Assembly (NCBI GenBank): GCA_025353725.1
Contig: JANXOF010000074.1
Coordinates: 1 to 55,158 of the forward strand
Direction of reading: 5' to 3'
DNA from: Polyangiaceae bacterium
Lineage (GTDB): Bacteria > Myxococcota_A > Polyangia > Polyangiales > Polyangiaceae
Length of the DNA: 55,158 nucleotides
Below are positions 1-55,158 of this stretch, in pieces. The position numbers and the translations under genes are program-made. The notes beneath the pieces were generated by a model that saw only the letters and a program-made list of their open reading frames with translations, had not been told where the DNA came from and ran no database searches. Position 1 is the first letter of the stretch; each line of letters begins with the position of its first letter.

Positions 1-132
1 GTGATCCGCGCGAATGCTCCGCGAACTCGCATCGCCCTCCAAAAAGTCGCGCAGCGCGCCCGGTGGCGCGTCACGCCGTTGCACTGCATCCGCTGGGCCG
101 AACACGCCGGCTACAGGCGTCGTCTCAAGTGA
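1..132 (+). CDS. Possible 3' end of an unidentified gene (cut by window edge)
   Basis: A frame open from the first base runs 43 codons to a TGA at 130-132. The encoded segment is Arg-rich and ends in RRRLK, with no motif I recognise. It lies on the same strand as the methyltransferase locus that follows, so it could be the tail of an upstream gene of that locus. Only the open frame and GC-rich third positions support it; it may be chance in GC-rich DNA. Confidence 0.22.
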   Translation: MIRANAPRTRIALQKVAQRARWRVTPLHCIRWAEHAGYRRRLK

Positions 133-414
133 TCTCTGGGATTAGATGGCCGAAGGGTTTTCCAAACAAGTACGCTTTCGCTGCGGAGCCGCTGGGACTT
201 TGTGCGTAGCGGTCGTGGCCAGCGCTAACGTCTACGTCTGTGCGAAGCGGGCACCGGATTTGAGCGAGCATGTAGGCACATGGCCCATCGAATCGCAAAA
301 CGCGGACGCGACTTTGGTTCTCAAAACGCTAAGCGCGCTGCATGCACCGGCGGTCCGTACCGGGTCGGGATAACCTGTAGTGTGACCATCGCCGCCCACG
401 CTCAATTTTCGTGA
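133..414. other. Stretch without a convincing gene
   Basis: A 75-codon frame at 146-373 (plus) and a longer minus-strand frame cross this interval, but neither has a recognisable domain or a ribosome binding site. I see no repeat or RNA structure here. It probably holds the upstream region of the small ORF and methyltransferase pair. Confidence 0.4.
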
Positions 415-552
415 ATGAAGTTGCTGCGCGAACCACCGAAGCAGGGCTATCTCACGATCTCGGACGCACAACAGTGGCGGTTGAACTACGGCCGTGCGAT
501 CCAGGCGGCGGGCAGCGGTCCCGGTGTGCAGGAGCTTCGGGTGCACCCATGA
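415..552 (+). CDS. Small ORF (45 aa) translationally coupled to the DNA methyltransferase
   Basis: The frame starts at ATG 415, directly after an in-frame TGA, and encodes 45 residues beginning MKLLREPPKQGYLTISDAQ. Its TGA overlaps the methyltransferase ATG in an ATGA arrangement (549-552), the usual sign of translational coupling. The product is short, polar and not membrane-spanning; I do not recognise the family. It could be a small accessory or control protein of the modification enzyme, a leader for coupling, or the remnant tail of a larger gene. No strong Shine-Dalgarno precedes it. Confidence 0.4.
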   Translation: MKLLREPPKQGYLTISDAQQWRLNYGRAIQAAGSGPGVQELRVHP

Positions 553-2015
553 GTAAGCAAGAATTTGGCGATTGGCAGACACCGATCGAGCTTGCCGAAG
601 CGGTGATCGCACTCGTCGCTAAACGGAACGCTATAAGGCCCGCCGTAGTGCTGGAGCCGACGTGCGGCGAAGGCGCTTTTCTCGTCGCAGCGTCACGGGC
701 ATTCAAAACAGCCTTGCTCGTTGGGTACGAACGAAACGAACCCTACGTGGTGACCGCTTTGGCCCAGCTCCCGAAGCTGCGGGCGCGCGTGATGGCTGCG
801 GACTTCTTTGGCGTCGAGTGGGACCGCGAACTGCTCGCACTCGATGGCCCAATCCTCGTCATCGGGAATCCACCTTGGGTGACGAACGCGAGCCTCGGGA
901 CGCTCGCATCGCAGAACCTGCCGACGAAGAGCAACTTCAAGGGACTCTCGGGATACGAAGCGCTCACCGGTAAGAGCAATTTCGACGTGTCGGAGTGGAT
1001 GATCCTGCGCCTCCTCGCAGCGCTACAGGGCCGCCGTGCGACATTTGCGATCCTCTGCAAGACGGCCGTGGCTCGGCGCGTGATCGAGTTCAGCGCGACC
1101 AAGAGATGGGACGTGCGACCGGGGGGCCTGTGGCGGATTGACGCCAGGAAGCACTTTCGTGCGGCCGTAGATGCGGTGCTGTTAATCTGTGAGATCGGAA
1201 CGGACACGAAATCGGCCGAGTGGCCAGTCTACGAGTCGCTGGAGTCCACGCGGCCCACGTCGACGATGACGATCGTGGACGGCGCCATGATTGCGGACGC
1301 CAAAGCTCACGCAAAGACTGCGCACCTCGCGGGCGTGAGTTCTCCCGAGTGGCGCTCGGGCCTCAAGCACGACTGCTCCCGTATCATGGAGCTGTCGCGG
1401 GCCGACGACGGCACGTGGGAAAATGGGCTCGGCGAGCGGTTGCACCTCGAAGAGAAAAACGTCTTTTTCATTCTGAAAAGCTCAGACGTTGCAAACGGTC
1501 GCACCTGCGGGCCACGAGCGGTCATCGTTCCGCAACGAAAGATCGGTGACGACACGGCGCCGCTCCGACGCTCAGCCCCAAAGACGTGGGCCTACCTGAC
1601 GAAGCACAAGGAACTGCTCGCGGCGCGGAAGAGTTCGATCTACCGAGGTCAGCCCCCCTTCGCGATCTTCGGCGTAGGCCCCTACTCTTTCGCGCCGTGG
1701 AAAGTCGCGATCTCCGGCCTCTACAAGAGGTGCGAGTTCACGCTCGTTGGCCCCCAAGACGGACGCCCCGTGATGCTCGACGACACGTGCTATTTTCTGC
1801 CGTTCGAGGATGCGCAAACCGCTCGCAAAGTCCACGAGGCGCTCAGGTCGAAACTCGCTCGGACGTTCTTCGATGCCAGGGTGTTTTGGGACGCAAAGCG
1901 ACCGTTCAGCAAGCAGATCCTCCAGCAACTCGACCTACACGCGCTCCGCTCGGCGTTGCGCTTGCACGATGCACTCCCCGGGGTATCCCGACCAGTACGG
2001 CGTGCGCTGATCTGA
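549..2015 (+). CDS. N6-adenine DNA methyltransferase, NPPW type (Eco57I/TaqI-like)
   Basis: The product (488 aa from ATG 549) carries the SAM-binding motif I EPTCGEG at residues 36-42 and the catalytic motif IV NPPW at 107-110, which define gamma-class adenine-N6 DNA methyltransferases. The C-terminal third (about 340-480) resembles the target-recognition region of type II/IIG modification enzymes, including AIFGVGPYSFAPWKVAISG and a later DDTCYFLPF motif. I chose ATG 549 because homology begins there and it overlaps the preceding small ORF; the frame itself is open from 411. No endonuclease motif is visible within this protein, so it is either a solitary methyltransferase or its restriction partner lies upstream, outside the window. 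A toxin-antitoxin pair sits immediately downstream, consistent with an accessory island. Confidence 0.85.
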   Translation: MSKQEFGDWQTPIELAEAVIALVAKRNAIRPAVVLEPTCGEGAFLVAASRAFKTALLVGYERNEPYVVTALAQLPKLRARVMAADFFGVEWDRELLALDGPILVIGNPPWVTNASLGTLASQNLPTKSNFKGLSGYEALTGKSNFDVSEWMILRLLAALQGRRATFAILCKTAVARRVIEFSATKRWDVRPGGLWRIDARKHFRAAVDAVLLICEIGTDTKSAEWPVYESLESTRPTSTMTIVDGAMIADAKAHAKTAHLAGVSSPEWRSGLKHDCSRIMELSRADDGTWENGLGERLHLEEKNVFFILKSSDVANGRTCGPRAVIVPQRKIGDDTAPLRRSAPKTWAYLTKHKELLAARKSSIYRGQPPFAIFGVGPYSFAPWKVAISGLYKRCEFTLVGPQDGRPVMLDDTCYFLPFEDAQTARKVHEALRSKLARTFFDARVFWDAKRPFSKQILQQLDLHALRSALRLHDALPGVSRPVRRALI

Positions 2016-2091
2016 GCCTGCGGCGAAGCGTACACCTCCTCTCCGGAGTACGGTGACCGCGTACGAGCGCGCCCTCAAGGAGCTAACGCTT

Positions 2092-2120
2092 TTGACGCTG
2101 TACCGAGCGCGTGTCATACA
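2092..2120 (+). promoter_or_regulatory. Putative sigma70-type promoter of the RHH/PIN toxin-antitoxin operon
   Basis: A good -35 (TTGACG, 2092-2097) is followed after 17 bp by a weak -10 (CATACA, 2115-2120). The -10 lies inside the operator palindrome, so repressor bound there would block RNA polymerase. Position and spacing fit; the -10 is poor, so this is an inference. Confidence 0.4.
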
Positions 2121-2131
2121 TCATGTATGAC
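2113..2131. promoter_or_regulatory. Perfect palindromic operator on the antitoxin start codon
   Basis: GTCATACAT-C-ATGTATGAC is a perfect 9-bp inverted repeat around one central base. It covers the proposed -10 region and the antitoxin ATG (2127-2129). Ribbon-helix-helix antitoxins are known to bind such palindromes and autorepress, with toxin as co-repressor. Its perfection in otherwise unstructured sequence makes it a strong operator candidate. Confidence 0.7.
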
Positions 2132-2405
2132 AGCTTATCCGCGCATCAATGCCCGTCTTGAGATACAGCTCAGCGAGCGCGTGGACCGCTTGTGCAAGCG
2201 TACCGGCAGCACCGTCACGCACGTGGTGCGCGATGCACTCACGCTCTACTGCGACGCGCACGAACAGCAGTCCTCGGTGCTGGACGTACTCTCGGCGCTA
2301 GGCTTAGTGGGTAGTATGCACGCTCCAGCCGACTACGCCGAGAACGCCAAGCGCGCCTACGGCGATGTGCTTGCAGAGAAGTACGCACCGAGCAAAGGCC
2401 GATAG
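2127..2405 (+). CDS. Ribbon-helix-helix (CopG-like) antitoxin
   Basis: This 92-aa protein has an N-terminal RHH fold: a short beta strand (RLEIQLSERV, residues 9-18) followed by two helices separated by a Thr/Ser turn (GSTVTHVVRDAL). The C-terminal half is the expected toxin-neutralising tail. It lies one base upstream of a PIN-domain gene, the usual antitoxin-toxin order. The family binds DNA as a dimer and represses its own operon; the palindrome over its start codon is the likely target. The exact antitoxin subfamily cannot be assigned from sequence alone. Confidence 0.82.
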   Translation: MTAYPRINARLEIQLSERVDRLCKRTGSTVTHVVRDALTLYCDAHEQQSSVLDVLSALGLVGSMHAPADYAENAKRAYGDVLAEKYAPSKGR

Positions 2406-2406
2406 C

Positions 2407-2826
2407 GTGCTCGCCGACACGGGCTTCTTCCTGGCCATCGCCAACCCTAACGACAAGCATCACACGGCCGCCGTACAGGCCGCGCGCGGTGTGCATGAGC
2501 CGCTGGTCACCACCTGGCCGGTGCTCACCGAGACGTGTCACCTCATGCTGCGTGTGGGGACGGACCACCAAGCTCGGTTCGTGCGCGCGGTCGCCAGCGG
2601 CGCAATCCGCATTTTTGACTTGAGCGTGGAGCACCTGGGCCGCATCGAGCAGCTCATGGCCAAGTACAAGGACCTGCCCATGGACTTGGCCGATGCGTCG
2701 CTGGTGATTGCGGCTGAGGACCAAAGCGACGGTCGCATTCTAAGCGCCGACACACGCGACTTTAGGACCTACCGCTGGAAAAACCGTAAGCCGTTTGTGA
2801 ACTTGATGGCACGCGCGGTGCGGTGA
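2407..2826 (+). CDS. PIN-domain ribonuclease toxin (VapC-like)
   Basis: Starting at GTG 2407, one base after the antitoxin stop, the product is 139 aa, a typical VapC length. The conserved acidic residues of the PIN active site are visible: D4 (LADTGFF), E42 (LTETCH), D96 (LADASL) and D115/D118 (SADTRDF). PIN toxins are Mg2+-dependent RNases that cleave tRNA or rRNA when freed from antitoxin. The frame is open further upstream to 2365, but that would overlap the antitoxin by about 40 bases, so the GTG is preferred. All metal-binding residues are intact, so the toxin should be active. Confidence 0.88.
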   Translation: MLADTGFFLAIANPNDKHHTAAVQAARGVHEPLVTTWPVLTETCHLMLRVGTDHQARFVRAVASGAIRIFDLSVEHLGRIEQLMAKYKDLPMDLADASLVIAAEDQSDGRILSADTRDFRTYRWKNRKPFVNLMARAVR

Positions 2827-2855
2827 CGGGCTTGGCTACCACCTCGGGATGCGGC

Positions 2856-3701
2856 TCACGCGTTGTCGCTCGGCGCGTCGTCCTCCTGGCGCGCGCGCTT
2901 CACAAGCGGGTTTGAACGGCTTATCCAGGCGATAGCCGCGAGCGAAAGCGCGGCCAGCGCGACACCGCCTATGCGCTGTAGTGGGGAAAAAGCGAGGTCG
3001 TTGCCCGTGACCACCAGGGGAACGACCTGGACGCCGAAAAAGGCGACGCGGGCGAGGATCGAGGGCAGCACGCTTCCCGTCACCGCTCGAACCCACGCGA
3101 GCACGAGAACTGTCGCGAGTATCGACGCCACCTCACGCGGCTGCGCGCCGCCAAGCAACGTGTCGTAAGCGGCAGTCGCTACGATGACGGATTCCGCCCG
3201 CCGTCCGCGCTTCAACGAAGTGAAGAGCGCTCCGCGAAAAAAAAGTTCGTCGCACACCGGCATCACGACGACGACGGCGATGACGAGCGCCACCTTCTTG
3301 CCGAGGCTCGGCGTGTCAAACACGCGCGCATACGCCTCGAGCTCCACGAGCGACGGCGGGAAGCGCTTGGACAGGGCGCTGTCGAGCCACATGGATGCCG
3401 GCGACAGCCCCGCGCCCGCGATTGCGGCGAGGCTCATGACCGAAACGGGTACGCTTTGAAATGCCAGCACCCGACGAATCGGTGACTCCGGCGCGTGAAT
3501 ACGCAGAATCAAAAAGAGAACCACGGAGTACGCGAGTAGCTTGCTTAGTGCGACCGTCACGACGTCGACGAAGGCTCCCGGATGAACCACGTCGGTAAGC
3601 ATGATGGCGACGCCGACCAGCACTCCTGCCAAAAGCGTCCACACCGCGGCGAGCACAAACGAGAGCGGCTTTCCCTCCGCGCCGTCACCCTCGCGTTTCA
3701 C
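2856..3701 (-). CDS. CPBP-like intramembrane protease homologue with degraded active site
   Basis: The 281-aa protein has several hydrophobic segments (about 14-36, 50-68, 84-100, 136-150, 190-235, 245-262), a polytopic membrane pattern. Residues 147-157 (MPVCDELFFRG) match motif 1 of CPBP/CAAX proteases, with E152 and R156 kept and the first Glu replaced by Asp. The histidine of the next motif appears missing (AYDTLLGG where a His is expected), and the last His-x3-Asn motif is replaced near LARVAFF. Loss of these metal ligands suggests a non-proteolytic homologue, although the fold is probably kept. The gene starts with GTG overlapping the nadB stop by 4 bp (GTGA), so it is co-translated with nadB. 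Its C-terminus is acidic and cytosolic-looking. Confidence 0.65.
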   Translation of the reverse strand: MKREGDGAEGKPLSFVLAAVWTLLAGVLVGVAIMLTDVVHPGAFVDVVTVALSKLLAYSVVLFLILRIHAPESPIRRVLAFQSVPVSVMSLAAIAGAGLSPASMWLDSALSKRFPPSLVELEAYARVFDTPSLGKKVALVIAVVVVMPVCDELFFRGALFTSLKRGRRAESVIVATAAYDTLLGGAQPREVASILATVLVLAWVRAVTGSVLPSILARVAFFGVQVVPLVVTGNDLAFSPLQRIGGVALAALSLAAIAWISRSNPLVKRARQEDDAPSDNA

Positions 3702-5353
3702 GCCGAAGGCCCGTTCACAGCGGCAGGTGCGCGTGGCGTCGCGCTCGGAGCGGTGGGGACGAGATGGGCAGGAACACCTCGTTTGACCACCATGTCACGC
3801 GCCATTTTCGGGTCCATTTCGAGATGGTCAATGGTGAAGTGAAGGCCGCGACTTTCGCGTCGTGCCGCCGCACATTCGACGATCAACTGCGCCACTGTCG
3901 CGATGTTGCGCAATTCGAGAAGGTCGCGCGTCACGAAGTACGTCCAGTAATACTCGGCGATTTCCTCCTGGAGCATCGCAATACGGCGCGCGGCGCGCTT
4001 GAGTCGCTTATCCGTCCGAACGATACCCACGTAGTTCCACATGAGGCGTCGCAACTCGTCCCAGTTTTGGGTAATCACGACAGCCTCGTCGCTCGGAACA
4101 GCGCCACCGACGTCCCAATCCGGAACCTCGGGCCAAGGCTCGGTGCGGTCGATCGTCGCGAGCGCGAGCGCCGCCCTGTGTGCGAAGACCATGCCCTCGA
4201 GCAACGAATTCGACGCGAGTCGGTTCGCGCCATGCAGTCCCGTGTGCGCGCACTCGCCTATCGCCCAAAGCCTAGGGATCGTGCTGCGGCCGTCGAGATC
4301 GGTCGTTATACCGCCACACAGATAGTGTGCCGCAGGAACGACTGGAATGGGCTCGCGCGTAATGTCGATTCCGTATCCCATGCATTGCGCATAGATACCT
4401 GGGAAGTGTTCTTTGATGAAGTGTGGGTCTTTATGCGTGATGTCGAGGAGCACGTGGTCGGCGCCGCTTCTTTTCATCTCATGGTCGATCGCACGGGCGA
4501 CGATGTCGCGCGGCGCGAGCTCGCCGCGGGCGTCGTGCTCCTTCATGAACGCCGTGCCGTCGAGACGACGCAAAATCGCCCCCTCGCCGCGTAGGGCTTC
4601 CGAGATGAGGAAGCTCTTCGCCTGCGGGTGAAAGAGACACGTCGGATGAAACTGATAGAACTCCATGTTCGCGATTTCGGCGCCTGCGCGAAACGCCATC
4701 GCCACGCCGTCGCCGGTCGCGACGTCAGGGTTAGTCGTGTAGAGGTACACTTTGCCGGCGCCTCCGCTCGCGAGGACCGTCGCGCGCGCGAGGATCGTTT
4801 CGACCTTCCCGTGCTCCACGTCGAAGACGTACGCCCCAGCGCACACTTCGGGGCCCCCGTATTTGGCAAGCGTGATGAGGTCGACCGCCATGGACTCGTC
4901 GAGAACGCGAATATTTTTCGCATTTCGGACGGCCTCGACGAGCGCGCGCTCCACTTCGCGGCCGGTCATGTCGCCCGTGTGGACAATGCGACGGGCGCTA
5001 TGGCCGCCTTCCAGGTGCAGGTCCAGGTCCGTTCTTTCAACCCCAGGCGCGCGGTCAAACATCGTGCCGAACTCTTGGAGCCTCCGTATGCACTCAGGAG
5101 CGTCGCGCACACACACCTCAGCGGCACGCAGGTGAGTCAGTCCGGCGCCCGCGACGAGCGTGTCTTGCACGTGCTGGTCGAAGGAGTCTTCTTTGTCGAG
5201 CACGGCCGCAATGCCGCCCTGGGCGTACTGGGTGTTCGACTCCTCGACCGTACGCTTGGTGACGATCATCACGTCACCGTGCGCGGCCGCTTCGAGCGCG
5301 AACGAGAGACCTGCGATCCCGCTGCCGATCACGAGAAAGTCACACGTCAACAT
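3698..5353 (-). CDS. nadB: L-aspartate oxidase
   Basis: The 551-aa flavoprotein oxidises L-aspartate to iminoaspartate, the first step of de novo NAD synthesis. It begins MLTCDFLVIGSGIAGLSF, with the FAD dinucleotide motif GSGIAG at residues 10-15, followed by the succinate dehydrogenase/NadB signatures NTQYAQGGIAA and GGHSARRI, and the HPT motif in YQFHPT. The C-terminal helical domain (about 430-530) has the RRLMW and LRNI features of NadB. Length matches the family. The frame extends upstream to 5527, but homology starts at ATG 5353, so that start is chosen. It is divergent from etfB and overlaps the downstream CPBP-like gene. The partner genes nadA and nadC are not in the window. Confidence 0.95.
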   Translation of the reverse strand: MLTCDFLVIGSGIAGLSFALEAAAHGDVMIVTKRTVEESNTQYAQGGIAAVLDKEDSFDQHVQDTLVAGAGLTHLRAAEVCVRDAPECIRRLQEFGTMFDRAPGVERTDLDLHLEGGHSARRIVHTGDMTGREVERALVEAVRNAKNIRVLDESMAVDLITLAKYGGPEVCAGAYVFDVEHGKVETILARATVLASGGAGKVYLYTTNPDVATGDGVAMAFRAGAEIANMEFYQFHPTCLFHPQAKSFLISEALRGEGAILRRLDGTAFMKEHDARGELAPRDIVARAIDHEMKRSGADHVLLDITHKDPHFIKEHFPGIYAQCMGYGIDITREPIPVVPAAHYLCGGITTDLDGRSTIPRLWAIGECAHTGLHGANRLASNSLLEGMVFAHRAALALATIDRTEPWPEVPDWDVGGAVPSDEAVVITQNWDELRRLMWNYVGIVRTDKRLKRAARRIAMLQEEIAEYYWTYFVTRDLLELRNIATVAQLIVECAAARRESRGLHFTIDHLEMDPKMARDMVVKRGVPAHLVPTAPSATPRAPAAVNGPSA

Positions 5354-5549
5354 GAGGGAGCCATGGGAGGGAGGTAGTGCCAACGGCCGCGGAGGCAAAG
5401 CACAATGCCCGAGGACTTTGGTGAAGCGTCGTTGACATGAGACACCTCGCCCCCTAAAAATGGCCGGGCTGAGTTGCCGTTCCTCGCGAACGGAGCCGGA
5501 CGGCGGCCGAGGTCGCTGCGCTCCCACGCTTTAGACCAAAAGGCCGCCG

Positions 5550-6374
5550 ATGAAGATTCTCGTTCCGCTCAAGCGAGTCGCCGACCCGGACAACGCCAAC
5601 AAGGTGAAAGTCAACGCCGGCAAGCTCGAGACCACCGGTCTCGAATGGAAGCCGAATCCTTTCGACGAGTACGCGATCGAGACCGCGCTCCGACTCACCG
5701 AGAACGGCGCGACGCCGAAGGTGCGGCAGGGCGAAGTGGTCGTCGTGACGTTTGGTCCAAAAGAGGCCGAAGTCACGCTGCGCGGCGCTCTCGCCACGGG
5801 GGCCGACCGAGCGATACGTGTTGATTGCACGGACGAACAGCTCGACGGTGACATCGTGGCGCGCGCCCTCGCGGCCATCGCCGCGACCGAGAAGCCCGAC
5901 CTCATTTTGGCCGGAAAACAAGCCGTCGACGGCGACGCGAATCAAGTCGGTCAGCTGACGGCCGAGTACCTCCATTGGCCTCAAGCGACGTTTGCCGGGA
6001 GTATTACAAGCGAGAACGACGCCTCACTGCTCGTGGTTCGCGAGGTCGACGGCGGGACGATTACACTTCGCGTCACGCTTCCCGCCGTCGTGACGGTGGA
6101 CCTACGGATTGTCGCCCCGAAGAGCGTGAAGTCGAAGTTCACGGCCGAAGGACACGCTTACCCCGACGGGGTCCGCTTTGCCGCACTGATGGCCATCATG
6201 GCTGCAAAAAAGAAGTCGCTCGTGGAACTGAAGCTTGCCGATCTCGTTCCGGACGCCGCGCTGAAGATTGCTTACGCGGCGTTCGAGTTGCCGCCGGGAC
6301 GCAAGGCCGGAATCAAGGTGAAGACTGTCTCCGAGCTCGTCGAAAAGTTGAAGTCCGAAGCGAAAGCGCTCTGA
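5550..6374 (+). CDS. etfB: Electron transfer flavoprotein, beta subunit
   Basis: The 274-aa product begins MKILVPLKRVADPDN, the standard EtfB N-terminus, and contains the AMP/FAD-proximal signature AGKQAVDGDANQVGQLTAEY at about residues 120-140. EtfB pairs with EtfA to carry electrons from acyl-CoA and other flavin dehydrogenases to the quinone pool via ETF-quinone oxidoreductase. An AAGG-like sequence lies a few bases before the ATG. etfA follows after 19 bp, so the two form an operon. It is divergent from nadB across a 196-bp intergenic region that should hold both promoters. Confidence 0.95.
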   Translation: MKILVPLKRVADPDNANKVKVNAGKLETTGLEWKPNPFDEYAIETALRLTENGATPKVRQGEVVVVTFGPKEAEVTLRGALATGADRAIRVDCTDEQLDGDIVARALAAIAATEKPDLILAGKQAVDGDANQVGQLTAEYLHWPQATFAGSITSENDASLLVVREVDGGTITLRVTLPAVVTVDLRIVAPKSVKSKFTAEGHAYPDGVRFAALMAIMAAKKKSLVELKLADLVPDAALKIAYAAFELPPGRKAGIKVKTVSELVEKLKSEAKAL

Positions 6375-6393
6375 GCAGAAAGACGCATCCTCA

Positions 6394-7356
6394 ATGTCAA
6401 GTATTCTTCTCGTAGCCGAACTCCACGACGGCCATGTTCGTCGTTCGACACACTCCTCGATTACGTTTGCACGGCAAACCGGGCTTCCGTTCAGCATCCT
6501 TGTGATCGGCCACGGAGCTCAAAGCGCCGCCGCCGAGATGGTGGCGTACGGCGCGACCAAGGTCGTGACCGTCGACGACGCTTACCTCGGGCATGTCGTC
6601 GCGGAGCGCTTCGCCCCAACGATCGCGGAGATCGCGAAAGGCGGCGGATTCGACATCGTCGTGATGACGGCAAGCTCGTTCGGCAAAGACGTTGCGCCGC
6701 GCGTCGCCGCCAAGCTCGGCGCGGGGTACGCTTCTGACATCAGCAGCGTGAGCGTCGAGGGCGGCAGCCTCGGTTACAAACGCCCTGTTTTCGCGGGGAA
6801 TGCGTTCGCCAATGCGAAGCTTACCACGCCTTTCCAGGTCGTCACCGTGCGCCAGTCCGAGTTCGCCCCGGCCGAGCCGAGTGGCGGCAGCAGCAGCGTC
6901 GAGCCAGGAACGCTCGCCGCGAAGGATCCAGCTGCCGACCGAGTGGAGTTTGTCGCTCTCGGTGAGGCCAAAAGTGAACGTCCCGACCTCGGAGAAGCGA
7001 AGGTCATTGTCTCGGGGGGCCGCGCGCTGAAGGAGAAGTTCGCGGAGGTTCTCGACCCTCTCGCAGGCCTGCTCGGGGCGGCCGTGGGCGCGAGTCGCGC
7101 GGCGTGCGACGCCGGGTACGCGCCGCCGGAGCTACAGGTCGGACAGACGGGCCGCGTCGTCGCGCCGAAGCTCTACGTCGCCATCGGAATCTCCGGTGCG
7201 ATTCAGCATCTCGCGGGCATGAAAGGCTCGAAGACCATCGTGGCCATTAACAAGGACGCTGACGCCCCGATTTTCCAGGTCGCCGATTACGGGCTCGTCG
7301 CAGACTTGTTTGTCGCCGTGCCGGAGCTCGTCAATGAGCTGAAGAAGCACGCGTGA
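6394..7356 (+). CDS. etfA: Electron transfer flavoprotein, alpha subunit
   Basis: The 320-aa protein shows the two-domain EtfA plan. An N-terminal alpha/beta domain (MSSILLVAELHDG) leads to a C-terminal FAD-binding domain with VSGGRALKE, GASRAACDAGY, QVGQTGRVVAPKLYVAIGIS and the closing signature INKDADAPIFQVADYGLVAD at about residues 284-303. These residues bind the FAD that accepts electrons from dehydrogenases. It lies 19 bp after etfB and its length is normal. The next gene, dnaX, starts 105 bp downstream; no terminator is obvious between them. Confidence 0.95.
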   Translation: MSSILLVAELHDGHVRRSTHSSITFARQTGLPFSILVIGHGAQSAAAEMVAYGATKVVTVDDAYLGHVVAERFAPTIAEIAKGGGFDIVVMTASSFGKDVAPRVAAKLGAGYASDISSVSVEGGSLGYKRPVFAGNAFANAKLTTPFQVVTVRQSEFAPAEPSGGSSSVEPGTLAAKDPAADRVEFVALGEAKSERPDLGEAKVIVSGGRALKEKFAEVLDPLAGLLGAAVGASRAACDAGYAPPELQVGQTGRVVAPKLYVAIGISGAIQHLAGMKGSKTIVAINKDADAPIFQVADYGLVADLFVAVPELVNELKKHA

Positions 7357-7461
7357 CATGCGCGACGCGCGCGAGAAGCGCACGAGCGTAAGTCGCGTGA
7401 CTCGCATAACTCCGATGACTCGCCATCGACGGCACGGCTCCGTTGCGCTAGCTAGCTTGCC

Positions 7462-9444
7462 GTGAGCTACCTCGTTCTCGCTCGCAAATATCGCCCGCAG
7501 TCTTTCGAGGACTTGACGGGGCAAGAGCACGTCACACAGACACTCGCCAACGCGATAGCTCAACATCGCGTCGCTCACGCATTCCTTTTCACGGGTGTCC
7601 GTGGGGTCGGGAAGACGACAAGCGCGCGCATTCTTGCCAAATGCCTCAACTGTCTCGGGGCGGACGGGACGGCAAAAAACGCCACCGCTACGCCTTGCCA
7701 GGTGTGCGCGTCGTGTACCGAAATTGCCGCCGGCGTCGACATGGACGTGCAGGAGATCGACGCCGCCAGCTACAACGGGGTCGACGAGGTTAGGCGCCTG
7801 CAAGAGGGACTCGCCTTTCGCCCGGCACGCGATCGCCTCAAGATTTACATCGTGGACGAGGTCCACATGCTCTCGAACGCGGCTTGGAACGCGTTTTTGA
7901 AAACGCTCGAGGAGCCTCCTCCGCACGTAAAGTTTATCTTCGCGACAACGGAGGTCCACAAGGTTCCCGTCACGATTCTTAGCCGATGCCAGCGCTACGA
8001 CTTCAAACTCGTTAGCGCGAAGCAAATCGGGGCGCGCCTCAAAGACGTTCTCGGGCGCGAGGCGGTGAATGCCGACGACGGCGCCGTTGCCGTGATCGCA
8101 CGCGAGGCTGCCGGGTCGATGCGCGACGCAATGAGCCTGATGGATCAGGTCATTGCCTACGGAAGCGAGCGGATTACCGCCGAAGATGTCGCCAAGGTCC
8201 TTGGCGTCGCGGACCGCGAGATTCTCACGAAGCTCACGGGGGCGATTCTCGAGGGAGACGCCGCGACAACGCTCGACGTACTCGACGCCGTAGCGCGTCA
8301 GGGGTTCGACCTCGTTCACCTGTGCCGCGACCTTCTTCATCACCTACGCCACGTCGTCGTCGCCAAGGTCTGCACCGAGGCACAAGCCCGCGCACTGCTC
8401 GACCTCGCCGACGAGGAAATCACCGACGTGCTTGCACTCGCAAAGCTAAGCGAAGCCGATGACCTGACGCGCCTTTTTTCGGGATTATCAAGGGGTTTTG
8501 ACGAGATTGTGAAGAGCGGTCAGGTCCGCGCCGCGCTCGAGATGACGCTCGTGCGTCTCGCGCGACGGCCGGCTCTTCTTCCGCTCGATGATTTGCTCGG
8601 CCGACTCGCCGATCTCGAAAAGCGACTCGCGACTGGGGCTCCCCCACCCCCGCGCGGTGGCGCTGGCGGTGGCGGTGGCGCACGCGGCGGCGATCCAGCG
8701 TCCGGGACAGGGCATGGTCAAAGCGCCGGCAAGTCTAGCGCCATGGGGTTACGCGCGGCGGTGGCGAGAAGCGGCGCGGACGGCGGCGCGTCCGTTGCCG
8801 AATCCGCGTCAGACATTCGATTGATGCGCGCGACGCACACGACGCACACGAGCGGCGCGCTGGCCCTTTCGATCGTCGAGCCGGTCACGGCCGCGGCGGT
8901 TCCCGTTCTGCAGGTTACGCAGGCGCCGATCCTCTCGCTCGCGCCACCGGCTCCGGTCGAAACAAAGAGCGATTGGCTCGACGTCGTCGCGCCGCTGCGG
9001 ATGGAAACGCCGAGTGAGCGACCGCAGGCGGAGTCGCCGCTCACCGACGTCTGGCGCTCGATCCTCGCGCTGATTAAACCCGACAAGCCCGCGGTTGCCG
9101 CGACCCTGGAGTTGGCCGTACCGATGGTCGTGACGTCCGCACGAATCGCTCTGGGCTTCGAACCCGGGTCGTTCGAGGACGGGCGCGCGGGCGAAAGTGA
9201 TGCGCGAACCGTCCTCGAGCTCGCCGCGCAACGGTTTTTTGGTGGCCCGGCGCCTGTCGTCGCCTTCGAGGTGGTCGCACGCGGGGAGCGAGGCGCAAGC
9301 ATCGCCGCGCTCGATGCTGCAAAGCGCCGCGCGGTGCTCGCTGATGCTCGAAAGGTCATCGAAAATCATCCGCTCGTGAGAAAAGCGATCGTCATCTTCG
9401 ACGCCGAACTCAAAGACATTCGGCTTCCCGCGCAAGAGGAGTGA
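7462..9444 (+). CDS. dnaX: DNA polymerase III subunits gamma/tau (clamp loader)
   Basis: The 660-aa product from GTG 7462 begins MSYLVLARKYRPQSFEDL, the classic DnaX start. It has Walker A GVRGVGKTT (45-53), four zinc-ligand cysteines (C64, C79, C82, C85), Walker B VDEVHML (131-137), and the SRC motif with its Arg finger (LSRCQRYDF). Domain III follows to about residue 370. Residues 393-425 are a Gly/Pro low-complexity linker coded by GGTGGC-type repeats near 8640-8695, and the C-terminal domain (about 520-660) is tau-like. I saw no A-rich slippery heptamer, so a frameshifted gamma form is not evident. It heads the conserved dnaX-ebfC-recR cluster, with a 3-bp gap to ebfC. Confidence 0.95.
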   Translation: MSYLVLARKYRPQSFEDLTGQEHVTQTLANAIAQHRVAHAFLFTGVRGVGKTTSARILAKCLNCLGADGTAKNATATPCQVCASCTEIAAGVDMDVQEIDAASYNGVDEVRRLQEGLAFRPARDRLKIYIVDEVHMLSNAAWNAFLKTLEEPPPHVKFIFATTEVHKVPVTILSRCQRYDFKLVSAKQIGARLKDVLGREAVNADDGAVAVIAREAAGSMRDAMSLMDQVIAYGSERITAEDVAKVLGVADREILTKLTGAILEGDAATTLDVLDAVARQGFDLVHLCRDLLHHLRHVVVAKVCTEAQARALLDLADEEITDVLALAKLSEADDLTRLFSGLSRGFDEIVKSGQVRAALEMTLVRLARRPALLPLDDLLGRLADLEKRLATGAPPPPRGGAGGGGGARGGDPASGTGHGQSAGKSSAMGLRAAVARSGADGGASVAESASDIRLMRATHTTHTSGALALSIVEPVTAAAVPVLQVTQAPILSLAPPAPVETKSDWLDVVAPLRMETPSERPQAESPLTDVWRSILALIKPDKPAVAATLELAVPMVVTSARIALGFEPGSFEDGRAGESDARTVLELAAQRFFGGPAPVVAFEVVARGERGASIAALDAAKRRAVLADARKVIENHPLVRKAIVIFDAELKDIRLPAQEE

Positions 9445-9447
9445 GAC

Positions 9448-9771
9448 ATGAGCAATTTCAGCGGTGGAATGAACGAACTGATGCGCCAAGCATCGCGGAT
9501 GCAGCGTAAAATCGAGCAGATCAAAAAAGAATGCGGAGACCGCGAGGTCAGCGCTTCCGCCGTCGGCGACAAGGTCAAAGCCACCGTCACACTCTCGAGA
9601 AAAGTATCTCGCATCGAGATCGACCCTGAGTTCCTGAAGTTGGAAGGCCTCGAACTCGCGCTCGACAGTGCGTGCGCCGCGATCAACACCGCGCTCGAAG
9701 AGGCCGACAAAAAAATGGAGGCCGAGCTCGCGAAGGTCACGGGCGGCGCGAAAATTCCTGGAATGCTCTGA
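9448..9771 (+). CDS. ebfC: YbaB/EbfC family nucleoid-associated protein
   Basis: The 107-aa product has the family layout: an N-terminal amphipathic helix rich in Met, Gln and Lys (MNELMRQASRMQRKIEQIKK), a short beta sheet, and a C-terminal helix ending near ALEEADKKMEAEL. Homologues form dimers that bind DNA non-specifically and affect nucleoid organisation and gene expression. The gene lies between dnaX and recR, the conserved bacterial order, and starts 3 bp after the dnaX stop, so it is almost certainly co-transcribed. Confidence 0.93.
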   Translation: MSNFSGGMNELMRQASRMQRKIEQIKKECGDREVSASAVGDKVKATVTLSRKVSRIEIDPEFLKLEGLELALDSACAAINTALEEADKKMEAELAKVTGGAKIPGML

Positions 9772-9831
9772 GCCTTTGAACTCTGGCGCGAGGCCTCGAA
9801 CGCGTCTTCGTCGCAAGATTGCCAGACCCTG

Positions 9832-10455
9832 ATGCAAGCTTCACCGAAAGTTCGACGCCTCGTATCGCTGCTCTCGCGGCTACCGGGCGTCGGCGAAAAA
9901 ACAGCCCAGCGCTACGTTCTTCATCTGCTCACGACCGATCCTCAAGTGGCGAAAGATCTCGGCCACGAACTCGGAACCCTTCATGAGGAGCTTCGGCCGT
10001 GTGAGCGCTGCGGAAACGTCGCGGAGGTCCCGAGCGGCAGCTTGGACGGCGACGAAGTCTCGTGTGACATCTGCACGGATTCAAAGCGCGACAGCTCGCT
10101 CCTGTGCGTGGTCGCACGCGTTCACGACTTGATGGCCATCGAGCGCACGGGGTCCATGAAGGGGCGATACTTCGTACTCGGGAGGCTGCTGTCCCCGCTC
10201 GAGGGAATCGGCCCGGAACAGCTTCCGATCCCGCGTCTCGCGGCACGCATCCAAAGCGACGCGGTGACCGAGCTCATCATCGCGACACCACCGAGCGTCG
10301 ACGGCGAGGCCACCGCTCTCTTGCTCAAGCGTGAGCTTGGTGAGCTCGAGGTCAAGATGACCCGTATCGCGAGCGGAGTGCCACACGGCGGCGAAATCGA
10401 ATACGCCGATCCCATCACGATGGGCCGCGCACTCGCCGGACGACAGGCGCTCTGA
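9832..10455 (+). CDS. recR: Recombination protein RecR
   Basis: The 207-aa protein has the RecR order: an N-terminal helix-hairpin-helix (LSRLPGVGEKTAQRYVLHLL, about 13-32), a C4 zinc finger (CERCGN ... CDIC, about 56-82), a TOPRIM domain with VVARVHDLMAIE and GRYFVLGRLLSPLEGIGP, and a C-terminal Walker-B-like segment. RecR works with RecO and RecF to load RecA on gapped DNA. The zinc-finger loop is a little longer than in E. coli but all four cysteines are present. It is 60 bp from ebfC, and ridA follows after 36 bp. Confidence 0.95.
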   Translation: MQASPKVRRLVSLLSRLPGVGEKTAQRYVLHLLTTDPQVAKDLGHELGTLHEELRPCERCGNVAEVPSGSLDGDEVSCDICTDSKRDSSLLCVVARVHDLMAIERTGSMKGRYFVLGRLLSPLEGIGPEQLPIPRLAARIQSDAVTELIIATPPSVDGEATALLLKRELGELEVKMTRIASGVPHGGEIEYADPITMGRALAGRQAL

Positions 10456-10491
10456 CGCGACGTTTTCTTAAGGTGAGGTAGTCTGCGCGCC

Positions 10492-10872
10492 ATGCAAGTC
10501 ATCTCCACGGCCGACGCCCCTGCAGCGATTGGTCCCTACTCCCAAGCGATTAAGTCCGGCGAGTTGCTCTTTTTAAGCGGTCAAGTGCCGCTCGACCCTA
10601 AAACCGGCGAGCTCGTCGACGGTGACATGGCGGCGCAAACGAATCGCGTTCTCGACAACCTGAGCGCCGTGCTTTCCGCGGCGGGAGCCACGTTTGCCGA
10701 CGTCACCAAGACGACGATCTACCTGGTCGACCTCGGCGACTTTCAGGTCGTGAACGAAACGTACGCGAAGCGGTTTTCAGCGGCTCCCCCCGCGCGCGCG
10801 ACCGTTCAAGTCTCGGCCCTTCCAAAAGGGGCGAGGGTCGAGATCGACGCCATCGCTACGTTGAAGAGGTAG
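10492..10872 (+). CDS. ridA: RidA family enamine/imine deaminase
   Basis: The 126-aa product shows the family signatures AIGPYSQAIK near the N-terminus, LFLSGQVPLDP, and the C-terminal ARATVQVSALPKGARVEIDAIA block with the conserved Arg and Glu that line the trimer active site. RidA hydrolyses reactive 2-aminoacrylate and related imines made by PLP enzymes such as threonine dehydratase. It lies 36 bp after recR on the same strand and may be read from the same transcript. The gene downstream is convergent. Confidence 0.93.
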   Translation: MQVISTADAPAAIGPYSQAIKSGELLFLSGQVPLDPKTGELVDGDMAAQTNRVLDNLSAVLSAAGATFADVTKTTIYLVDLGDFQVVNETYAKRFSAAPPARATVQVSALPKGARVEIDAIATLKR

Positions 10873-10880
10873 GCGCCGCA

Positions 10881-10899
10881 GGAGCGTGCCCGTCGCTCC
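10881..10899 (+). terminator. Weak hairpin after ridA
   Basis: GGAGCG (10881-10886) can pair with CGCTCC (10894-10899) around a 7-base loop, 9 bp after the ridA stop and before a convergent gene. No T-tract follows; the sequence after it is C-rich. It may help end the ridA transcript but is not a standard intrinsic terminator. Confidence 0.3.
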
Positions 10900-10926
10900 C
10901 CCTCCCTCACGGCAACCGCCAGCCGG

Positions 10927-11337
10927 TCAGAACTTGGCGACCGTGACGGTATCGCTGTCGAAGGGGCCTTTCGATTCGAGAAACAACGACGCGGCCGCCG
11001 TGCTTGAAGGGGCACCGGGCGGATAGGTGGTTCCGTCGCCCAGCATGCCAGGAAAGTCGCTCGTGAGCCGGCGAGCGGCAGCCTTGGTCACGTCGGCTTC
11101 GTCCACCGTGAGCGAGATTTGTTGCGCCGAAAAATCGCTCGGCAACGCGATTCGGGCGGAAAGCCTGAACTCAATTTCTGGCTTCGCAGGCATGCGCTCG
11201 CGAGCCATCAGGCCGGCAGCACGCGCGTGTACGCCGTGCACCGCGACGGGCGCATCGTCGGTTACTACGCCGTGGCGGCCGCCAGCGTCGCGCGCGCGAC
11301 CGCCCCAGAGCGTGTGAGCAAGGGAATGCCGCGTCAT
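10927..11337 (-). CDS. Hypothetical protein (136 aa)
   Basis: I do not recognise this protein. Its C-terminal 90 residues look like a real folded domain, with alternating hydrophobics (FRLSARIALPSDFS and ISLTVDEADVTKAAARRL), and the frame has GC-rich third positions. The N-terminal 40 residues are Arg/His/Ala-rich and less convincing, so the true start may be an internal Met, for example the one in LMARERMPAKPE. Its ATG overlaps the stop of the preceding small ORF by 4 bp (ATGA), suggesting an operon that continues from the TPR and acyltransferase genes. No signal peptide or membrane segment is clear. Confidence 0.5.
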   Translation of the reverse strand: MTRHSLAHTLWGGRARDAGGRHGVVTDDAPVAVHGVHARAAGLMARERMPAKPEIEFRLSARIALPSDFSAQQISLTVDEADVTKAAARRLTSDFPGMLGDGTTYPPGAPSSTAAASLFLESKGPFDSDTVTVAKF

Positions 11338-11570
11338 CCTATCCCCATGATTCTACTCGCGCGCCTCGCCATCGACCGGCGCGAACAGGCGTCCACCTGT
11401 CCCTCCTCATGAAAGAGCTCCGCGCGCTCGTCGCTCACTGAGCCGCTGCGCGCGCAGCGGAGGACGAAGACGTGAGCGCCGTCAGCTCTTTCCAGGACGG
11501 AAACAACGTGTGTCGGGCGCCGCCTAAGCTTTGCGGTTTTGTGGCCAACGACAACGCCGGGCGGATTCAC
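11334..11570 (-). CDS. Hypothetical small protein (78 aa)
   Basis: This frame starts within the 3' end of the acyltransferase gene; I propose GTG 11570 (VNPPGVVVGH), though the frame is open further upstream to 11654. Third codon positions are strongly G/C across 11340-11500, which argues for real coding sequence rather than chance. The product is basic and polar with a short hydrophobic strand pattern (THVVSVLERADGAHVFVL) and no recognised domain. It overlaps the acyltransferase by 47 bp and the next gene by 4 bp, so it would be translated by coupling. The long overlap leaves its reality uncertain. Confidence 0.4.
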   Translation of the reverse strand: MNPPGVVVGHKTAKLRRRPTHVVSVLERADGAHVFVLRCARSGSVSDERAELFHEEGQVDACSRRSMARRASRIMGIG

Positions 11571-12234
11571 CAGGTCGACGGAATGCCGCTCGAGCGTCGT
11601 CGTTCGCGGTTTTAATGCATGCCTCCAGACGTCTGAGCGCAGCGGGGTCGTCATCGGCGGCGGAGCCTTCTGAGGCGATCGGCGCGCCGAGCACGACCGA
11701 CACGCGTGTGAACGGCCACGCGAGCCCGAAGCGGTCCCAGGCGCGGTGGAACACTTTTCCCGACGTAAAGGCGCTTCCCATCGGAACGACGATCCCGCCC
11801 ACGCGGCGTGCGGCCAGCGCGGCTCCGGGTTTGGCTACGCCGTACGGACCGCGCGGCCCGTCGACCGCGAACGCCGCGTCGACGTCGAGGCGCTTCAAGC
11901 GTCGTAGAATCGCAGACAGGGCTCGCATGCCGCCGCGCGATGAAGAGCCGCGCACCACGAGAAAGCCGAGGAGACCCAGCGCGCGCGCCTGCATCGCGCC
12001 GTCGCTCGAATGACTCACCATCACGAGCGTGGGCCGCCGACGCTTCCACGCGAGCAGCGGCCATTGCGTGCCGTGAAAGAACGCGAGGACCCACGGCACG
12101 GCGGCATAGGTGGCGAGATCAGGATGAACGACGACGCGGACGCGTAACGTCGACAACCAAAGGCGCGCGAGAATGCCGAGCAGCACACCGGCAACGGCCC
12201 GACCCGCCGCTCGAACCTGCGTGCCGCGCGGCAT
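11524..12234 (-). CDS. DUF374 family lysophospholipid acyltransferase-like protein
   Basis: The 236-aa protein has an N-terminal hydrophobic segment (about 10-30) and the acyltransferase signatures of DUF374: FFHGTQWPLL (52-61), MVSHSSDGAM (72-81), a GSSSRGG motif and VDGPRGPYGVAKPG. The HSSDG segment occupies the place of the HX4D catalytic motif of glycerolipid acyltransferases. Members sit at the inner membrane and are thought to acylate lipid A precursors or lysophospholipids; the substrate here is unknown. It starts 8 bp after the giant TPR gene, so the two are one transcription unit. The tail (RRPGESARRCRWPQNRKA) is unusually basic and overlaps the next small ORF. Confidence 0.8.
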   Translation of the reverse strand: MPRGTQVRAAGRAVAGVLLGILARLWLSTLRVRVVVHPDLATYAAVPWVLAFFHGTQWPLLAWKRRRPTLVMVSHSSDGAMQARALGLLGFLVVRGSSSRGGMRALSAILRRLKRLDVDAAFAVDGPRGPYGVAKPGAALAARRVGGIVVPMGSAFTSGKVFHRAWDRFGLAWPFTRVSVVLGAPIASEGSAADDDPAALRRLEACIKTANDDARAAFRRPGESARRCRWPQNRKA

Positions 12235-12242
12235 GACTCTCG

Positions 12243-15200
12243 TTACGCCTTGAGGTCTTGGAGAAGGGCTCGCGCTCGCGCAAGGGCTGCGGGGGACGTC
12301 TCGCTGTCGACCGCGCGCTCGAGCATCTGAATCGCCTTCGCCGTCTCGCCTTGCTTCATCGAAATTTCACCTAAAAAACAGAACACTTCGCCTTTGAGGA
12401 TCACGCGCGACGCGTCCAGGCGCTGGAGCAAGAGCGCGCGGAACGTTTTTTGTGCCCTCTCGAAGTCGTTGGCGGCGAATGCGATCATCCCCAGATCCTT
12501 GAGCACTTCGATGGCGCCTGGGTCTACCCGAAACGCCGCGTCGAGCTGCACGAGCGCAGCCTCGTTATCGCCGAGCGCCGCGAGCATCAAGCCAAGTCGA
12601 TGGTAATGAGGCGCGACGTCCTTCGTTCGCCGGTTACCGAACGAGGCAATCACGCGCTCGAGAACGCCCGCCGCTTCTCGGTGTCGGCGCGCCGCCACGT
12701 AGGCATCGGCGAGCCGTAGCAAGCCTTCGCGATCGTGAGGCATCAGCCTCGCGGCGCGCTCGAGCAACGTCATCGCGAGCTCCGGCGATTGCAACTCGGC
12801 GAGATAAAGGTGTGCCGCGCGATGCAACAAACCCGCCTCCTCCGTCACGAACGCCGGAACGGCAGGCCCGGGCGCCGCGGAAGGCGCCATTGAACCGGGC
12901 GGTACGGAACCCCGAGGTGGCACAGAACGCGCGCCCACACCGGCAGGCGCCGGCACCACGCTCGGCGGTTCGTAAGGGTTTTCGCGGCGCAACGCATCGG
13001 CGTGAGCGACGAGGAGCAACGCGAGTTCGGCCCATTTCTCCGTCGCCTCATAGGCGGCGGCAAGCCTCGCACGGACTTCGGGATGATCCGGATGCGCGTC
13101 GAGGGCGAGCATTAAAACGGCGTCGACGCCAACGTCGCTGCCGGACCGCGGGCAAACGTCGGCGAAGCGGAGCGCGAGAGCCACCACCTCGCCTGCGCGG
13201 GTCCTCTCGTCGACGCGCGCAACGTCAAACCACGTACGAAGCGCCGTTGCGGCTAACTCCCATTCACCGCGCGCTTCGGCAAGACGGGATACCGCGCTGA
13301 GCGCCGCTTCGTTGAGCGGAGCCAGCGAAAGCACGTTTCGGTACGCCGTCAACGCCGCGCCTGCGTCTCCCACGTGCGCTTCGAGGACCTCGGCAAAGCG
13401 AAGCTTTAGGTCTATCTCGCGTTCGGTATGCCCGCGCACACCGGCGCGCGTCGCACGTTGGCCCAAGAGGTCCGCAAGTTCTCGAAACTGCTCTTCTTTT
13501 TCGTAGTTCGCCGCGAGCAAAATTCCCGCCTGATCGTGATCGGGATCGCCTGTAAGAATCGCTCGCAACGTCTCGCTCGAAGCTGAGGGACTCGCAAACG
13601 CTTCGAGTTGAAGCTGCGCCAGATCCATCCGCAATTCGCTTTTCGCCTCGCTCGACGTCGCGCGGTGGATCAACGTTCCGAGCAACGTGGCAAGCTCGCC
13701 GTGCTTCTCGAGAACGCGGAAGAGCGCGCGAAGCCTGACTTGCGCTTGCACGTCGTCGGGATCGTGAACGAGGATCTCCTCGTAAAGGCGACTCGCGCGC
13801 TCACGATCACCAAGCGAATCGGAGAGCACGACGGCGGCGCGATGACGTAGCTCCTTCGCCGTCGCTCTATCGCGCTCGCATTCGACCTCCGCGCGCGTCA
13901 GGAGAACGCGTATCACCTCCTCGTGATCGCCCTCGCTTTCACGGAGGCGAATCAACTCACCGGACGCCCAGGCGTCGCCTCGATGGCGAAAATCGGCGAG
14001 CCACTCCCTCAGCGTTTCCGCCGCAAGCTGACGGTCAAGCACCACGGTTTCGGCGAGCCCCGCGGCCTCCCGCGCGAAATCCTGCCGCGTAGCGAAGGCT
14101 GGCTCCAGCCTCGCAAGAAGCCGCAGCGAACCTACCCTGTCACGCTCACGCCCGGGCTCTCGCGTCATCCCCTCCCTCGCCCGGAGAAATTCCACGTTCT
14201 CGGCATCGAGTTCGAGCGCGCGCGCAAAGGCGACCTCAGCGCCGCGCGGATCCGCGATTCGGTCGCGCCTCCAAAACCCAAGGCGCCCCCAGAGCTCGCC
14301 GCGGACAGACCCCGACACGACCGGAAGTGCCACGCTCGAAGGTTCAGTCTCCAAACTCGTTAGCGCCGAAAGTGCGAGCGCGAGCGCGTCGGTGGCCTGA
14401 CTCCAGCCGCCTGTTTTTTCCGCAAGGCGAGCGAGTTCACCCAGGGACGACGCTTCGGCAAGCCCTTCGACCACCGCGGCCTCGATGACACGCTGAGCCG
14501 CCGCCGCATCAAGGCACGATTCCTCCAGCACGCGCGCAAGCCCGAGGCGAGCTTGCGTCCGTGCCTCCACCCCCGTCGCGCGCTCGAACCGACGCGCATA
14601 AAGGCGCGAAAGGTCCGCGCCGCGAGAGGTCGCGCGGTAGACGCTATCGAGAATTTCAAACGCCTCGTCGAAGCATGCGTCGTCGGTGAGCAACGTTTCC
14701 AAAGCCACACAACTCTCGACGTGGTTCGGCACCGAATCGAGCGCCAGGCGAAGCTTTGCGAGAGCCGTCGCGGAATCGTTGAGCGGGCCCGAATGAAGAT
14801 CCGCAAGCCGAACGTAAAGCTCGGCGCGTCGCGCGGGCTCCGTCGTGATGGCGACGCGGCGCTCCAAAACGCGCGCGAGAGAACCTGCGTCGCCGACCTT
14901 TTGGGTCACGCGCTCCAGCGCGACGAGAATCTCAAAAGAGTCGCGCGTTCGCGACGCCGCGCGTTCGTAAGCTTCCACGGCACGCGGGAGGTCCCCGAGC
15001 TGTTCCTCGGCGATGGTTCCATGACGCATCAGCCGTGTTGCGGCGACACTCGCGTCCGCGCATTCACTCGCGAGCCCGCGCAGGACGTCGGCGTAGCGCT
15101 CCCACGCAGGCATGCCGAGTTGTGCGGAGAGGCGCGCTGTCTCGGCATGAAGGTCGTCGACGTCGGGGTCCTCCGCGAGCGCACGAAGAAGCGTCGCCGC

Positions 15201-18200
15201 GGCGCGTTCTGCGTCCTTTAACGGCCCTTCGTAGACTTCTGCGAGCCTGCGTAGCGTCAATACCCGATCCGAGACCTCCGCTTGGGTTCGCAGCCGTAAC
15301 TCCAAGGCATTCGCCACTCGGGCGTAGGCGCCCGCGGCTCGCGCTCCGGTCTCGAGGGTGTCCGCCGCGCGGGATGTAAGGTCGCTATGAAGATCGCCGA
15401 GTTCGTAAACTCCGCGTGCCGCGTCCTCGTCGTACCCCTGCGCAAGGACTTCCTCGAACGCCGTGAGCGCCTCGTCGAACGCGCCGAGCTCGGTAGCAAG
15501 AAGCTGACCCGCGCGCAGGATGAACACCGCCCGCGCTGAAAGCTCGGACTCGACGTGAGCCCGCTGCCGCAACGTCACGAGAAGCTCCGGCCACATCTTC
15601 TCATCCGTGTAAAGTACATCGAGATGAGCGAGCGTCTCGATGTCGGAAGGTTTAGCGGCGAGCGCCTTCTGAGCCGCGCCTATCGCCGCAGGCCGGTTGC
15701 CGAGCCCCGCGTCGTAAGCTTTCGCCACGTCGAGCATGAGGCGATGTTTTAGGTCTTCGGAACCCGCGCCGCACAACGCGATCCGCCGCTCGCAAAACGT
15801 GACGTACCGCGCCGGATCGACCGCCGCGCAGAGCGCCGTCAAGCTCTCGAGCGCGAACTCACTCTCCGGCTCGAGCTCCAAAGCGCATTCGTAAGCCTCA
15901 ATCGCGCCCGGTACGTCGTTGAGGAGATCACGACGAGACTCTCCAATGCGCCGCCACAAGGCCGCCCGTTCCTCGCCGTCGTGCACAAGCTCGGTGCGAG
16001 CGACCAGGACACGCACGACCGTCGACCAATCGCTAAGCAATGTCGCGAGCTTTTCGATTTCGTCGAGCGGCCGCACGGACGTTGGGTCAAGCTTCGCCAA
16101 CCGCTCCCACACGCGGAGAGAACCACGAGGGTCGTCGCGCCGCTCATCGTGGAGCACCGCGAGAGCTTCGAGGAGTTCGCGCCGCGGGACTTCAGAGGCG
16201 CTCGTGCACGCCTCTTCGTAAGCGTCGGCGAGTTCGTCCCAGCGCTCGGTCGCCGCCGCAAGGCGCTCGAGCAACGCGCGTAGCTCGAAGTCTTCAGGGT
16301 CGAGACCAAACGCCGCCCTCGCGCATACGAAAGCGTTTTTCGTGTCGTTTCCGCGCGTCTCATGGAGGCGTGCGGCCTCGCGGAGCACGGCAACTTTCTC
16401 GCTGACACGCGAGGCCAAGGCCAGGCGAGCAGGCACGAGCGACAACGTCTGAGCCCAATCGTCGCGCTGCTCGTAGAGGAAGCGGAGACAGTCGACAACT
16501 CGGGCCTTTTGAGGCTGCGCCTCCGGAACGGTCGCAAGCGCCTCGAGCTCCGTCACCGCCGAACGCCACGTCTCACTGACAACTTCCGTGGGCGTGTCAG
16601 CGGCGGGCATCACGAGCCGCGCGACCGCCTCGAACTCGTCTATCGACCCGTCGTAATCCTTGAGCTTCGCGGACAGGAGAGAGCCGAGAGAAAGTCGCCA
16701 TCGCGCCTCCTCCTCGGGAGGGCCGCCTTGTTCCGCGCGGCGCCGGTAGACCGAGGCAAGCTCACCAAAGTGCTCGCGCTGCGCGTAGAGACGAGCGAGT
16801 GCGTCAAGCGCTCGCGCATCGGTCTCGTCCGCGTCGAGAATCGACTGAAAAGTCGCGACTGCCGCATCGACGTCCGCGAGATCGTGTTCCTCGATTTTGG
16901 CGAGCAGGTGATGCGTCGCGAGCGTCGCCTCGAGACCGGTGCTGAACGCGAGAGATTCACGATGGATCGTCGCGCGCTCCGCGGCGAGACAACCCTGCTC
17001 GAGCAGCCGGTCAATCGCCTCGAAGGAGGCGCGCTGGTCCTCAGGCGCGAACATGTAGGCACGTCGATAGAAATCCAGCGCTCGCGCGGATTCGCGCTGA
17101 GCCTCGAAAAGCTCTCCCGTGCGAAACGAGAGAAGCGCCGTACCCGGATCGTCGCTCGTCACTTTCTCAAGCTCGCTCGCGTAAATTTCGGCGAGTCGCG
17201 CCTCGGCGTTTGCCAAACGCGCGAGTCTCTCGAGCTCTTCCAACGTGCTGCGCTCTGTCGGATCTTCCGCCAAAAGTCGCGCGGTGACCTCGAGACTTGC
17301 AGCTACGTTCCCCTCTTGGTCCTCGTGCACTTTCGCGAGGCGACGCAAAAGCGAACGTCGGTCGAGGGCGTCTTCGGTCCCTTGAATGCGAACCTCGAGA
17401 CAGTGAACCACGCGCGCCCATTCGAGACGTGCACAGTACACGGACTCAAGCGTCTCCGCCGCATGAAGCGAGGGTGCAGGCTTCCGCATCAAAGCCTCGA
17501 GATCGCCAAGCGTCGCCTCGTGGAACGGCTCTTCGCGAAGCGCTTCGGCGTACGATTCGAAGGCGCGCGTCTCGTCCGCTAGTTCCGTGCAATGTACACT
17601 ACCTAGCCGTTGGTGCAGGGTAGCGCGCTGCGAAGAGGTCAGCGTCGTCGCAACGAGCTCGCGCTCGTAAAGCGCGACGAGATCTCCCCAACGCGCGGTC
17701 GTCGCGTAAAGCCGATGGAGCTCCGTTGCCGCCGCGGCCGCGACTTCACTACCCTGTTCGTCGTCGAACCCCGACTGGAGCATCTCTTCGTAGGCGGCGA
17801 TCGCGCGGTCTGTATCGCCGAGCGAAACTTCACAAACGAGAGCGATTTTGCGAAAAAGAGCGCTCTTTGTCTCCTCCGCATTCGCGAGCGACGCACGGCG
17901 CCGCAAGATGTCGACAAGCGATTCGTGCTCGTTGTCGGCTTCGTAAAGCTGTTCGAGAGCCAAGAGCGCGCGAGCGTCATCCTCGGCGGCCTCGAGCCTT
18001 CGTTCGAAGTACTGTTTGGCAAGGAGACGGTCATCGAGTTTCGTCCACGCCAACTCGGCAATACGGAGTGTCAGCGAGGCGCAAGCGTCCGGTTCTTGCA
18101 CATCTTCGCGCACATCGCGAAAGAGCGCGACGAGTAGACCATACGCCTGCGTTCGCTCGGCTAACCGCTCGACGCGGGCAAGCCAGACGTTGAGAGAGGG

Positions 18201-21200
18201 TCCACCCGCGGCGTCACGCAGCGCGCCCGAGGCCAACGTAAATGCCTTCTCGGGGTTTCCAAGCGGCCCCTCGGTCACCTCCACGGCTCGCGCGTAAAGC
18301 TCGAGTCGATCGTCCGCGAGAGAGGCATTGTCGATTTGAATCTCGAGAACGCGAACAAGGGCATCAAAGTCGCCGACCGCGTCACATATCGGCCGGAGGA
18401 TTTCTGCCACGTCAGCGCGGACTGCGGCGTCGTCGAGAAGCTCTTCGAGGGCGAGACGCGACGCACGATTCGACGCGTCGAGTTCGAGCGCCGAGCGGTA
18501 AGCCTCGACCGCTTCGCGGACGTCCTGAAGGAGCGTTCGGCGAACGTCTCCGAGCCTCGTCAAAACGACCACACGATGAGCATCGGTGGTGGTGAGACTC
18601 AATTCGGCTTCGAGCGTCTCGGCCAGGTCCGACCACTGCTCGGCCCGTTCGAAGAGCCTCGCAAGCTCCCCGAGTGTGGCTTCTTCGGCGCCAAAGTCGT
18701 CGAGGACCGCGCGGTACGCGAGGATCGCAGCGGGAACATCATCGAGGCTGCCGGCAAGCAAACGCGCCGCGCGAAGCATGTAGGTTTTGCGCGATTCGTC
18801 CGTGCCGCCGGAGTGACGCTCACGGGCTCGAAGCACCTCGACAAGAGCGCTGTGATCGGACGTGCGTACGTAGAGGCGGTCAAGCGCCGTGAGCGCTTCG
18901 TCGTCCGCGGGGTTCAGTTCGAGAGCCGTGTTCCACGCCGCAATAGCCCCCGCGTTGTCATCGAGTTCGTTCTCAAGAACCGCGGCGAGTTGCCCGTAGA
19001 GCACGCGGCGGACCGAAGCCTCATCTTCGAGCGGCGCGTGAGCGGCGAGGACTTCGGCGAGGTCGCGGCTTTTACCGCACGCGAGGTAGATTCGCTCGAG
19101 GGCCCGAAGCGCGGGCAACGCGACGGCGGGGTCTTCGGGTGCGAGACGCAGAATCTGGATGTAAATCGCTTGGGCTCGGTCGCTCGTCGTGTTCGCCGCA
19201 TAAATCGCGGCCACCTCGAAAAGGAGCTCCGCGCGCGGTTGCGGAGCCTCGGCGCGCGCCGCGGCGGTGAGCAAAACGTCTGTCGCATTCTCGATGCGAA
19301 CGAGCCGCTCGGCCAACGCAAGAAAACGCGCGCGCACGTCAAGGTCCGAAGACGCAAGCGGCAGCAACCGGGCATAGGCCTCGAAGGCGCCGGACTCGTC
19401 TTTCAGGCGCTCATCGCGAATGTGCGCAATACGTCGAAGAAGCGCAGGCCGCTCGCTATCGTCGTCCGAAACAAACTCGAGGCGCACCTCGAGAATGCGA
19501 ACGAGCGCGCTCATTTCCTCGTGCTCGGCGTACACAGCTTCGAGCATCACCGCGGCTCGCAGGCGCTCCTCAGGGTGAGCGAGACAACGCTCGACGACCT
19601 CGCACGCGCCGGCATTCGACGCGTCAGCCAAGGGCAAATCGTCGAACGCCTCGAGCGCGCCTTTGGCGTCCCCGAACTGCGTCATGAGAAGAGTCCCGAG
19701 CCTGACTTTCAAGGCCGGCGCGTCGTGTGGACCCGCGACCGATAGCCTTCGCCGGAGCAACGGCGCGAGATCAAACCAACGCGCCTCGGAAACGTAGAGT
19801 CGGTCAAGCGACCTCAGGGCCTCGTCGTGCAACGGCTCCAGCGCGAGCACGCGCTCCTGATAGCCTATCGCCCGCTTCGAATCGCCGCGAATATCTTCGG
19901 CGACAATCGCAACTTCACTAAGGAGTTCAACATTGCGCCGCGGGTCTTCAATCCCGCCGAGAACATGCTCGTAGAGCTTTTCGAGTTCATTCCAATTCTC
20001 ACGCGTCGTGAGGATTTGCTTCAAGCGAGCAAAGGCGCCTTCATGCGCCGGGTCGATACGGAGAATTCGGTCCCAGTAAGGCGCCGCGCGATCCTCGTCG
20101 CCGAGCTCCTCGAAGACCAAAGCGGCTCGCTCGGAGACTTCCCTTTCTGCCGCCGTAGATAGCCCAGACGGCCCTGCGTCGGGCACCGCCTGCGTCAAGC
20201 TCTCGACATAGTCTCTCGTGCGCTGCGTCTGCTGTGCGAGCGTGCCCAACCGTTCCCACAGCTCGGCCTCGGACGGGTGGTCCTGCACCATGCGCGCGAG
20301 GAGTTCGAACGAGGCGTCGACGTCGCCGAGCTTTTCTTTCGCGTTTAAGAGACGCAACTCAAGTGCAAGTCGATCGGCCTTCGAAGCGGTCGTGGCAATT
20401 CTAACCGCGAGAATCTCGCTCTGCTTTTGCCAATCAAGGTTCTCGCTATACGCCTCATCGAGCAAGGCCGCGGCTTTCGCGCGCGTCTCGGCGACCGCCA
20501 GCAGCTCGCGAGCCAATTCAATGACGCGAACGTCCGAGGCGCTGACAGCAGACGCGCGGACCACCGCGGCGAGCGCCTCAAGTGGCTGCTGAGACCCTCG
20601 GAGAAAACCCCGCGCGGCCTCCAGCTCGCGCGTGAGGTCTGGCTCCGAAGAACCCGAATCGAGTCCCTGTTCCAGAAAGAACGAGAGCATGCCCGGGTGC
20701 GCGGGCTGCGCTTTACGTAACCGCTCGAAATAGGGTTTCGCGGCCGCCGGGTCGGCACGCATTTTCCAATGGACCATCGCGATTTGGAGGACCATGCCGT
20801 CTGCTTCTGCAGGCTCAAAACCTTCGCGGGCGAGCTGAGTCTCGTAAAGCGCGACAAGGTCGCTCCAACGCGCGGCGTCCGTGAAGTGGTGGACAAGCGC
20901 GCTCATCGCCTCCCTTGGAGGATCCGCCGAGAGCGCAAAAACGCGCTGGTAAGCCGACATCGCGCGGTCGTTCGAACCGAGCTTTTTCTCGAGCACGCGC
21001 GCCGCCCGCTGCAAGGCGGCGACCTTGTCGTCCACCTGCGTCGACGCCTCCGCGAAGGTTTCGAGCACGCGCACCACGTCCTCCCACTTGTCTTCCGCAC
21101 GGAGGAGTCGCTCGTTGAGGAGAAGCGCGCGGCGATTTTTAGGATCGAACGATGACGCGTCCCTGAGCAGCGCTAGGACCTTGCCGCAAAGCTCGACGCG

Positions 21201-21914
21201 CGCGCGCGACGCGGGGGCCGGCTGCGCGGGTAAGGAAGGTTCCGAGTCGGGCGAAGCCTTCGCGGCGGCCTTCTGCTTCTTGCTCTTCTTAAGACTACGT
21301 GAACTCTTCGGAGGCGGAACCACCGCGCCAAGGTTGCGAGTGGAGTCGCGACTCTCGCGCGCCTTTGCCTCCTTCGAGGTGAGTTCCGAGAGGCCATAGC
21401 GGTACGCGGTCTCTGCCGCGCTGACGAGCAGCGAGCTCTTGAACGACGCGTCACTCGAGGCCTTCGCCTCGGTGAAGTAGCGCATGGCGAGATCTTTCCA
21501 CTTCCCGCGCTTGGCATGCGCACGGCCGAGGACATCCGCCGCGTTGGTGTCGTCGGGACGGAGAACGACCAGCCTTTTGTAGGCCTCGAGTGCCCCTGCG
21601 TCGTCGAGCAAGACATCGTCCCGGAGACTCGCGAGCTCCGCGACGAGCTCGGCCTCGCGCTCACCTCCCCACCGCTTCGCGAACGCCGCTTCGATCGCGA
21701 GGAGTCGTTCAACGGCCTCGTACTCGCCTCGGGCTGAGTGCGCGTACCTCGCGGCCGCGAGCAACTCCGCGAGCGCGTCTTCGCCGAGTTCGTCCGCCTT
21801 CCCTGTTCTTAATGAGGTCGACGCGACGTCAGAGCGCAACTGGCTCCACACGGCGTCATCGTCCGGCTCATCTTGAAGGAGACCGAGAAAGCTACGAATC
21901 GTTGTCGCGGTCAT
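12243..21914 (-). CDS. Giant tetratricopeptide-repeat protein (about 3,223 aa)
   Basis: An uninterrupted 9.7-kb frame encodes a protein built almost entirely of TPR-like helix pairs. Units such as AIAAWNTALELNPADDEALTALDRLY and the recurring 'ALEALDRLY ... W.DL...L' pattern repeat dozens of times, with larger units of roughly 100-110 residues. No signal peptide or membrane segment is seen. A Lys/Ala/Ser-rich basic insert (about residues 205-245) and a Pro-rich insert (about 2975-3015) break the solenoid. Such proteins act as scaffolds; no partner can be inferred. I prefer ATG 21914 over a TTG 12 bases upstream. It heads a minus-strand unit with the acyltransferase and is divergent from the lipid-kinase-like gene. 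Confidence 0.85.
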   Translation of the reverse strand: MTATTIRSFLGLLQDEPDDDAVWSQLRSDVASTSLRTGKADELGEDALAELLAAARYAHSARGEYEAVERLLAIEAAFAKRWGGEREAELVAELASLRDDVLLDDAGALEAYKRLVVLRPDDTNAADVLGRAHAKRGKWKDLAMRYFTEAKASSDASFKSSLLVSAAETAYRYGLSELTSKEAKARESRDSTRNLGAVVPPPKSSRSLKKSKKQKAAAKASPDSEPSLPAQPAPASRARVELCGKVLALLRDASSFDPKNRRALLLNERLLRAEDKWEDVVRVLETFAEASTQVDDKVAALQRAARVLEKKLGSNDRAMSAYQRVFALSADPPREAMSALVHHFTDAARWSDLVALYETQLAREGFEPAEADGMVLQIAMVHWKMRADPAAAKPYFERLRKAQPAHPGMLSFFLEQGLDSGSSEPDLTRELEAARGFLRGSQQPLEALAAVVRASAVSASDVRVIELARELLAVAETRAKAAALLDEAYSENLDWQKQSEILAVRIATTASKADRLALELRLLNAKEKLGDVDASFELLARMVQDHPSEAELWERLGTLAQQTQRTRDYVESLTQAVPDAGPSGLSTAAEREVSERAALVFEELGDEDRAAPYWDRILRIDPAHEGAFARLKQILTTRENWNELEKLYEHVLGGIEDPRRNVELLSEVAIVAEDIRGDSKRAIGYQERVLALEPLHDEALRSLDRLYVSEARWFDLAPLLRRRLSVAGPHDAPALKVRLGTLLMTQFGDAKGALEAFDDLPLADASNAGACEVVERCLAHPEERLRAAVMLEAVYAEHEEMSALVRILEVRLEFVSDDDSERPALLRRIAHIRDERLKDESGAFEAYARLLPLASSDLDVRARFLALAERLVRIENATDVLLTAAARAEAPQPRAELLFEVAAIYAANTTSDRAQAIYIQILRLAPEDPAVALPALRALERIYLACGKSRDLAEVLAAHAPLEDEASVRRVLYGQLAAVLENELDDNAGAIAAWNTALELNPADDEALTALDRLYVRTSDHSALVEVLRARERHSGGTDESRKTYMLRAARLLAGSLDDVPAAILAYRAVLDDFGAEEATLGELARLFERAEQWSDLAETLEAELSLTTTDAHRVVVLTRLGDVRRTLLQDVREAVEAYRSALELDASNRASRLALEELLDDAAVRADVAEILRPICDAVGDFDALVRVLEIQIDNASLADDRLELYARAVEVTEGPLGNPEKAFTLASGALRDAAGGPSLNVWLARVERLAERTQAYGLLVALFRDVREDVQEPDACASLTLRIAELAWTKLDDRLLAKQYFERRLEAAEDDARALLALEQLYEADNEHESLVDILRRRASLANAEETKSALFRKIALVCEVSLGDTDRAIAAYEEMLQSGFDDEQGSEVAAAAATELHRLYATTARWGDLVALYERELVATTLTSSQRATLHQRLGSVHCTELADETRAFESYAEALREEPFHEATLGDLEALMRKPAPSLHAAETLESVYCARLEWARVVHCLEVRIQGTEDALDRRSLLRRLAKVHEDQEGNVAASLEVTARLLAEDPTERSTLEELERLARLANAEARLAEIYASELEKVTSDDPGTALLSFRTGELFEAQRESARALDFYRRAYMFAPEDQRASFEAIDRLLEQGCLAAERATIHRESLAFSTGLEATLATHHLLAKIEEHDLADVDAAVATFQSILDADETDARALDALARLYAQREHFGELASVYRRRAEQGGPPEEEARWRLSLGSLLSAKLKDYDGSIDEFEAVARLVMPAADTPTEVVSETWRSAVTELEALATVPEAQPQKARVVDCLRFLYEQRDDWAQTLSLVPARLALASRVSEKVAVLREAARLHETRGNDTKNAFVCARAAFGLDPEDFELRALLERLAAATERWDELADAYEEACTSASEVPRRELLEALAVLHDERRDDPRGSLRVWERLAKLDPTSVRPLDEIEKLATLLSDWSTVVRVLVARTELVHDGEERAALWRRIGESRRDLLNDVPGAIEAYECALELEPESEFALESLTALCAAVDPARYVTFCERRIALCGAGSEDLKHRLMLDVAKAYDAGLGNRPAAIGAAQKALAAKPSDIETLAHLDVLYTDEKMWPELLVTLRQRAHVESELSARAVFILRAGQLLATELGAFDEALTAFEEVLAQGYDEDAARGVYELGDLHSDLTSRAADTLETGARAAGAYARVANALELRLRTQAEVSDRVLTLRRLAEVYEGPLKDAERAAATLLRALAEDPDVDDLHAETARLSAQLGMPAWERYADVLRGLASECADASVAATRLMRHGTIAEEQLGDLPRAVEAYERAASRTRDSFEILVALERVTQKVGDAGSLARVLERRVAITTEPARRAELYVRLADLHSGPLNDSATALAKLRLALDSVPNHVESCVALETLLTDDACFDEAFEILDSVYRATSRGADLSRLYARRFERATGVEARTQARLGLARVLEESCLDAAAAQRVIEAAVVEGLAEASSLGELARLAEKTGGWSQATDALALALSALTSLETEPSSVALPVVSGSVRGELWGRLGFWRRDRIADPRGAEVAFARALELDAENVEFLRAREGMTREPGRERDRVGSLRLLARLEPAFATRQDFAREAAGLAETVVLDRQLAAETLREWLADFRHRGDAWASGELIRLRESEGDHEEVIRVLLTRAEVECERDRATAKELRHRAAVVLSDSLGDRERASRLYEEILVHDPDDVQAQVRLRALFRVLEKHGELATLLGTLIHRATSSEAKSELRMDLAQLQLEAFASPSASSETLRAILTGDPDHDQAGILLAANYEKEEQFRELADLLGQRATRAGVRGHTEREIDLKLRFAEVLEAHVGDAGAALTAYRNVLSLAPLNEAALSAVSRLAEARGEWELAATALRTWFDVARVDERTRAGEVVALALRFADVCPRSGSDVGVDAVLMLALDAHPDHPEVRARLAAAYEATEKWAELALLLVAHADALRRENPYEPPSVVPAPAGVGARSVPPRGSVPPGSMAPSAAPGPAVPAFVTEEAGLLHRAAHLYLAELQSPELAMTLLERAARLMPHDREGLLRLADAYVAARRHREAAGVLERVIASFGNRRTKDVAPHYHRLGLMLAALGDNEAALVQLDAAFRVDPGAIEVLKDLGMIAFAANDFERAQKTFRALLLQRLDASRVILKGEVFCFLGEISMKQGETAKAIQMLERAVDSETSPAALARARALLQDLKA

Positions 21915-22021
21915 CGGGGGCCGCAACCGTACAACGCGCTAACTTCATTCAGGAAAGCGCGCGTTCTCGGAAGCGTTACCTCGGATGGTACGGACGCCGG
22001 TGGTCGCTTTCAAGCAGACGG

Positions 22022-23113
22022 ATGGCCGAGGCGCAAAAGCGACAAAAAAAGGGCGCCACGCGCGCTCAAGATGCGATAACGACATCGGCGAAGAGCGCGA
22101 TGATGGACAAGACCTCGGCAGGACAGGGCCTCCACATCGTCGTCAACGCGAACGCCAAACGCGGCGGTCGTCGGGTTGCCGCCCAAATTGCGCGAGCCCT
22201 TCCCGCGGCTCACGTAAAACTGACGCGAAGCATCGATGAGGTGGAAGGCTGGCTCCGGACCCGCGTGCTTCCGTCAGCGCCGCGTGCCGTACTGTCCGCG
22301 GGCGGCGACGGGTCTGCCATTTCGCTTCTAAACGCACTCGACCGGACCGTGCCGAAAGATTGCCCTTTTCCTGTCGTAGGCGCCTTGCCGCTCGGCACGG
22401 GGAACGCTTGGGCGCACGCGCTGGGCGCCCGGAAGCTCGACACGTGCATTCGAGCCCTTCAGCGCGCGAGCGGCGTGCCGCCGACCAAGCGCTACGGCTT
22501 ACTGACATGCGACGGCGTGCTCACCTTTTTCGCCGGTAGCGGCTGGGACGCGCAGGTGCTCGACGACTACCGTCTGCAGCTCGAAGCTTCACCCTCGAAC
22601 CGCGTCGCGAAAAGCGTGTGGGGGTACCTCTCGGCGATGCTCTTGAGGACCGCGCCAAAGGCCCTCGTTTACGGTCGCCCGCATGTCCTTGTCGAAAATC
22701 TCGGCGAGGACGTGTTCACGATGTCTGCAGACCACACGCTTGTCCGACTCGCCGGCGTCGGGCGGGGCGCGGTGCTCTATGACGGACTCGCAAGCGTCAC
22801 GGGAGCCGCGACATGCCCCGAGTTCGGTTACGGATTCCGTGCCCACCCCCACGCCGAGCGGCTCTTGGGCTTCATGAGCGTGCGTGTTTACGATCAGTCC
22901 ACGCACCGCGCCATCCTGGACATTCCGAAACTTTGGAAAGGTCAGCACCCCTTGCGAGGGATGACCGACTGGTTCGCCACCGAGGTCCGGATGACGTTCT
23001 CCCGCGCTATCCCACTTCAAATCGGAGGCGAAGCGGTGGGCTCGCGCCGGACCGTCGAATACAAGACGGCAGACCGCGTGGTCGACGCTCTCGACTGGCG
23101 CATGCTCACATAG
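22022..23113 (+). CDS. Diacylglycerol kinase-like (DAGK catalytic domain) protein
   Basis: From ATG 22022 the product is 363 aa. It shows the nucleotide-binding motif SAGGDGSAIS (92-101) and the conserved PLGTGNAWA (123-131) of the DAGK/sphingosine-kinase family, preceded by HIVVNANAKRGG, the usual N-terminal strand-loop. The C-terminal half forms the beta-sandwich domain with a final LQIGGEAVG motif. Members phosphorylate diacylglycerol or related lipids with ATP at the inner face of the membrane. An alternative start is ATG 22100/22103, which would remove a basic 26-residue N-terminal segment. It is divergent from the giant TPR gene. Confidence 0.85.
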   Translation: MAEAQKRQKKGATRAQDAITTSAKSAMMDKTSAGQGLHIVVNANAKRGGRRVAAQIARALPAAHVKLTRSIDEVEGWLRTRVLPSAPRAVLSAGGDGSAISLLNALDRTVPKDCPFPVVGALPLGTGNAWAHALGARKLDTCIRALQRASGVPPTKRYGLLTCDGVLTFFAGSGWDAQVLDDYRLQLEASPSNRVAKSVWGYLSAMLLRTAPKALVYGRPHVLVENLGEDVFTMSADHTLVRLAGVGRGAVLYDGLASVTGAATCPEFGYGFRAHPHAERLLGFMSVRVYDQSTHRAILDIPKLWKGQHPLRGMTDWFATEVRMTFSRAIPLQIGGEAVGSRRTVEYKTADRVVDALDWRMLT

Positions 23114-23137
23114 TCAGAGCCCGCGGAGGCCCGCGAG

Positions 23138-24064
23138 TCACGTTTGCAGGGTGTCTAAAACCTGCATTTGCCACGCTATTTTCGCGAATGCGTCGTCGCC
23201 TGCGAGTCGCTTGACGAGGTGGAGGCCGAGGTCGATGCCTGAGGTGACCCCGCCCGCGGTCACGAGCTGGCCTTCATCGACGATACGTTGAGGCACGCCC
23301 GTCGCGCCGAAACGCGCGAGCTCGTTTATCTTGGTAAGATGCGTCGTCGCGCGCTTGCCGCGAAGTCGCCCCGCCGCGCCGAGAAGCAGCGAGCCCGTGC
23401 AAACACTCGCTAGAATTCGGTTTTCGGGGAACGAGGCGAGCCACGCGAGGGCACCTTTATCGTTCTCTAAAGCGATTGTGCCCGGGCCTCCCGGAACGAT
23501 GAGCACATCGAACTCGTCGAGCGTCGGACGGTACCGTGCGGCCGTGAGCATCGCGCCGAACGCAGACCATACGCGCGAGGGTTCGCGTGGCTGTTCGTCT
23601 GACGTTCGCGTGAGAGCGACCACCTCGCACGTCGTGGTGGGGTCGAATCCCATCAAAGCGATACGCGAAAGCGCATCGAGAGGGCCCACGAGATCGAGCA
23701 GCGTCATGCCGTCGAAGGCGACGAAAGCGAGACGCGTACCCGTGACGGCGTCCGGGTGCACCGCCAGCGACGCCGAGTCGAGTTCGCGCACAGCGTCACG
23801 CGGAACACTTCCGTGAATGTGAGGCATGGGCCCTCGGGGCGTGGTCGCCACATCGACGACGACGTCCAAGCGACGCGGGTCGATCGCGAGCACCCTCAGC
23901 GAAGAGGGCTCCGTGTTCTTAAAATACAAGGCCGCGCTCGCGTGAACAGACTCCTTGTACGAGGCGTGAAGAAACCCCTCGCGAGCGAGCGAAGGTGGCG
24001 CGTAGCGATTGTCGCTCGACCATACGAGTTCTTCGTTGCGAACGACGTGAAAGAGCCAGCGCAT
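23138..24064 (-). CDS. DUF952 domain fused to DJ-1/PfpI (class I glutamine amidotransferase-like) domain
   Basis: The 308-aa protein combines two domains. Residues 1-100 match DUF952 (FHVVRNEELVW, EGFLHASY, LAIDPRRLDVVV, MPHIHGSV). Residues 110-305 match the DJ-1/PfpI superfamily: AFVAFDGMTLLDLVGPLDAL, the nucleophile-elbow strand DVLIVPGGPGT (186-196) and the nucleophile C222 in SVCTGSLLLG, followed by TTHL and VTAGGVTSGIDLGL. The C-terminal domain resembles isonitrile hydratase/transcription-factor-type members, but no AraC DNA-binding domain is attached. Function is unknown; it may act on a small reactive electrophile. It is convergent with the DAGK-like gene, with 24 bp between stops. Confidence 0.8.
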   Translation of the reverse strand: MRWLFHVVRNEELVWSSDNRYAPPSLAREGFLHASYKESVHASAALYFKNTEPSSLRVLAIDPRRLDVVVDVATTPRGPMPHIHGSVPRDAVRELDSASLAVHPDAVTGTRLAFVAFDGMTLLDLVGPLDALSRIALMGFDPTTTCEVVALTRTSDEQPREPSRVWSAFGAMLTAARYRPTLDEFDVLIVPGGPGTIALENDKGALAWLASFPENRILASVCTGSLLLGAAGRLRGKRATTHLTKINELARFGATGVPQRIVDEGQLVTAGGVTSGIDLGLHLVKRLAGDDAFAKIAWQMQVLDTLQT

Positions 24065-24125
24065 CGTTTAGACACTAGCGCGTCCGCGCGAGTTACGCGG
24101 CGTCACCGCTGACGTGCAACCAGAC

Positions 24126-24971
24126 TCAATCAAAAATAGACGCCGCCGCACTCACGGTCGCCGCCTTGTGCAGCCATCGCCCGAGCACTTGCGAGTCGCA
24201 CTCACCTTCGATGCGGTCACGCACTGGCGCTACCTCAAGCCCGCGCGCCTCAAGTATCGTCAAAATACTCTGCCTTAGCGCTGTGAGTTGGCCCTCGGTG
24301 CGACCGGCTAAGAGCCCCTCGGTGCGACCGGCTGACAGCCCTTCGCTGAGACCGGCTGAAAGCCCTTCGCTGCGACTGGTCTCCATCACAGCGCTCAGGT
24401 CGCGGTAACCTTTGCGTTGCAATAGATTCCGAAGCGTGGCTTCGTGAGCGGCTTCGCGATCGTACAACACGTCAAGCGGTACGGCATTTTGTAAAATCCC
24501 GGGGGCTTCGAGCACACCCGCACCGGTGACCTGGCGCATCCGTTTTGCGGGCTCATACACCTCCACGCGGCGCTCGCCGCCGAGGCGCACGACCCAGATA
24601 TGCTTGGTTCCAGCGGCAAGGAGTTCATCAATCTTTGCCCGCAACGCAACTTCGTCTTGGCCAACATCAGCATATTCGACCGCCAAGGGCGGCGCTTGTC
24701 TTGCCCAGCCGGGTTGGTCCTCAATGGTGCCCACAGCAATGTCAGGCGCACGCAACATCCCAGGCTCCGTAGAAATCCCAAGGTCGACCCCGGCACTGCG
24801 CACAATCGGATCGGTTTCCAGTGCCGCCCCTCCCGTTAAGTTACGGGTGCTGCCACGTCGACCGGTTGGGGCACATTGAATGGGATGGCCATTGGAGAGC
24901 TCGTATGGATCACCGGAACGAAGCTGCTCGGCCACAAACGGCCCGGAGTTCTGAGCTGAAAGCCGTACCAT
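24126..24971 (-). CDS. Uma2-type (DUF820) PD-(D/E)XK protein with C-terminal EGLxAGR repeats
   Basis: The 281-aa product has the Uma2 core: APDIAV (D77), PPLAVEYAD (E99) and the helix Lys K113 (RAKIDELLAAGTKHIWVV), which fits a PD-(D/E)XK nuclease fold. The N-terminus is shorter and less typical than in canonical Uma2 proteins. Residues 201-228 are a tandem EGLSAG/EGLLAGR repeat encoded by a 24-bp DNA repeat, as often seen in Uma2 and Rpn-like proteins. Function is unknown; the family is annotated as putative endonuclease. An extended -10-like TGCTACACT lies just before the ATG, suggesting a short or absent leader. It is divergent from the MNT/HEPN pair. Confidence 0.72.
   Translation of the reverse strand: MVRLSAQNSGPFVAEQLRSGDPYELSNGHPIQCAPTGRRGSTRNLTGGAALETDPIVRSAGVDLGISTEPGMLRAPDIAVGTIEDQPGWARQAPPLAVEYADVGQDEVALRAKIDELLAAGTKHIWVVRLGGERRVEVYEPAKRMRQVTGAGVLEAPGILQNAVPLDVLYDREAAHEATLRNLLQRKGYRDLSAVMETSRSEGLSAGLSEGLSAGRTEGLLAGRTEGQLTALRQSILTILEARGLEVAPVRDRIEGECDSQVLGRWLHKAATVSAAASIFD
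24292..24387. repeat. Four 24-bp tandem repeats inside the Uma2-type gene
   Basis: Units start near 24292, 24316, 24340 and 24364. The first two differ at two bases; the last two carry more changes. Each encodes one eight-residue EGLxAGRT unit in the minus-strand Uma2-type gene. Because the period is a multiple of three, copy-number change would keep the frame. Confidence 0.8.
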
Positions 24972-25567
24972 CGTCGAAGTGTAGCAGACCGATTCACTCG
25001 CTCAACACGGGGCTGGGCAACAACCAAGCAGGCCTCGGATGTCAGGTAAAGATTATCGTCGCGTGAATATCTCGCTGTAAAGCGAACCGCACGCATCCGC
25101 ACTCTTCTAACAGGTGTCACCATGGATCGCGGATACCCTTGCTTTGGGGGTCGAGGTCAGCATCGCTTGTTCGCGCACGCCGATGGTCGGACGGTCGTGG
25201 CGACATTGGACTTCCATCAAGTCCGTGCTCTCGTTACCCGGCGGACCCCACCAACGCCTCCGCTGGATGCGGAGGTCTTACGGTTACTTGTCTCGGCAAG
25301 GCCTTCGCGAAGCACGCCGCGGCCGTCCACGCGCTGCGAAGGCGGACTTGGGGATAAAAGTCAGCTTCGCAGCGGATGCGAACGCTGACTTTTTCCAGAC
25401 CGTTCCGTTTTCAGCGGATGCGAACGGCGTTTTCTGCCGACATGTCGCGCCCGCATCAGGTGCGAAGGCGACAAGGCGCAAAGAAACCGCGCCCGCATCG
25501 AGTGCGGTTGCATCTCCGGTCCGCGGTGTAGGTATTGTTCTGCGGGCCGAGTGCTATGTTGCACGCC
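24972..25567. other. Gene-free region between divergent Uma2-type and MNT genes
   Basis: About 600 bp with no frame I can support. Plus-strand frames at 25114-25695 and 25122-25388 are open but match no known domain. Short direct repeats occur near its right end. It must hold promoters for both flanking genes; a TATGTT about 10 bp before the MNT start could be a -10. It may be degenerate accessory DNA. Confidence 0.45.
25370..25426. repeat. Direct repeat of cagcggatgcgaacg, two copies
   Basis: A 15-base unit occurs at 25370-25384 and 25412-25426, 42 bp apart. A second unit, cgcgcccgcatc, occurs twice further right (25449-25509 region). The copies are not separated by similar spacers, so this is not a CRISPR. 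Origin is unknown. Confidence 0.55.
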
Positions 25568-25915
25568 ATGGAAGAGCTGCAACAGACCCCCGCCAGGGTG
25601 CTCGTCGTGGTTCGTGCGTACCGGCGTTTGCTCGTCGATCGCTTCGGAGGGAGGCTCCTCATTGTGCGTATGTTTGGCTCCTATGCACGGGGTGACGCCG
25701 ACGAGAGTTCAGACATCGATGTCGCCGTAGTCGTTCAGGCTCTCACAGAGAGCGAGCGGACCGAGGCCATCGATCTCGCGCTGACAGCATGGAAGGAGGA
25801 CCGCTCTGCAGGACAGCTTTCGCCCCTTGTTTGGAGTGAGCGAGAGTTCGAGGATCGTATTCGCTCGGAGCGTCGTATCGCCCGAGACATTTTTTCCGAA
25901 GGCGTCGTCTTCTGA
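25568..25915 (+). CDS. MNT-type nucleotidyltransferase (antitoxin of HEPN/MNT module)
   Basis: The 115-aa protein from ATG 25568 carries the minimal nucleotidyltransferase signature GSYARGDADESSDIDV, with the GS motif at residues 37-38 and metal-binding D49 and D51. MNT proteins of this kind can AMPylate and silence the adjacent HEPN RNase. The active-site residues are intact. The frame is open upstream to 25535 but the family start fits ATG 25568. Its stop overlaps the proposed start of the HEPN gene by 4 bases (CTGA), as in a co-translated toxin-antitoxin pair. Confidence 0.85.
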   Translation: MEELQQTPARVLVVVRAYRRLLVDRFGGRLLIVRMFGSYARGDADESSDIDVAVVVQALTESERTEAIDLALTAWKEDRSAGQLSPLVWSEREFEDRIRSERRIARDIFSEGVVF

Positions 25916-26317
25916 ACGAGTCCAACCGTAGCGAAAACGCGGCGCGGGAATCGGCTTTCGGAGACGACGCACTCCGCGCCGCGGAGGCATTGCTTGCGCT
26001 CCAATCTCTACAACGACGCCGTCAGTCGGGCTTATTACGCCGTGTTCCCTTATGCGCGGGCGCTTTTACTTTTTGATGGGTTCGAACCGAAAACCCACCG
26101 CGGAGTCTTCGCATTGCTCGAGCGTCATTTCGAGACGACCGGCCGTTTATCCCGCGACTTGCTCTCCCGATTTGCCCGCCTTCAGACCTTTCGCGGGCTC
26201 GCGGACTACGATTCGCGCGAGCGACTCCCTGCCGAGCGCGCGGCCTTGGAGGTGGCGTCGGCCCGCGTCTTTGTCGATGAAGCGCGGCGAGCATTCTTGA
26301 ACACCGCCGCACTATAG
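25912..26317 (+). pseudogene. HEPN-domain protein, split by a frameshift
   Basis: The N-terminal helix (LNESNRSENAARES ... AAEALLAL) is read from CTG 25912 in one frame. The rest, including YNDAVSRAYYAVFPYARALLL and a C-terminal helical tail, is in the next frame from about 26003 to 26317. Together they match the HEPN family, where a helix ending in ALLAL is followed directly by LYNDAVSRAYYA. The junction at about 25999-26003 has one surplus base. The catalytic motif is not an obvious RX4-6H, so RNase activity is uncertain even if the gene were whole. Alternatives are a sequencing error, a programmed frameshift, or internal initiation at TTG 25994 giving a 107-aa product without the first helix. 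Confidence 0.68.
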
Positions 26318-26414
26318 TTCCGCTACTCGAACCCATGGAGCCTGCACGGATCGGATTCGTCACGCTTGTTGGTCGCCCGAAGCGGGCTCGCTTGAGCACT
26401 TTTCTAGCGGGCTG

Positions 26415-27797
26415 CTAAAGGTGTGGCCAAATCTCGGCTCCGCCAAAGAATCCGACCCCCGGCGGCGTAGAAAAAGGGGTGTCGGCGAGCTTCGTCACGC
26501 TCGAAGTGTCGGCACCCGCGTCAGCCGTGAGCGGAACCGAAACGACGGAGACTGCCGCCGCACCACCGTCGACGGCGGGTGTGTTGAGCAAGCCGACGAC
26601 GTTGCCTTTGCCATCGTAGGTAGCCGCCCCAAACGCTATCGGTAGCTCGCGGCCGAGAGATGAAGACGATGGGTCCCAAAAAAACGTCTGCACGTTGGGG
26701 TAGGTGACAACGATCGCCGCGCGCGTGGCGTTCGCGAAAATGAACTGCGAGGGAAAGCCTTTCTCGTTCAACTCAATCAGCGTCTTCGCCCGGCCTGTGG
26801 CGAGGTCGACTTCTTCAATGCCGCTCTTAATAGTGGGTCCGGCTTCAACGCCCTCGCCGGCAGACAGGCAACCGCTTTGCGTGATTAGTAGACGATCGCG
26901 CACCGCATCGTAAATGAGCGGTGCCCCGAGAACCGGGCTGTACCCTTCGAGTGCGATTCCGCCCCCGGGAGCAGTTCCGCCTAGCGAAACTAGGTTCCCC
27001 GTCGCTTCATCGATCGCAATCACAGACGCTCGCGTGTTCTTGCATCGTGACGCGGCAAAACGGTCGTAGTTCCCAAGAACAACGTAGATGCGCTTTCGAC
27101 TCGGAACATAAACCGCCGCGGTCATCTCGACCAAACCGTCCGTGTCCTCAGGTTGCACGAACGCCGAAAGGTCGATGTAGCGCTCTGGCACGCCGCCATC
27201 CGAGGCTCGAGACGTATCCAAGACCGCAATCTTGTTGCGATTATAGCGGAGCACGTAACCCTTCGTGCAGGTCGGCACCACAATGGCGACGGGTTGAGCG
27301 TTCGGGTCGCCGCCGTCCGCATTGTCGTCGCCGACCACGTTCCACGAGGCCACGGGTTCCCACGGCCGCTGCGCGTTCATCTTCGCGACCACGTCATTGG
27401 CTTGTTCGACGACAAACGGGTCTGCGCCCAGCGATGACGTCGTACCTACGAAACCTGGGTAAGTGAACCGGCCGTCGACTTTTCGGTCGCCGATGTTGAA
27501 CACGGAGAGTTCGCTTGTCGTAGCTCGATTTAGCGTGAGCAACAGCCGCGGGGGCGCTCCCTGAGCGTTCCCACAAGCCGTCGGCAACGACCCATCAGGC
27601 ACGGGAGCACCGCTATCGAGCATCGGCGTCGAGCCTGCCTCGGTTTGCGTCGAGCCCGCCTCAGCCGAAGCGGAAGCGGAAGCGGCGTCATCACCGCACC
27701 CCATCGCCGCCGTCACCGAAAGCGACGCGAGAATGAGTACGAGAACCGGGACCGGCAGACTCAGGACGAGCGCCGCCGTACGTATGTTTCTTTTCAT
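26415..27797 (-). CDS. Secreted lipoprotein, beta-propeller-like
   Basis: The 460-aa protein starts with a basic N-region and long hydrophobic core (residues 8-31), with a plausible lipoprotein cysteine at C34 (TAAMGC). A Ser/Ala/Glu-rich linker with a TEAGSTP pattern follows. The rest has repeated strand motifs (KIAVLDTSRAS, RIYVVLGNYD, ASVIAIDEATGNLVSL, IEEVDLATGRAKTL) typical of WD40/YVTN-like propellers, though I cannot count blades with confidence. It probably sits on the outer membrane or in the periplasm. A GAGG sequence lies 9 bases before the ATG. It is convergent with the HEPN gene and stands alone. Confidence 0.7.
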   Translation of the reverse strand: MKRNIRTAALVLSLPVPVLVLILASLSVTAAMGCGDDAASASASAEAGSTQTEAGSTPMLDSGAPVPDGSLPTACGNAQGAPPRLLLTLNRATTSELSVFNIGDRKVDGRFTYPGFVGTTSSLGADPFVVEQANDVVAKMNAQRPWEPVASWNVVGDDNADGGDPNAQPVAIVVPTCTKGYVLRYNRNKIAVLDTSRASDGGVPERYIDLSAFVQPEDTDGLVEMTAAVYVPSRKRIYVVLGNYDRFAASRCKNTRASVIAIDEATGNLVSLGGTAPGGGIALEGYSPVLGAPLIYDAVRDRLLITQSGCLSAGEGVEAGPTIKSGIEEVDLATGRAKTLIELNEKGFPSQFIFANATRAAIVVTYPNVQTFFWDPSSSSLGRELPIAFGAATYDGKGNVVGLLNTPAVDGGAAAVSVVSVPLTADAGADTSSVTKLADTPFSTPPGVGFFGGAEIWPHL

Positions 27798-28133
27798 GAT
27801 TTGGACCTCGGGAAGCGCACGCCCGCGCCCACCATCGTTGAAAAAGGGTCATTTGCGCGTGGTCCGGTCTCCGGACTTCCGGGTCATCCTCGTCCGAGCC
27901 CTTCCCAGGTTTGGCTCACGCCGCACCCAGTGGATATGCTCGAAGTCGTCGCCGGTCACCGTGGCGGGCGCCGCGCCGGTCTTTAACCGGCTTCCCATGT
28001 GAGGCGCGTTCCCTCGGGCGGAGGAAACGCAGCGTCACGACCACGCGCACTTCGTGTCGTCGTAAAAAGTGGCATGTTCCACCTACGCCCTCGGTCGTAA
28101 CTGACATCGCCATAGCGCGTCAACCGTTGAGCC
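27798..28133. other. Intergenic region downstream of coaBC and upstream of the lipoprotein gene
   Basis: No gene is supported. Two short perfect hairpins are present: GTCCGG-TCT-CCGGAC at 27862-27876 and GCCGGT-CTTTA-ACCGGC at 27975-27991. Neither is followed by a T-tract on the minus strand, so they are not clear terminators of coaBC. The region should carry the promoter of the lipoprotein gene. Confidence 0.5.
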
Positions 28134-29375
28134 TTACCCACGCAGCCGTTTCGAGACCTCGGCCAGTATCCAGTCGGCCACGTTCTCCTTCGTACCTCGC
28201 GTAAACGGACCCACCCCCTCGCGGCTCACGAGCGACACGCGGTTCGTCGCGTGTCCGAGCGACTCGTGCGCGGCGTTGGCCACGACGAGGTCGACGTGCT
28301 TCGTGTCGAGCTTGCCTATCGCTTGTCGAAGCACCGCGGCGTCATCTCCGGTCTCAAGGGCAAACCCGACGAGGACCGGGGTGGAGGCGAGAGAGGCGAC
28401 ACGTTTTCGGCCGATTTCCGCGAGGATATCCGGGTTTGCCGCAAGGGTGAGTGTCGGTAGCCCTGACCCTTTTTTGAGCTTCGAAGCGCTCGGTGCGGCA
28501 ACACAGAAGTCGGCCACGGCCGCGGCCATCACGAGCGCGTCGGCCTTGCCGAGATCGTCGCCCATCGCCTCCGCGACGGCGCGCTGCATCTGCCGCGCGG
28601 TCTCCACATTGACGCGCGTAACTCCGGCGGGCGTCGGCAACGCAACAGGGCCCGCCACAAGAGTCACGTTGGCTCCGCGTGCTGCGGCGCGCGCCGCTAT
28701 CGCAAACCCCATGCGGCCGCTCGAGCGGTTCCCGAGGTAGCGAACCGGGTCGATGGGTTCGTGCGTCGGCCCGGCCGTCACGACCACATGCCGGCCGCAA
28801 AGGTCGCGCACCGAGCTCTCGAGCGCTCGTTCGATGGCACGCACGATTTCCGACGGCGCCTCCATCCGGCCGAGACCGCTCTCTCCCGACGCCACCTGCC
28901 CGTCCACGGGGCCAACAAGGGTGACGCGGCCCTGACGAAGGAGCTCCTCGACGTTTCGCTGCGTGGCCGGGTGCTGCCACATGCGCGGGTGCATCGCGGG
29001 GACAGCGAGTACGGGGCCGCGCGCGCAAAGCACCGCAGCCGTGATGAGATCGTCGGCCCTGCCCTGCGCGAGGCGCGAAAGAACATCAGCCGTCGCCGGA
29101 ACAAGGACGAGGATGTCCGCGCGTTCGGCGATAGCCACGTGCGCTTCCCCGGGGAAAGCAGCATCCCACATGTCGGTTATGACCGGTTGGCCCGTGATGC
29201 CCGCGAGCGTTACGGCGCCCACGAATCGCTGAGCCGAGGCCGTCATTAACGGAACGACCGTCGCCCCCGCCTTGACGCAAAGGCGCGCGACCTCGACCGC
29301 CTTGTACGCTGCGATGCTTCCCGTCACGGCCAACGCAACGCAACGTCCGGAAAGAGTTTGGGGGTCCACGCTCAC
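28134..29375 (-). CDS. coaBC: Bifunctional phosphopantothenoylcysteine decarboxylase/phosphopantothenate-cysteine ligase
   Basis: The 413-aa enzyme makes 4'-phosphopantetheine from phosphopantothenate, cysteine and CTP in coenzyme A synthesis. The N-terminal CoaC half has the FMN-binding GSIAAYKA motif (about 19-26) and PAMHPRMW, where E. coli has Asn in the PxMNxxMW motif. The usual redox-active Cys of the ACGDxGxGRM loop is Ser (VASGESGLGRM). Both variants are, to my recollection, also found in actinobacterial CoaBC, so the enzyme is probably active. The CoaB half has VVTAGPTHEPIDPVRYLGNRSSGRMG, KLKKG and NPDIL. It starts with GTG one base after the upstream small gene. Confidence 0.93.
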   Translation of the reverse strand: MSVDPQTLSGRCVALAVTGSIAAYKAVEVARLCVKAGATVVPLMTASAQRFVGAVTLAGITGQPVITDMWDAAFPGEAHVAIAERADILVLVPATADVLSRLAQGRADDLITAAVLCARGPVLAVPAMHPRMWQHPATQRNVEELLRQGRVTLVGPVDGQVASGESGLGRMEAPSEIVRAIERALESSVRDLCGRHVVVTAGPTHEPIDPVRYLGNRSSGRMGFAIAARAAARGANVTLVAGPVALPTPAGVTRVNVETARQMQRAVAEAMGDDLGKADALVMAAAVADFCVAAPSASKLKKGSGLPTLTLAANPDILAEIGRKRVASLASTPVLVGFALETGDDAAVLRQAIGKLDTKHVDLVVANAAHESLGHATNRVSLVSREGVGPFTRGTKENVADWILAEVSKRLRG

Positions 29376-29376
29376 C

Positions 29377-29700
29377 TCAGGACTCGAGCTCGATGGCGCC
29401 CATCGCTGCGAGACCGAAAATCAGCGACAGCGCTTCCGCAGGTGGCATCGCGCAGACGTCCAAAATTTCTTCTAACGTCTGGACGCCATCGACGTGGGCC
29501 AGCAGAAAACCTGTCCGATGGTCTATCTTCAGGCGCGAAATTTCGGCGACCGACTTGAGGACGCGCGGCACGCTCTGCAGTTCCCTAGACGACAACGTTC
29601 GACCATAGGGGGAGATGTCATCTCCCCCTTCGGCTTCCAGGCGGTGCCGCTCTCCAGGTTCGCCAAGTGGCAACGTTCGCACCGCGCAAGATTCCCCCAT
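29377..29700 (-). CDS. Small conserved-looking protein upstream of coaBC (107 aa)
   Basis: From ATG 29700 (MGESCAVRTL) the product is 107 aa. The C-terminal 60 residues (DHRTGFLLAHVDGVQTLEEIL then MPPAEALSLIFGLAAMGAIEL) form a helix-turn-helix-like pattern. I recall similar sequences as C-terminal modules of myxobacterial regulatory proteins, but I cannot name a family. The frame is open upstream to 29880; that part is Arg-rich and overlaps the ychF promoter, so it is excluded. Its stop is one base from the coaBC GTG, so the two are co-translated. A role beside CoA synthesis is not evident. Confidence 0.6.
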   Translation of the reverse strand: MGESCAVRTLPLGEPGERHRLEAEGGDDISPYGRTLSSRELQSVPRVLKSVAEISRLKIDHRTGFLLAHVDGVQTLEEILDVCAMPPAEALSLIFGLAAMGAIELES

Positions 29701-29888
29701 GGCTGACCACGAGAGATAGCAGAAAGGAGAACGGCGGGCGGTACCCAGCGGACCGGCCGAACGTCGCGAGGCACGCTCTCGCACGAGCGCACGAGCGCAC
29801 GAGTGGCCCCCCGCGCACCCGGTCGTACGAACCCGAACGGCGGGCGGTTTGCCTCCCGCACGCCCACCGTGATATCGCACCGCAAATC

Positions 29889-30995
29889 ATGGGTCTCTCG
29901 ATAGGCATCGTTGGCCTTCCAAACGTCGGCAAGTCCACTCTCTTCAACGCGCTCTCGACGGCAAAAGCCGAGGCCGCCAACTACCCGTTTTGCACCATCG
30001 AGCCGAACGTCGGCGTCGTCATCGTGCCCGACGACCGCCTTGCGAAAATCGACACCGTGATTCACGCCGAGCGGATTTTACCGACCACGTTCAACTTTGT
30101 CGACATCGCCGGCCTCGTGCGCGGAGCCTCGAAAGGCGAGGGCCTCGGAAACCAGTTTTTGTCGCACATCCGTGAGGCCGACGCGATCGTCCAAGTCGCC
30201 CGATGCTTCGAAGATCCGAACGTCATTCACGTCGAAAACAAGGTCGACCCTGTCGCCGACGTCGCGACGGTCACCACAGAACTCTGCCTCAAAGACCTCG
30301 AAACCGTCACAAAACGACGCGACAAAGCCCTGAAAATGGCGAAGTCGAACGACCCGAAAGAGAAACTCGCGGCCGAAATCTGTGAACTGCTCATCAAGCA
30401 CCTGGACGACGGAAAGCCCGCCCGGACGGCGCAAGTTCCAGAAACCGTCGAAGCCCAGGTTGTCGTCAGGGAGCTTCAACTCCTGACCATCAAGCCTTCG
30501 TTTTACATCGCAAATATCGACGAGGCGACCATCGCAAACCCCGAGGCAAACAAGCACCTCCTGGCGTTGCAGCAACTTGCCGCGGCGGAGCACACCTTCG
30601 TCGTTCCCGTGTGCGGTGCGCTCGAGTCACAAATTGCCGAGTTGGACCCCAGCGACCGACCCGAATTCCTCGAGAGCGCTGGGCTCAAAGAGCCTGGCCT
30701 CAACGCCGTAATTCGAGCGGGCTACAAGCTTTTGGGGCTTCTCACGTTCTTCACCGCAGGCAAGGTCGAAGTGCGCGCCTGGACGACACGCATTGGAGCG
30801 AAGGCCCCCCAAGCGGCGGGCGTCATCCATACCGACTTCGAGAAAGGCTTCATTAAAGCGGAGGTGATGTGGTGGGAAGACCTCGTCAAGCTCGGCAGCG
30901 AAGCGAAATGTCGAGACGCGGGAAAACTCGCCATCGAGGGCAAAGAGTATGTCATGCGCGACGGCGACGTCGTCCACTTTAGGTTCAACGTCTAG
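29889..30995 (+). CDS. ychF: Ribosome-binding ATPase/GTPase YchF
   Basis: The 368-aa product from ATG 29889 begins MGLSIGIVGLPNVGKSTLFNALS, with the G1 P-loop NVGKST at residues 12-17. G3 is seen as VDIAGLVRGASKGEGLGNQFL. The conserved YchF insertion with coiled helices follows, and a C-terminal TGS domain (LLTFFTAGKVEVRAW ... DGDVVHFRFNV). YchF/OLA1 proteins bind ATP in preference to GTP and associate with ribosomes. Length and start match the family; the 74 upstream in-frame codons are non-homologous and excluded. It is divergent from the coaBC unit and convergent with the TM2 gene, with a hairpin between. Confidence 0.96.
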   Translation: MGLSIGIVGLPNVGKSTLFNALSTAKAEAANYPFCTIEPNVGVVIVPDDRLAKIDTVIHAERILPTTFNFVDIAGLVRGASKGEGLGNQFLSHIREADAIVQVARCFEDPNVIHVENKVDPVADVATVTTELCLKDLETVTKRRDKALKMAKSNDPKEKLAAEICELLIKHLDDGKPARTAQVPETVEAQVVVRELQLLTIKPSFYIANIDEATIANPEANKHLLALQQLAAAEHTFVVPVCGALESQIAELDPSDRPEFLESAGLKEPGLNAVIRAGYKLLGLLTFFTAGKVEVRAWTTRIGAKAPQAAGVIHTDFEKGFIKAEVMWWEDLVKLGSEAKCRDAGKLAIEGKEYVMRDGDVVHFRFNV

Positions 30996-31049
30996 CCGGC
31001 TTTGAAGTCGACGAGCTCCTCGAAAACCTAGCGAAACTATACGGAAGAA

Positions 31050-31074
31050 GACCCGCACCGAGTAGTTGCGGGTC
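31050..31074. terminator. Hairpin between convergent ychF and TM2 genes (likely bidirectional terminator)
   Basis: GACCCGCA (31050-31057) pairs perfectly with TGCGGGTC (31067-31074) around a 9-base loop. Flanking GAAGA/TCTTC bases can extend the stem across a small bulge. It lies 55 bp after the ychF stop and 36 bp after the TM2-gene stop on the other strand. On the minus strand it is followed by a pyrimidine run (CTTCTTCC), so it could end both transcripts. Confidence 0.6.
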
Positions 31075-31110
31075 CTATCTTCGCGCCGTAAAAAGACCGC
31101 CGCACAGCAC

Positions 31111-32157
31111 TCACGACTTGACGAGTGGGCGACCTTTCGAATCGGTGTATTTGCCAGTCGCGATCAAGAAGATATCGACCAGAGTCCAAATGCCGCATCC
31201 GCCAAACGTGAACAGCTGAATCACGCCGAACAGGATGTGTCCCGTATAGAACCGATGCGCGCCGAAAGAGCCCGCGAAGATGGCGAGCAGGAGGGCGACG
31301 ATAAACTGCTTCGGCGGGCCGCTCGCTCCCGTCATGTCGGCCGCACCAGGGAAACCAACCTGCATGGCGCCCGCACCCGGGTAATCGGCCTGAGGGTAGC
31401 CGGCCTGAGGATAGCCAGCTTGGGGTTGGTAGCCGGGCTGAGCGTAGCCCGGCGGAGCATATCCGCCTTGGGGTTGATAACCATCGTGCGGTCCCCCGAG
31501 CGCTTGGTTCACTGCGTTCCCGATCGGATCAGAGCTTTGGCCAGCAAACGGATTGAAGGGCTGTCCCCCCGCGGCCGGCGGCGCACCGTACATGTCTGCG
31601 CCCGGAGGCGGACCGAATCCGCCATAGGGCTGAGCCGGAGGTTGCGCTCCGTAACCGGGCGGTTCGTACCCGCGCCCGCCTGCGCCGAAAGCGGCGGGCG
31701 GGCCATCGAGTGCCATCGTGCCCGCCAGCGGGTTCGCGTCAGCCGCCGACCCAAATGTCTGATGGCTCGGGGCGCCAGACGCGTCGCCAGGCGAACCGCG
31801 TTGAGCACCGAAGGAAGACGCAGGAGGCGCCGCGTTGAAGTTCGGCGGGGCCACCCCAACCATCGTCCCTTTGTGCCGGTTCGGCGCGCTCGGATTTGGC
31901 GCGCCCATCGGCGGGGACTCGGCGACGAATCCGGACGCTTGGCCCTGCCCTGAACCTGCCGACAGAGGTGCTGAGCCAGCAGGGGCGATGCCGCCTTGGG
32001 GAGATGGGAAGCCTGGGTTCGGCTGATTCATCATCAGCATCGTCCCTTTAAACTTCGGCGCCCCCGCCGCCGCGCCAGGTGCAACGAGTTGAAAACTACA
32101 CTTCGCGCAAGCTTGCGCGGTTTCCGAATTTTGAGTTCCACAGTTCGGACAGAACAC
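31111..32157 (-). CDS. Zinc-ribbon protein with Gly/Pro/Gln-rich linker and C-terminal TM2 domain
   Basis: From GTG 32157 the product is 348 aa. It opens with a zinc ribbon (VFCPNCGTQ ... ACAKC, residues 1-19), followed by about 250 residues of low-complexity Gly/Pro/Ala/Gln sequence. That includes tandem GYxPxGY and GYPQA units near residues 225-260. A TM2 domain ends the protein (FIVALLLAIFAGSFGAHRFY, then GVIQLFTFGGCGIWTLVDIF). TM2 modules contain two membrane helices; their role is poorly known. The start is set by a GGGAGG ribosome binding site 5 bases before the GTG; frame upstream of it is non-homologous. The gene is divergent from the nuo operon. Confidence 0.8.
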   Translation of the reverse strand: MFCPNCGTQNSETAQACAKCSFQLVAPGAAAGAPKFKGTMLMMNQPNPGFPSPQGGIAPAGSAPLSAGSGQGQASGFVAESPPMGAPNPSAPNRHKGTMVGVAPPNFNAAPPASSFGAQRGSPGDASGAPSHQTFGSAADANPLAGTMALDGPPAAFGAGGRGYEPPGYGAQPPAQPYGGFGPPPGADMYGAPPAAGGQPFNPFAGQSSDPIGNAVNQALGGPHDGYQPQGGYAPPGYAQPGYQPQAGYPQAGYPQADYPGAGAMQVGFPGAADMTGASGPPKQFIVALLLAIFAGSFGAHRFYTGHILFGVIQLFTFGGCGIWTLVDIFLIATGKYTDSKGRPLVKS

Positions 32158-32162
32158 AAGAA

Positions 32163-32168
32163 CCTCCC
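32163..32168 (-). promoter_or_regulatory. Ribosome binding site fixing the GTG start of the TM2 protein
   Basis: GGGAGG on the minus strand sits 5 bases upstream of GTG 32157-32155. It is one of the few strong Shine-Dalgarno matches in the window and places the start directly at the zinc ribbon. Confidence 0.7.
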
Positions 32169-32398
32169 TGGATCGCGATGACACGCCGAGCATACGCCGA
32201 AAGAGGCGGTACGGGTGACCACGTTCACGAGCGCCGTGACATTCACGCGAAGCGTCGCGGCTTTGACCCTTGGCAGCCAGTTCGCCACGCGTGCCTTTGT
32301 CATCGACGTCACACATCCTTGACACGCGCGGTCGATTCGCCATAGCGTGCGCCGCGCGAAAGGCCCACTTTTACCGAGCGTTTCGCGCCCTCCCCCTC

Positions 32399-32887
32399 AT
32401 GACCTTCGCCCTGACGCCCGAACGCGAACGCGAGCTAGTCGAAATCCTCGCCCGGTACCCGACTGAGCACAGCAAGATGGCCGCCTGCATTCCGGCCCTT
32501 CATCTCTGCCAGGACCAAATCGGATGGTGCAGCGACGAGGTTGTGACCTTCGTAGCCTCGCGCCTCGACTTGCCCGCGGCGCACGTGAAGGGAGTCGTTA
32601 CGTTTTACTCGCTCTTCAATCAGCGGCCTGTCGGCAAGCACCAACTCTGGGTGTGCCGAACTCTCCCGTGTGCCCTCCGAGGTGCCGGCGAAGTACTGGC
32701 CCATTGCGAGAAACGACTGGGTATAAAAGCTGGCGAAACCACGGCCGACGGCGCGATTACCTTGCGCACGGCCGAATGTTTAGCGAGCTGTAGCACCGCG
32801 CCGATGATTCAAGTCGACAAGGTCTACCACGAGAATCTGTCGCTCCCGCAGGTGGACACGATCCTCGATCGACTCCAAAAAGGCTGA
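32399..32887 (+). CDS. nuoE: NADH-quinone oxidoreductase subunit E
   Basis: The 162-aa product from ATG 32399 is the thioredoxin-like [2Fe-2S] subunit of complex I. The four ligands are visible as CRTLPC (C-x4-C) and CLASC (C-x3-C) in the second half. The N-terminal helical bundle (YPTEHSKMAACIPALHLCQDQ) is typical. The cluster N1a lies near the FMN of NuoF in the peripheral arm. The frame continues upstream to 32270, but family homology starts at ATG 32399. It heads the nuoEFJKLMN operon; nuoF follows after 19 bp. It is divergent from the TM2 gene. Confidence 0.95.
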   Translation: MTFALTPERERELVEILARYPTEHSKMAACIPALHLCQDQIGWCSDEVVTFVASRLDLPAAHVKGVVTFYSLFNQRPVGKHQLWVCRTLPCALRGAGEVLAHCEKRLGIKAGETTADGAITLRTAECLASCSTAPMIQVDKVYHENLSLPQVDTILDRLQKG

Positions 32888-32906
32888 GCGAGGCACACCG
32901 AAACCC

Positions 32907-34274
32907 ATGCTCAAGCAAACGAATTATCTCACCAAGGTCTACGGCTTACCGGACGGTTGGACCCTACCCGTCTACGAACGCGAATCGCATGGCTACGAGG
33001 CTGCTCGACGCGCTCTGACGACGATGTCGCCGGCCGATGTCGTGACCGAAGCCAAAAAGGCAAACCTTCGCGGCCGCGGCGGCGCAGGCTTCCCAATGGG
33101 AGTCAAATGGAGCTTCATGAAGCCCCACGCCAAGAAGCCTGCATACCTTGTGATCAACGCAGACGAAGGCGAACCGGGCACCCACAAGGACCGAACGCTC
33201 ATGGAGCGTAACCCTCATGCGGTGGTCGAGGGCTGCATTATTGGCTGTTACGCGATTGGAGCTCACGTCGCCTACATTTATGTCCGCGACGAACTGCACC
33301 TTTCCAAAGAGCGACTCTGGCAAGCGATTCGGGAAGCAAAGGAGAAGGGCTTTCTCGGTCAGACTCCGTTCGGCAAAGACTACGCAGTCGACGTCTTCGT
33401 CCACACCGGGGCGGGCGCCTACATCTGTGGCGAGGAGACGAGCATGCTCAACTCACTCGAAGGTCGGCGCGGCGAACCTCGGCTCAAGCCTCCCTTCCCC
33501 GCTCAATCCGGGGCGTTCGGCTGCCCCACCACGGTGAACAATCTCGAGACTATCGCAGCTGTCCCAACGGCTTTCTTGCTGGGCTGCGAGGACTTCTCGA
33601 AGCTCTCCGCCATTCATACCCTCAACGACGGTGGCGTGCGCCTCTTCGGCGTCAACGGGCACGTGAACAAGCCGGGCGTCTACGAGTGCGCGGTAGGCCT
33701 CACGCTGCGCGAACTCATCTACGATCTTGGCGGCGGAATCACCGGAGGGAAAGCACTCTTCGCGGTCATCCCGGGAGGCTCGTCGACCCCCGTGTTGCGT
33801 GCAGAGGAAACGGTGAATGCGCCGGACGAGAAGTCACCCGCGCACCCGTGGCACGGCAAAAGCGTTCTCGACGTCCCGCTCGGCGTCGACACATTCCGCA
33901 GCCTCGGCACGATGCTCGGCACGTGCTGCGCGACAGTCATGGCCGAAGGAACAGACCCTGTCGCGGCGTTTCACAACTTGATGCAGTTCTACCGCCATGA
34001 GTCCTGCGGTCAGTGCACCCCTTGCCGCGAGGGCTCCGGCTGGCTGTCGCGCATCGCCGACAAGCTTCTGGCGGGCACGTGCAGTATGCAAGAACTGGAC
34101 AGCCTCTACGACATTGCAAGCAACATCATGGGCAATACAATCTGCGCGTTCGGCGAGGGAACGGCGATGCCCGCGCTTGGATTCCTCAAAAAATTCCGCG
34201 GTGAGTTCGAAGCTTACGTCCGCGGCGAGCGCAGTGGCCGCGACGCGCGGCTCAATATCGGTTCGGCAGTCTGA
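32907..34274 (+). CDS. nuoF: NADH-quinone oxidoreductase subunit F
   Basis: The 455-aa subunit binds NADH, FMN and a [4Fe-4S] cluster, and accepts hydride from NADH. Visible signatures are GRGGAGFPMGVKWSFM (FMN/NADH binding), INADEGEPGTHKDR, GAYICGEETSMLNSLEGRRG, and the cluster ligands SCGQCTPCREG plus the distal Cys in GNTICAFGEG. Length is normal. It lies 19 bp after nuoE and 21 bp before nuoJ; the gene usually following, nuoG, is absent here. Confidence 0.96.
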   Translation: MLKQTNYLTKVYGLPDGWTLPVYERESHGYEAARRALTTMSPADVVTEAKKANLRGRGGAGFPMGVKWSFMKPHAKKPAYLVINADEGEPGTHKDRTLMERNPHAVVEGCIIGCYAIGAHVAYIYVRDELHLSKERLWQAIREAKEKGFLGQTPFGKDYAVDVFVHTGAGAYICGEETSMLNSLEGRRGEPRLKPPFPAQSGAFGCPTTVNNLETIAAVPTAFLLGCEDFSKLSAIHTLNDGGVRLFGVNGHVNKPGVYECAVGLTLRELIYDLGGGITGGKALFAVIPGGSSTPVLRAEETVNAPDEKSPAHPWHGKSVLDVPLGVDTFRSLGTMLGTCCATVMAEGTDPVAAFHNLMQFYRHESCGQCTPCREGSGWLSRIADKLLAGTCSMQELDSLYDIASNIMGNTICAFGEGTAMPALGFLKKFRGEFEAYVRGERSGRDARLNIGSAV

Positions 34275-34295
34275 AACGCGGAGTCGCAAAGAATC

Positions 34296-34973
34296 ATGAA
34301 TCCGACTGAGCTTGCCTTAGGCCAAGCCTACTTTTGGGTCTGCGCCGCGGTCGCCATCGCCGGCGCCGTGACGACCGTGGTCGCCAAGAACCCCATTCGC
34401 GGTGCCATGGGCTTGCTCGTGATGATCCTGAGTATCGCCGGCTTGTACCTCGCGCTCCACGCGCAATTTCTTGCCGCCATTCAGCTCATCGTCTACGCCG
34501 GCGCCATCGTCGTTCTGTTCATCTTCGTCATCATGCTCCTAGGTCCGGACGTGAGCGCCCCGCGCGACAACCGCGGTCGCCTGCCGCGTATCGTATCCGC
34601 GTCAGCGTTCGCCACGGCGGGCTTGGGAGCCATGCTCCTTCTGCTACGGACGGCGCCTCCGCTTTCGAGCGGAAAGCTCCTCCCGGCAGCTCCTACTGAC
34701 TTCGGGAACGTCGAGTCTTTCGGGCGGATTCTCTTCACGGATGCACTCGTCCCCTTCGAGCTCTCGAGTGCTCTACTCATGGTGGCAGTAATCGGAGCCG
34801 TCGCCGTGGCTCGCGGACACCACAAGTCTGATTCGCGCGAGCGACGAGCCGCGGCGGATAGTGCTTCCAGGACGAGCGATCTGAGCGAGCCAAAAGCGAC
34901 GCCTTCCGCTGGCGTAACCGCCACCAAAACGGCCAACCCCACGAAGGTACACGCGTACGAGGTTGCCTCGTGA
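34296..34973 (+). CDS. nuoJ: NADH-quinone oxidoreductase subunit J
   Basis: The 225-aa protein has five hydrophobic segments: about 8-28, 32-52, 54-80 (with QLIVYAGAIVVLFIFVIML, the hallmark of NuoJ), 95-112 and 145-175. It is a small antiporter-like membrane-arm subunit of complex I. The C-terminal 50 residues (from RGHHKSDSRERR) are a polar, Ser/Ala/Thr-rich tail that exceeds the usual NuoJ. Its stop overlaps the nuoK GTG (GTGA at 34970-34973). Confidence 0.93.
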   Translation: MNPTELALGQAYFWVCAAVAIAGAVTTVVAKNPIRGAMGLLVMILSIAGLYLALHAQFLAAIQLIVYAGAIVVLFIFVIMLLGPDVSAPRDNRGRLPRIVSASAFATAGLGAMLLLLRTAPPLSSGKLLPAAPTDFGNVESFGRILFTDALVPFELSSALLMVAVIGAVAVARGHHKSDSRERRAAADSASRTSDLSEPKATPSAGVTATKTANPTKVHAYEVAS

Positions 34974-35275
34974 TTCCCGTCGAATACTACGTGGTCTTGA
35001 GTGCAGTCCTCTTCACTCTCGGGGGAGTTGGCTTCCTGATACGGCGGAACGTGATTGCGACGCTCATGAGCATCGAAATCATGTTGAACGCCGTCAACGT
35101 CGCGTTCGTCGCATTCAATCGTTCCCGCACCGAATCGCACACGGGGCAGGTTTTCGGCTTCTTCCTTATCGCTGCGGAAGCGGCGGAAGTTGCCGTGGGC
35201 CTCGCCATCGTGCTGTCCCTTTTCCGAGTCCGGCGCACCGTGCGTTCGGACGAAGCTGACCTTTTGAAGAACTAG
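34970..35275 (+). CDS. nuoK: NADH-quinone oxidoreductase subunit K
   Basis: The 101-aa protein from GTG 34970 has three membrane helices and the NuoK signature IRRNVIATLMSIEIMLNAVNVAFVAF, which contains the conserved membrane Glu. A second conserved Glu lies in AAEAAEVAVGLAI. These glutamates take part in proton translocation. Length is exactly typical. It overlaps nuoJ by 4 bp and precedes nuoL by 13 bp. Confidence 0.95.
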   Translation: MIPVEYYVVLSAVLFTLGGVGFLIRRNVIATLMSIEIMLNAVNVAFVAFNRSRTESHTGQVFGFFLIAAEAAEVAVGLAIVLSLFRVRRTVRSDEADLLKN

Positions 35276-35288
35276 AGACGAATTCCCG

Positions 35289-38101
35289 ATGAAGGCCTTC
35301 TTCTCATTGTTCCCGGCAAACGACTTTTCGCTCCTTGCGGTGGTGCTTTTGCTCCCCCTCCTTGGCGCTTTCGTCAACGGGGTGTTTGGTCGACGGTTAG
35401 GCAAGCCCGCCGTCAGGCTCATGACGCTCGCGGTCACCGGCGCAGCTTTTGCTGCGGCGATAGCCACCTTCGTAGCCCTGCAGGACGCGGTAGCCGCGAC
35501 GAAGACCGTCGAAATGGTGAAGGACCACGCCGGCGTCGCGCACGAGGTCATCAAGCATGGCCACGCGAAGCTCGCCTGGACCGCGTGGGAGTGGATGCGC
35601 GCGAGCGGGCTGCGCGACGCCAAACTCCCCATCGACGTAAGCGACCCGAGTATCCCCATCGAGCTAAAGTTCAGCGTCGACGCCCTTTCGGGCGTGATGA
35701 TGCTTGTCGTGACGGGCGTCGGGTTCCTCATCCACGTCTACTCGACCTCGTACATGGCGAAAGACAGCGCATACTGGCGTTTCTTCGCGTACCTAAACCT
35801 TTTCGTCTTCTCGATGCTGGTGCTGATTCTGGCGGATAACCTGCCGGTTCTCTTCATCGGTTGGGAGGGAGTCGGACTCTGCTCCTACCTTCTCATCGGA
35901 TTCTGGTACGACAAGAGCCCGAACGCCTCGGCCGGCAAAAAGGCATTCATCGCCAATCGGATTGGCGACTTCGGGCTGCTCGTCGGAATGTTCCTCTTGG
36001 TCTACTACACGGGTGCGCTCGACTGGACCGGGATCGCTAAAGGTGCGCAAAGCTTAGTGTCACCGAGCGGCGCGGCACAGGTTCATCTCTGGCCCATAGG
36101 CGGTGGACAGTTTCAGGACGTCGCGTTCGGCGCTCTTCGTATCCCTCTCGCGTGGCTTCAGCCAAACCGAGCGATAACCATCACGGGAGCTACGGCGGTG
36201 GCGCTCGCTCTCTTCCTCGGCGCAACAGGAAAGAGCGCTCAGCTTCCGCTTTACGTTTGGCTCCCGGACGCGATGGCCGGCCCCACGCCCGTGAGCGCAC
36301 TCATTCACGCCGCCACGATGGTAACGGCGGGCGTTTACCTAATTTGCCGCCTCTCCTTCGTATTTGTGCTTTCGCCTCCGGTGATGATGCTCATTGCCTT
36401 CACCGGAGCGCTTACAGCCCTTTACGCGGCTGTCCTTGCACTCGTCCAAAACGACATTAAGAAGGTGCTTGCCTACAGCACCGTGAGCCAGCTCGGCTTC
36501 ATGTTTCTTGGCGTTGGCGTTGGCGCGTTCACCGCGGGCTTCTTCCATGTCTTCACGCACGCCTTCTTCAAGGCGTGTCTCTTCCTCGGGGCGGGCAGCG
36601 TCATCCACGCGATGCACGCCCGCGTGCACGACGATGACCATGCGCAAGACATGCGCAACATGGGCGGGCTGAGGAAGTTCATGCCCCTCACGTTCGGCGC
36701 GTTCGCCGCGTCGACCCTCGCCATCATCGGGTTTCCGCTCACCAGTGGATTCTTTTCGAAAGACGAGATCCTCGCCCGCGTTCTCGTTCAGCAGCCTGTA
36801 AATCCGTACACAGAGATTCTCACAAAGCGAAACGTAGACGTATGGGCCCCGCCCGGGTGGATGGCATGGCTCCTCTGGGGTATGGGCGTCCTCGCGGCGA
36901 CTTTGACTGCATTCTACATGTGTCGTGCTCTCTTCCTCACGTTTTTCGGCGAATTCCGCGGATGGACGATCGGTCGACCGTCGCATGTTCTCCCGGTTGA
37001 CGACCATGGGCACGTGCCTCACGGGGACCATGACCATGACCACGACGACGTTTCTGTTCCCGGTGCGCCGCCCGCGGAGTCGCCCCGTCCCATCACGATT
37101 CCGCTCATCATTCTCGGCACCGCGGCCATCGTTGCCGGTTTGCTGAATCCCGGAATGCTCAAGCTGTTTAGCGAGCAATTCGACTTCCTTCCGATCGATC
37201 ACTGGCTCGAGCCCGTGTTTGAGGAGGCAACGCACGGAGTGAAACTTGTCGACGCTCACACGATGCATTCGCGCGAGTGGCTCTCCACGGGAGCGGCCTT
37301 CGCGGCCTTTTCGGTCGGCTCTTATGTCGCCTATTGGATGTACATCGCACAAAAGGGGAAGCTCGAGGCTGCGTACTTGAGCCGCGCGACCACGCTTGCG
37401 GCCGGCTTCAGCGGAATTCTCTTCGTAGCGATCGGCGGAGTGCTCCTCGGGCTTGCCGGGAAAGATGCGTTCACGCTTCGGATGGCCATTCCGTGGGCGC
37501 TCGTCGCAGGCGGCGCCTATGTGGCGTACGCATGTGCGAAAGAGCGCGCGTTGGGTCTCGACTTTGTTTACGAGCGGAGCGTTTTCCCCGGGGTAGACGC
37601 ACTCGCTGATACAGCCGCGTCCTTCGACCAGGGCTTCGTCGACTTTGTCATCGCTCGTCTCACGGCGCTTGTCGTCGCCGCCCTCGGAACGATTCTGCGG
37701 GTTGTGCAGAACGGGGTCGTTCACGTTTACGCCGCCATGATGGTGCTCGGCCTCGCCGGCCTCGGATGGTTCTTCGTTCAACCTCACGCTCAGCTGACGA
37801 CCAGCGACAGTGGCAGCGGTGACTACGTGGTCACCGCAGGTCCTGGGCCAGGTTACCAGTTCCGTTGGTCTCCAGACGCGAGCGCGGCTCCGCAGACACC
37901 AAGCTTCACCAGCGTCGACAGCATTAAGATTCACCTCGAAGAGGGAGCCACGAAGACGTTAAAGGTCGAGGTCCGAAATGCGTTTAGCAGCGCGCTCGAG
38001 GTGCCCGTGGTCCGGTGGTTGCTCCCCCCGGTTGCGGTGAAAGAAGTCACGGTGACTCGTGCAACCGTCGATAAGCCGGCGAAGTTCGAGTTGGGAGAGC
38101 G

Positions 38102-38105
<4 letters not shown>
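35289..38105 (+). CDS. nuoL: NADH-quinone oxidoreductase subunit L, with long extensions
   Basis: The 938-aa product contains the NuoL antiporter core. Visible motifs are VIFIGWEGVGLCSYLLIGFW-like residues near 190-215, LPDAMAGPTPVSALIHAATMVTAG near 320-345, and HAFFKACLFLGAGSVIHAMH near 425-445. It translocates protons at the distal end of complex I. Typical NuoL is about 620-700 aa. Two additions stand out: a His/Asp-rich loop (DHGHVPHGDHDHDHDD, near residues 572-590) and a C-terminal region after about residue 835 that is soluble and beta-rich (IKIHLEEGATKTLKVEVRN). The stop overlaps the nuoM GTG by 4 bp. Confidence 0.95.
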
Positions 38106-40126
<2,021 letters not shown>

Positions 40127-40143
40127 CCGAGGCTCCGATCACC

Positions 40144-41628
40144 ATGGCGCTCTGGTTTGTTCTTTCTCCTCTCCTCGTCGTCGCGGGCGGCGCTCTGCTG
40201 CTTATGCTTGCCGAAGCCTTTTCCAAAGAGGGTGCGCGCGGCGGCCTGGCGCTCGGTACGTCAATCGTCTTCGCCGCAGGATTTGTGTTCTCGATTGGAG
40301 TTTGGCTTTACGGCGTCGACGACGTTCCAGAGCGCCTTGCGCTCGCGCCTTGGTTGGTGATTGACCACTTTACGATTTTCTTTGACGCGCTCCTCTGTCT
40401 CGGTGGCGGACTCGCCGCGCTACTCGCCGGCGGATACCTGCCCGAGTACAACATCGAGCGCGGCGAATTTTACATGCTGCTGCTCTTCGCCACCGTGGGC
40501 GCCATGATGCTCGCGGCCGCAGGCGACGTCTTGACGGTATTCCTGGGACTCGAAACGATGTCGATTGGCGCGTACGCGCTGACCGCCTTCCGTCGAACCT
40601 CGCCGCGCTCCGCCGAGGGCGCGCTCAAGTACTTCCTGCTCGGAGCCTTCGCCGCAGCGTTGCTGCTTTACGGCTTCGCGCTGCTCTACGGGTCCACAGG
40701 TCACACGGACTTGGCCGGTATCGGCGAGGCCGTGAAGCAAAGTGGTGAGAAGACCCCCATGATGGTCATCGCACTCGTGCTCGTCCTTGTTGGCTTACTC
40801 TTCAAAGTGAGCGCCGTCCCGTTCCACATGTGGACGCCGGATGCTTACGAAGGCGCGCCGACCCCCGGGACGACCTACATGGCAGCCGTCGTGAAGGCCG
40901 GCGCGTTCGCGATGCTTCTTCGTGTATTACTCACGTGTTTCGGTGACAAAGGCTCGATGTCCTGGTCGGCCGGCTGGCCACCGGCGCTCGCGGTGCTTGC
41001 CGTACTCACGATGACGGTCGCCAATCTCATCGCGGGCCAGCAGGAGTCCGTGAAGCGCATGCTTGCGTACTCCAGCGTTGCGCACGCGGGATACCTACTT
41101 GTCGGTGTGGTTTCGACGATGCACTCTCAGGCGCAGGGCGTCTCGAGCGTGCTCTTCTACCTATTGACATATACGGTTTCGACCGCCGGTGCATTCGGTG
41201 CGTTGATTCTCTGCGGCCGACGCGGTGCTGAGGCTGTCAGCTACGAAGACCTCGCGGGCATGGGTCGCCGCCATCCTCCCGCGGCGCTCGCCTTTTCGCT
41301 CTTCCTCATCTCGCTGGCTGGGCTGCCGCCGACCGCCGGGTTCTTCGGGAAGTGGTTCGTCTTCCGAGCCGCGATGGATTCGGGCTTCTACGTCCTCACG
41401 GTCATTGCGTTTCTCAACAGCGTCGTCGCCGTCTACTACTACCTTCGCGTCCTGGTATACATGTACATGCGCGAGCCGCCGGCGGGAGCACCCGTGGCGA
41501 CGCCTATGAAATCGGGTTACGTGACGGCCGCCCTGCTGCTGTCGGCTATTTTCGTGCTCCTTCTCGGCATCGTGCCTCAATCCTCGCTCGAGATGGCGAT
41601 CAAAGCAGCCTCCGTATTTGGAGGGTAG
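40144..41628 (+). CDS. nuoN: NADH-quinone oxidoreductase subunit N
   Basis: The 494-aa membrane protein is the third antiporter-like subunit. It shows the GLETMSIGAYALTAFRR motif, KVSAVPFHMWTPDAYEGAPTPGT (conserved channel Lys and the NuoN signature), and KRMLAYSSVAHAGYLLVGV. About fourteen hydrophobic helices are visible. Length is normal. It is the last nuo gene here; a lipoprotein gene starts only 10 bp downstream and may share the transcript. Confidence 0.95.
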   Translation: MALWFVLSPLLVVAGGALLLMLAEAFSKEGARGGLALGTSIVFAAGFVFSIGVWLYGVDDVPERLALAPWLVIDHFTIFFDALLCLGGGLAALLAGGYLPEYNIERGEFYMLLLFATVGAMMLAAAGDVLTVFLGLETMSIGAYALTAFRRTSPRSAEGALKYFLLGAFAAALLLYGFALLYGSTGHTDLAGIGEAVKQSGEKTPMMVIALVLVLVGLLFKVSAVPFHMWTPDAYEGAPTPGTTYMAAVVKAGAFAMLLRVLLTCFGDKGSMSWSAGWPPALAVLAVLTMTVANLIAGQQESVKRMLAYSSVAHAGYLLVGVVSTMHSQAQGVSSVLFYLLTYTVSTAGAFGALILCGRRGAEAVSYEDLAGMGRRHPPAALAFSLFLISLAGLPPTAGFFGKWFVFRAAMDSGFYVLTVIAFLNSVVAVYYYLRVLVYMYMREPPAGAPVATPMKSGYVTAALLLSAIFVLLLGIVPQSSLEMAIKAASVFGG

Positions 41629-41638
41629 CGCACCGCAA

Positions 41639-42655
41639 ATGCCAAGGACGGCAAGGGTTTTCACCGCAAGACTAAGGAGTTTTGGGGTCGTATGTGGTTT
41701 AGTTTCCACGATTGGGCTCTCGTCGGTCACGCTCACGTCCTGTCGTGCGTGCGACAAGACGTCTGAGAGTGCCGAGGCGGGAGGAGCGCTAGCGGCAACC
41801 AGCGCGGGTGCTTCCCCGACCGCCGCGGCCGCCACGGCCGCCGTTTTGTCGCCCGACGGCAGCACGACTTCGGCTCCCCTTCCCGAGGTCGCCGTCGAAG
41901 GCGTTCTCAACCCAGACAGGCTGCCCGCGTATTCGGGTCCCACGGGAAGCGTTGAAGGCGTAGTGAGCGTGGTTGGCGAACCCGCGCGGCCGACACCTAA
42001 TGATTTTTCGCGCTGTCCTGCAGCCGAGCAAGTGTGGGGCCATTCCTTCCGGGACAGACCGCAGGCGGGAAGCAACGCGAGGCTCTTGGCAGACGCCGTG
42101 GTAGCGCTTACCGGTTATCAGGGCTTCTACGTGCCGGCAAAGGTGGATTCTGAAGAAATCCGCATTGAGGAATGCGCACCGACCACGCGGACTTTAGCGT
42201 TGACGTTCGGTCAGCGCCTCGACGTGAAAAACCTCACCAACGATTTTTGGACGCCCGTTCTCGAGCCAGGCACGAGCACGGTACTGAGGATGGCAACTCC
42301 ACACGGTGACGCCGTAAAGCTCTATCCGAAAAAGCCTGGTCGCTTCGTCTTGCGCGATCACGATCGCAAGTATGCCGTCGTCGATGTTTACGCGTTCTTG
42401 CACCCGCTCCACGCCGCGTCGTCCACGACAGGTTACTACCGCATCGACGGTGTGCCAGTCGGTAAGCTTAAAGTCTCCACCACGCACCCACACATCGACG
42501 CGGTTGCCGAGCAAGAGATCAACGTCACTTCCGGTGTCGTTCTCAAAGTCGACCTAGTTTTAACGAACGAACGGCGCGACGCCGGTGCCCAGTCCAAAGC
42601 GGCCGGCTCGGCAGGCGATGCGGGAACCGGCACATTAGGGAATACCCACCGCTAA
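41639..42655 (+). CDS. Secreted lipoprotein, carboxypeptidase-regulatory/cupredoxin-like
   Basis: From ATG 41639 the product is 338 aa with a signal peptide and lipobox cysteine C35 (TLTSC). An Ala/Ser/Thr-rich linker (about 40-80) follows. The mature domain has a beta-sandwich look: SVEGVVSVVGEPARPT, VVALTGYQGFYVP, then LDVKNLTNDFWTPVL and KPGRFVLRDHDRKYAVVDVYAFLHPLHA, ending in a carboxypeptidase-regulatory-like strand set (YYRIDGVPVGKLKVSTTHP). Conserved-looking His residues could bind copper as in plastocyanin-like domains, but I cannot identify a full ligand set. It begins 10 bp after nuoN. Confidence 0.68.
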   Translation: MPRTARVFTARLRSFGVVCGLVSTIGLSSVTLTSCRACDKTSESAEAGGALAATSAGASPTAAAATAAVLSPDGSTTSAPLPEVAVEGVLNPDRLPAYSGPTGSVEGVVSVVGEPARPTPNDFSRCPAAEQVWGHSFRDRPQAGSNARLLADAVVALTGYQGFYVPAKVDSEEIRIEECAPTTRTLALTFGQRLDVKNLTNDFWTPVLEPGTSTVLRMATPHGDAVKLYPKKPGRFVLRDHDRKYAVVDVYAFLHPLHAASSTTGYYRIDGVPVGKLKVSTTHPHIDAVAEQEINVTSGVVLKVDLVLTNERRDAGAQSKAAGSAGDAGTGTLGNTHR

Positions 42656-42956
42656 CGACTCGAACCTTGCGTATCTGCGGCGTGAGGCAACGGAGATCGC
42701 GCGAGGGGTTCCCGGGATCCATCAGCGCTTACCATTTCAAGAGCAACTTACACGCGCGCTGTGACGGCGCTGGCCTCGCTGGCGCGACAGACGGTTCGGT
42801 TTCGCACGGTAATCTTCGGCAGCAGCACTCGATTTGTCGACTCAAGCTTCAATTCGAACGCGCACCAGGGCCCGGCATCATCCTTGCTCGGTGAAATCTG
42901 AAGAAGCCGCAGCCCCCTTTGCAGAGAGCGCGACTGACCGGAGATCCTAAGACGAA
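42656..42956. other. Intergenic region between two lipoprotein genes
   Basis: About 300 bp. A minus-strand frame (42748-43092) is open, but its codon pattern is weak, it overlaps the next gene's start and it matches nothing known. I see no terminator or RNA structure. The region probably holds the promoter of the downstream lipoprotein. Confidence 0.45.
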
Positions 42957-44306
42957 ATGAAATCGCTCTATCAGCTCTCACTCGCGGCAGGCTGCGCCTC
43001 ACTCGCTTTCGTCCTCGCATGCAGTTCGAGCGCGAGTAGCGACGCCGCAACTCCTGCAGACGACCCGCAGGTCGGCGACGGTAAACTCGCACCAGGTGGC
43101 GACGGAAAAACTTCTGCAGCAGACGGCCGAGCAGCCCGTGCGCCAGGCGATCCGCCGATCAAGGATGGTGCGCAGTGTCAGCTACCCGGAGATTGCGAAA
43201 GCAACGTTTGCAAAGGCGCCCGCTGCGAGGCACCGACCGCGACCGATGGCGTGAAGAACGGCGAAGAAACAGATATCGACTGCGGCGGTGCAGGAGCTCC
43301 GCACTGCGCAAGCGGCAACCTCTGTAAGGTGCACTCAGACTGCGTAAGCAACGGCTGCTCGTTCGAGGGTCGGTGCGCGAGTCATCCGAGTTGCACGAAG
43401 CTTGAAGGCGGATTCACATGCGGGCCGAATGACTCTGGCGCGCGGCAACAAGATTGCTGCGACAGCGCGCCCGTCGGAAACTTCGTCGTCGATAAATTCC
43501 AGGTTACCGCGGGGCGTATGCGCACGTTCATCGAGCGAGTCGATGGCAATGTTCGTGCTTGGGCGGCAGCTCTCCCGGCCGCGACGTGGAACTCTGCATA
43601 TACCGTCGAACTGCCTGACAGTGCTGCAAAAGCCGACGAGCAACTAGGCCCCTTCTACGACAAGCGGTCGTGCCAGACAGGTGACTTCACCGGCCACACG
43701 TACTGGACGACGGCGACGGCGGGAGACACCAAAGATTTCTCGAAGGAAGTGCTGGATACGAAAGCACTGAATTGCGTCCCGTGGTGGCTACTCTCGGCAT
43801 TTTGCGTTTGGGACGGTGGCCATCTCACCACCGAGGCAGAGCTCCGAGCGGCCTATACCAATGGCAGCACTACGTCGTACCCTTGGGGAGCGGCAAAGGG
43901 ATATAGCGTTCTGCAGCCCTCAGACTTCGCCATTCAGAAGATGGGCTACGCGACGCCAAACCCACCGGCTGCGGCGCGGACTCGTGGTGGCGGCTTTCTC
44001 GATGTGTCCTACTACGTCGCTCCGCCTGGTCGGCGAGCTCTTGGCTACAACGCAACCGGTCACGCTGACATGGTCGGCAATCTTCTCGAGTGGGTTGGAG
44101 ACTCGAGCAGACAGCTCATTTGGAAAGGTTCTTTCGAAAGTCACGCGGAAGAGGCCGCGAAAGACAACCGCGGTTCGAACGATCCTTACTCTGCTCGTGA
44201 CTCCAAGGGCGCGCCGTGGCGTTGGGGCACGAACTTGGGCAATCGTCCCACCGACGGACGCGGACTTGGCTACTACGCCATCGGAGGCCGTTGTTCGCGC
44301 AAGTGA
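42957..44306 (+). CDS. Lipoprotein with Cys-rich region and FGE-sulfatase-like (SUMF1) domain
   Basis: The 449-aa protein has a signal peptide with lipobox VLAC (C22). A low-complexity linker leads into a Cys-rich segment (about 62-150: DCESNVCKGARC, DIDCGG, CASGNLCKVHSDCVSNGC) resembling the Cys-rich repeats common in myxobacterial surface proteins. The C-terminal 270 residues match the formylglycine-generating-enzyme fold: KFQVTAGRMRTFIE, WDGGHLTTEAELRAAY, YPWG, RGGGFLDVSYY, GHADMVGNLLEWVGD and the terminal IGGRCSRK. The copper-binding Cys pair of true FGE is not clear, so a binding or structural role is more likely. It is convergent with the TPR-lipoprotein gene. Confidence 0.78.
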   Translation: MKSLYQLSLAAGCASLAFVLACSSSASSDAATPADDPQVGDGKLAPGGDGKTSAADGRAARAPGDPPIKDGAQCQLPGDCESNVCKGARCEAPTATDGVKNGEETDIDCGGAGAPHCASGNLCKVHSDCVSNGCSFEGRCASHPSCTKLEGGFTCGPNDSGARQQDCCDSAPVGNFVVDKFQVTAGRMRTFIERVDGNVRAWAAALPAATWNSAYTVELPDSAAKADEQLGPFYDKRSCQTGDFTGHTYWTTATAGDTKDFSKEVLDTKALNCVPWWLLSAFCVWDGGHLTTEAELRAAYTNGSTTSYPWGAAKGYSVLQPSDFAIQKMGYATPNPPAAARTRGGGFLDVSYYVAPPGRRALGYNATGHADMVGNLLEWVGDSSRQLIWKGSFESHAEEAAKDNRGSNDPYSARDSKGAPWRWGTNLGNRPTDGRGLGYYAIGGRCSRK

Positions 44307-44326
44307 TAACGTCGCTCGCGCGACAC

Positions 44327-45583
44327 TCACTCCGAGGCGCGGGCAGGCTGAAAGGGCGCGCTTCGTCTCGATCGCGCATTCGCGGGCAGGCTTTCGACCG
44401 ACAACACCCCGCGCTCGACCAGTGCCGTCGCGAGCGCTCCCGCAAGAGGATCGTGAGCGGCCATAGGCGCTGAGTCAAACGTTCGAAGCCACTGGTTCGC
44501 CACTTGCGTTCCAGCGGATAAAGCGAGGCTGCTCGCAAACACGAGCGCACAAATTTCGGGCGGGTGAGAGGTTACCGCCAGGCTTTCTCGGCGTCCCGTG
44601 TGCTCGAAAAAGGCGAGCGCACGCGTTACCATCTGTGCGCCACTCGCGCTCGGGTCCGCAGCCGTCACCTCGCGTGCGAGGCTTGCGGCAATGCTCCTCT
44701 GGTCAAGGGCGAACGCGCGCGCCGAAACCTCCTCGACCGAGACATGACCGCGCGTCGCTCGGAGCAGCGCACTCGCGACATCGCCCCGCGCGAGCGCTTC
44801 GTCGACGGCGAGGCGTGCGACCGTGGCATCTCTAGGCCCGCGCACACCCAGCTGACGCGGTGCGTCGGCAACGGCGACGGCCACGCGCTGCGCGAGCGCA
44901 TGCTCAGAAGCTTCAAGCAACGCGAGCGCTCCCCGCTCGGACTCAAAACTCCGCGCCGGCGCCGCGCGTACGAGCCCCTCGAAAGCGCGCGCTATCAATT
45001 CCGCGTCGCGATGACCGCGTCCCCACGCGAGAAGCGCATCCCACGCCTCCGCTCGGTCGGCGTGCGCTTCGGTTCGTGTAATGGCACGAGCGCGCGCAGC
45101 AGGCCCGACCGAAGACGCGGCGGCTCGAACCACGACCGCGGCGACGGACGCACTCTGCGGGTCTTGAACGGCCGCTCGTTCCGCGAGCGACGAAGCCTCC
45201 CGGTCATGCCCGCGCCCGAGCTCGCACACGGCTTTTGCCCGAAGTGACGAGGCGTAGTTCGGATCGATGGAGAAGGCGCGCGCGAAAGTGCGGTCTGCCA
45301 CGGCATCCTTCGGAGCAAGTCGACATTGCAGGGCCCCTACGCGCGAGAGTACCTCGGGATCGGAGTCGGACTCGGCGAACGCCGCGAGCGCACTTGTGAA
45401 GTCGCCGTCCTCCTCGGCAAGCGCCCCTCGCAGAAACGACGCATAGCCCTCTGGGGAAACGTAGCTCCCCGCCGTCACGCGCCCGTCGTAAACGCGCACG
45501 ACACGAGGCGCGGCCGCGCAGCCGACGCCCCCGGCGAACAGGAAGAGCAAGGCCGACGAAAGCGCAAGGTTCAGAATTCTCAT
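44327..45583 (-). CDS. TPR-containing lipoprotein
   Basis: The 418-aa product has a short signal peptide with lipobox cysteine C22 (GGVGC). After VVRVYDGRVTAGSYVSPEGYASFLRGALAEEDGD come helix-pair repeats such as FTSALAAFAESDSDPEVLSRVGAL and TFARAFSIDPNYASSLRAKAVCELGRG, typical TPR units. The remainder is Ala/Arg-rich helical sequence. It is probably periplasmic and membrane-anchored; function is unknown. Its ATG overlaps the hisC stop by 4 bp, which makes it a co-translated partner of hisC, an odd pairing. Confidence 0.7.
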   Translation of the reverse strand: MRILNLALSSALLFLFAGGVGCAAAPRVVRVYDGRVTAGSYVSPEGYASFLRGALAEEDGDFTSALAAFAESDSDPEVLSRVGALQCRLAPKDAVADRTFARAFSIDPNYASSLRAKAVCELGRGHDREASSLAERAAVQDPQSASVAAVVVRAAASSVGPAARARAITRTEAHADRAEAWDALLAWGRGHRDAELIARAFEGLVRAAPARSFESERGALALLEASEHALAQRVAVAVADAPRQLGVRGPRDATVARLAVDEALARGDVASALLRATRGHVSVEEVSARAFALDQRSIAASLAREVTAADPSASGAQMVTRALAFFEHTGRRESLAVTSHPPEICALVFASSLALSAGTQVANQWLRTFDSAPMAAHDPLAGALATALVERGVLSVESLPANARSRRSAPFQPARASE

Positions 45584-46728
45584 GCGTTGGCCGTGACTTT
45601 TCTGAGCGAAGTCAGGAGTCGCTCATGTTGCGTGTCATCGCCAATCGTAATCCTCAGCTGGTCGCTAAGATGCGGTCCGCTTTTGTGGAAGCTGCGCACG
45701 AGAATCCCATCGCGAACGAGATGGGCGAGCACTCGCTCCGAGGGGATGGGCGTCTTCACCCAAAGAAAGTTTGCCGCACTCGGCGTGACGAAGAAGCCCT
45801 CGATTTGCGCAATGGCCATCGCGAGACGTTCACGCGCCGCCACGACGCGCGCAATCCCCTCCTGCACCTCATCCCAAGCGTCTTCGAGCACGGCCGCGAC
45901 GGCGACTTGACTCGTCTCACTCACGTTGAAAGGTTGACGCGTTTTGTCTATCTCGTCGACAAGGCTCACGTCGGCTTCGAGCCATCCGACGCGCAGCGCA
46001 GCAAGTCCGATCTTGCTTACAGTCCGAAGGATCGCGAGGTGCGGATAGCGCGTGCGCAATTCGCGAAGCGAGGTACCAGGACCCGAATAGTCCACATAGG
46101 CCTCGTCAACGATGACGAGTGCGGCGTCACCTGCCCCTCCCAAGTGGCCACTCACGCCGGAGCCCGCGCACGCCTCGATCACGGCCTCGAGTCGGTCAAG
46201 GCTCATGCGGTTACCGGTCGGGTTGTTCGGACTCGCGACGAAAACCACGCTCGGCTGGGACTCTTTGATAGCCCGCGTGGTCGCGGGAACGTCCAAATCC
46301 CAGGCTGCGTCGAGCGGAACCTCGATAGGCTCGAGCCCATGCCCGCGCGCCGTGATTCGGTACATCACGAACGTCGGAGTCGGCGTCAGAATCACGCCAA
46401 GTGCGTTCGATCGACGCGGGCGCGAAAGCGCATTGGTGACGAGCGCGATGACTTCATCGGACCCCGTTCCGACGAGCAAATCGGCCGGTTTCGCACCTGT
46501 TCGCTTCGCAATGGCCTCTTTCAAGCGAAGCGCTCGAGGGTCGGGGTAGCGTTCGAGCTGCACCCCTGCGAGTGCCTGCGCTACAACCTCACGGACGCGC
46601 GGCCCACAGGGAGGCGCCTCGTTCGCATCGAGCTTGACTTCGATGCCCTCGGGCTCGTGGGGCACGTACGCGACGAGCCCGCTGAGTTCCGGTCTCAGGA
46701 GCTCACGGACACTCTCAAGCGCGCGCAT
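45580..46728 (-). CDS. hisC: Histidinol-phosphate aminotransferase
   Basis: The PLP-dependent enzyme converts imidazole-acetol phosphate to histidinol phosphate in histidine synthesis. From ATG 46728 it has 382 aa. Signatures are KLDANEAPP near the start, GTGSDEVIALV, ASPNNPTGN, VDEAYVDYSG and the PLP-lysine motif RTVSKIGLAALRVGW. A longer form from GTG 46782 would overlap the Lon-like gene by 29 bp; the shorter start fits the usual HisC N-terminus better. No other his genes are nearby. It lies between the Lon-like gene and a lipoprotein gene that overlaps its stop. Confidence 0.92.
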   Translation of the reverse strand: MRALESVRELLRPELSGLVAYVPHEPEGIEVKLDANEAPPCGPRVREVVAQALAGVQLERYPDPRALRLKEAIAKRTGAKPADLLVGTGSDEVIALVTNALSRPRRSNALGVILTPTPTFVMYRITARGHGLEPIEVPLDAAWDLDVPATTRAIKESQPSVVFVASPNNPTGNRMSLDRLEAVIEACAGSGVSGHLGGAGDAALVIVDEAYVDYSGPGTSLRELRTRYPHLAILRTVSKIGLAALRVGWLEADVSLVDEIDKTRQPFNVSETSQVAVAAVLEDAWDEVQEGIARVVAARERLAMAIAQIEGFFVTPSAANFLWVKTPIPSERVLAHLVRDGILVRSFHKSGPHLSDQLRITIGDDTQHERLLTSLRKVTANA

Positions 46729-46753
46729 GCACGACGCGCTCGCGGAGTCTTGC

Positions 46754-49700
46754 TCAGCGGGGTCGGTAATCACCGGCTTCACTCAAATCGGTATGACTCA
46801 CATCGTCCATAGACTCGAGAGCGGGAGGACCGCCGTGATGCGCCTCGGCCTCGCGGAGCCGCTCCGCAATTTCGATGACCCGGCGTTCGACGCGACCAAA
46901 GACGCTCGCCGCAGGAAAGCGACCTGCGCCGTCACGCTCGCCCGCCGGCACGCCGGTGAGTACTTCAATGCCTTGGGCGACGGTGGCGACGGCGTAGAGG
47001 TGAAAGGTACCGTCGGCAATCGCGCGGGCTACGTCCTCGCGGAGGACCAAATGTTCCAGGTTCGAACGCGGGAGCATCACTCCCTGTTTGCTATTCAGGC
47101 CGCGGGCGCGGCAGAGGTCGAAAAACCCTTCGATTTTTGCGCAAACGCCGCCAATGGCTTGAATCTCACCTAGCTGATTGACACTACCAGTCACGGCAAT
47201 GCCTTGGTCAATCCCGACATCAGACAAGGCCGAAAGAACGCCGAAAAGTTCGCTCGAAGAGGCACTGTCGCCATCGATTTCTCCGTAGCTTTGTTCAAAC
47301 GCTATTTGCGCTTTTAGGCTTAGGGGACGCTCTTGGCCGAAGATTCGTGAAAGATACCCGCGAATGATAGCGACGCCCTTCGTGTGAATCGCGCCGCCAA
47401 GCTGCGCCTCGTGCTCGACGTCGACGAGACCCTCGCGACCGAGCGCGACAACGGCCGTGATGCGCATCGGTTGCCCGAACTCTACGTCGCCTGCAGAGTA
47501 CACGGAAAGCCCGTTCACGACCCCAACTCGGGAGCCCTCCGTGTCGAGCGCGACTTCGCCGCGGAGCGTGAGCTCGCGGATGTGCCTCTCGGCTGCGCCC
47601 GCACGGTCACGGCGCTCGCGCCACGCGACCTCGATGTCTTCCGCCGTCACCAAGCTGCCCGTGGGCGTGGTCGAGGCGTGAAACGGAAGCCCTGCGCGCG
47701 AGTTCGGCCCCGTTTCGTTCCAATCACTGTTTTCAAAGGCTCGCGCCGCCGCGAGCGCGCTTGCGAAGGCCGCCGTTTCTTCAAGCGGAGCGAGCGCGAG
47801 AGCGAGCTTTTGGCGATCGCCCGCGAGGCGCGTGGCGAGGTCGAGCAGTGTGGCTCGCGCGCTCCGGTCGAACTCTCCCCACTCACGCTCGCGCGCCATC
47901 TGCATGAGGTAAGCGTCGAGCGCGCGAAGGTTTTCCGTCGTCCGTGGGATCGACGGCTCTATCTCGACCTTCACCCTGAAAAGCGCGGCAAAGTCGGCGT
48001 CGGCATCCAGCAGTACCGAATACAAATCGGGAGGCCCGACAAGCACGACCCGCACGCGAATCGGCACGGGGACGGGGCGAAGCGTCGTCGCGTAGAGGCC
48101 AAGCGGCCCGAGCGGGTCTTCCGCGCCAATCCGACGCTCGCGCATGATGCGTTTCATGCGCTCCCAGATGATCGGATCCGTCATGAGGTCGGCGGCACGA
48201 ACGACGAGCACGCCTCCCGAAGCCTGATGGAGCGATCCAGGCCGGATGCGTGTAAAGTCCGTGAGGAGTGCACCGAAACGAGCACGACGTTCGAGGTAGC
48301 CAAACAAGTTCGGGTACGTAGGGTTCGTCTCGTAAACGACGGGTGGAGGCGCATCTTCGTCGTGCGCCACCAGCAGGTTGACTTTGAACCGATTGAGCCG
48401 AGTCGCGTGCTCCGGATCGTTGTCGGGCGTACCTTGTGCCTCAGCTTGCTCCTCGGTCACCTGCTGCGGCGGCCCCTGCTCGACGAAGTCGGACCAGTCG
48501 GCCACGAGCGCTTTTTCAACGTTGTCGAGGTACGAGAGCACATCACAACCGAAGTCGCTGAGCAGCGTTTTGAGCTCACCGAGCGCGCGCTGAATGACGG
48601 CCTCTGAGAGGCGTGACATGGCCTCCTCGCGCGCGGCGTCGAAGCGTGCATTTTGGTCGCGCACGAGCCCAGCAGCCTTCTCTACTTCGGTCGTAAGGCG
48701 GTCTTCGGCTTCACCGAGCGCCTTTTTGGTCGATTCGTCGAGGGCTGTAAACTGCTCGGCTGAGAGCGGCTTTCCGTGCAGGATCGGGAACGTCTGGACC
48801 CCTCCCTGAACCGTTCGAATACCGAAACCGAGCGTCTTCGCGGCCACTTCGAGGCCCGAGAGAACTTCGCGGTTTTTGCCTTCGAGATCGTGCGCAAGAC
48901 GTTGGGTGGCTTTGCGCACTTCGTCATGCTGCGAGAGCCCCTGAATCTCCGTCCGGAGGCGCTCGATCAGCGCGACCATCGCGGCGACAAGCGTAGCGCC
49001 CGCACCGGCCGGAACCATGAGCGGCTTGGGAGCCTCTGGCCTATCGAAGTCGTGAACGTAGACGATGTCAGGCGGGGTTTCTCGGCCCTTCGCGAATCGT
49101 TGAGCGTACCGAACGACGTCTTGCTCGATCATCACCTGCGAGGAGGCGGCAACGTAGACGTGGAAGCTTGGCTCTCTCGCCGCGAGCCCGAGCGTCAGCG
49201 CGCGGCGCGCGACCGTACCGACGAGTTCGAACAAACCGCCACTCTCGCGGGGCGTCTCTTCGAGGATCGCCGGGTCCGTGTACTGCGCAACGAGAGCGGC
49301 AGGAATGCGGAAGGGCTCTCGACCTTTTCCAGGCGCTGGAGCGCGGTTTGCGTCGAGCCACGCACGCACGGGGCTTACGACGGCCGACTCGAGCTCGAGA
49401 ACGACAGGCGGCGAGAGCTTCTCCAACCCATCCGACCCGGCGGCCTCCGCATCGCCCTGGACGTCCGGCCGCGAACGCTCTCGCAGCTCGGCTTCCGAAG
49501 GAGCTACGAGGGTCTCCCGGCGCGGCGAAGGGCGCTTTCGCGGCGCCAAACGTTCGGCACCCGACGAAGAGTCAGCCTTGGCGGCCTTTGACGGCCGTTC
49601 GGCGGGAACAGGTTTGGATCCTGGATCTTTCGCGGTTTTAGCGAGATTACGAGAGGACAACGACGGAGAGGACAAGGCTAGAGGAGAGGCAGCAATGTCC

Positions 49701-49801
49701 CGACCTGCTCCCGCATGCGGCGCGTGAACGTGAGGAACGTGAGGAACGTGAGACGGAGGACGACCCTTGGGCAGGCGGGCTGACTTGCCGCGGTAGAGCA
49801 T
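46754..49801 (-). CDS. Lon-like serine protease with degenerate ATPase domain (LonC/LonB-type)
   Basis: The 1,015-aa protein starts with about 150 low-complexity residues (Pro/Ser/Lys-rich). An AAA_32-type region (about 165-620) follows, and then a Lon proteolytic domain (about 780-970). The catalytic dyad is intact: S846 in DGDSASS and K889 in GGVCAKIEG, 43 residues apart as in E. coli Lon. Where a P-loop is expected (HVYVAASSQVMIEQ, 214-227) no GxxGxGK is present, and the Walker B acidic residue position reads GGVLVVRAADL with R535. This resembles LonC proteases reported to be ATP-independent. hisC follows 25 bp downstream. It is divergent from the adenylate cyclase gene. Confidence 0.85.
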   Translation of the reverse strand: MLYRGKSARLPKGRPPSHVPHVPHVHAPHAGAGRDIAASPLALSSPSLSSRNLAKTAKDPGSKPVPAERPSKAAKADSSSGAERLAPRKRPSPRRETLVAPSEAELRERSRPDVQGDAEAAGSDGLEKLSPPVVLELESAVVSPVRAWLDANRAPAPGKGREPFRIPAALVAQYTDPAILEETPRESGGLFELVGTVARRALTLGLAAREPSFHVYVAASSQVMIEQDVVRYAQRFAKGRETPPDIVYVHDFDRPEAPKPLMVPAGAGATLVAAMVALIERLRTEIQGLSQHDEVRKATQRLAHDLEGKNREVLSGLEVAAKTLGFGIRTVQGGVQTFPILHGKPLSAEQFTALDESTKKALGEAEDRLTTEVEKAAGLVRDQNARFDAAREEAMSRLSEAVIQRALGELKTLLSDFGCDVLSYLDNVEKALVADWSDFVEQGPPQQVTEEQAEAQGTPDNDPEHATRLNRFKVNLLVAHDEDAPPPVVYETNPTYPNLFGYLERRARFGALLTDFTRIRPGSLHQASGGVLVVRAADLMTDPIIWERMKRIMRERRIGAEDPLGPLGLYATTLRPVPVPIRVRVVLVGPPDLYSVLLDADADFAALFRVKVEIEPSIPRTTENLRALDAYLMQMAREREWGEFDRSARATLLDLATRLAGDRQKLALALAPLEETAAFASALAAARAFENSDWNETGPNSRAGLPFHASTTPTGSLVTAEDIEVAWRERRDRAGAAERHIRELTLRGEVALDTEGSRVGVVNGLSVYSAGDVEFGQPMRITAVVALGREGLVDVEHEAQLGGAIHTKGVAIIRGYLSRIFGQERPLSLKAQIAFEQSYGEIDGDSASSSELFGVLSALSDVGIDQGIAVTGSVNQLGEIQAIGGVCAKIEGFFDLCRARGLNSKQGVMLPRSNLEHLVLREDVARAIADGTFHLYAVATVAQGIEVLTGVPAGERDGAGRFPAASVFGRVERRVIEIAERLREAEAHHGGPPALESMDDVSHTDLSEAGDYRPR

Positions 49802-49981
49802 ATCTTAATAGGGTACCAGACGACGCACCTCTATGGGGTGAGGAGATGGCCGTCAAGGAGCGCGATGACGCGGCGCGTGCTTGAACTTGCGCGAAAAGAC
49901 GCCTTCCGCAAGATCATCGCAGCGCGATGACGTTATGCCCTGTTCCCTGACGGTCGCTCGCGGTACGTTGGCGTCAAGGCG

Positions 49982-52003
49982 ATGGCGCGTTTGATCCTCG
50001 CAACGGTCGAGGGACAGCAGGCAATTGAGTTGCGGCCCACCAACAGCCTGGGCCGGCACCCCAACAATTCGATTCAGCTCCTCGACAAGATCGTTTCCAA
50101 AGAGCATTGCATCCTCGAGCAACGCGACACGGGCTACGTGCTCCGCGACCTCGGAAGCCTCAACGGAACTTACGTAAACGGCGAACGTGTGCGCGGCGAA
50201 ATGCCCGTGCGCCACGGCGACGAGGTCGCTCTCGGCTCTACCCGCGCTCGGTACGACGACGGCTTCGGACCGCCCATCGACTTTAGCGCCGCCGCACCGT
50301 TCGCTCGCGGTCCGGGGCCGATGGGAGGCGTGGGACCGGGCGCCATCGCACATCCGACCCACGCGGCGCCCCCCGCGCCGGTCGAGTCTAACGCATGGTC
50401 GAAAGGGCAGAGCTCGCCGCCTCCGCCCATTTCGACCGGTCCTGGAACTTCCTTGGGCCAAGGGGCGCTTGGTCGGCAGCCCTCAAGACCGTTCGCCGGC
50501 CAGGGCGGAGCTGGCGGACCGAGCGGAACGATCGGCATGCCGCTCGCCGGTTCGGTCGGAGCCGCCGTACGAGCGGCCGGACCGACCGCGCAATCTCCTT
50601 CACCCTTTGCGCAGGCAGGGTATGCGCAGCCCCGCCAGCACGCGCCGAACTATGCAGGCGGCCCACCTCCCCTTCCTTTTGCGCAGGCGCCGCCACATGC
50701 GCCGAGCATGCGAGGTACGCGCGTCGACGTCCTCAATTCGGCGCGTGCGATCGGTACCCAGATCACTGCCCAGACGAAGGGCTTCGTTCCCTTCGATCAA
50801 ATTCAGCACGATCCGGCGCAGCTCCGCGTGGACTACGAACGCCTGCGCCTGACGTGGGAACTTTCGCGCGATATTGGCCTAGAGCGGGACCTTGATCAGC
50901 TCCTACACAAGATCTTAATCTCGCTTTTCAAATTCGTGAACGCCGACCGCGCGGTCATTTTACTTCGCGAGGACGACGGCACGCTGCTCCCTCGCGCCGC
51001 CCACCGTCGCGACGGCACGGACACGGCGATTCAAGTCAGCTCCACCATCCTCAACCACGTCGTCACAGAGCGCGCCTCCGTCCTCACGCACGACGCTTCC
51101 ATGGACTTCGCGGCCTCGAAGGGCAAATCGATGATCCTCAATCGGATCTCGAGTGCCATCGTGGTTCCACTGCTCCACGAAAAAGAGGTTTTGGGCGCGC
51201 TTTGGCTCGACAGCGAGTCTCTCGCTCAGTTTCAGCAGAAGGACCTCGAGCTCGTCACAACGGTCGGCAATCAGGCTGCGATGTTCATCGAGAACATCCT
51301 GCTAGGAAAGAAGATCGAAAAAGAGATTATGACGCGCGAGCGGTTCAGCCGGCTCTTGTCGCCGAACGTTGCTGAACAAGTCATTTCGGGCAAGCTCGAA
51401 GTCAAAAAAGGCGGAGTGCACGTTCCTGAGTGCACGGTATTCAACTCGGATATTCGTGGCTTTACGCGCATGAGCGAAGGCGCCGGCGCGGGGGTCATCA
51501 ACGACCTGCTGAATGAATACTTCGAGCTGATGGTCGAGACGATCTTCAAGTACGAGGGCACGCTCGATAAGTTCATGGGGGACGGAATCATGGCGTTTTG
51601 GGGTGCGCCGTTGACGCAGCCCGACGACCCGATTCGAGCCGTCATGTGCGCGCTCGACCAGATGGAGGCGCTCGGTAAGTTCAACCGAAAGCGCGCTGAA
51701 AGCGACCACCCACCTCTCGCGGTCGGCATGGGACTTTACACGGGTCCGCTTGTTGCCGGCTACGTTGGAAGCTCGCTCGCGATGAGTTACACGGTGATCG
51801 GCGACACGGCGAACACGAGCGCGCGACTGTGCGGTATTGCCCTCGCCGGGCAGGTCCTCGTGAGCGAATCGACGCTCGCGCGCCTTGGGCCTCGGTTCGA
51901 GTTCGAGGAGCTCGCCCCAGCACACCTCAAGGGCAAAGAGAAACCGCTCCGAATCTTCAATATCAAGCGTGAGAAACCCAGTGCCGTAATGAAAGCGTTC
52001 TAG
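49982..52003 (+). CDS. Class III adenylate cyclase with FHA and GAF domains
   Basis: The 673-aa protein joins three modules. An FHA domain (1-95) has GRHPNN (24-29), SKEH (39-42) and NGTYVNG (61-67), and should bind phosphothreonine. A Pro/Ala/Gly-rich linker runs about 100-270. A GAF domain (about 300-455) follows, then a class III cyclase (about 480-645). Metal-binding D490 and D534 are 44 residues apart, as is usual. K530 with T604 fits ATP specificity, and N611 and R615 match the transition-state pair. All catalytic residues are present, so cAMP production is likely. The FHA suggests control by a Ser/Thr kinase. It stands alone and is convergent with the methyltransferase gene. Confidence 0.92.
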   Translation: MARLILATVEGQQAIELRPTNSLGRHPNNSIQLLDKIVSKEHCILEQRDTGYVLRDLGSLNGTYVNGERVRGEMPVRHGDEVALGSTRARYDDGFGPPIDFSAAAPFARGPGPMGGVGPGAIAHPTHAAPPAPVESNAWSKGQSSPPPPISTGPGTSLGQGALGRQPSRPFAGQGGAGGPSGTIGMPLAGSVGAAVRAAGPTAQSPSPFAQAGYAQPRQHAPNYAGGPPPLPFAQAPPHAPSMRGTRVDVLNSARAIGTQITAQTKGFVPFDQIQHDPAQLRVDYERLRLTWELSRDIGLERDLDQLLHKILISLFKFVNADRAVILLREDDGTLLPRAAHRRDGTDTAIQVSSTILNHVVTERASVLTHDASMDFAASKGKSMILNRISSAIVVPLLHEKEVLGALWLDSESLAQFQQKDLELVTTVGNQAAMFIENILLGKKIEKEIMTRERFSRLLSPNVAEQVISGKLEVKKGGVHVPECTVFNSDIRGFTRMSEGAGAGVINDLLNEYFELMVETIFKYEGTLDKFMGDGIMAFWGAPLTQPDDPIRAVMCALDQMEALGKFNRKRAESDHPPLAVGMGLYTGPLVAGYVGSSLAMSYTVIGDTANTSARLCGIALAGQVLVSESTLARLGPRFEFEELAPAHLKGKEKPLRIFNIKREKPSAVMKAF

Positions 52004-52022
52004 TCAGGCTCGAACACGCGAT

Positions 52023-52841
52023 TTACGCTCGGGCGCGAGCCTGAATAAACGCGTAGAAAAATACGCTGTTCGGGTCGGACGCCACGCGCTCGAGCTCTTT
52101 TCGCATTCCCTCGACGACGCTCTCATCGACGTTGCCCGCTTTGAGCATCGCGGGCGCTCCAGACAGCAAGAGATCCGACCAGTAGGCTAAAAATTCGGCG
52201 CGCTCAAGCGGGTCGCGATTGTCGAGATGGTAACTCTTTACCTTGGTTTGCACCTCACGAAACCCAGTGGCCTGAAGCAGATTACCAAGCTTCGCGCCGA
52301 CGAACGGATCGCCTCCGACCGCGAGCTGGTGCTCGTTGAAAGCGGTCCAGTAGCGAAGCGTATCCGGGCTGTAGGGGTCGAGGAAAAACGTCGCGTTGAA
52401 GACCTCACTGCACACGACCGGACTTCCCGGAACGAGCACGCGTCGAACTTCCTCCAGCACCCGCGACGCGTCGCCCACGTGCTCGAGCACCCAGCAAAGG
52501 AACGCGGAATCGAACGTCGCCGGACCGTAGGGTAGCTGCGTCGCATCGGCTTTCGTGAGCGTATAGCGGCCTTGCGCCCACGGCACGGCGCCAAGGTGGC
52601 GTCGCGCCTCTTCGAGCTGCGCGTCGTTAATCTCTACGCCCGTCACATGGAGATCGGGCCAGAAGCGTAGCAAAAGCTCCGTCTGAGCCCCTACCCCGGC
52701 GCCGACCTCGAGCAGTCTCGTGCGCTTGCGATAAGGCAACCTGTCATGCACAAACGGCGCGAGGAAACGCGCTTGATGGTGAAGGCGTTCACGCTCTTCG
52801 TCACTATATCCATGCAGGTAACCGGTCGGCGTTTGCGGCAC
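52023..52841 (-). CDS. Class I SAM-dependent methyltransferase
   Basis: The 272-aa product from GTG 52841 has motif I LLEVGAGVGAQTELLL (43-58), an acidic end of strand 2 (GVEIND), motif II/III around KADATQLPYG, and the post-motif CWVLEHVGD. It belongs to the Methyltransf_11/25 group. The N-terminal GYSDEERERLHHQA resembles the start of methyltransferases near small-molecule tailoring genes. It lacks the cysteine set of ArsM, so its place after the ars genes does not make it an arsenite methyltransferase. It lies 45 bp downstream of the truncated aquaporin on the same strand. Confidence 0.8.
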   Translation of the reverse strand: MPQTPTGYLHGYSDEERERLHHQARFLAPFVHDRLPYRKRTRLLEVGAGVGAQTELLLRFWPDLHVTGVEINDAQLEEARRHLGAVPWAQGRYTLTKADATQLPYGPATFDSAFLCWVLEHVGDASRVLEEVRRVLVPGSPVVCSEVFNATFFLDPYSPDTLRYWTAFNEHQLAVGGDPFVGAKLGNLLQATGFREVQTKVKSYHLDNRDPLERAEFLAYWSDLLLSGAPAMLKAGNVDESVVEGMRKELERVASDPNSVFFYAFIQARARA

Positions 52842-52886
52842 GTCCGGAGCGTATCCGGTTCGCGTGCAACTCTCGAGAGAAGGAGA

Positions 52887-53141
52887 CTAGACGCCTCTTT
52901 CCGCACTCCATCCTTCACGTGCGAGGAGGGTCGCTATGCGGACGCGAAGGATCAGTGCGACGAGCCCTGCACCGGTCGCCACGGTGTTCGCGAGCAGCGC
53001 GATCGCCGTATTGGCTTGCGCGAGTTGCTCGGCCATAATCCCCGAGCCGACCACCATCGCGAGCAAAAGCGCCGTGCCGAGCCACTCCGCGAAGAGCCTC
53101 TGCGCCACGAACGCGCGCGGGAATGCACAGCTCTCGCTCAC
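52887..53141 (-). pseudogene. Truncated aquaporin (AqpS-like), N-terminal fragment
   Basis: The 84-residue frame matches the start of aquaporins found in arsenic operons: FAEWLGTALLLAMVVGSGIMAEQLA, then ALLANTVATGAGLVALIL. It diverges after about residue 62 into LRVRIATLLAREGW and stops. Both NPA pore motifs are absent, so no channel can form. Full-length members have about 230 residues. The GTG start overlaps the arsH stop by 4 bp, the normal order arsR-arsH-aqpS. The missing 3' part appears to have been lost by deletion. Confidence 0.7.
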
Positions 53142-53912
53142 GAGCCGCGCGTTCCGCCCCCGACCCTTTGACCAAGTACGCTAGGAGGCGCGGCGGCGGG
53201 GCTCGGTGCGGACTCCTTGCGTTCGCCGTAGCGGCTCGTGAGGTAGCCGTCGCTGTCTCGAACAAGGAGGGTGAACTTGACGAGCTCCTCCATCACGTCG
53301 ACGACCCGATCGTAGTACGTATACGGCTTCATCCTGCCTTCGTCGTCAAATTCCTGAAACGCCTTCGCGACGGAAGATTGATTCGGAATCGTTACCATGC
53401 GCATCCACCGACCGAGAAGGCGAAGCGCGTTCACGGCATTGAACGACTGCGATCCGCCAGAGACTTGCATGACCGCGAGGGTCCGGCCCTGCGTAGGCCT
53501 TTAGGCTGCCTATGTTGAGCGGCAACCCATCAATCTGACTCTTCATGACGCCGGTGAGCGTGCCGTGACGCTCGGGGCTGCACCAAACCTGCCCCTCGGA
53601 CCATTCAGAAAGCGACCTGAGCTCCTGTACTTTGGGGTCGTCGGCCTCGGTACTGTCGGGCATCGGCAGTCCGCGCGGATCAAAGACACGCGTCTCGGCT
53701 CCCAATCGTTCGAGAAGCCGCGCGGCCTCGAGCGTGAGAAATCGGCGATACGATCACTCGCGAAGCGAGCCGTAGAGCAGCAAGAGTCGGGGACGATGCG
53801 ACGACCTCGTCGACGACCCGTGCAGGGGGAGCTTTGTGAAATCAGGGACGTCGAACGCTTCACTTGCGATATTCGGAACGTCTTCGGCTAACCTTTTTTC
53901 GGTAGACAACAT
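53138..53912 (-). pseudogene. arsH: arsH pseudogene (nonsense codon and frameshift)
   Basis: ArsH is an NADPH:FMN oxidoreductase that oxidises organoarsenicals. Reading from ATG 53912 (overlapping the arsR stop as TAATG), the product matches ArsH: IASEAFDVPDF, LLLLYGSLRE, then TGA at 53756-53754 where an Arg is expected, then SYRRFLTLEAARLLERLGAETRVFDPRGLPMPDS and EGQVWCSPERHG. Near 53495-53505 one surplus base shifts the frame; the rest ([42 protein letters not shown]) continues to 53138. The first open segment would give only 52 residues. Two independent lesions argue for decay, although base-call errors cannot be excluded. Confidence 0.85.
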
Positions 53913-54220
53913 TAGCAACATTCTCCAGCGCCGGCTTTGCAGCAGTCTTCCCAGAGGTAGTCCGTAAGCGCTCGGAGGGCCGGGAACACCGCCGAGTAAA
54001 AGATGTACGTTCCGTCACGGCGGGCATCGAGCAACCCAGCCCTCGAGAGGCGGTCGATGTGATGGCTCAGCGTCGACGCCGGGACATCGAGCTTTGCTTG
54101 AATCTCGCCCACCGCGGCGCCTTCGGGCCCAGACTTTACGACGTGACGAAGCACGGCGAGCCTCACTGGGTGCCCGAGCGCCCCAAGTTCTGCGGCGTGC
54201 CTTCCCAGCGCACTACTCAT
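53912..54220 (-). CDS. arsR: ArsR family metalloregulatory repressor
   Basis: The 102-aa winged-helix protein has the ArsR/SmtB layout. The recognition helix lies around VPASTLSHHIDRLSRAGLL (47-64) and the wing is ARRDGTYIFYS. A C-terminal cysteine cluster (C93, C94, C101, C102 in EDCCKAGAGECC) is the likely arsenite or antimonite site, as in repressors whose inducer-binding thiols lie near the C-terminus rather than in the DNA-binding helix. It would repress its own operon in the absence of metalloid. It appears intact while its downstream genes are broken. The ATG lies next to a promoter-like AT-rich element, giving little or no leader. Confidence 0.9.
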   Translation of the reverse strand: MSSALGRHAAELGALGHPVRLAVLRHVVKSGPEGAAVGEIQAKLDVPASTLSHHIDRLSRAGLLDARRDGTYIFYSAVFPALRALTDYLWEDCCKAGAGECC

Positions 54221-54226
54221 TTTATA

Positions 54227-54255
54227 ATTCTAGTTCTTTCGAATCATTTGGACAA
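54227..54255 (-). promoter_or_regulatory. Putative arsR promoter/operator
   Basis: On the minus strand TTGTCC (54255-54250), a 17-bp spacer and TAGAAT (54232-54227) form a good sigma70-type promoter whose start point would fall at or within a few bases of the arsR ATG at 54220, implying a leaderless or very short leader. The stretch is unusually AT-rich for this genome. The spacer contains a TTCGAA palindrome where ArsR could bind. Confidence 0.5.
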
Positions 54256-54361
54256 CAATTTTGGATTCCCGTAGCGGGGACTTGCGGAGGATCAGGCGTC
54301 CTGACGCTATGGCAGACAAGGACATCGTCCGAGCCGATGCGCAACGCGCAGACTTGACGAC

Positions 54362-54988
54362 CTAACGGTTTGCGCTTTCGAGCGTGGCTAAGGGGGGCGC
54401 TCCGACGGAAGCCGTGTTGAGGTCTTCAGTGCCGTTGTAGATGTCGACGAGTGCGATTTTCGACTCAATCGCGCTGAACAGAACGTCACCTTCATGAAAG
54501 GCGCGGAAGGTCCACGTCGAGCCCTCGTCCGATCGCTCGAAGACCTCGACTCGTCGTTCACGCTGGGAAACCATGGCGTAACACCGAAGCGCTCGGATTT
54601 GCCTGTAGTAAGCAAACTTATCGCCCCGGTCGAAGGCCTCGTTCGAATCGGAGAGCACTTCGATGAGGGCCTTTGGATTCGTTGCAGTATCGGGGTCGGA
54701 TTTGCTCGATTCGGGCCTTCCGCAAATCACCGAGATGTCGGGATAAGCCGCGCTTTGCGAGCCTTCTGCACGAATGCGAGCATCCGAAGTAAACACTGTA
54801 CACAGAGTGCCGTCGAGCTGGTTGCCGAGATGCCTAATGAGGTTGGCCGCAATGCGCGCGTGCGCAAGGGTGCCGCCCGACATCGCAAACACTTCACCAT
54901 TCCAAAGCTCGTACTTCTGCTCGCTCGCATCATCGAAGGCCAAGTACGTCTCATAGCTCATCGGCACTTTGGAGGCGCCTTGCGTCAC
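54362..54988 (-). CDS. Uma2 family (DUF820) putative endonuclease
   Basis: The 208-aa protein is a canonical Uma2 member. It has MSYETYLAFD at the start, YELWNGEVFAMSGGT (E27), YPDISVICG (D84), LIEVLSDSNEAFDRGDKFAYYRQI (E110, K124) and a final strand set. These residues form the PD-(D/E)XK active site. The biological role of Uma2 proteins is not known; they are often present in many copies and near mobile DNA. No partner gene is adjacent. It is the second Uma2-type gene in the window and lacks the EGLxAGR repeats of the first. Confidence 0.85.
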   Translation of the reverse strand: MTQGASKVPMSYETYLAFDDASEQKYELWNGEVFAMSGGTLAHARIAANLIRHLGNQLDGTLCTVFTSDARIRAEGSQSAAYPDISVICGRPESSKSDPDTATNPKALIEVLSDSNEAFDRGDKFAYYRQIRALRCYAMVSQRERRVEVFERSDEGSTWTFRAFHEGDVLFSAIESKIALVDIYNGTEDLNTASVGAPPLATLESANR

Positions 54989-55061
54989 CTCCTCGACAGA
55001 CTAGCACTACTCCATCACCTTTTTCTTTCCATCGGTTCATCGCAGTGCTTCATAAGTCAGC

Positions 55062-55158
55062 GTGACCGCTCTCGTATCTGCGACGAAGGACCTCTGGGAA
55101 GCAAAGTTTGAGCGCTGGTTCGCGCCTTTCGATGCGGTTTTCAAGCACAAGGTGCGCC
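55062..55158 (+). CDS. 5' end of a gene cut by the window edge, possibly an IS701-like transposase
   Basis: From GTG 55062 the frame stays open to the window end and encodes about 32 residues, including KDLWEAKFERWFAPFDAVF. This pattern of aromatic and charged residues resembles from memory the N-terminus of IS701/IS4-group transposases. That would place an insertion sequence next to the decayed ars locus. The evidence is short and no terminal inverted repeat was identified. Confidence 0.4.
   Translation, partial: MTALVSATKDLWEAKFERWFAPFDAVFKHKVR

Follow-up and report, generated by a model that had tools for sequence, protein, structure and literature searches.

The closest described counterparts of the locus examined here are the MntA-HepT (type VII) systems, SO_3166-SO_3165 of Shewanella among others. 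In the portion of PMC11586414 drawn on here, GSX10DXD is named as the motif of the minimal nucleotidyltransferases (MNT) of HEPN-MNT modules, and RX4HXY as the HEPN motif of the MntA-HepT type. A second point of reference is AF0298 (PDB 2hsb), a UPF0332/HEPN-T protein. The active site proposed for AF0298-like HEPNs, in the excerpt of PMC3710099 used here, consists of a conserved histidine, located in an insert between helices 2 and 3, and the basic residue that belongs to the usual motif. Antitoxins orphaned by the degradation of their toxins are also on record. The available passages of PMC7354431 describe a parE pseudogene in Caulobacter, a frameshifted YacB in Shigella, and orphan antitoxins in Klebsiella, and report that anti-addiction has been proposed as a role for such orphans.

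The window (the whole stretch of 55,158 nucleotides that was analysed) contains a locus that shares with MntA-HepT the GSX10DXD motif of the MNT, an HEPN helical bundle, and the two-gene operon. Unlike MntA-HepT, its HEPN is of the AF0298 type of PF05168 and lacks RX4HXY, with R94-x3-D98-Y99 present in relatives and window alike. Its MNT scores 34.7 bits against the 60-bit cut-off of the NCBIfam MntA equivalog and thus belongs to a related but separate branch. The loop histidine and the helix arginine of AF0298 are common to the window HEPN, whereas the window copy is split and has a proline in helix 2. As with the orphans in the passages of PMC7354431, the antitoxin gene is open and the toxin gene broken, in one of those cases by a frameshift; the toxins there belong to other families, whereas the antitoxin here is of the enzyme type. 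Since orphan antitoxins with degraded toxins, including frameshifted ones, have already been described, the window locus is a further example of a known event. Among open-licence papers, none was found by title or abstract on this locus or on HEPN decay in the order.

The MNT gene and the two frames of the HEPN gene

The features of the locus are as follows.

25568 to 25915, + strand: MNT antitoxin gene, intact, 115 aa (PF01909 score above cut-off, GSX10DXD kept)
25912 to about 26001, + strand: N-terminal HEPN piece (helix 1) in the ancestral frame, its CTG overlapping the MNT stop where relatives have GTG, ATG, or TTG
25983 to 25996, + strand: GGAGG and, 6 nt on, TTG 25994, a possible internal start (read by eye)
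25994 to 26317, + strand: C-terminal HEPN piece, open, beginning near where helix 1 ends (PF05168 profile match)
25999 to 26003, + strand: change-over between the two HEPN reading frames (from the sequence and its translations)

The MNT gene runs from ATG 25568 to the TGA at 25913-25915. Its product contains GSX10DXD, as in HEPN-MNT modules, and scores 36.4 bits against NTP_transf_2 (PF01909; cut-off, 21). It also matches the PADLOC profile PDC-S09 (candidate defence protein) with an E value of 5e-13, no curated cut-off being shown for this profile. An HEPN gene adjoins it downstream with a stop/start overlap in which the start is CTG. This gene is not contained in one open reading frame, and the locus is a broken module.

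The C-terminal HEPN piece matches PF05168 with 44.1 bits (cut-off, 22), starting only at profile position 20. The missing N-terminal part was found in the neighbouring frame, where it matches the three closest relatives (L214, L215, and L216) at 17, 16, and 21 of 29 positions and is recognised at positions 2 to 31 by a local HEPN model built without the window (E value of 0.01, weak alone). This agreement with both the relatives and the model shows that the piece is a true remnant and not a chance resemblance. Because intact relatives match each of the two pieces, the split is a genuine feature of this sequence. A preliminary description of this DNA had called the antitoxin intact and the HEPN whole only if one base near 25999-26003 is ignored, and both statements agree with these results.

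The N-terminal frame is open from 25840 to 26076, and its sole ATG, GTG, or TTG is TTG 25990, where helix 1 ends. The three closest relatives, in which an in-frame copy had been proposed as a check, each have HEPN in a single frame (3/3), starting with TTG, GTG, and ATG, respectively. More widely, HEPN is in frame with its overlapping start in 31 of the 32 relatives scored, and the distance from the MNT stop to RxYY is in frame in the same proportion (31/32), with a one-base offset in the window as well as in L010. This exception (also L164; G100:C5) is from the same genus and breaks at a different site, its HEPN lying one base out of frame with the usual start; an in-frame TTG could still yield most of the HEPN domain there.

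The longest nonoverlapping open frames (mechanical ORFs) extend up to 3,227 aa and together occupy about 95% of the window, giving no sign of pervasive indel error. The frame of 3,227 aa lies on the minus strand at 12243 to 21926.

HEPN fold and two further lesions

The window HEPN is of the AF0298/UPF0332 type of PF05168; the profile score comes from its C-terminal piece, and the fold comes from the intact relative L214, not from the window copy. The HEPN of L214 (Myxococcales MAG; 131 aa) was modelled from 37 sequences with a mean pLDDT of 96.8 and has helices at residues 3 to 29, 33 to 54, 62 to 74, 83 to 99, and 107 to 128. The closest fold is that of AF0298 (Z of 21.4, rmsd of 1.9, 125 aligned), which the window C-terminal piece also matches by sequence with an E value of 2.4e-9. 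Solved HepT/HEPN toxins gave Z values of about 9 to 11.5 (11.5 for 6m6w_B and 10.8 for 5yep_B), which is only suggestive for helical bundles, where a match with a Z below about 13 is weak alone.

Two departures from the relatives, neither of them in the preliminary description, accompany the frame change. The HEPN start of the relatives overlaps the MNT stop as NTGA, and its first base is G in 23, T in 5, and A in 4 (32 of 32 scored; 6 of 39 rows, with the MNT motif not found upstream by the script, were left out), whereas it is C in the window. The second departure affects the residue that follows YYAxF in helix 2, a position occupied by His in 37 of 39 sequences, by Tyr in one relative, and by Pro in the window, where it replaces H46 (L214 numbering). 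This His is invariant in alignments of 21 and 37 intact relatives, the search pattern for the set of 37 having contained it. A count of 78 of 80 in a wider set was set aside because the search pattern itself contained the His.

Conserved residues kept in the C-terminal piece (L214 numbering) are S38, R39, Y41, Y42, L52, H62, R94, D98, and Y99, among them the His of the helix 2-3 insert and the three residues (Arg, Asp, Tyr) that close the fourth helix. Because the insert His and the motif Arg of the proposed active site are kept, the Pro in helix 2 is more likely to be a structural than a catalytic lesion. Compared with intact homologues, frame, start, and a conserved residue are all disrupted, as in a pseudogene.

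A scan of genome contigs with the C-terminal piece as the query found no relative, and one with an alignment as the query found 117, of which 80 were kept. In 23 of these 80 loci, a full HEPN stood beside only a partial match to the local MNT model, which is read as a limit of that model, since the phyla are distant and the matches begin at model positions 20 to 35. The set of 80 was left out of the count of MNT/HEPN asymmetry given below.

HEPN-MNT loci across the order

A search of 183 genomes of the order with MNT and HEPN profiles led to 59 loci, all scored in the same way. These were chosen manually, taking MNT places of at least 52 bits together with HEPN places with an E value of 1e-8 or better, from the best candidates of each genome (at most 25 for MNT and 22 for HEPN), and some loci may be absent. 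MNT places with lower scores, one of them in the genome of the window, were excluded as general nucleotidyltransferases. A gene was called full or partial by its coverage of the local model in one match (positions 15 to 90 for MNT and 15 to 120 for HEPN). Some of the census loci had gone into building the models, with the window MNT inside the MNT model and the window HEPN left out of the HEPN model.

Whole pairs make up 33 of the 59 loci, and decay is therefore not the rule. A full MNT accompanies a partial HEPN in 12 loci, including the window, and an undetected HEPN in 5. The reverse, a full HEPN with a partial or undetected MNT, was found in three (the orthologues L208 and L213, and L190, a lone divergent HEPN), and six loci have both genes damaged or are fragments only. 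The discordant classes (17 against 3) differ with an exact-test P of 0.0026 for equal odds and 0.0060 for odds set by model length, for loci that are not fully independent (several share a genome) and come mostly from draft genomes. With the divergent MNT loci L191 and L210 removed and the orthologues counted once, the classes number 15 and 2 (P of 0.0023 and 0.0057). Some assignments are borderline: L164 was scored full despite its usual start being out of frame, L167 partial though replaced only at the C-terminal end, and L187 and L189 as HEPN undetected though a few N-terminal residues are kept, as judged by eye.

The damage takes several forms. HEPN is truncated at various points in L156, L177, L182, and L206, has a frame break near position 86 in L179, and in L193 consists of a few N-terminal residues joined to the C-terminal end. 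In L165 (G100:C6, 1535 to 1822), HEPN has lost helix 2 through an in-frame internal deletion and is no longer matched by Pfam; the MNT next to it is intact.

The genome of the window holds 7 of the 59 loci, of which three are whole pairs, two (the window and L156) have an open MNT and a broken HEPN, and two (L160, possibly adjoined by an insertion element, and L161) have both genes broken. Among the near copies L156, L160, and L161, dN/dS is 0.05 to 0.11 for HEPN and 0.10 to 0.30 for the MNT stretches. These low values in both genes are read as divergence while the copies were working, with breakage later, and such late breakage speaks against a need for special retention of MNT.

Three arrangements stand apart. 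In L208 and L213, a counter-example from two related genomes, the MNT is without its N-terminal part and the HEPN looks whole. L163 (G100:C4, 1199 to 1930) has MNT and HEPN in one frame with no stop between them, a fused reading of 244 residues with both Pfam domains. L183/L226 (G171:C39) has a 5' half of HEPN that is very similar to the corresponding part of L214 from the same MAG and is followed by unrelated sequence; no MNT was detected there.

Probable toxin inactivation and its alternatives

The locus is probably an HEPN-MNT toxin-antitoxin module with a toxin gene that was inactivated, likely in the recent past, and an antitoxin gene that is still open. Loss of the toxin with retention of the antitoxin was already suggested in the preliminary description, and it is the best reading of the sequence, in keeping with the 17 of 59 loci in which a full MNT accompanies a damaged or undetected HEPN. 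Little or no full-length HEPN would then be made, and the pair would no longer work as a toxin-antitoxin system. The toxin gene would have been lost first, as expected because a cell that lost its antitoxin first would be left unprotected from the toxin. The remaining MNT may be no more than a relic, or it may serve as an enzyme modifying the HEPN toxins of other modules, and open MNT genes may simply have lacked the time to decay.

Several points tell against inactivation. Apart from its lesions, the C-terminal HEPN looks barely more diverged than working relatives: its pN against L200 is 0.27, compared with 0.21 for the whole HEPN between two relatives, the other comparisons with the window being near saturation. 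CTG can initiate translation weakly, one relative has Tyr at the helix-2 His position, and the counterparts of the proposed active-site His and Arg are retained.

An intact HEPN gene, with the frame change introduced by faulty sequencing or assembly, is unlikely. Such an error would fit a single draft assembly of 98 contigs and the open, conserved state of the remaining HEPN frame. The change-over site, however, is not a homopolymer, and open frames elsewhere in the window are long. Two separate departures, the CTG start and the replacement of His by Pro, would not be explained by one sequencing error, and they weaken error alone as an explanation. The truncated and internally deleted relatives are not single-base errors either, though they may be misassemblies.

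The two other products raised in the preliminary description fare worse. The TTG at 25994 is present, with GGAGG 6 nt upstream, and reinitiation there after the MNT stop could give a short HEPN of 107 aa that functions as a toxin fragment or as a partner of MNT. The frame is open to 26317 with the loop His, the Arg, and the DY kept, and L164, also one base out of frame, likewise has an in-frame TTG available. The predicted product, however, would align to the relatives only from about residue 31, without nearly all of helix 1, and carries the Pro in the middle of helix 2, so that a working toxin from this start is unlikely. The GGAGG (25983-25987) is accounted for by codons of an A-E-A stretch in helix 1, and none of the three closest relatives (0/3) has this arrangement. 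A functional short HEPN is on balance improbable.

Programmed +1 frameshifting that yields full HEPN would suit the sequence conservation of both pieces and the two frames open over 25916-26073. A frame change of this kind would be expected to be conserved in close relatives, whereas all three of the closest need no shift; among the sequences examined, the change is private to the window, a point against programming. No recognisable slippery site was found by eye at the change-over. A slip-prone TTT TGA of the prfB type does occur, at 26071-26076, but it comes after the conserved part of helix 2, where a shift could no longer connect the two pieces. Programmed frameshifting was rejected on the single-frame HEPN of the closest relatives, and its chance is very slim.

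Toxin inactivation at this locus could also be part of a wider pattern, in which HEPN-MNT modules of the order repeatedly lose the toxin first. Selection would then maintain the MNT enzymes by themselves for the immunity they confer, through adenylylation of HEPN toxins that belong to incoming modules or to paralogous ones (anti-addiction); this extension is doubtful. On the preferred reading, the locus clearly illustrates how an HEPN-MNT module decays toxin first, which alone is routine gene inactivation. The recurrent one-sided damage among relatives adds modest interest, and the 59 loci provide a panel for asking whether an enzymatic antitoxin outlasts its toxin.

A promoter scan gave 0 sites against 0.3 expected, and 2 terminator-like sites were found against 1.6 expected. 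Upstream of the module, positions 25339 to 25510 hold hairpin-rich repeats with units around GATGCGAACG and CGCATC-GTGCG at 42-nt spacing. The first of the hairpins has a z of −4.0 and the other three have values of −1.2 to −2.1, and related stretches occur at three other places in the genome (69 to 73% identical). Farther upstream, on the other strand, lies a gene for a putative endonuclease of the Uma2 family (PF05685; 24126 to 24971).
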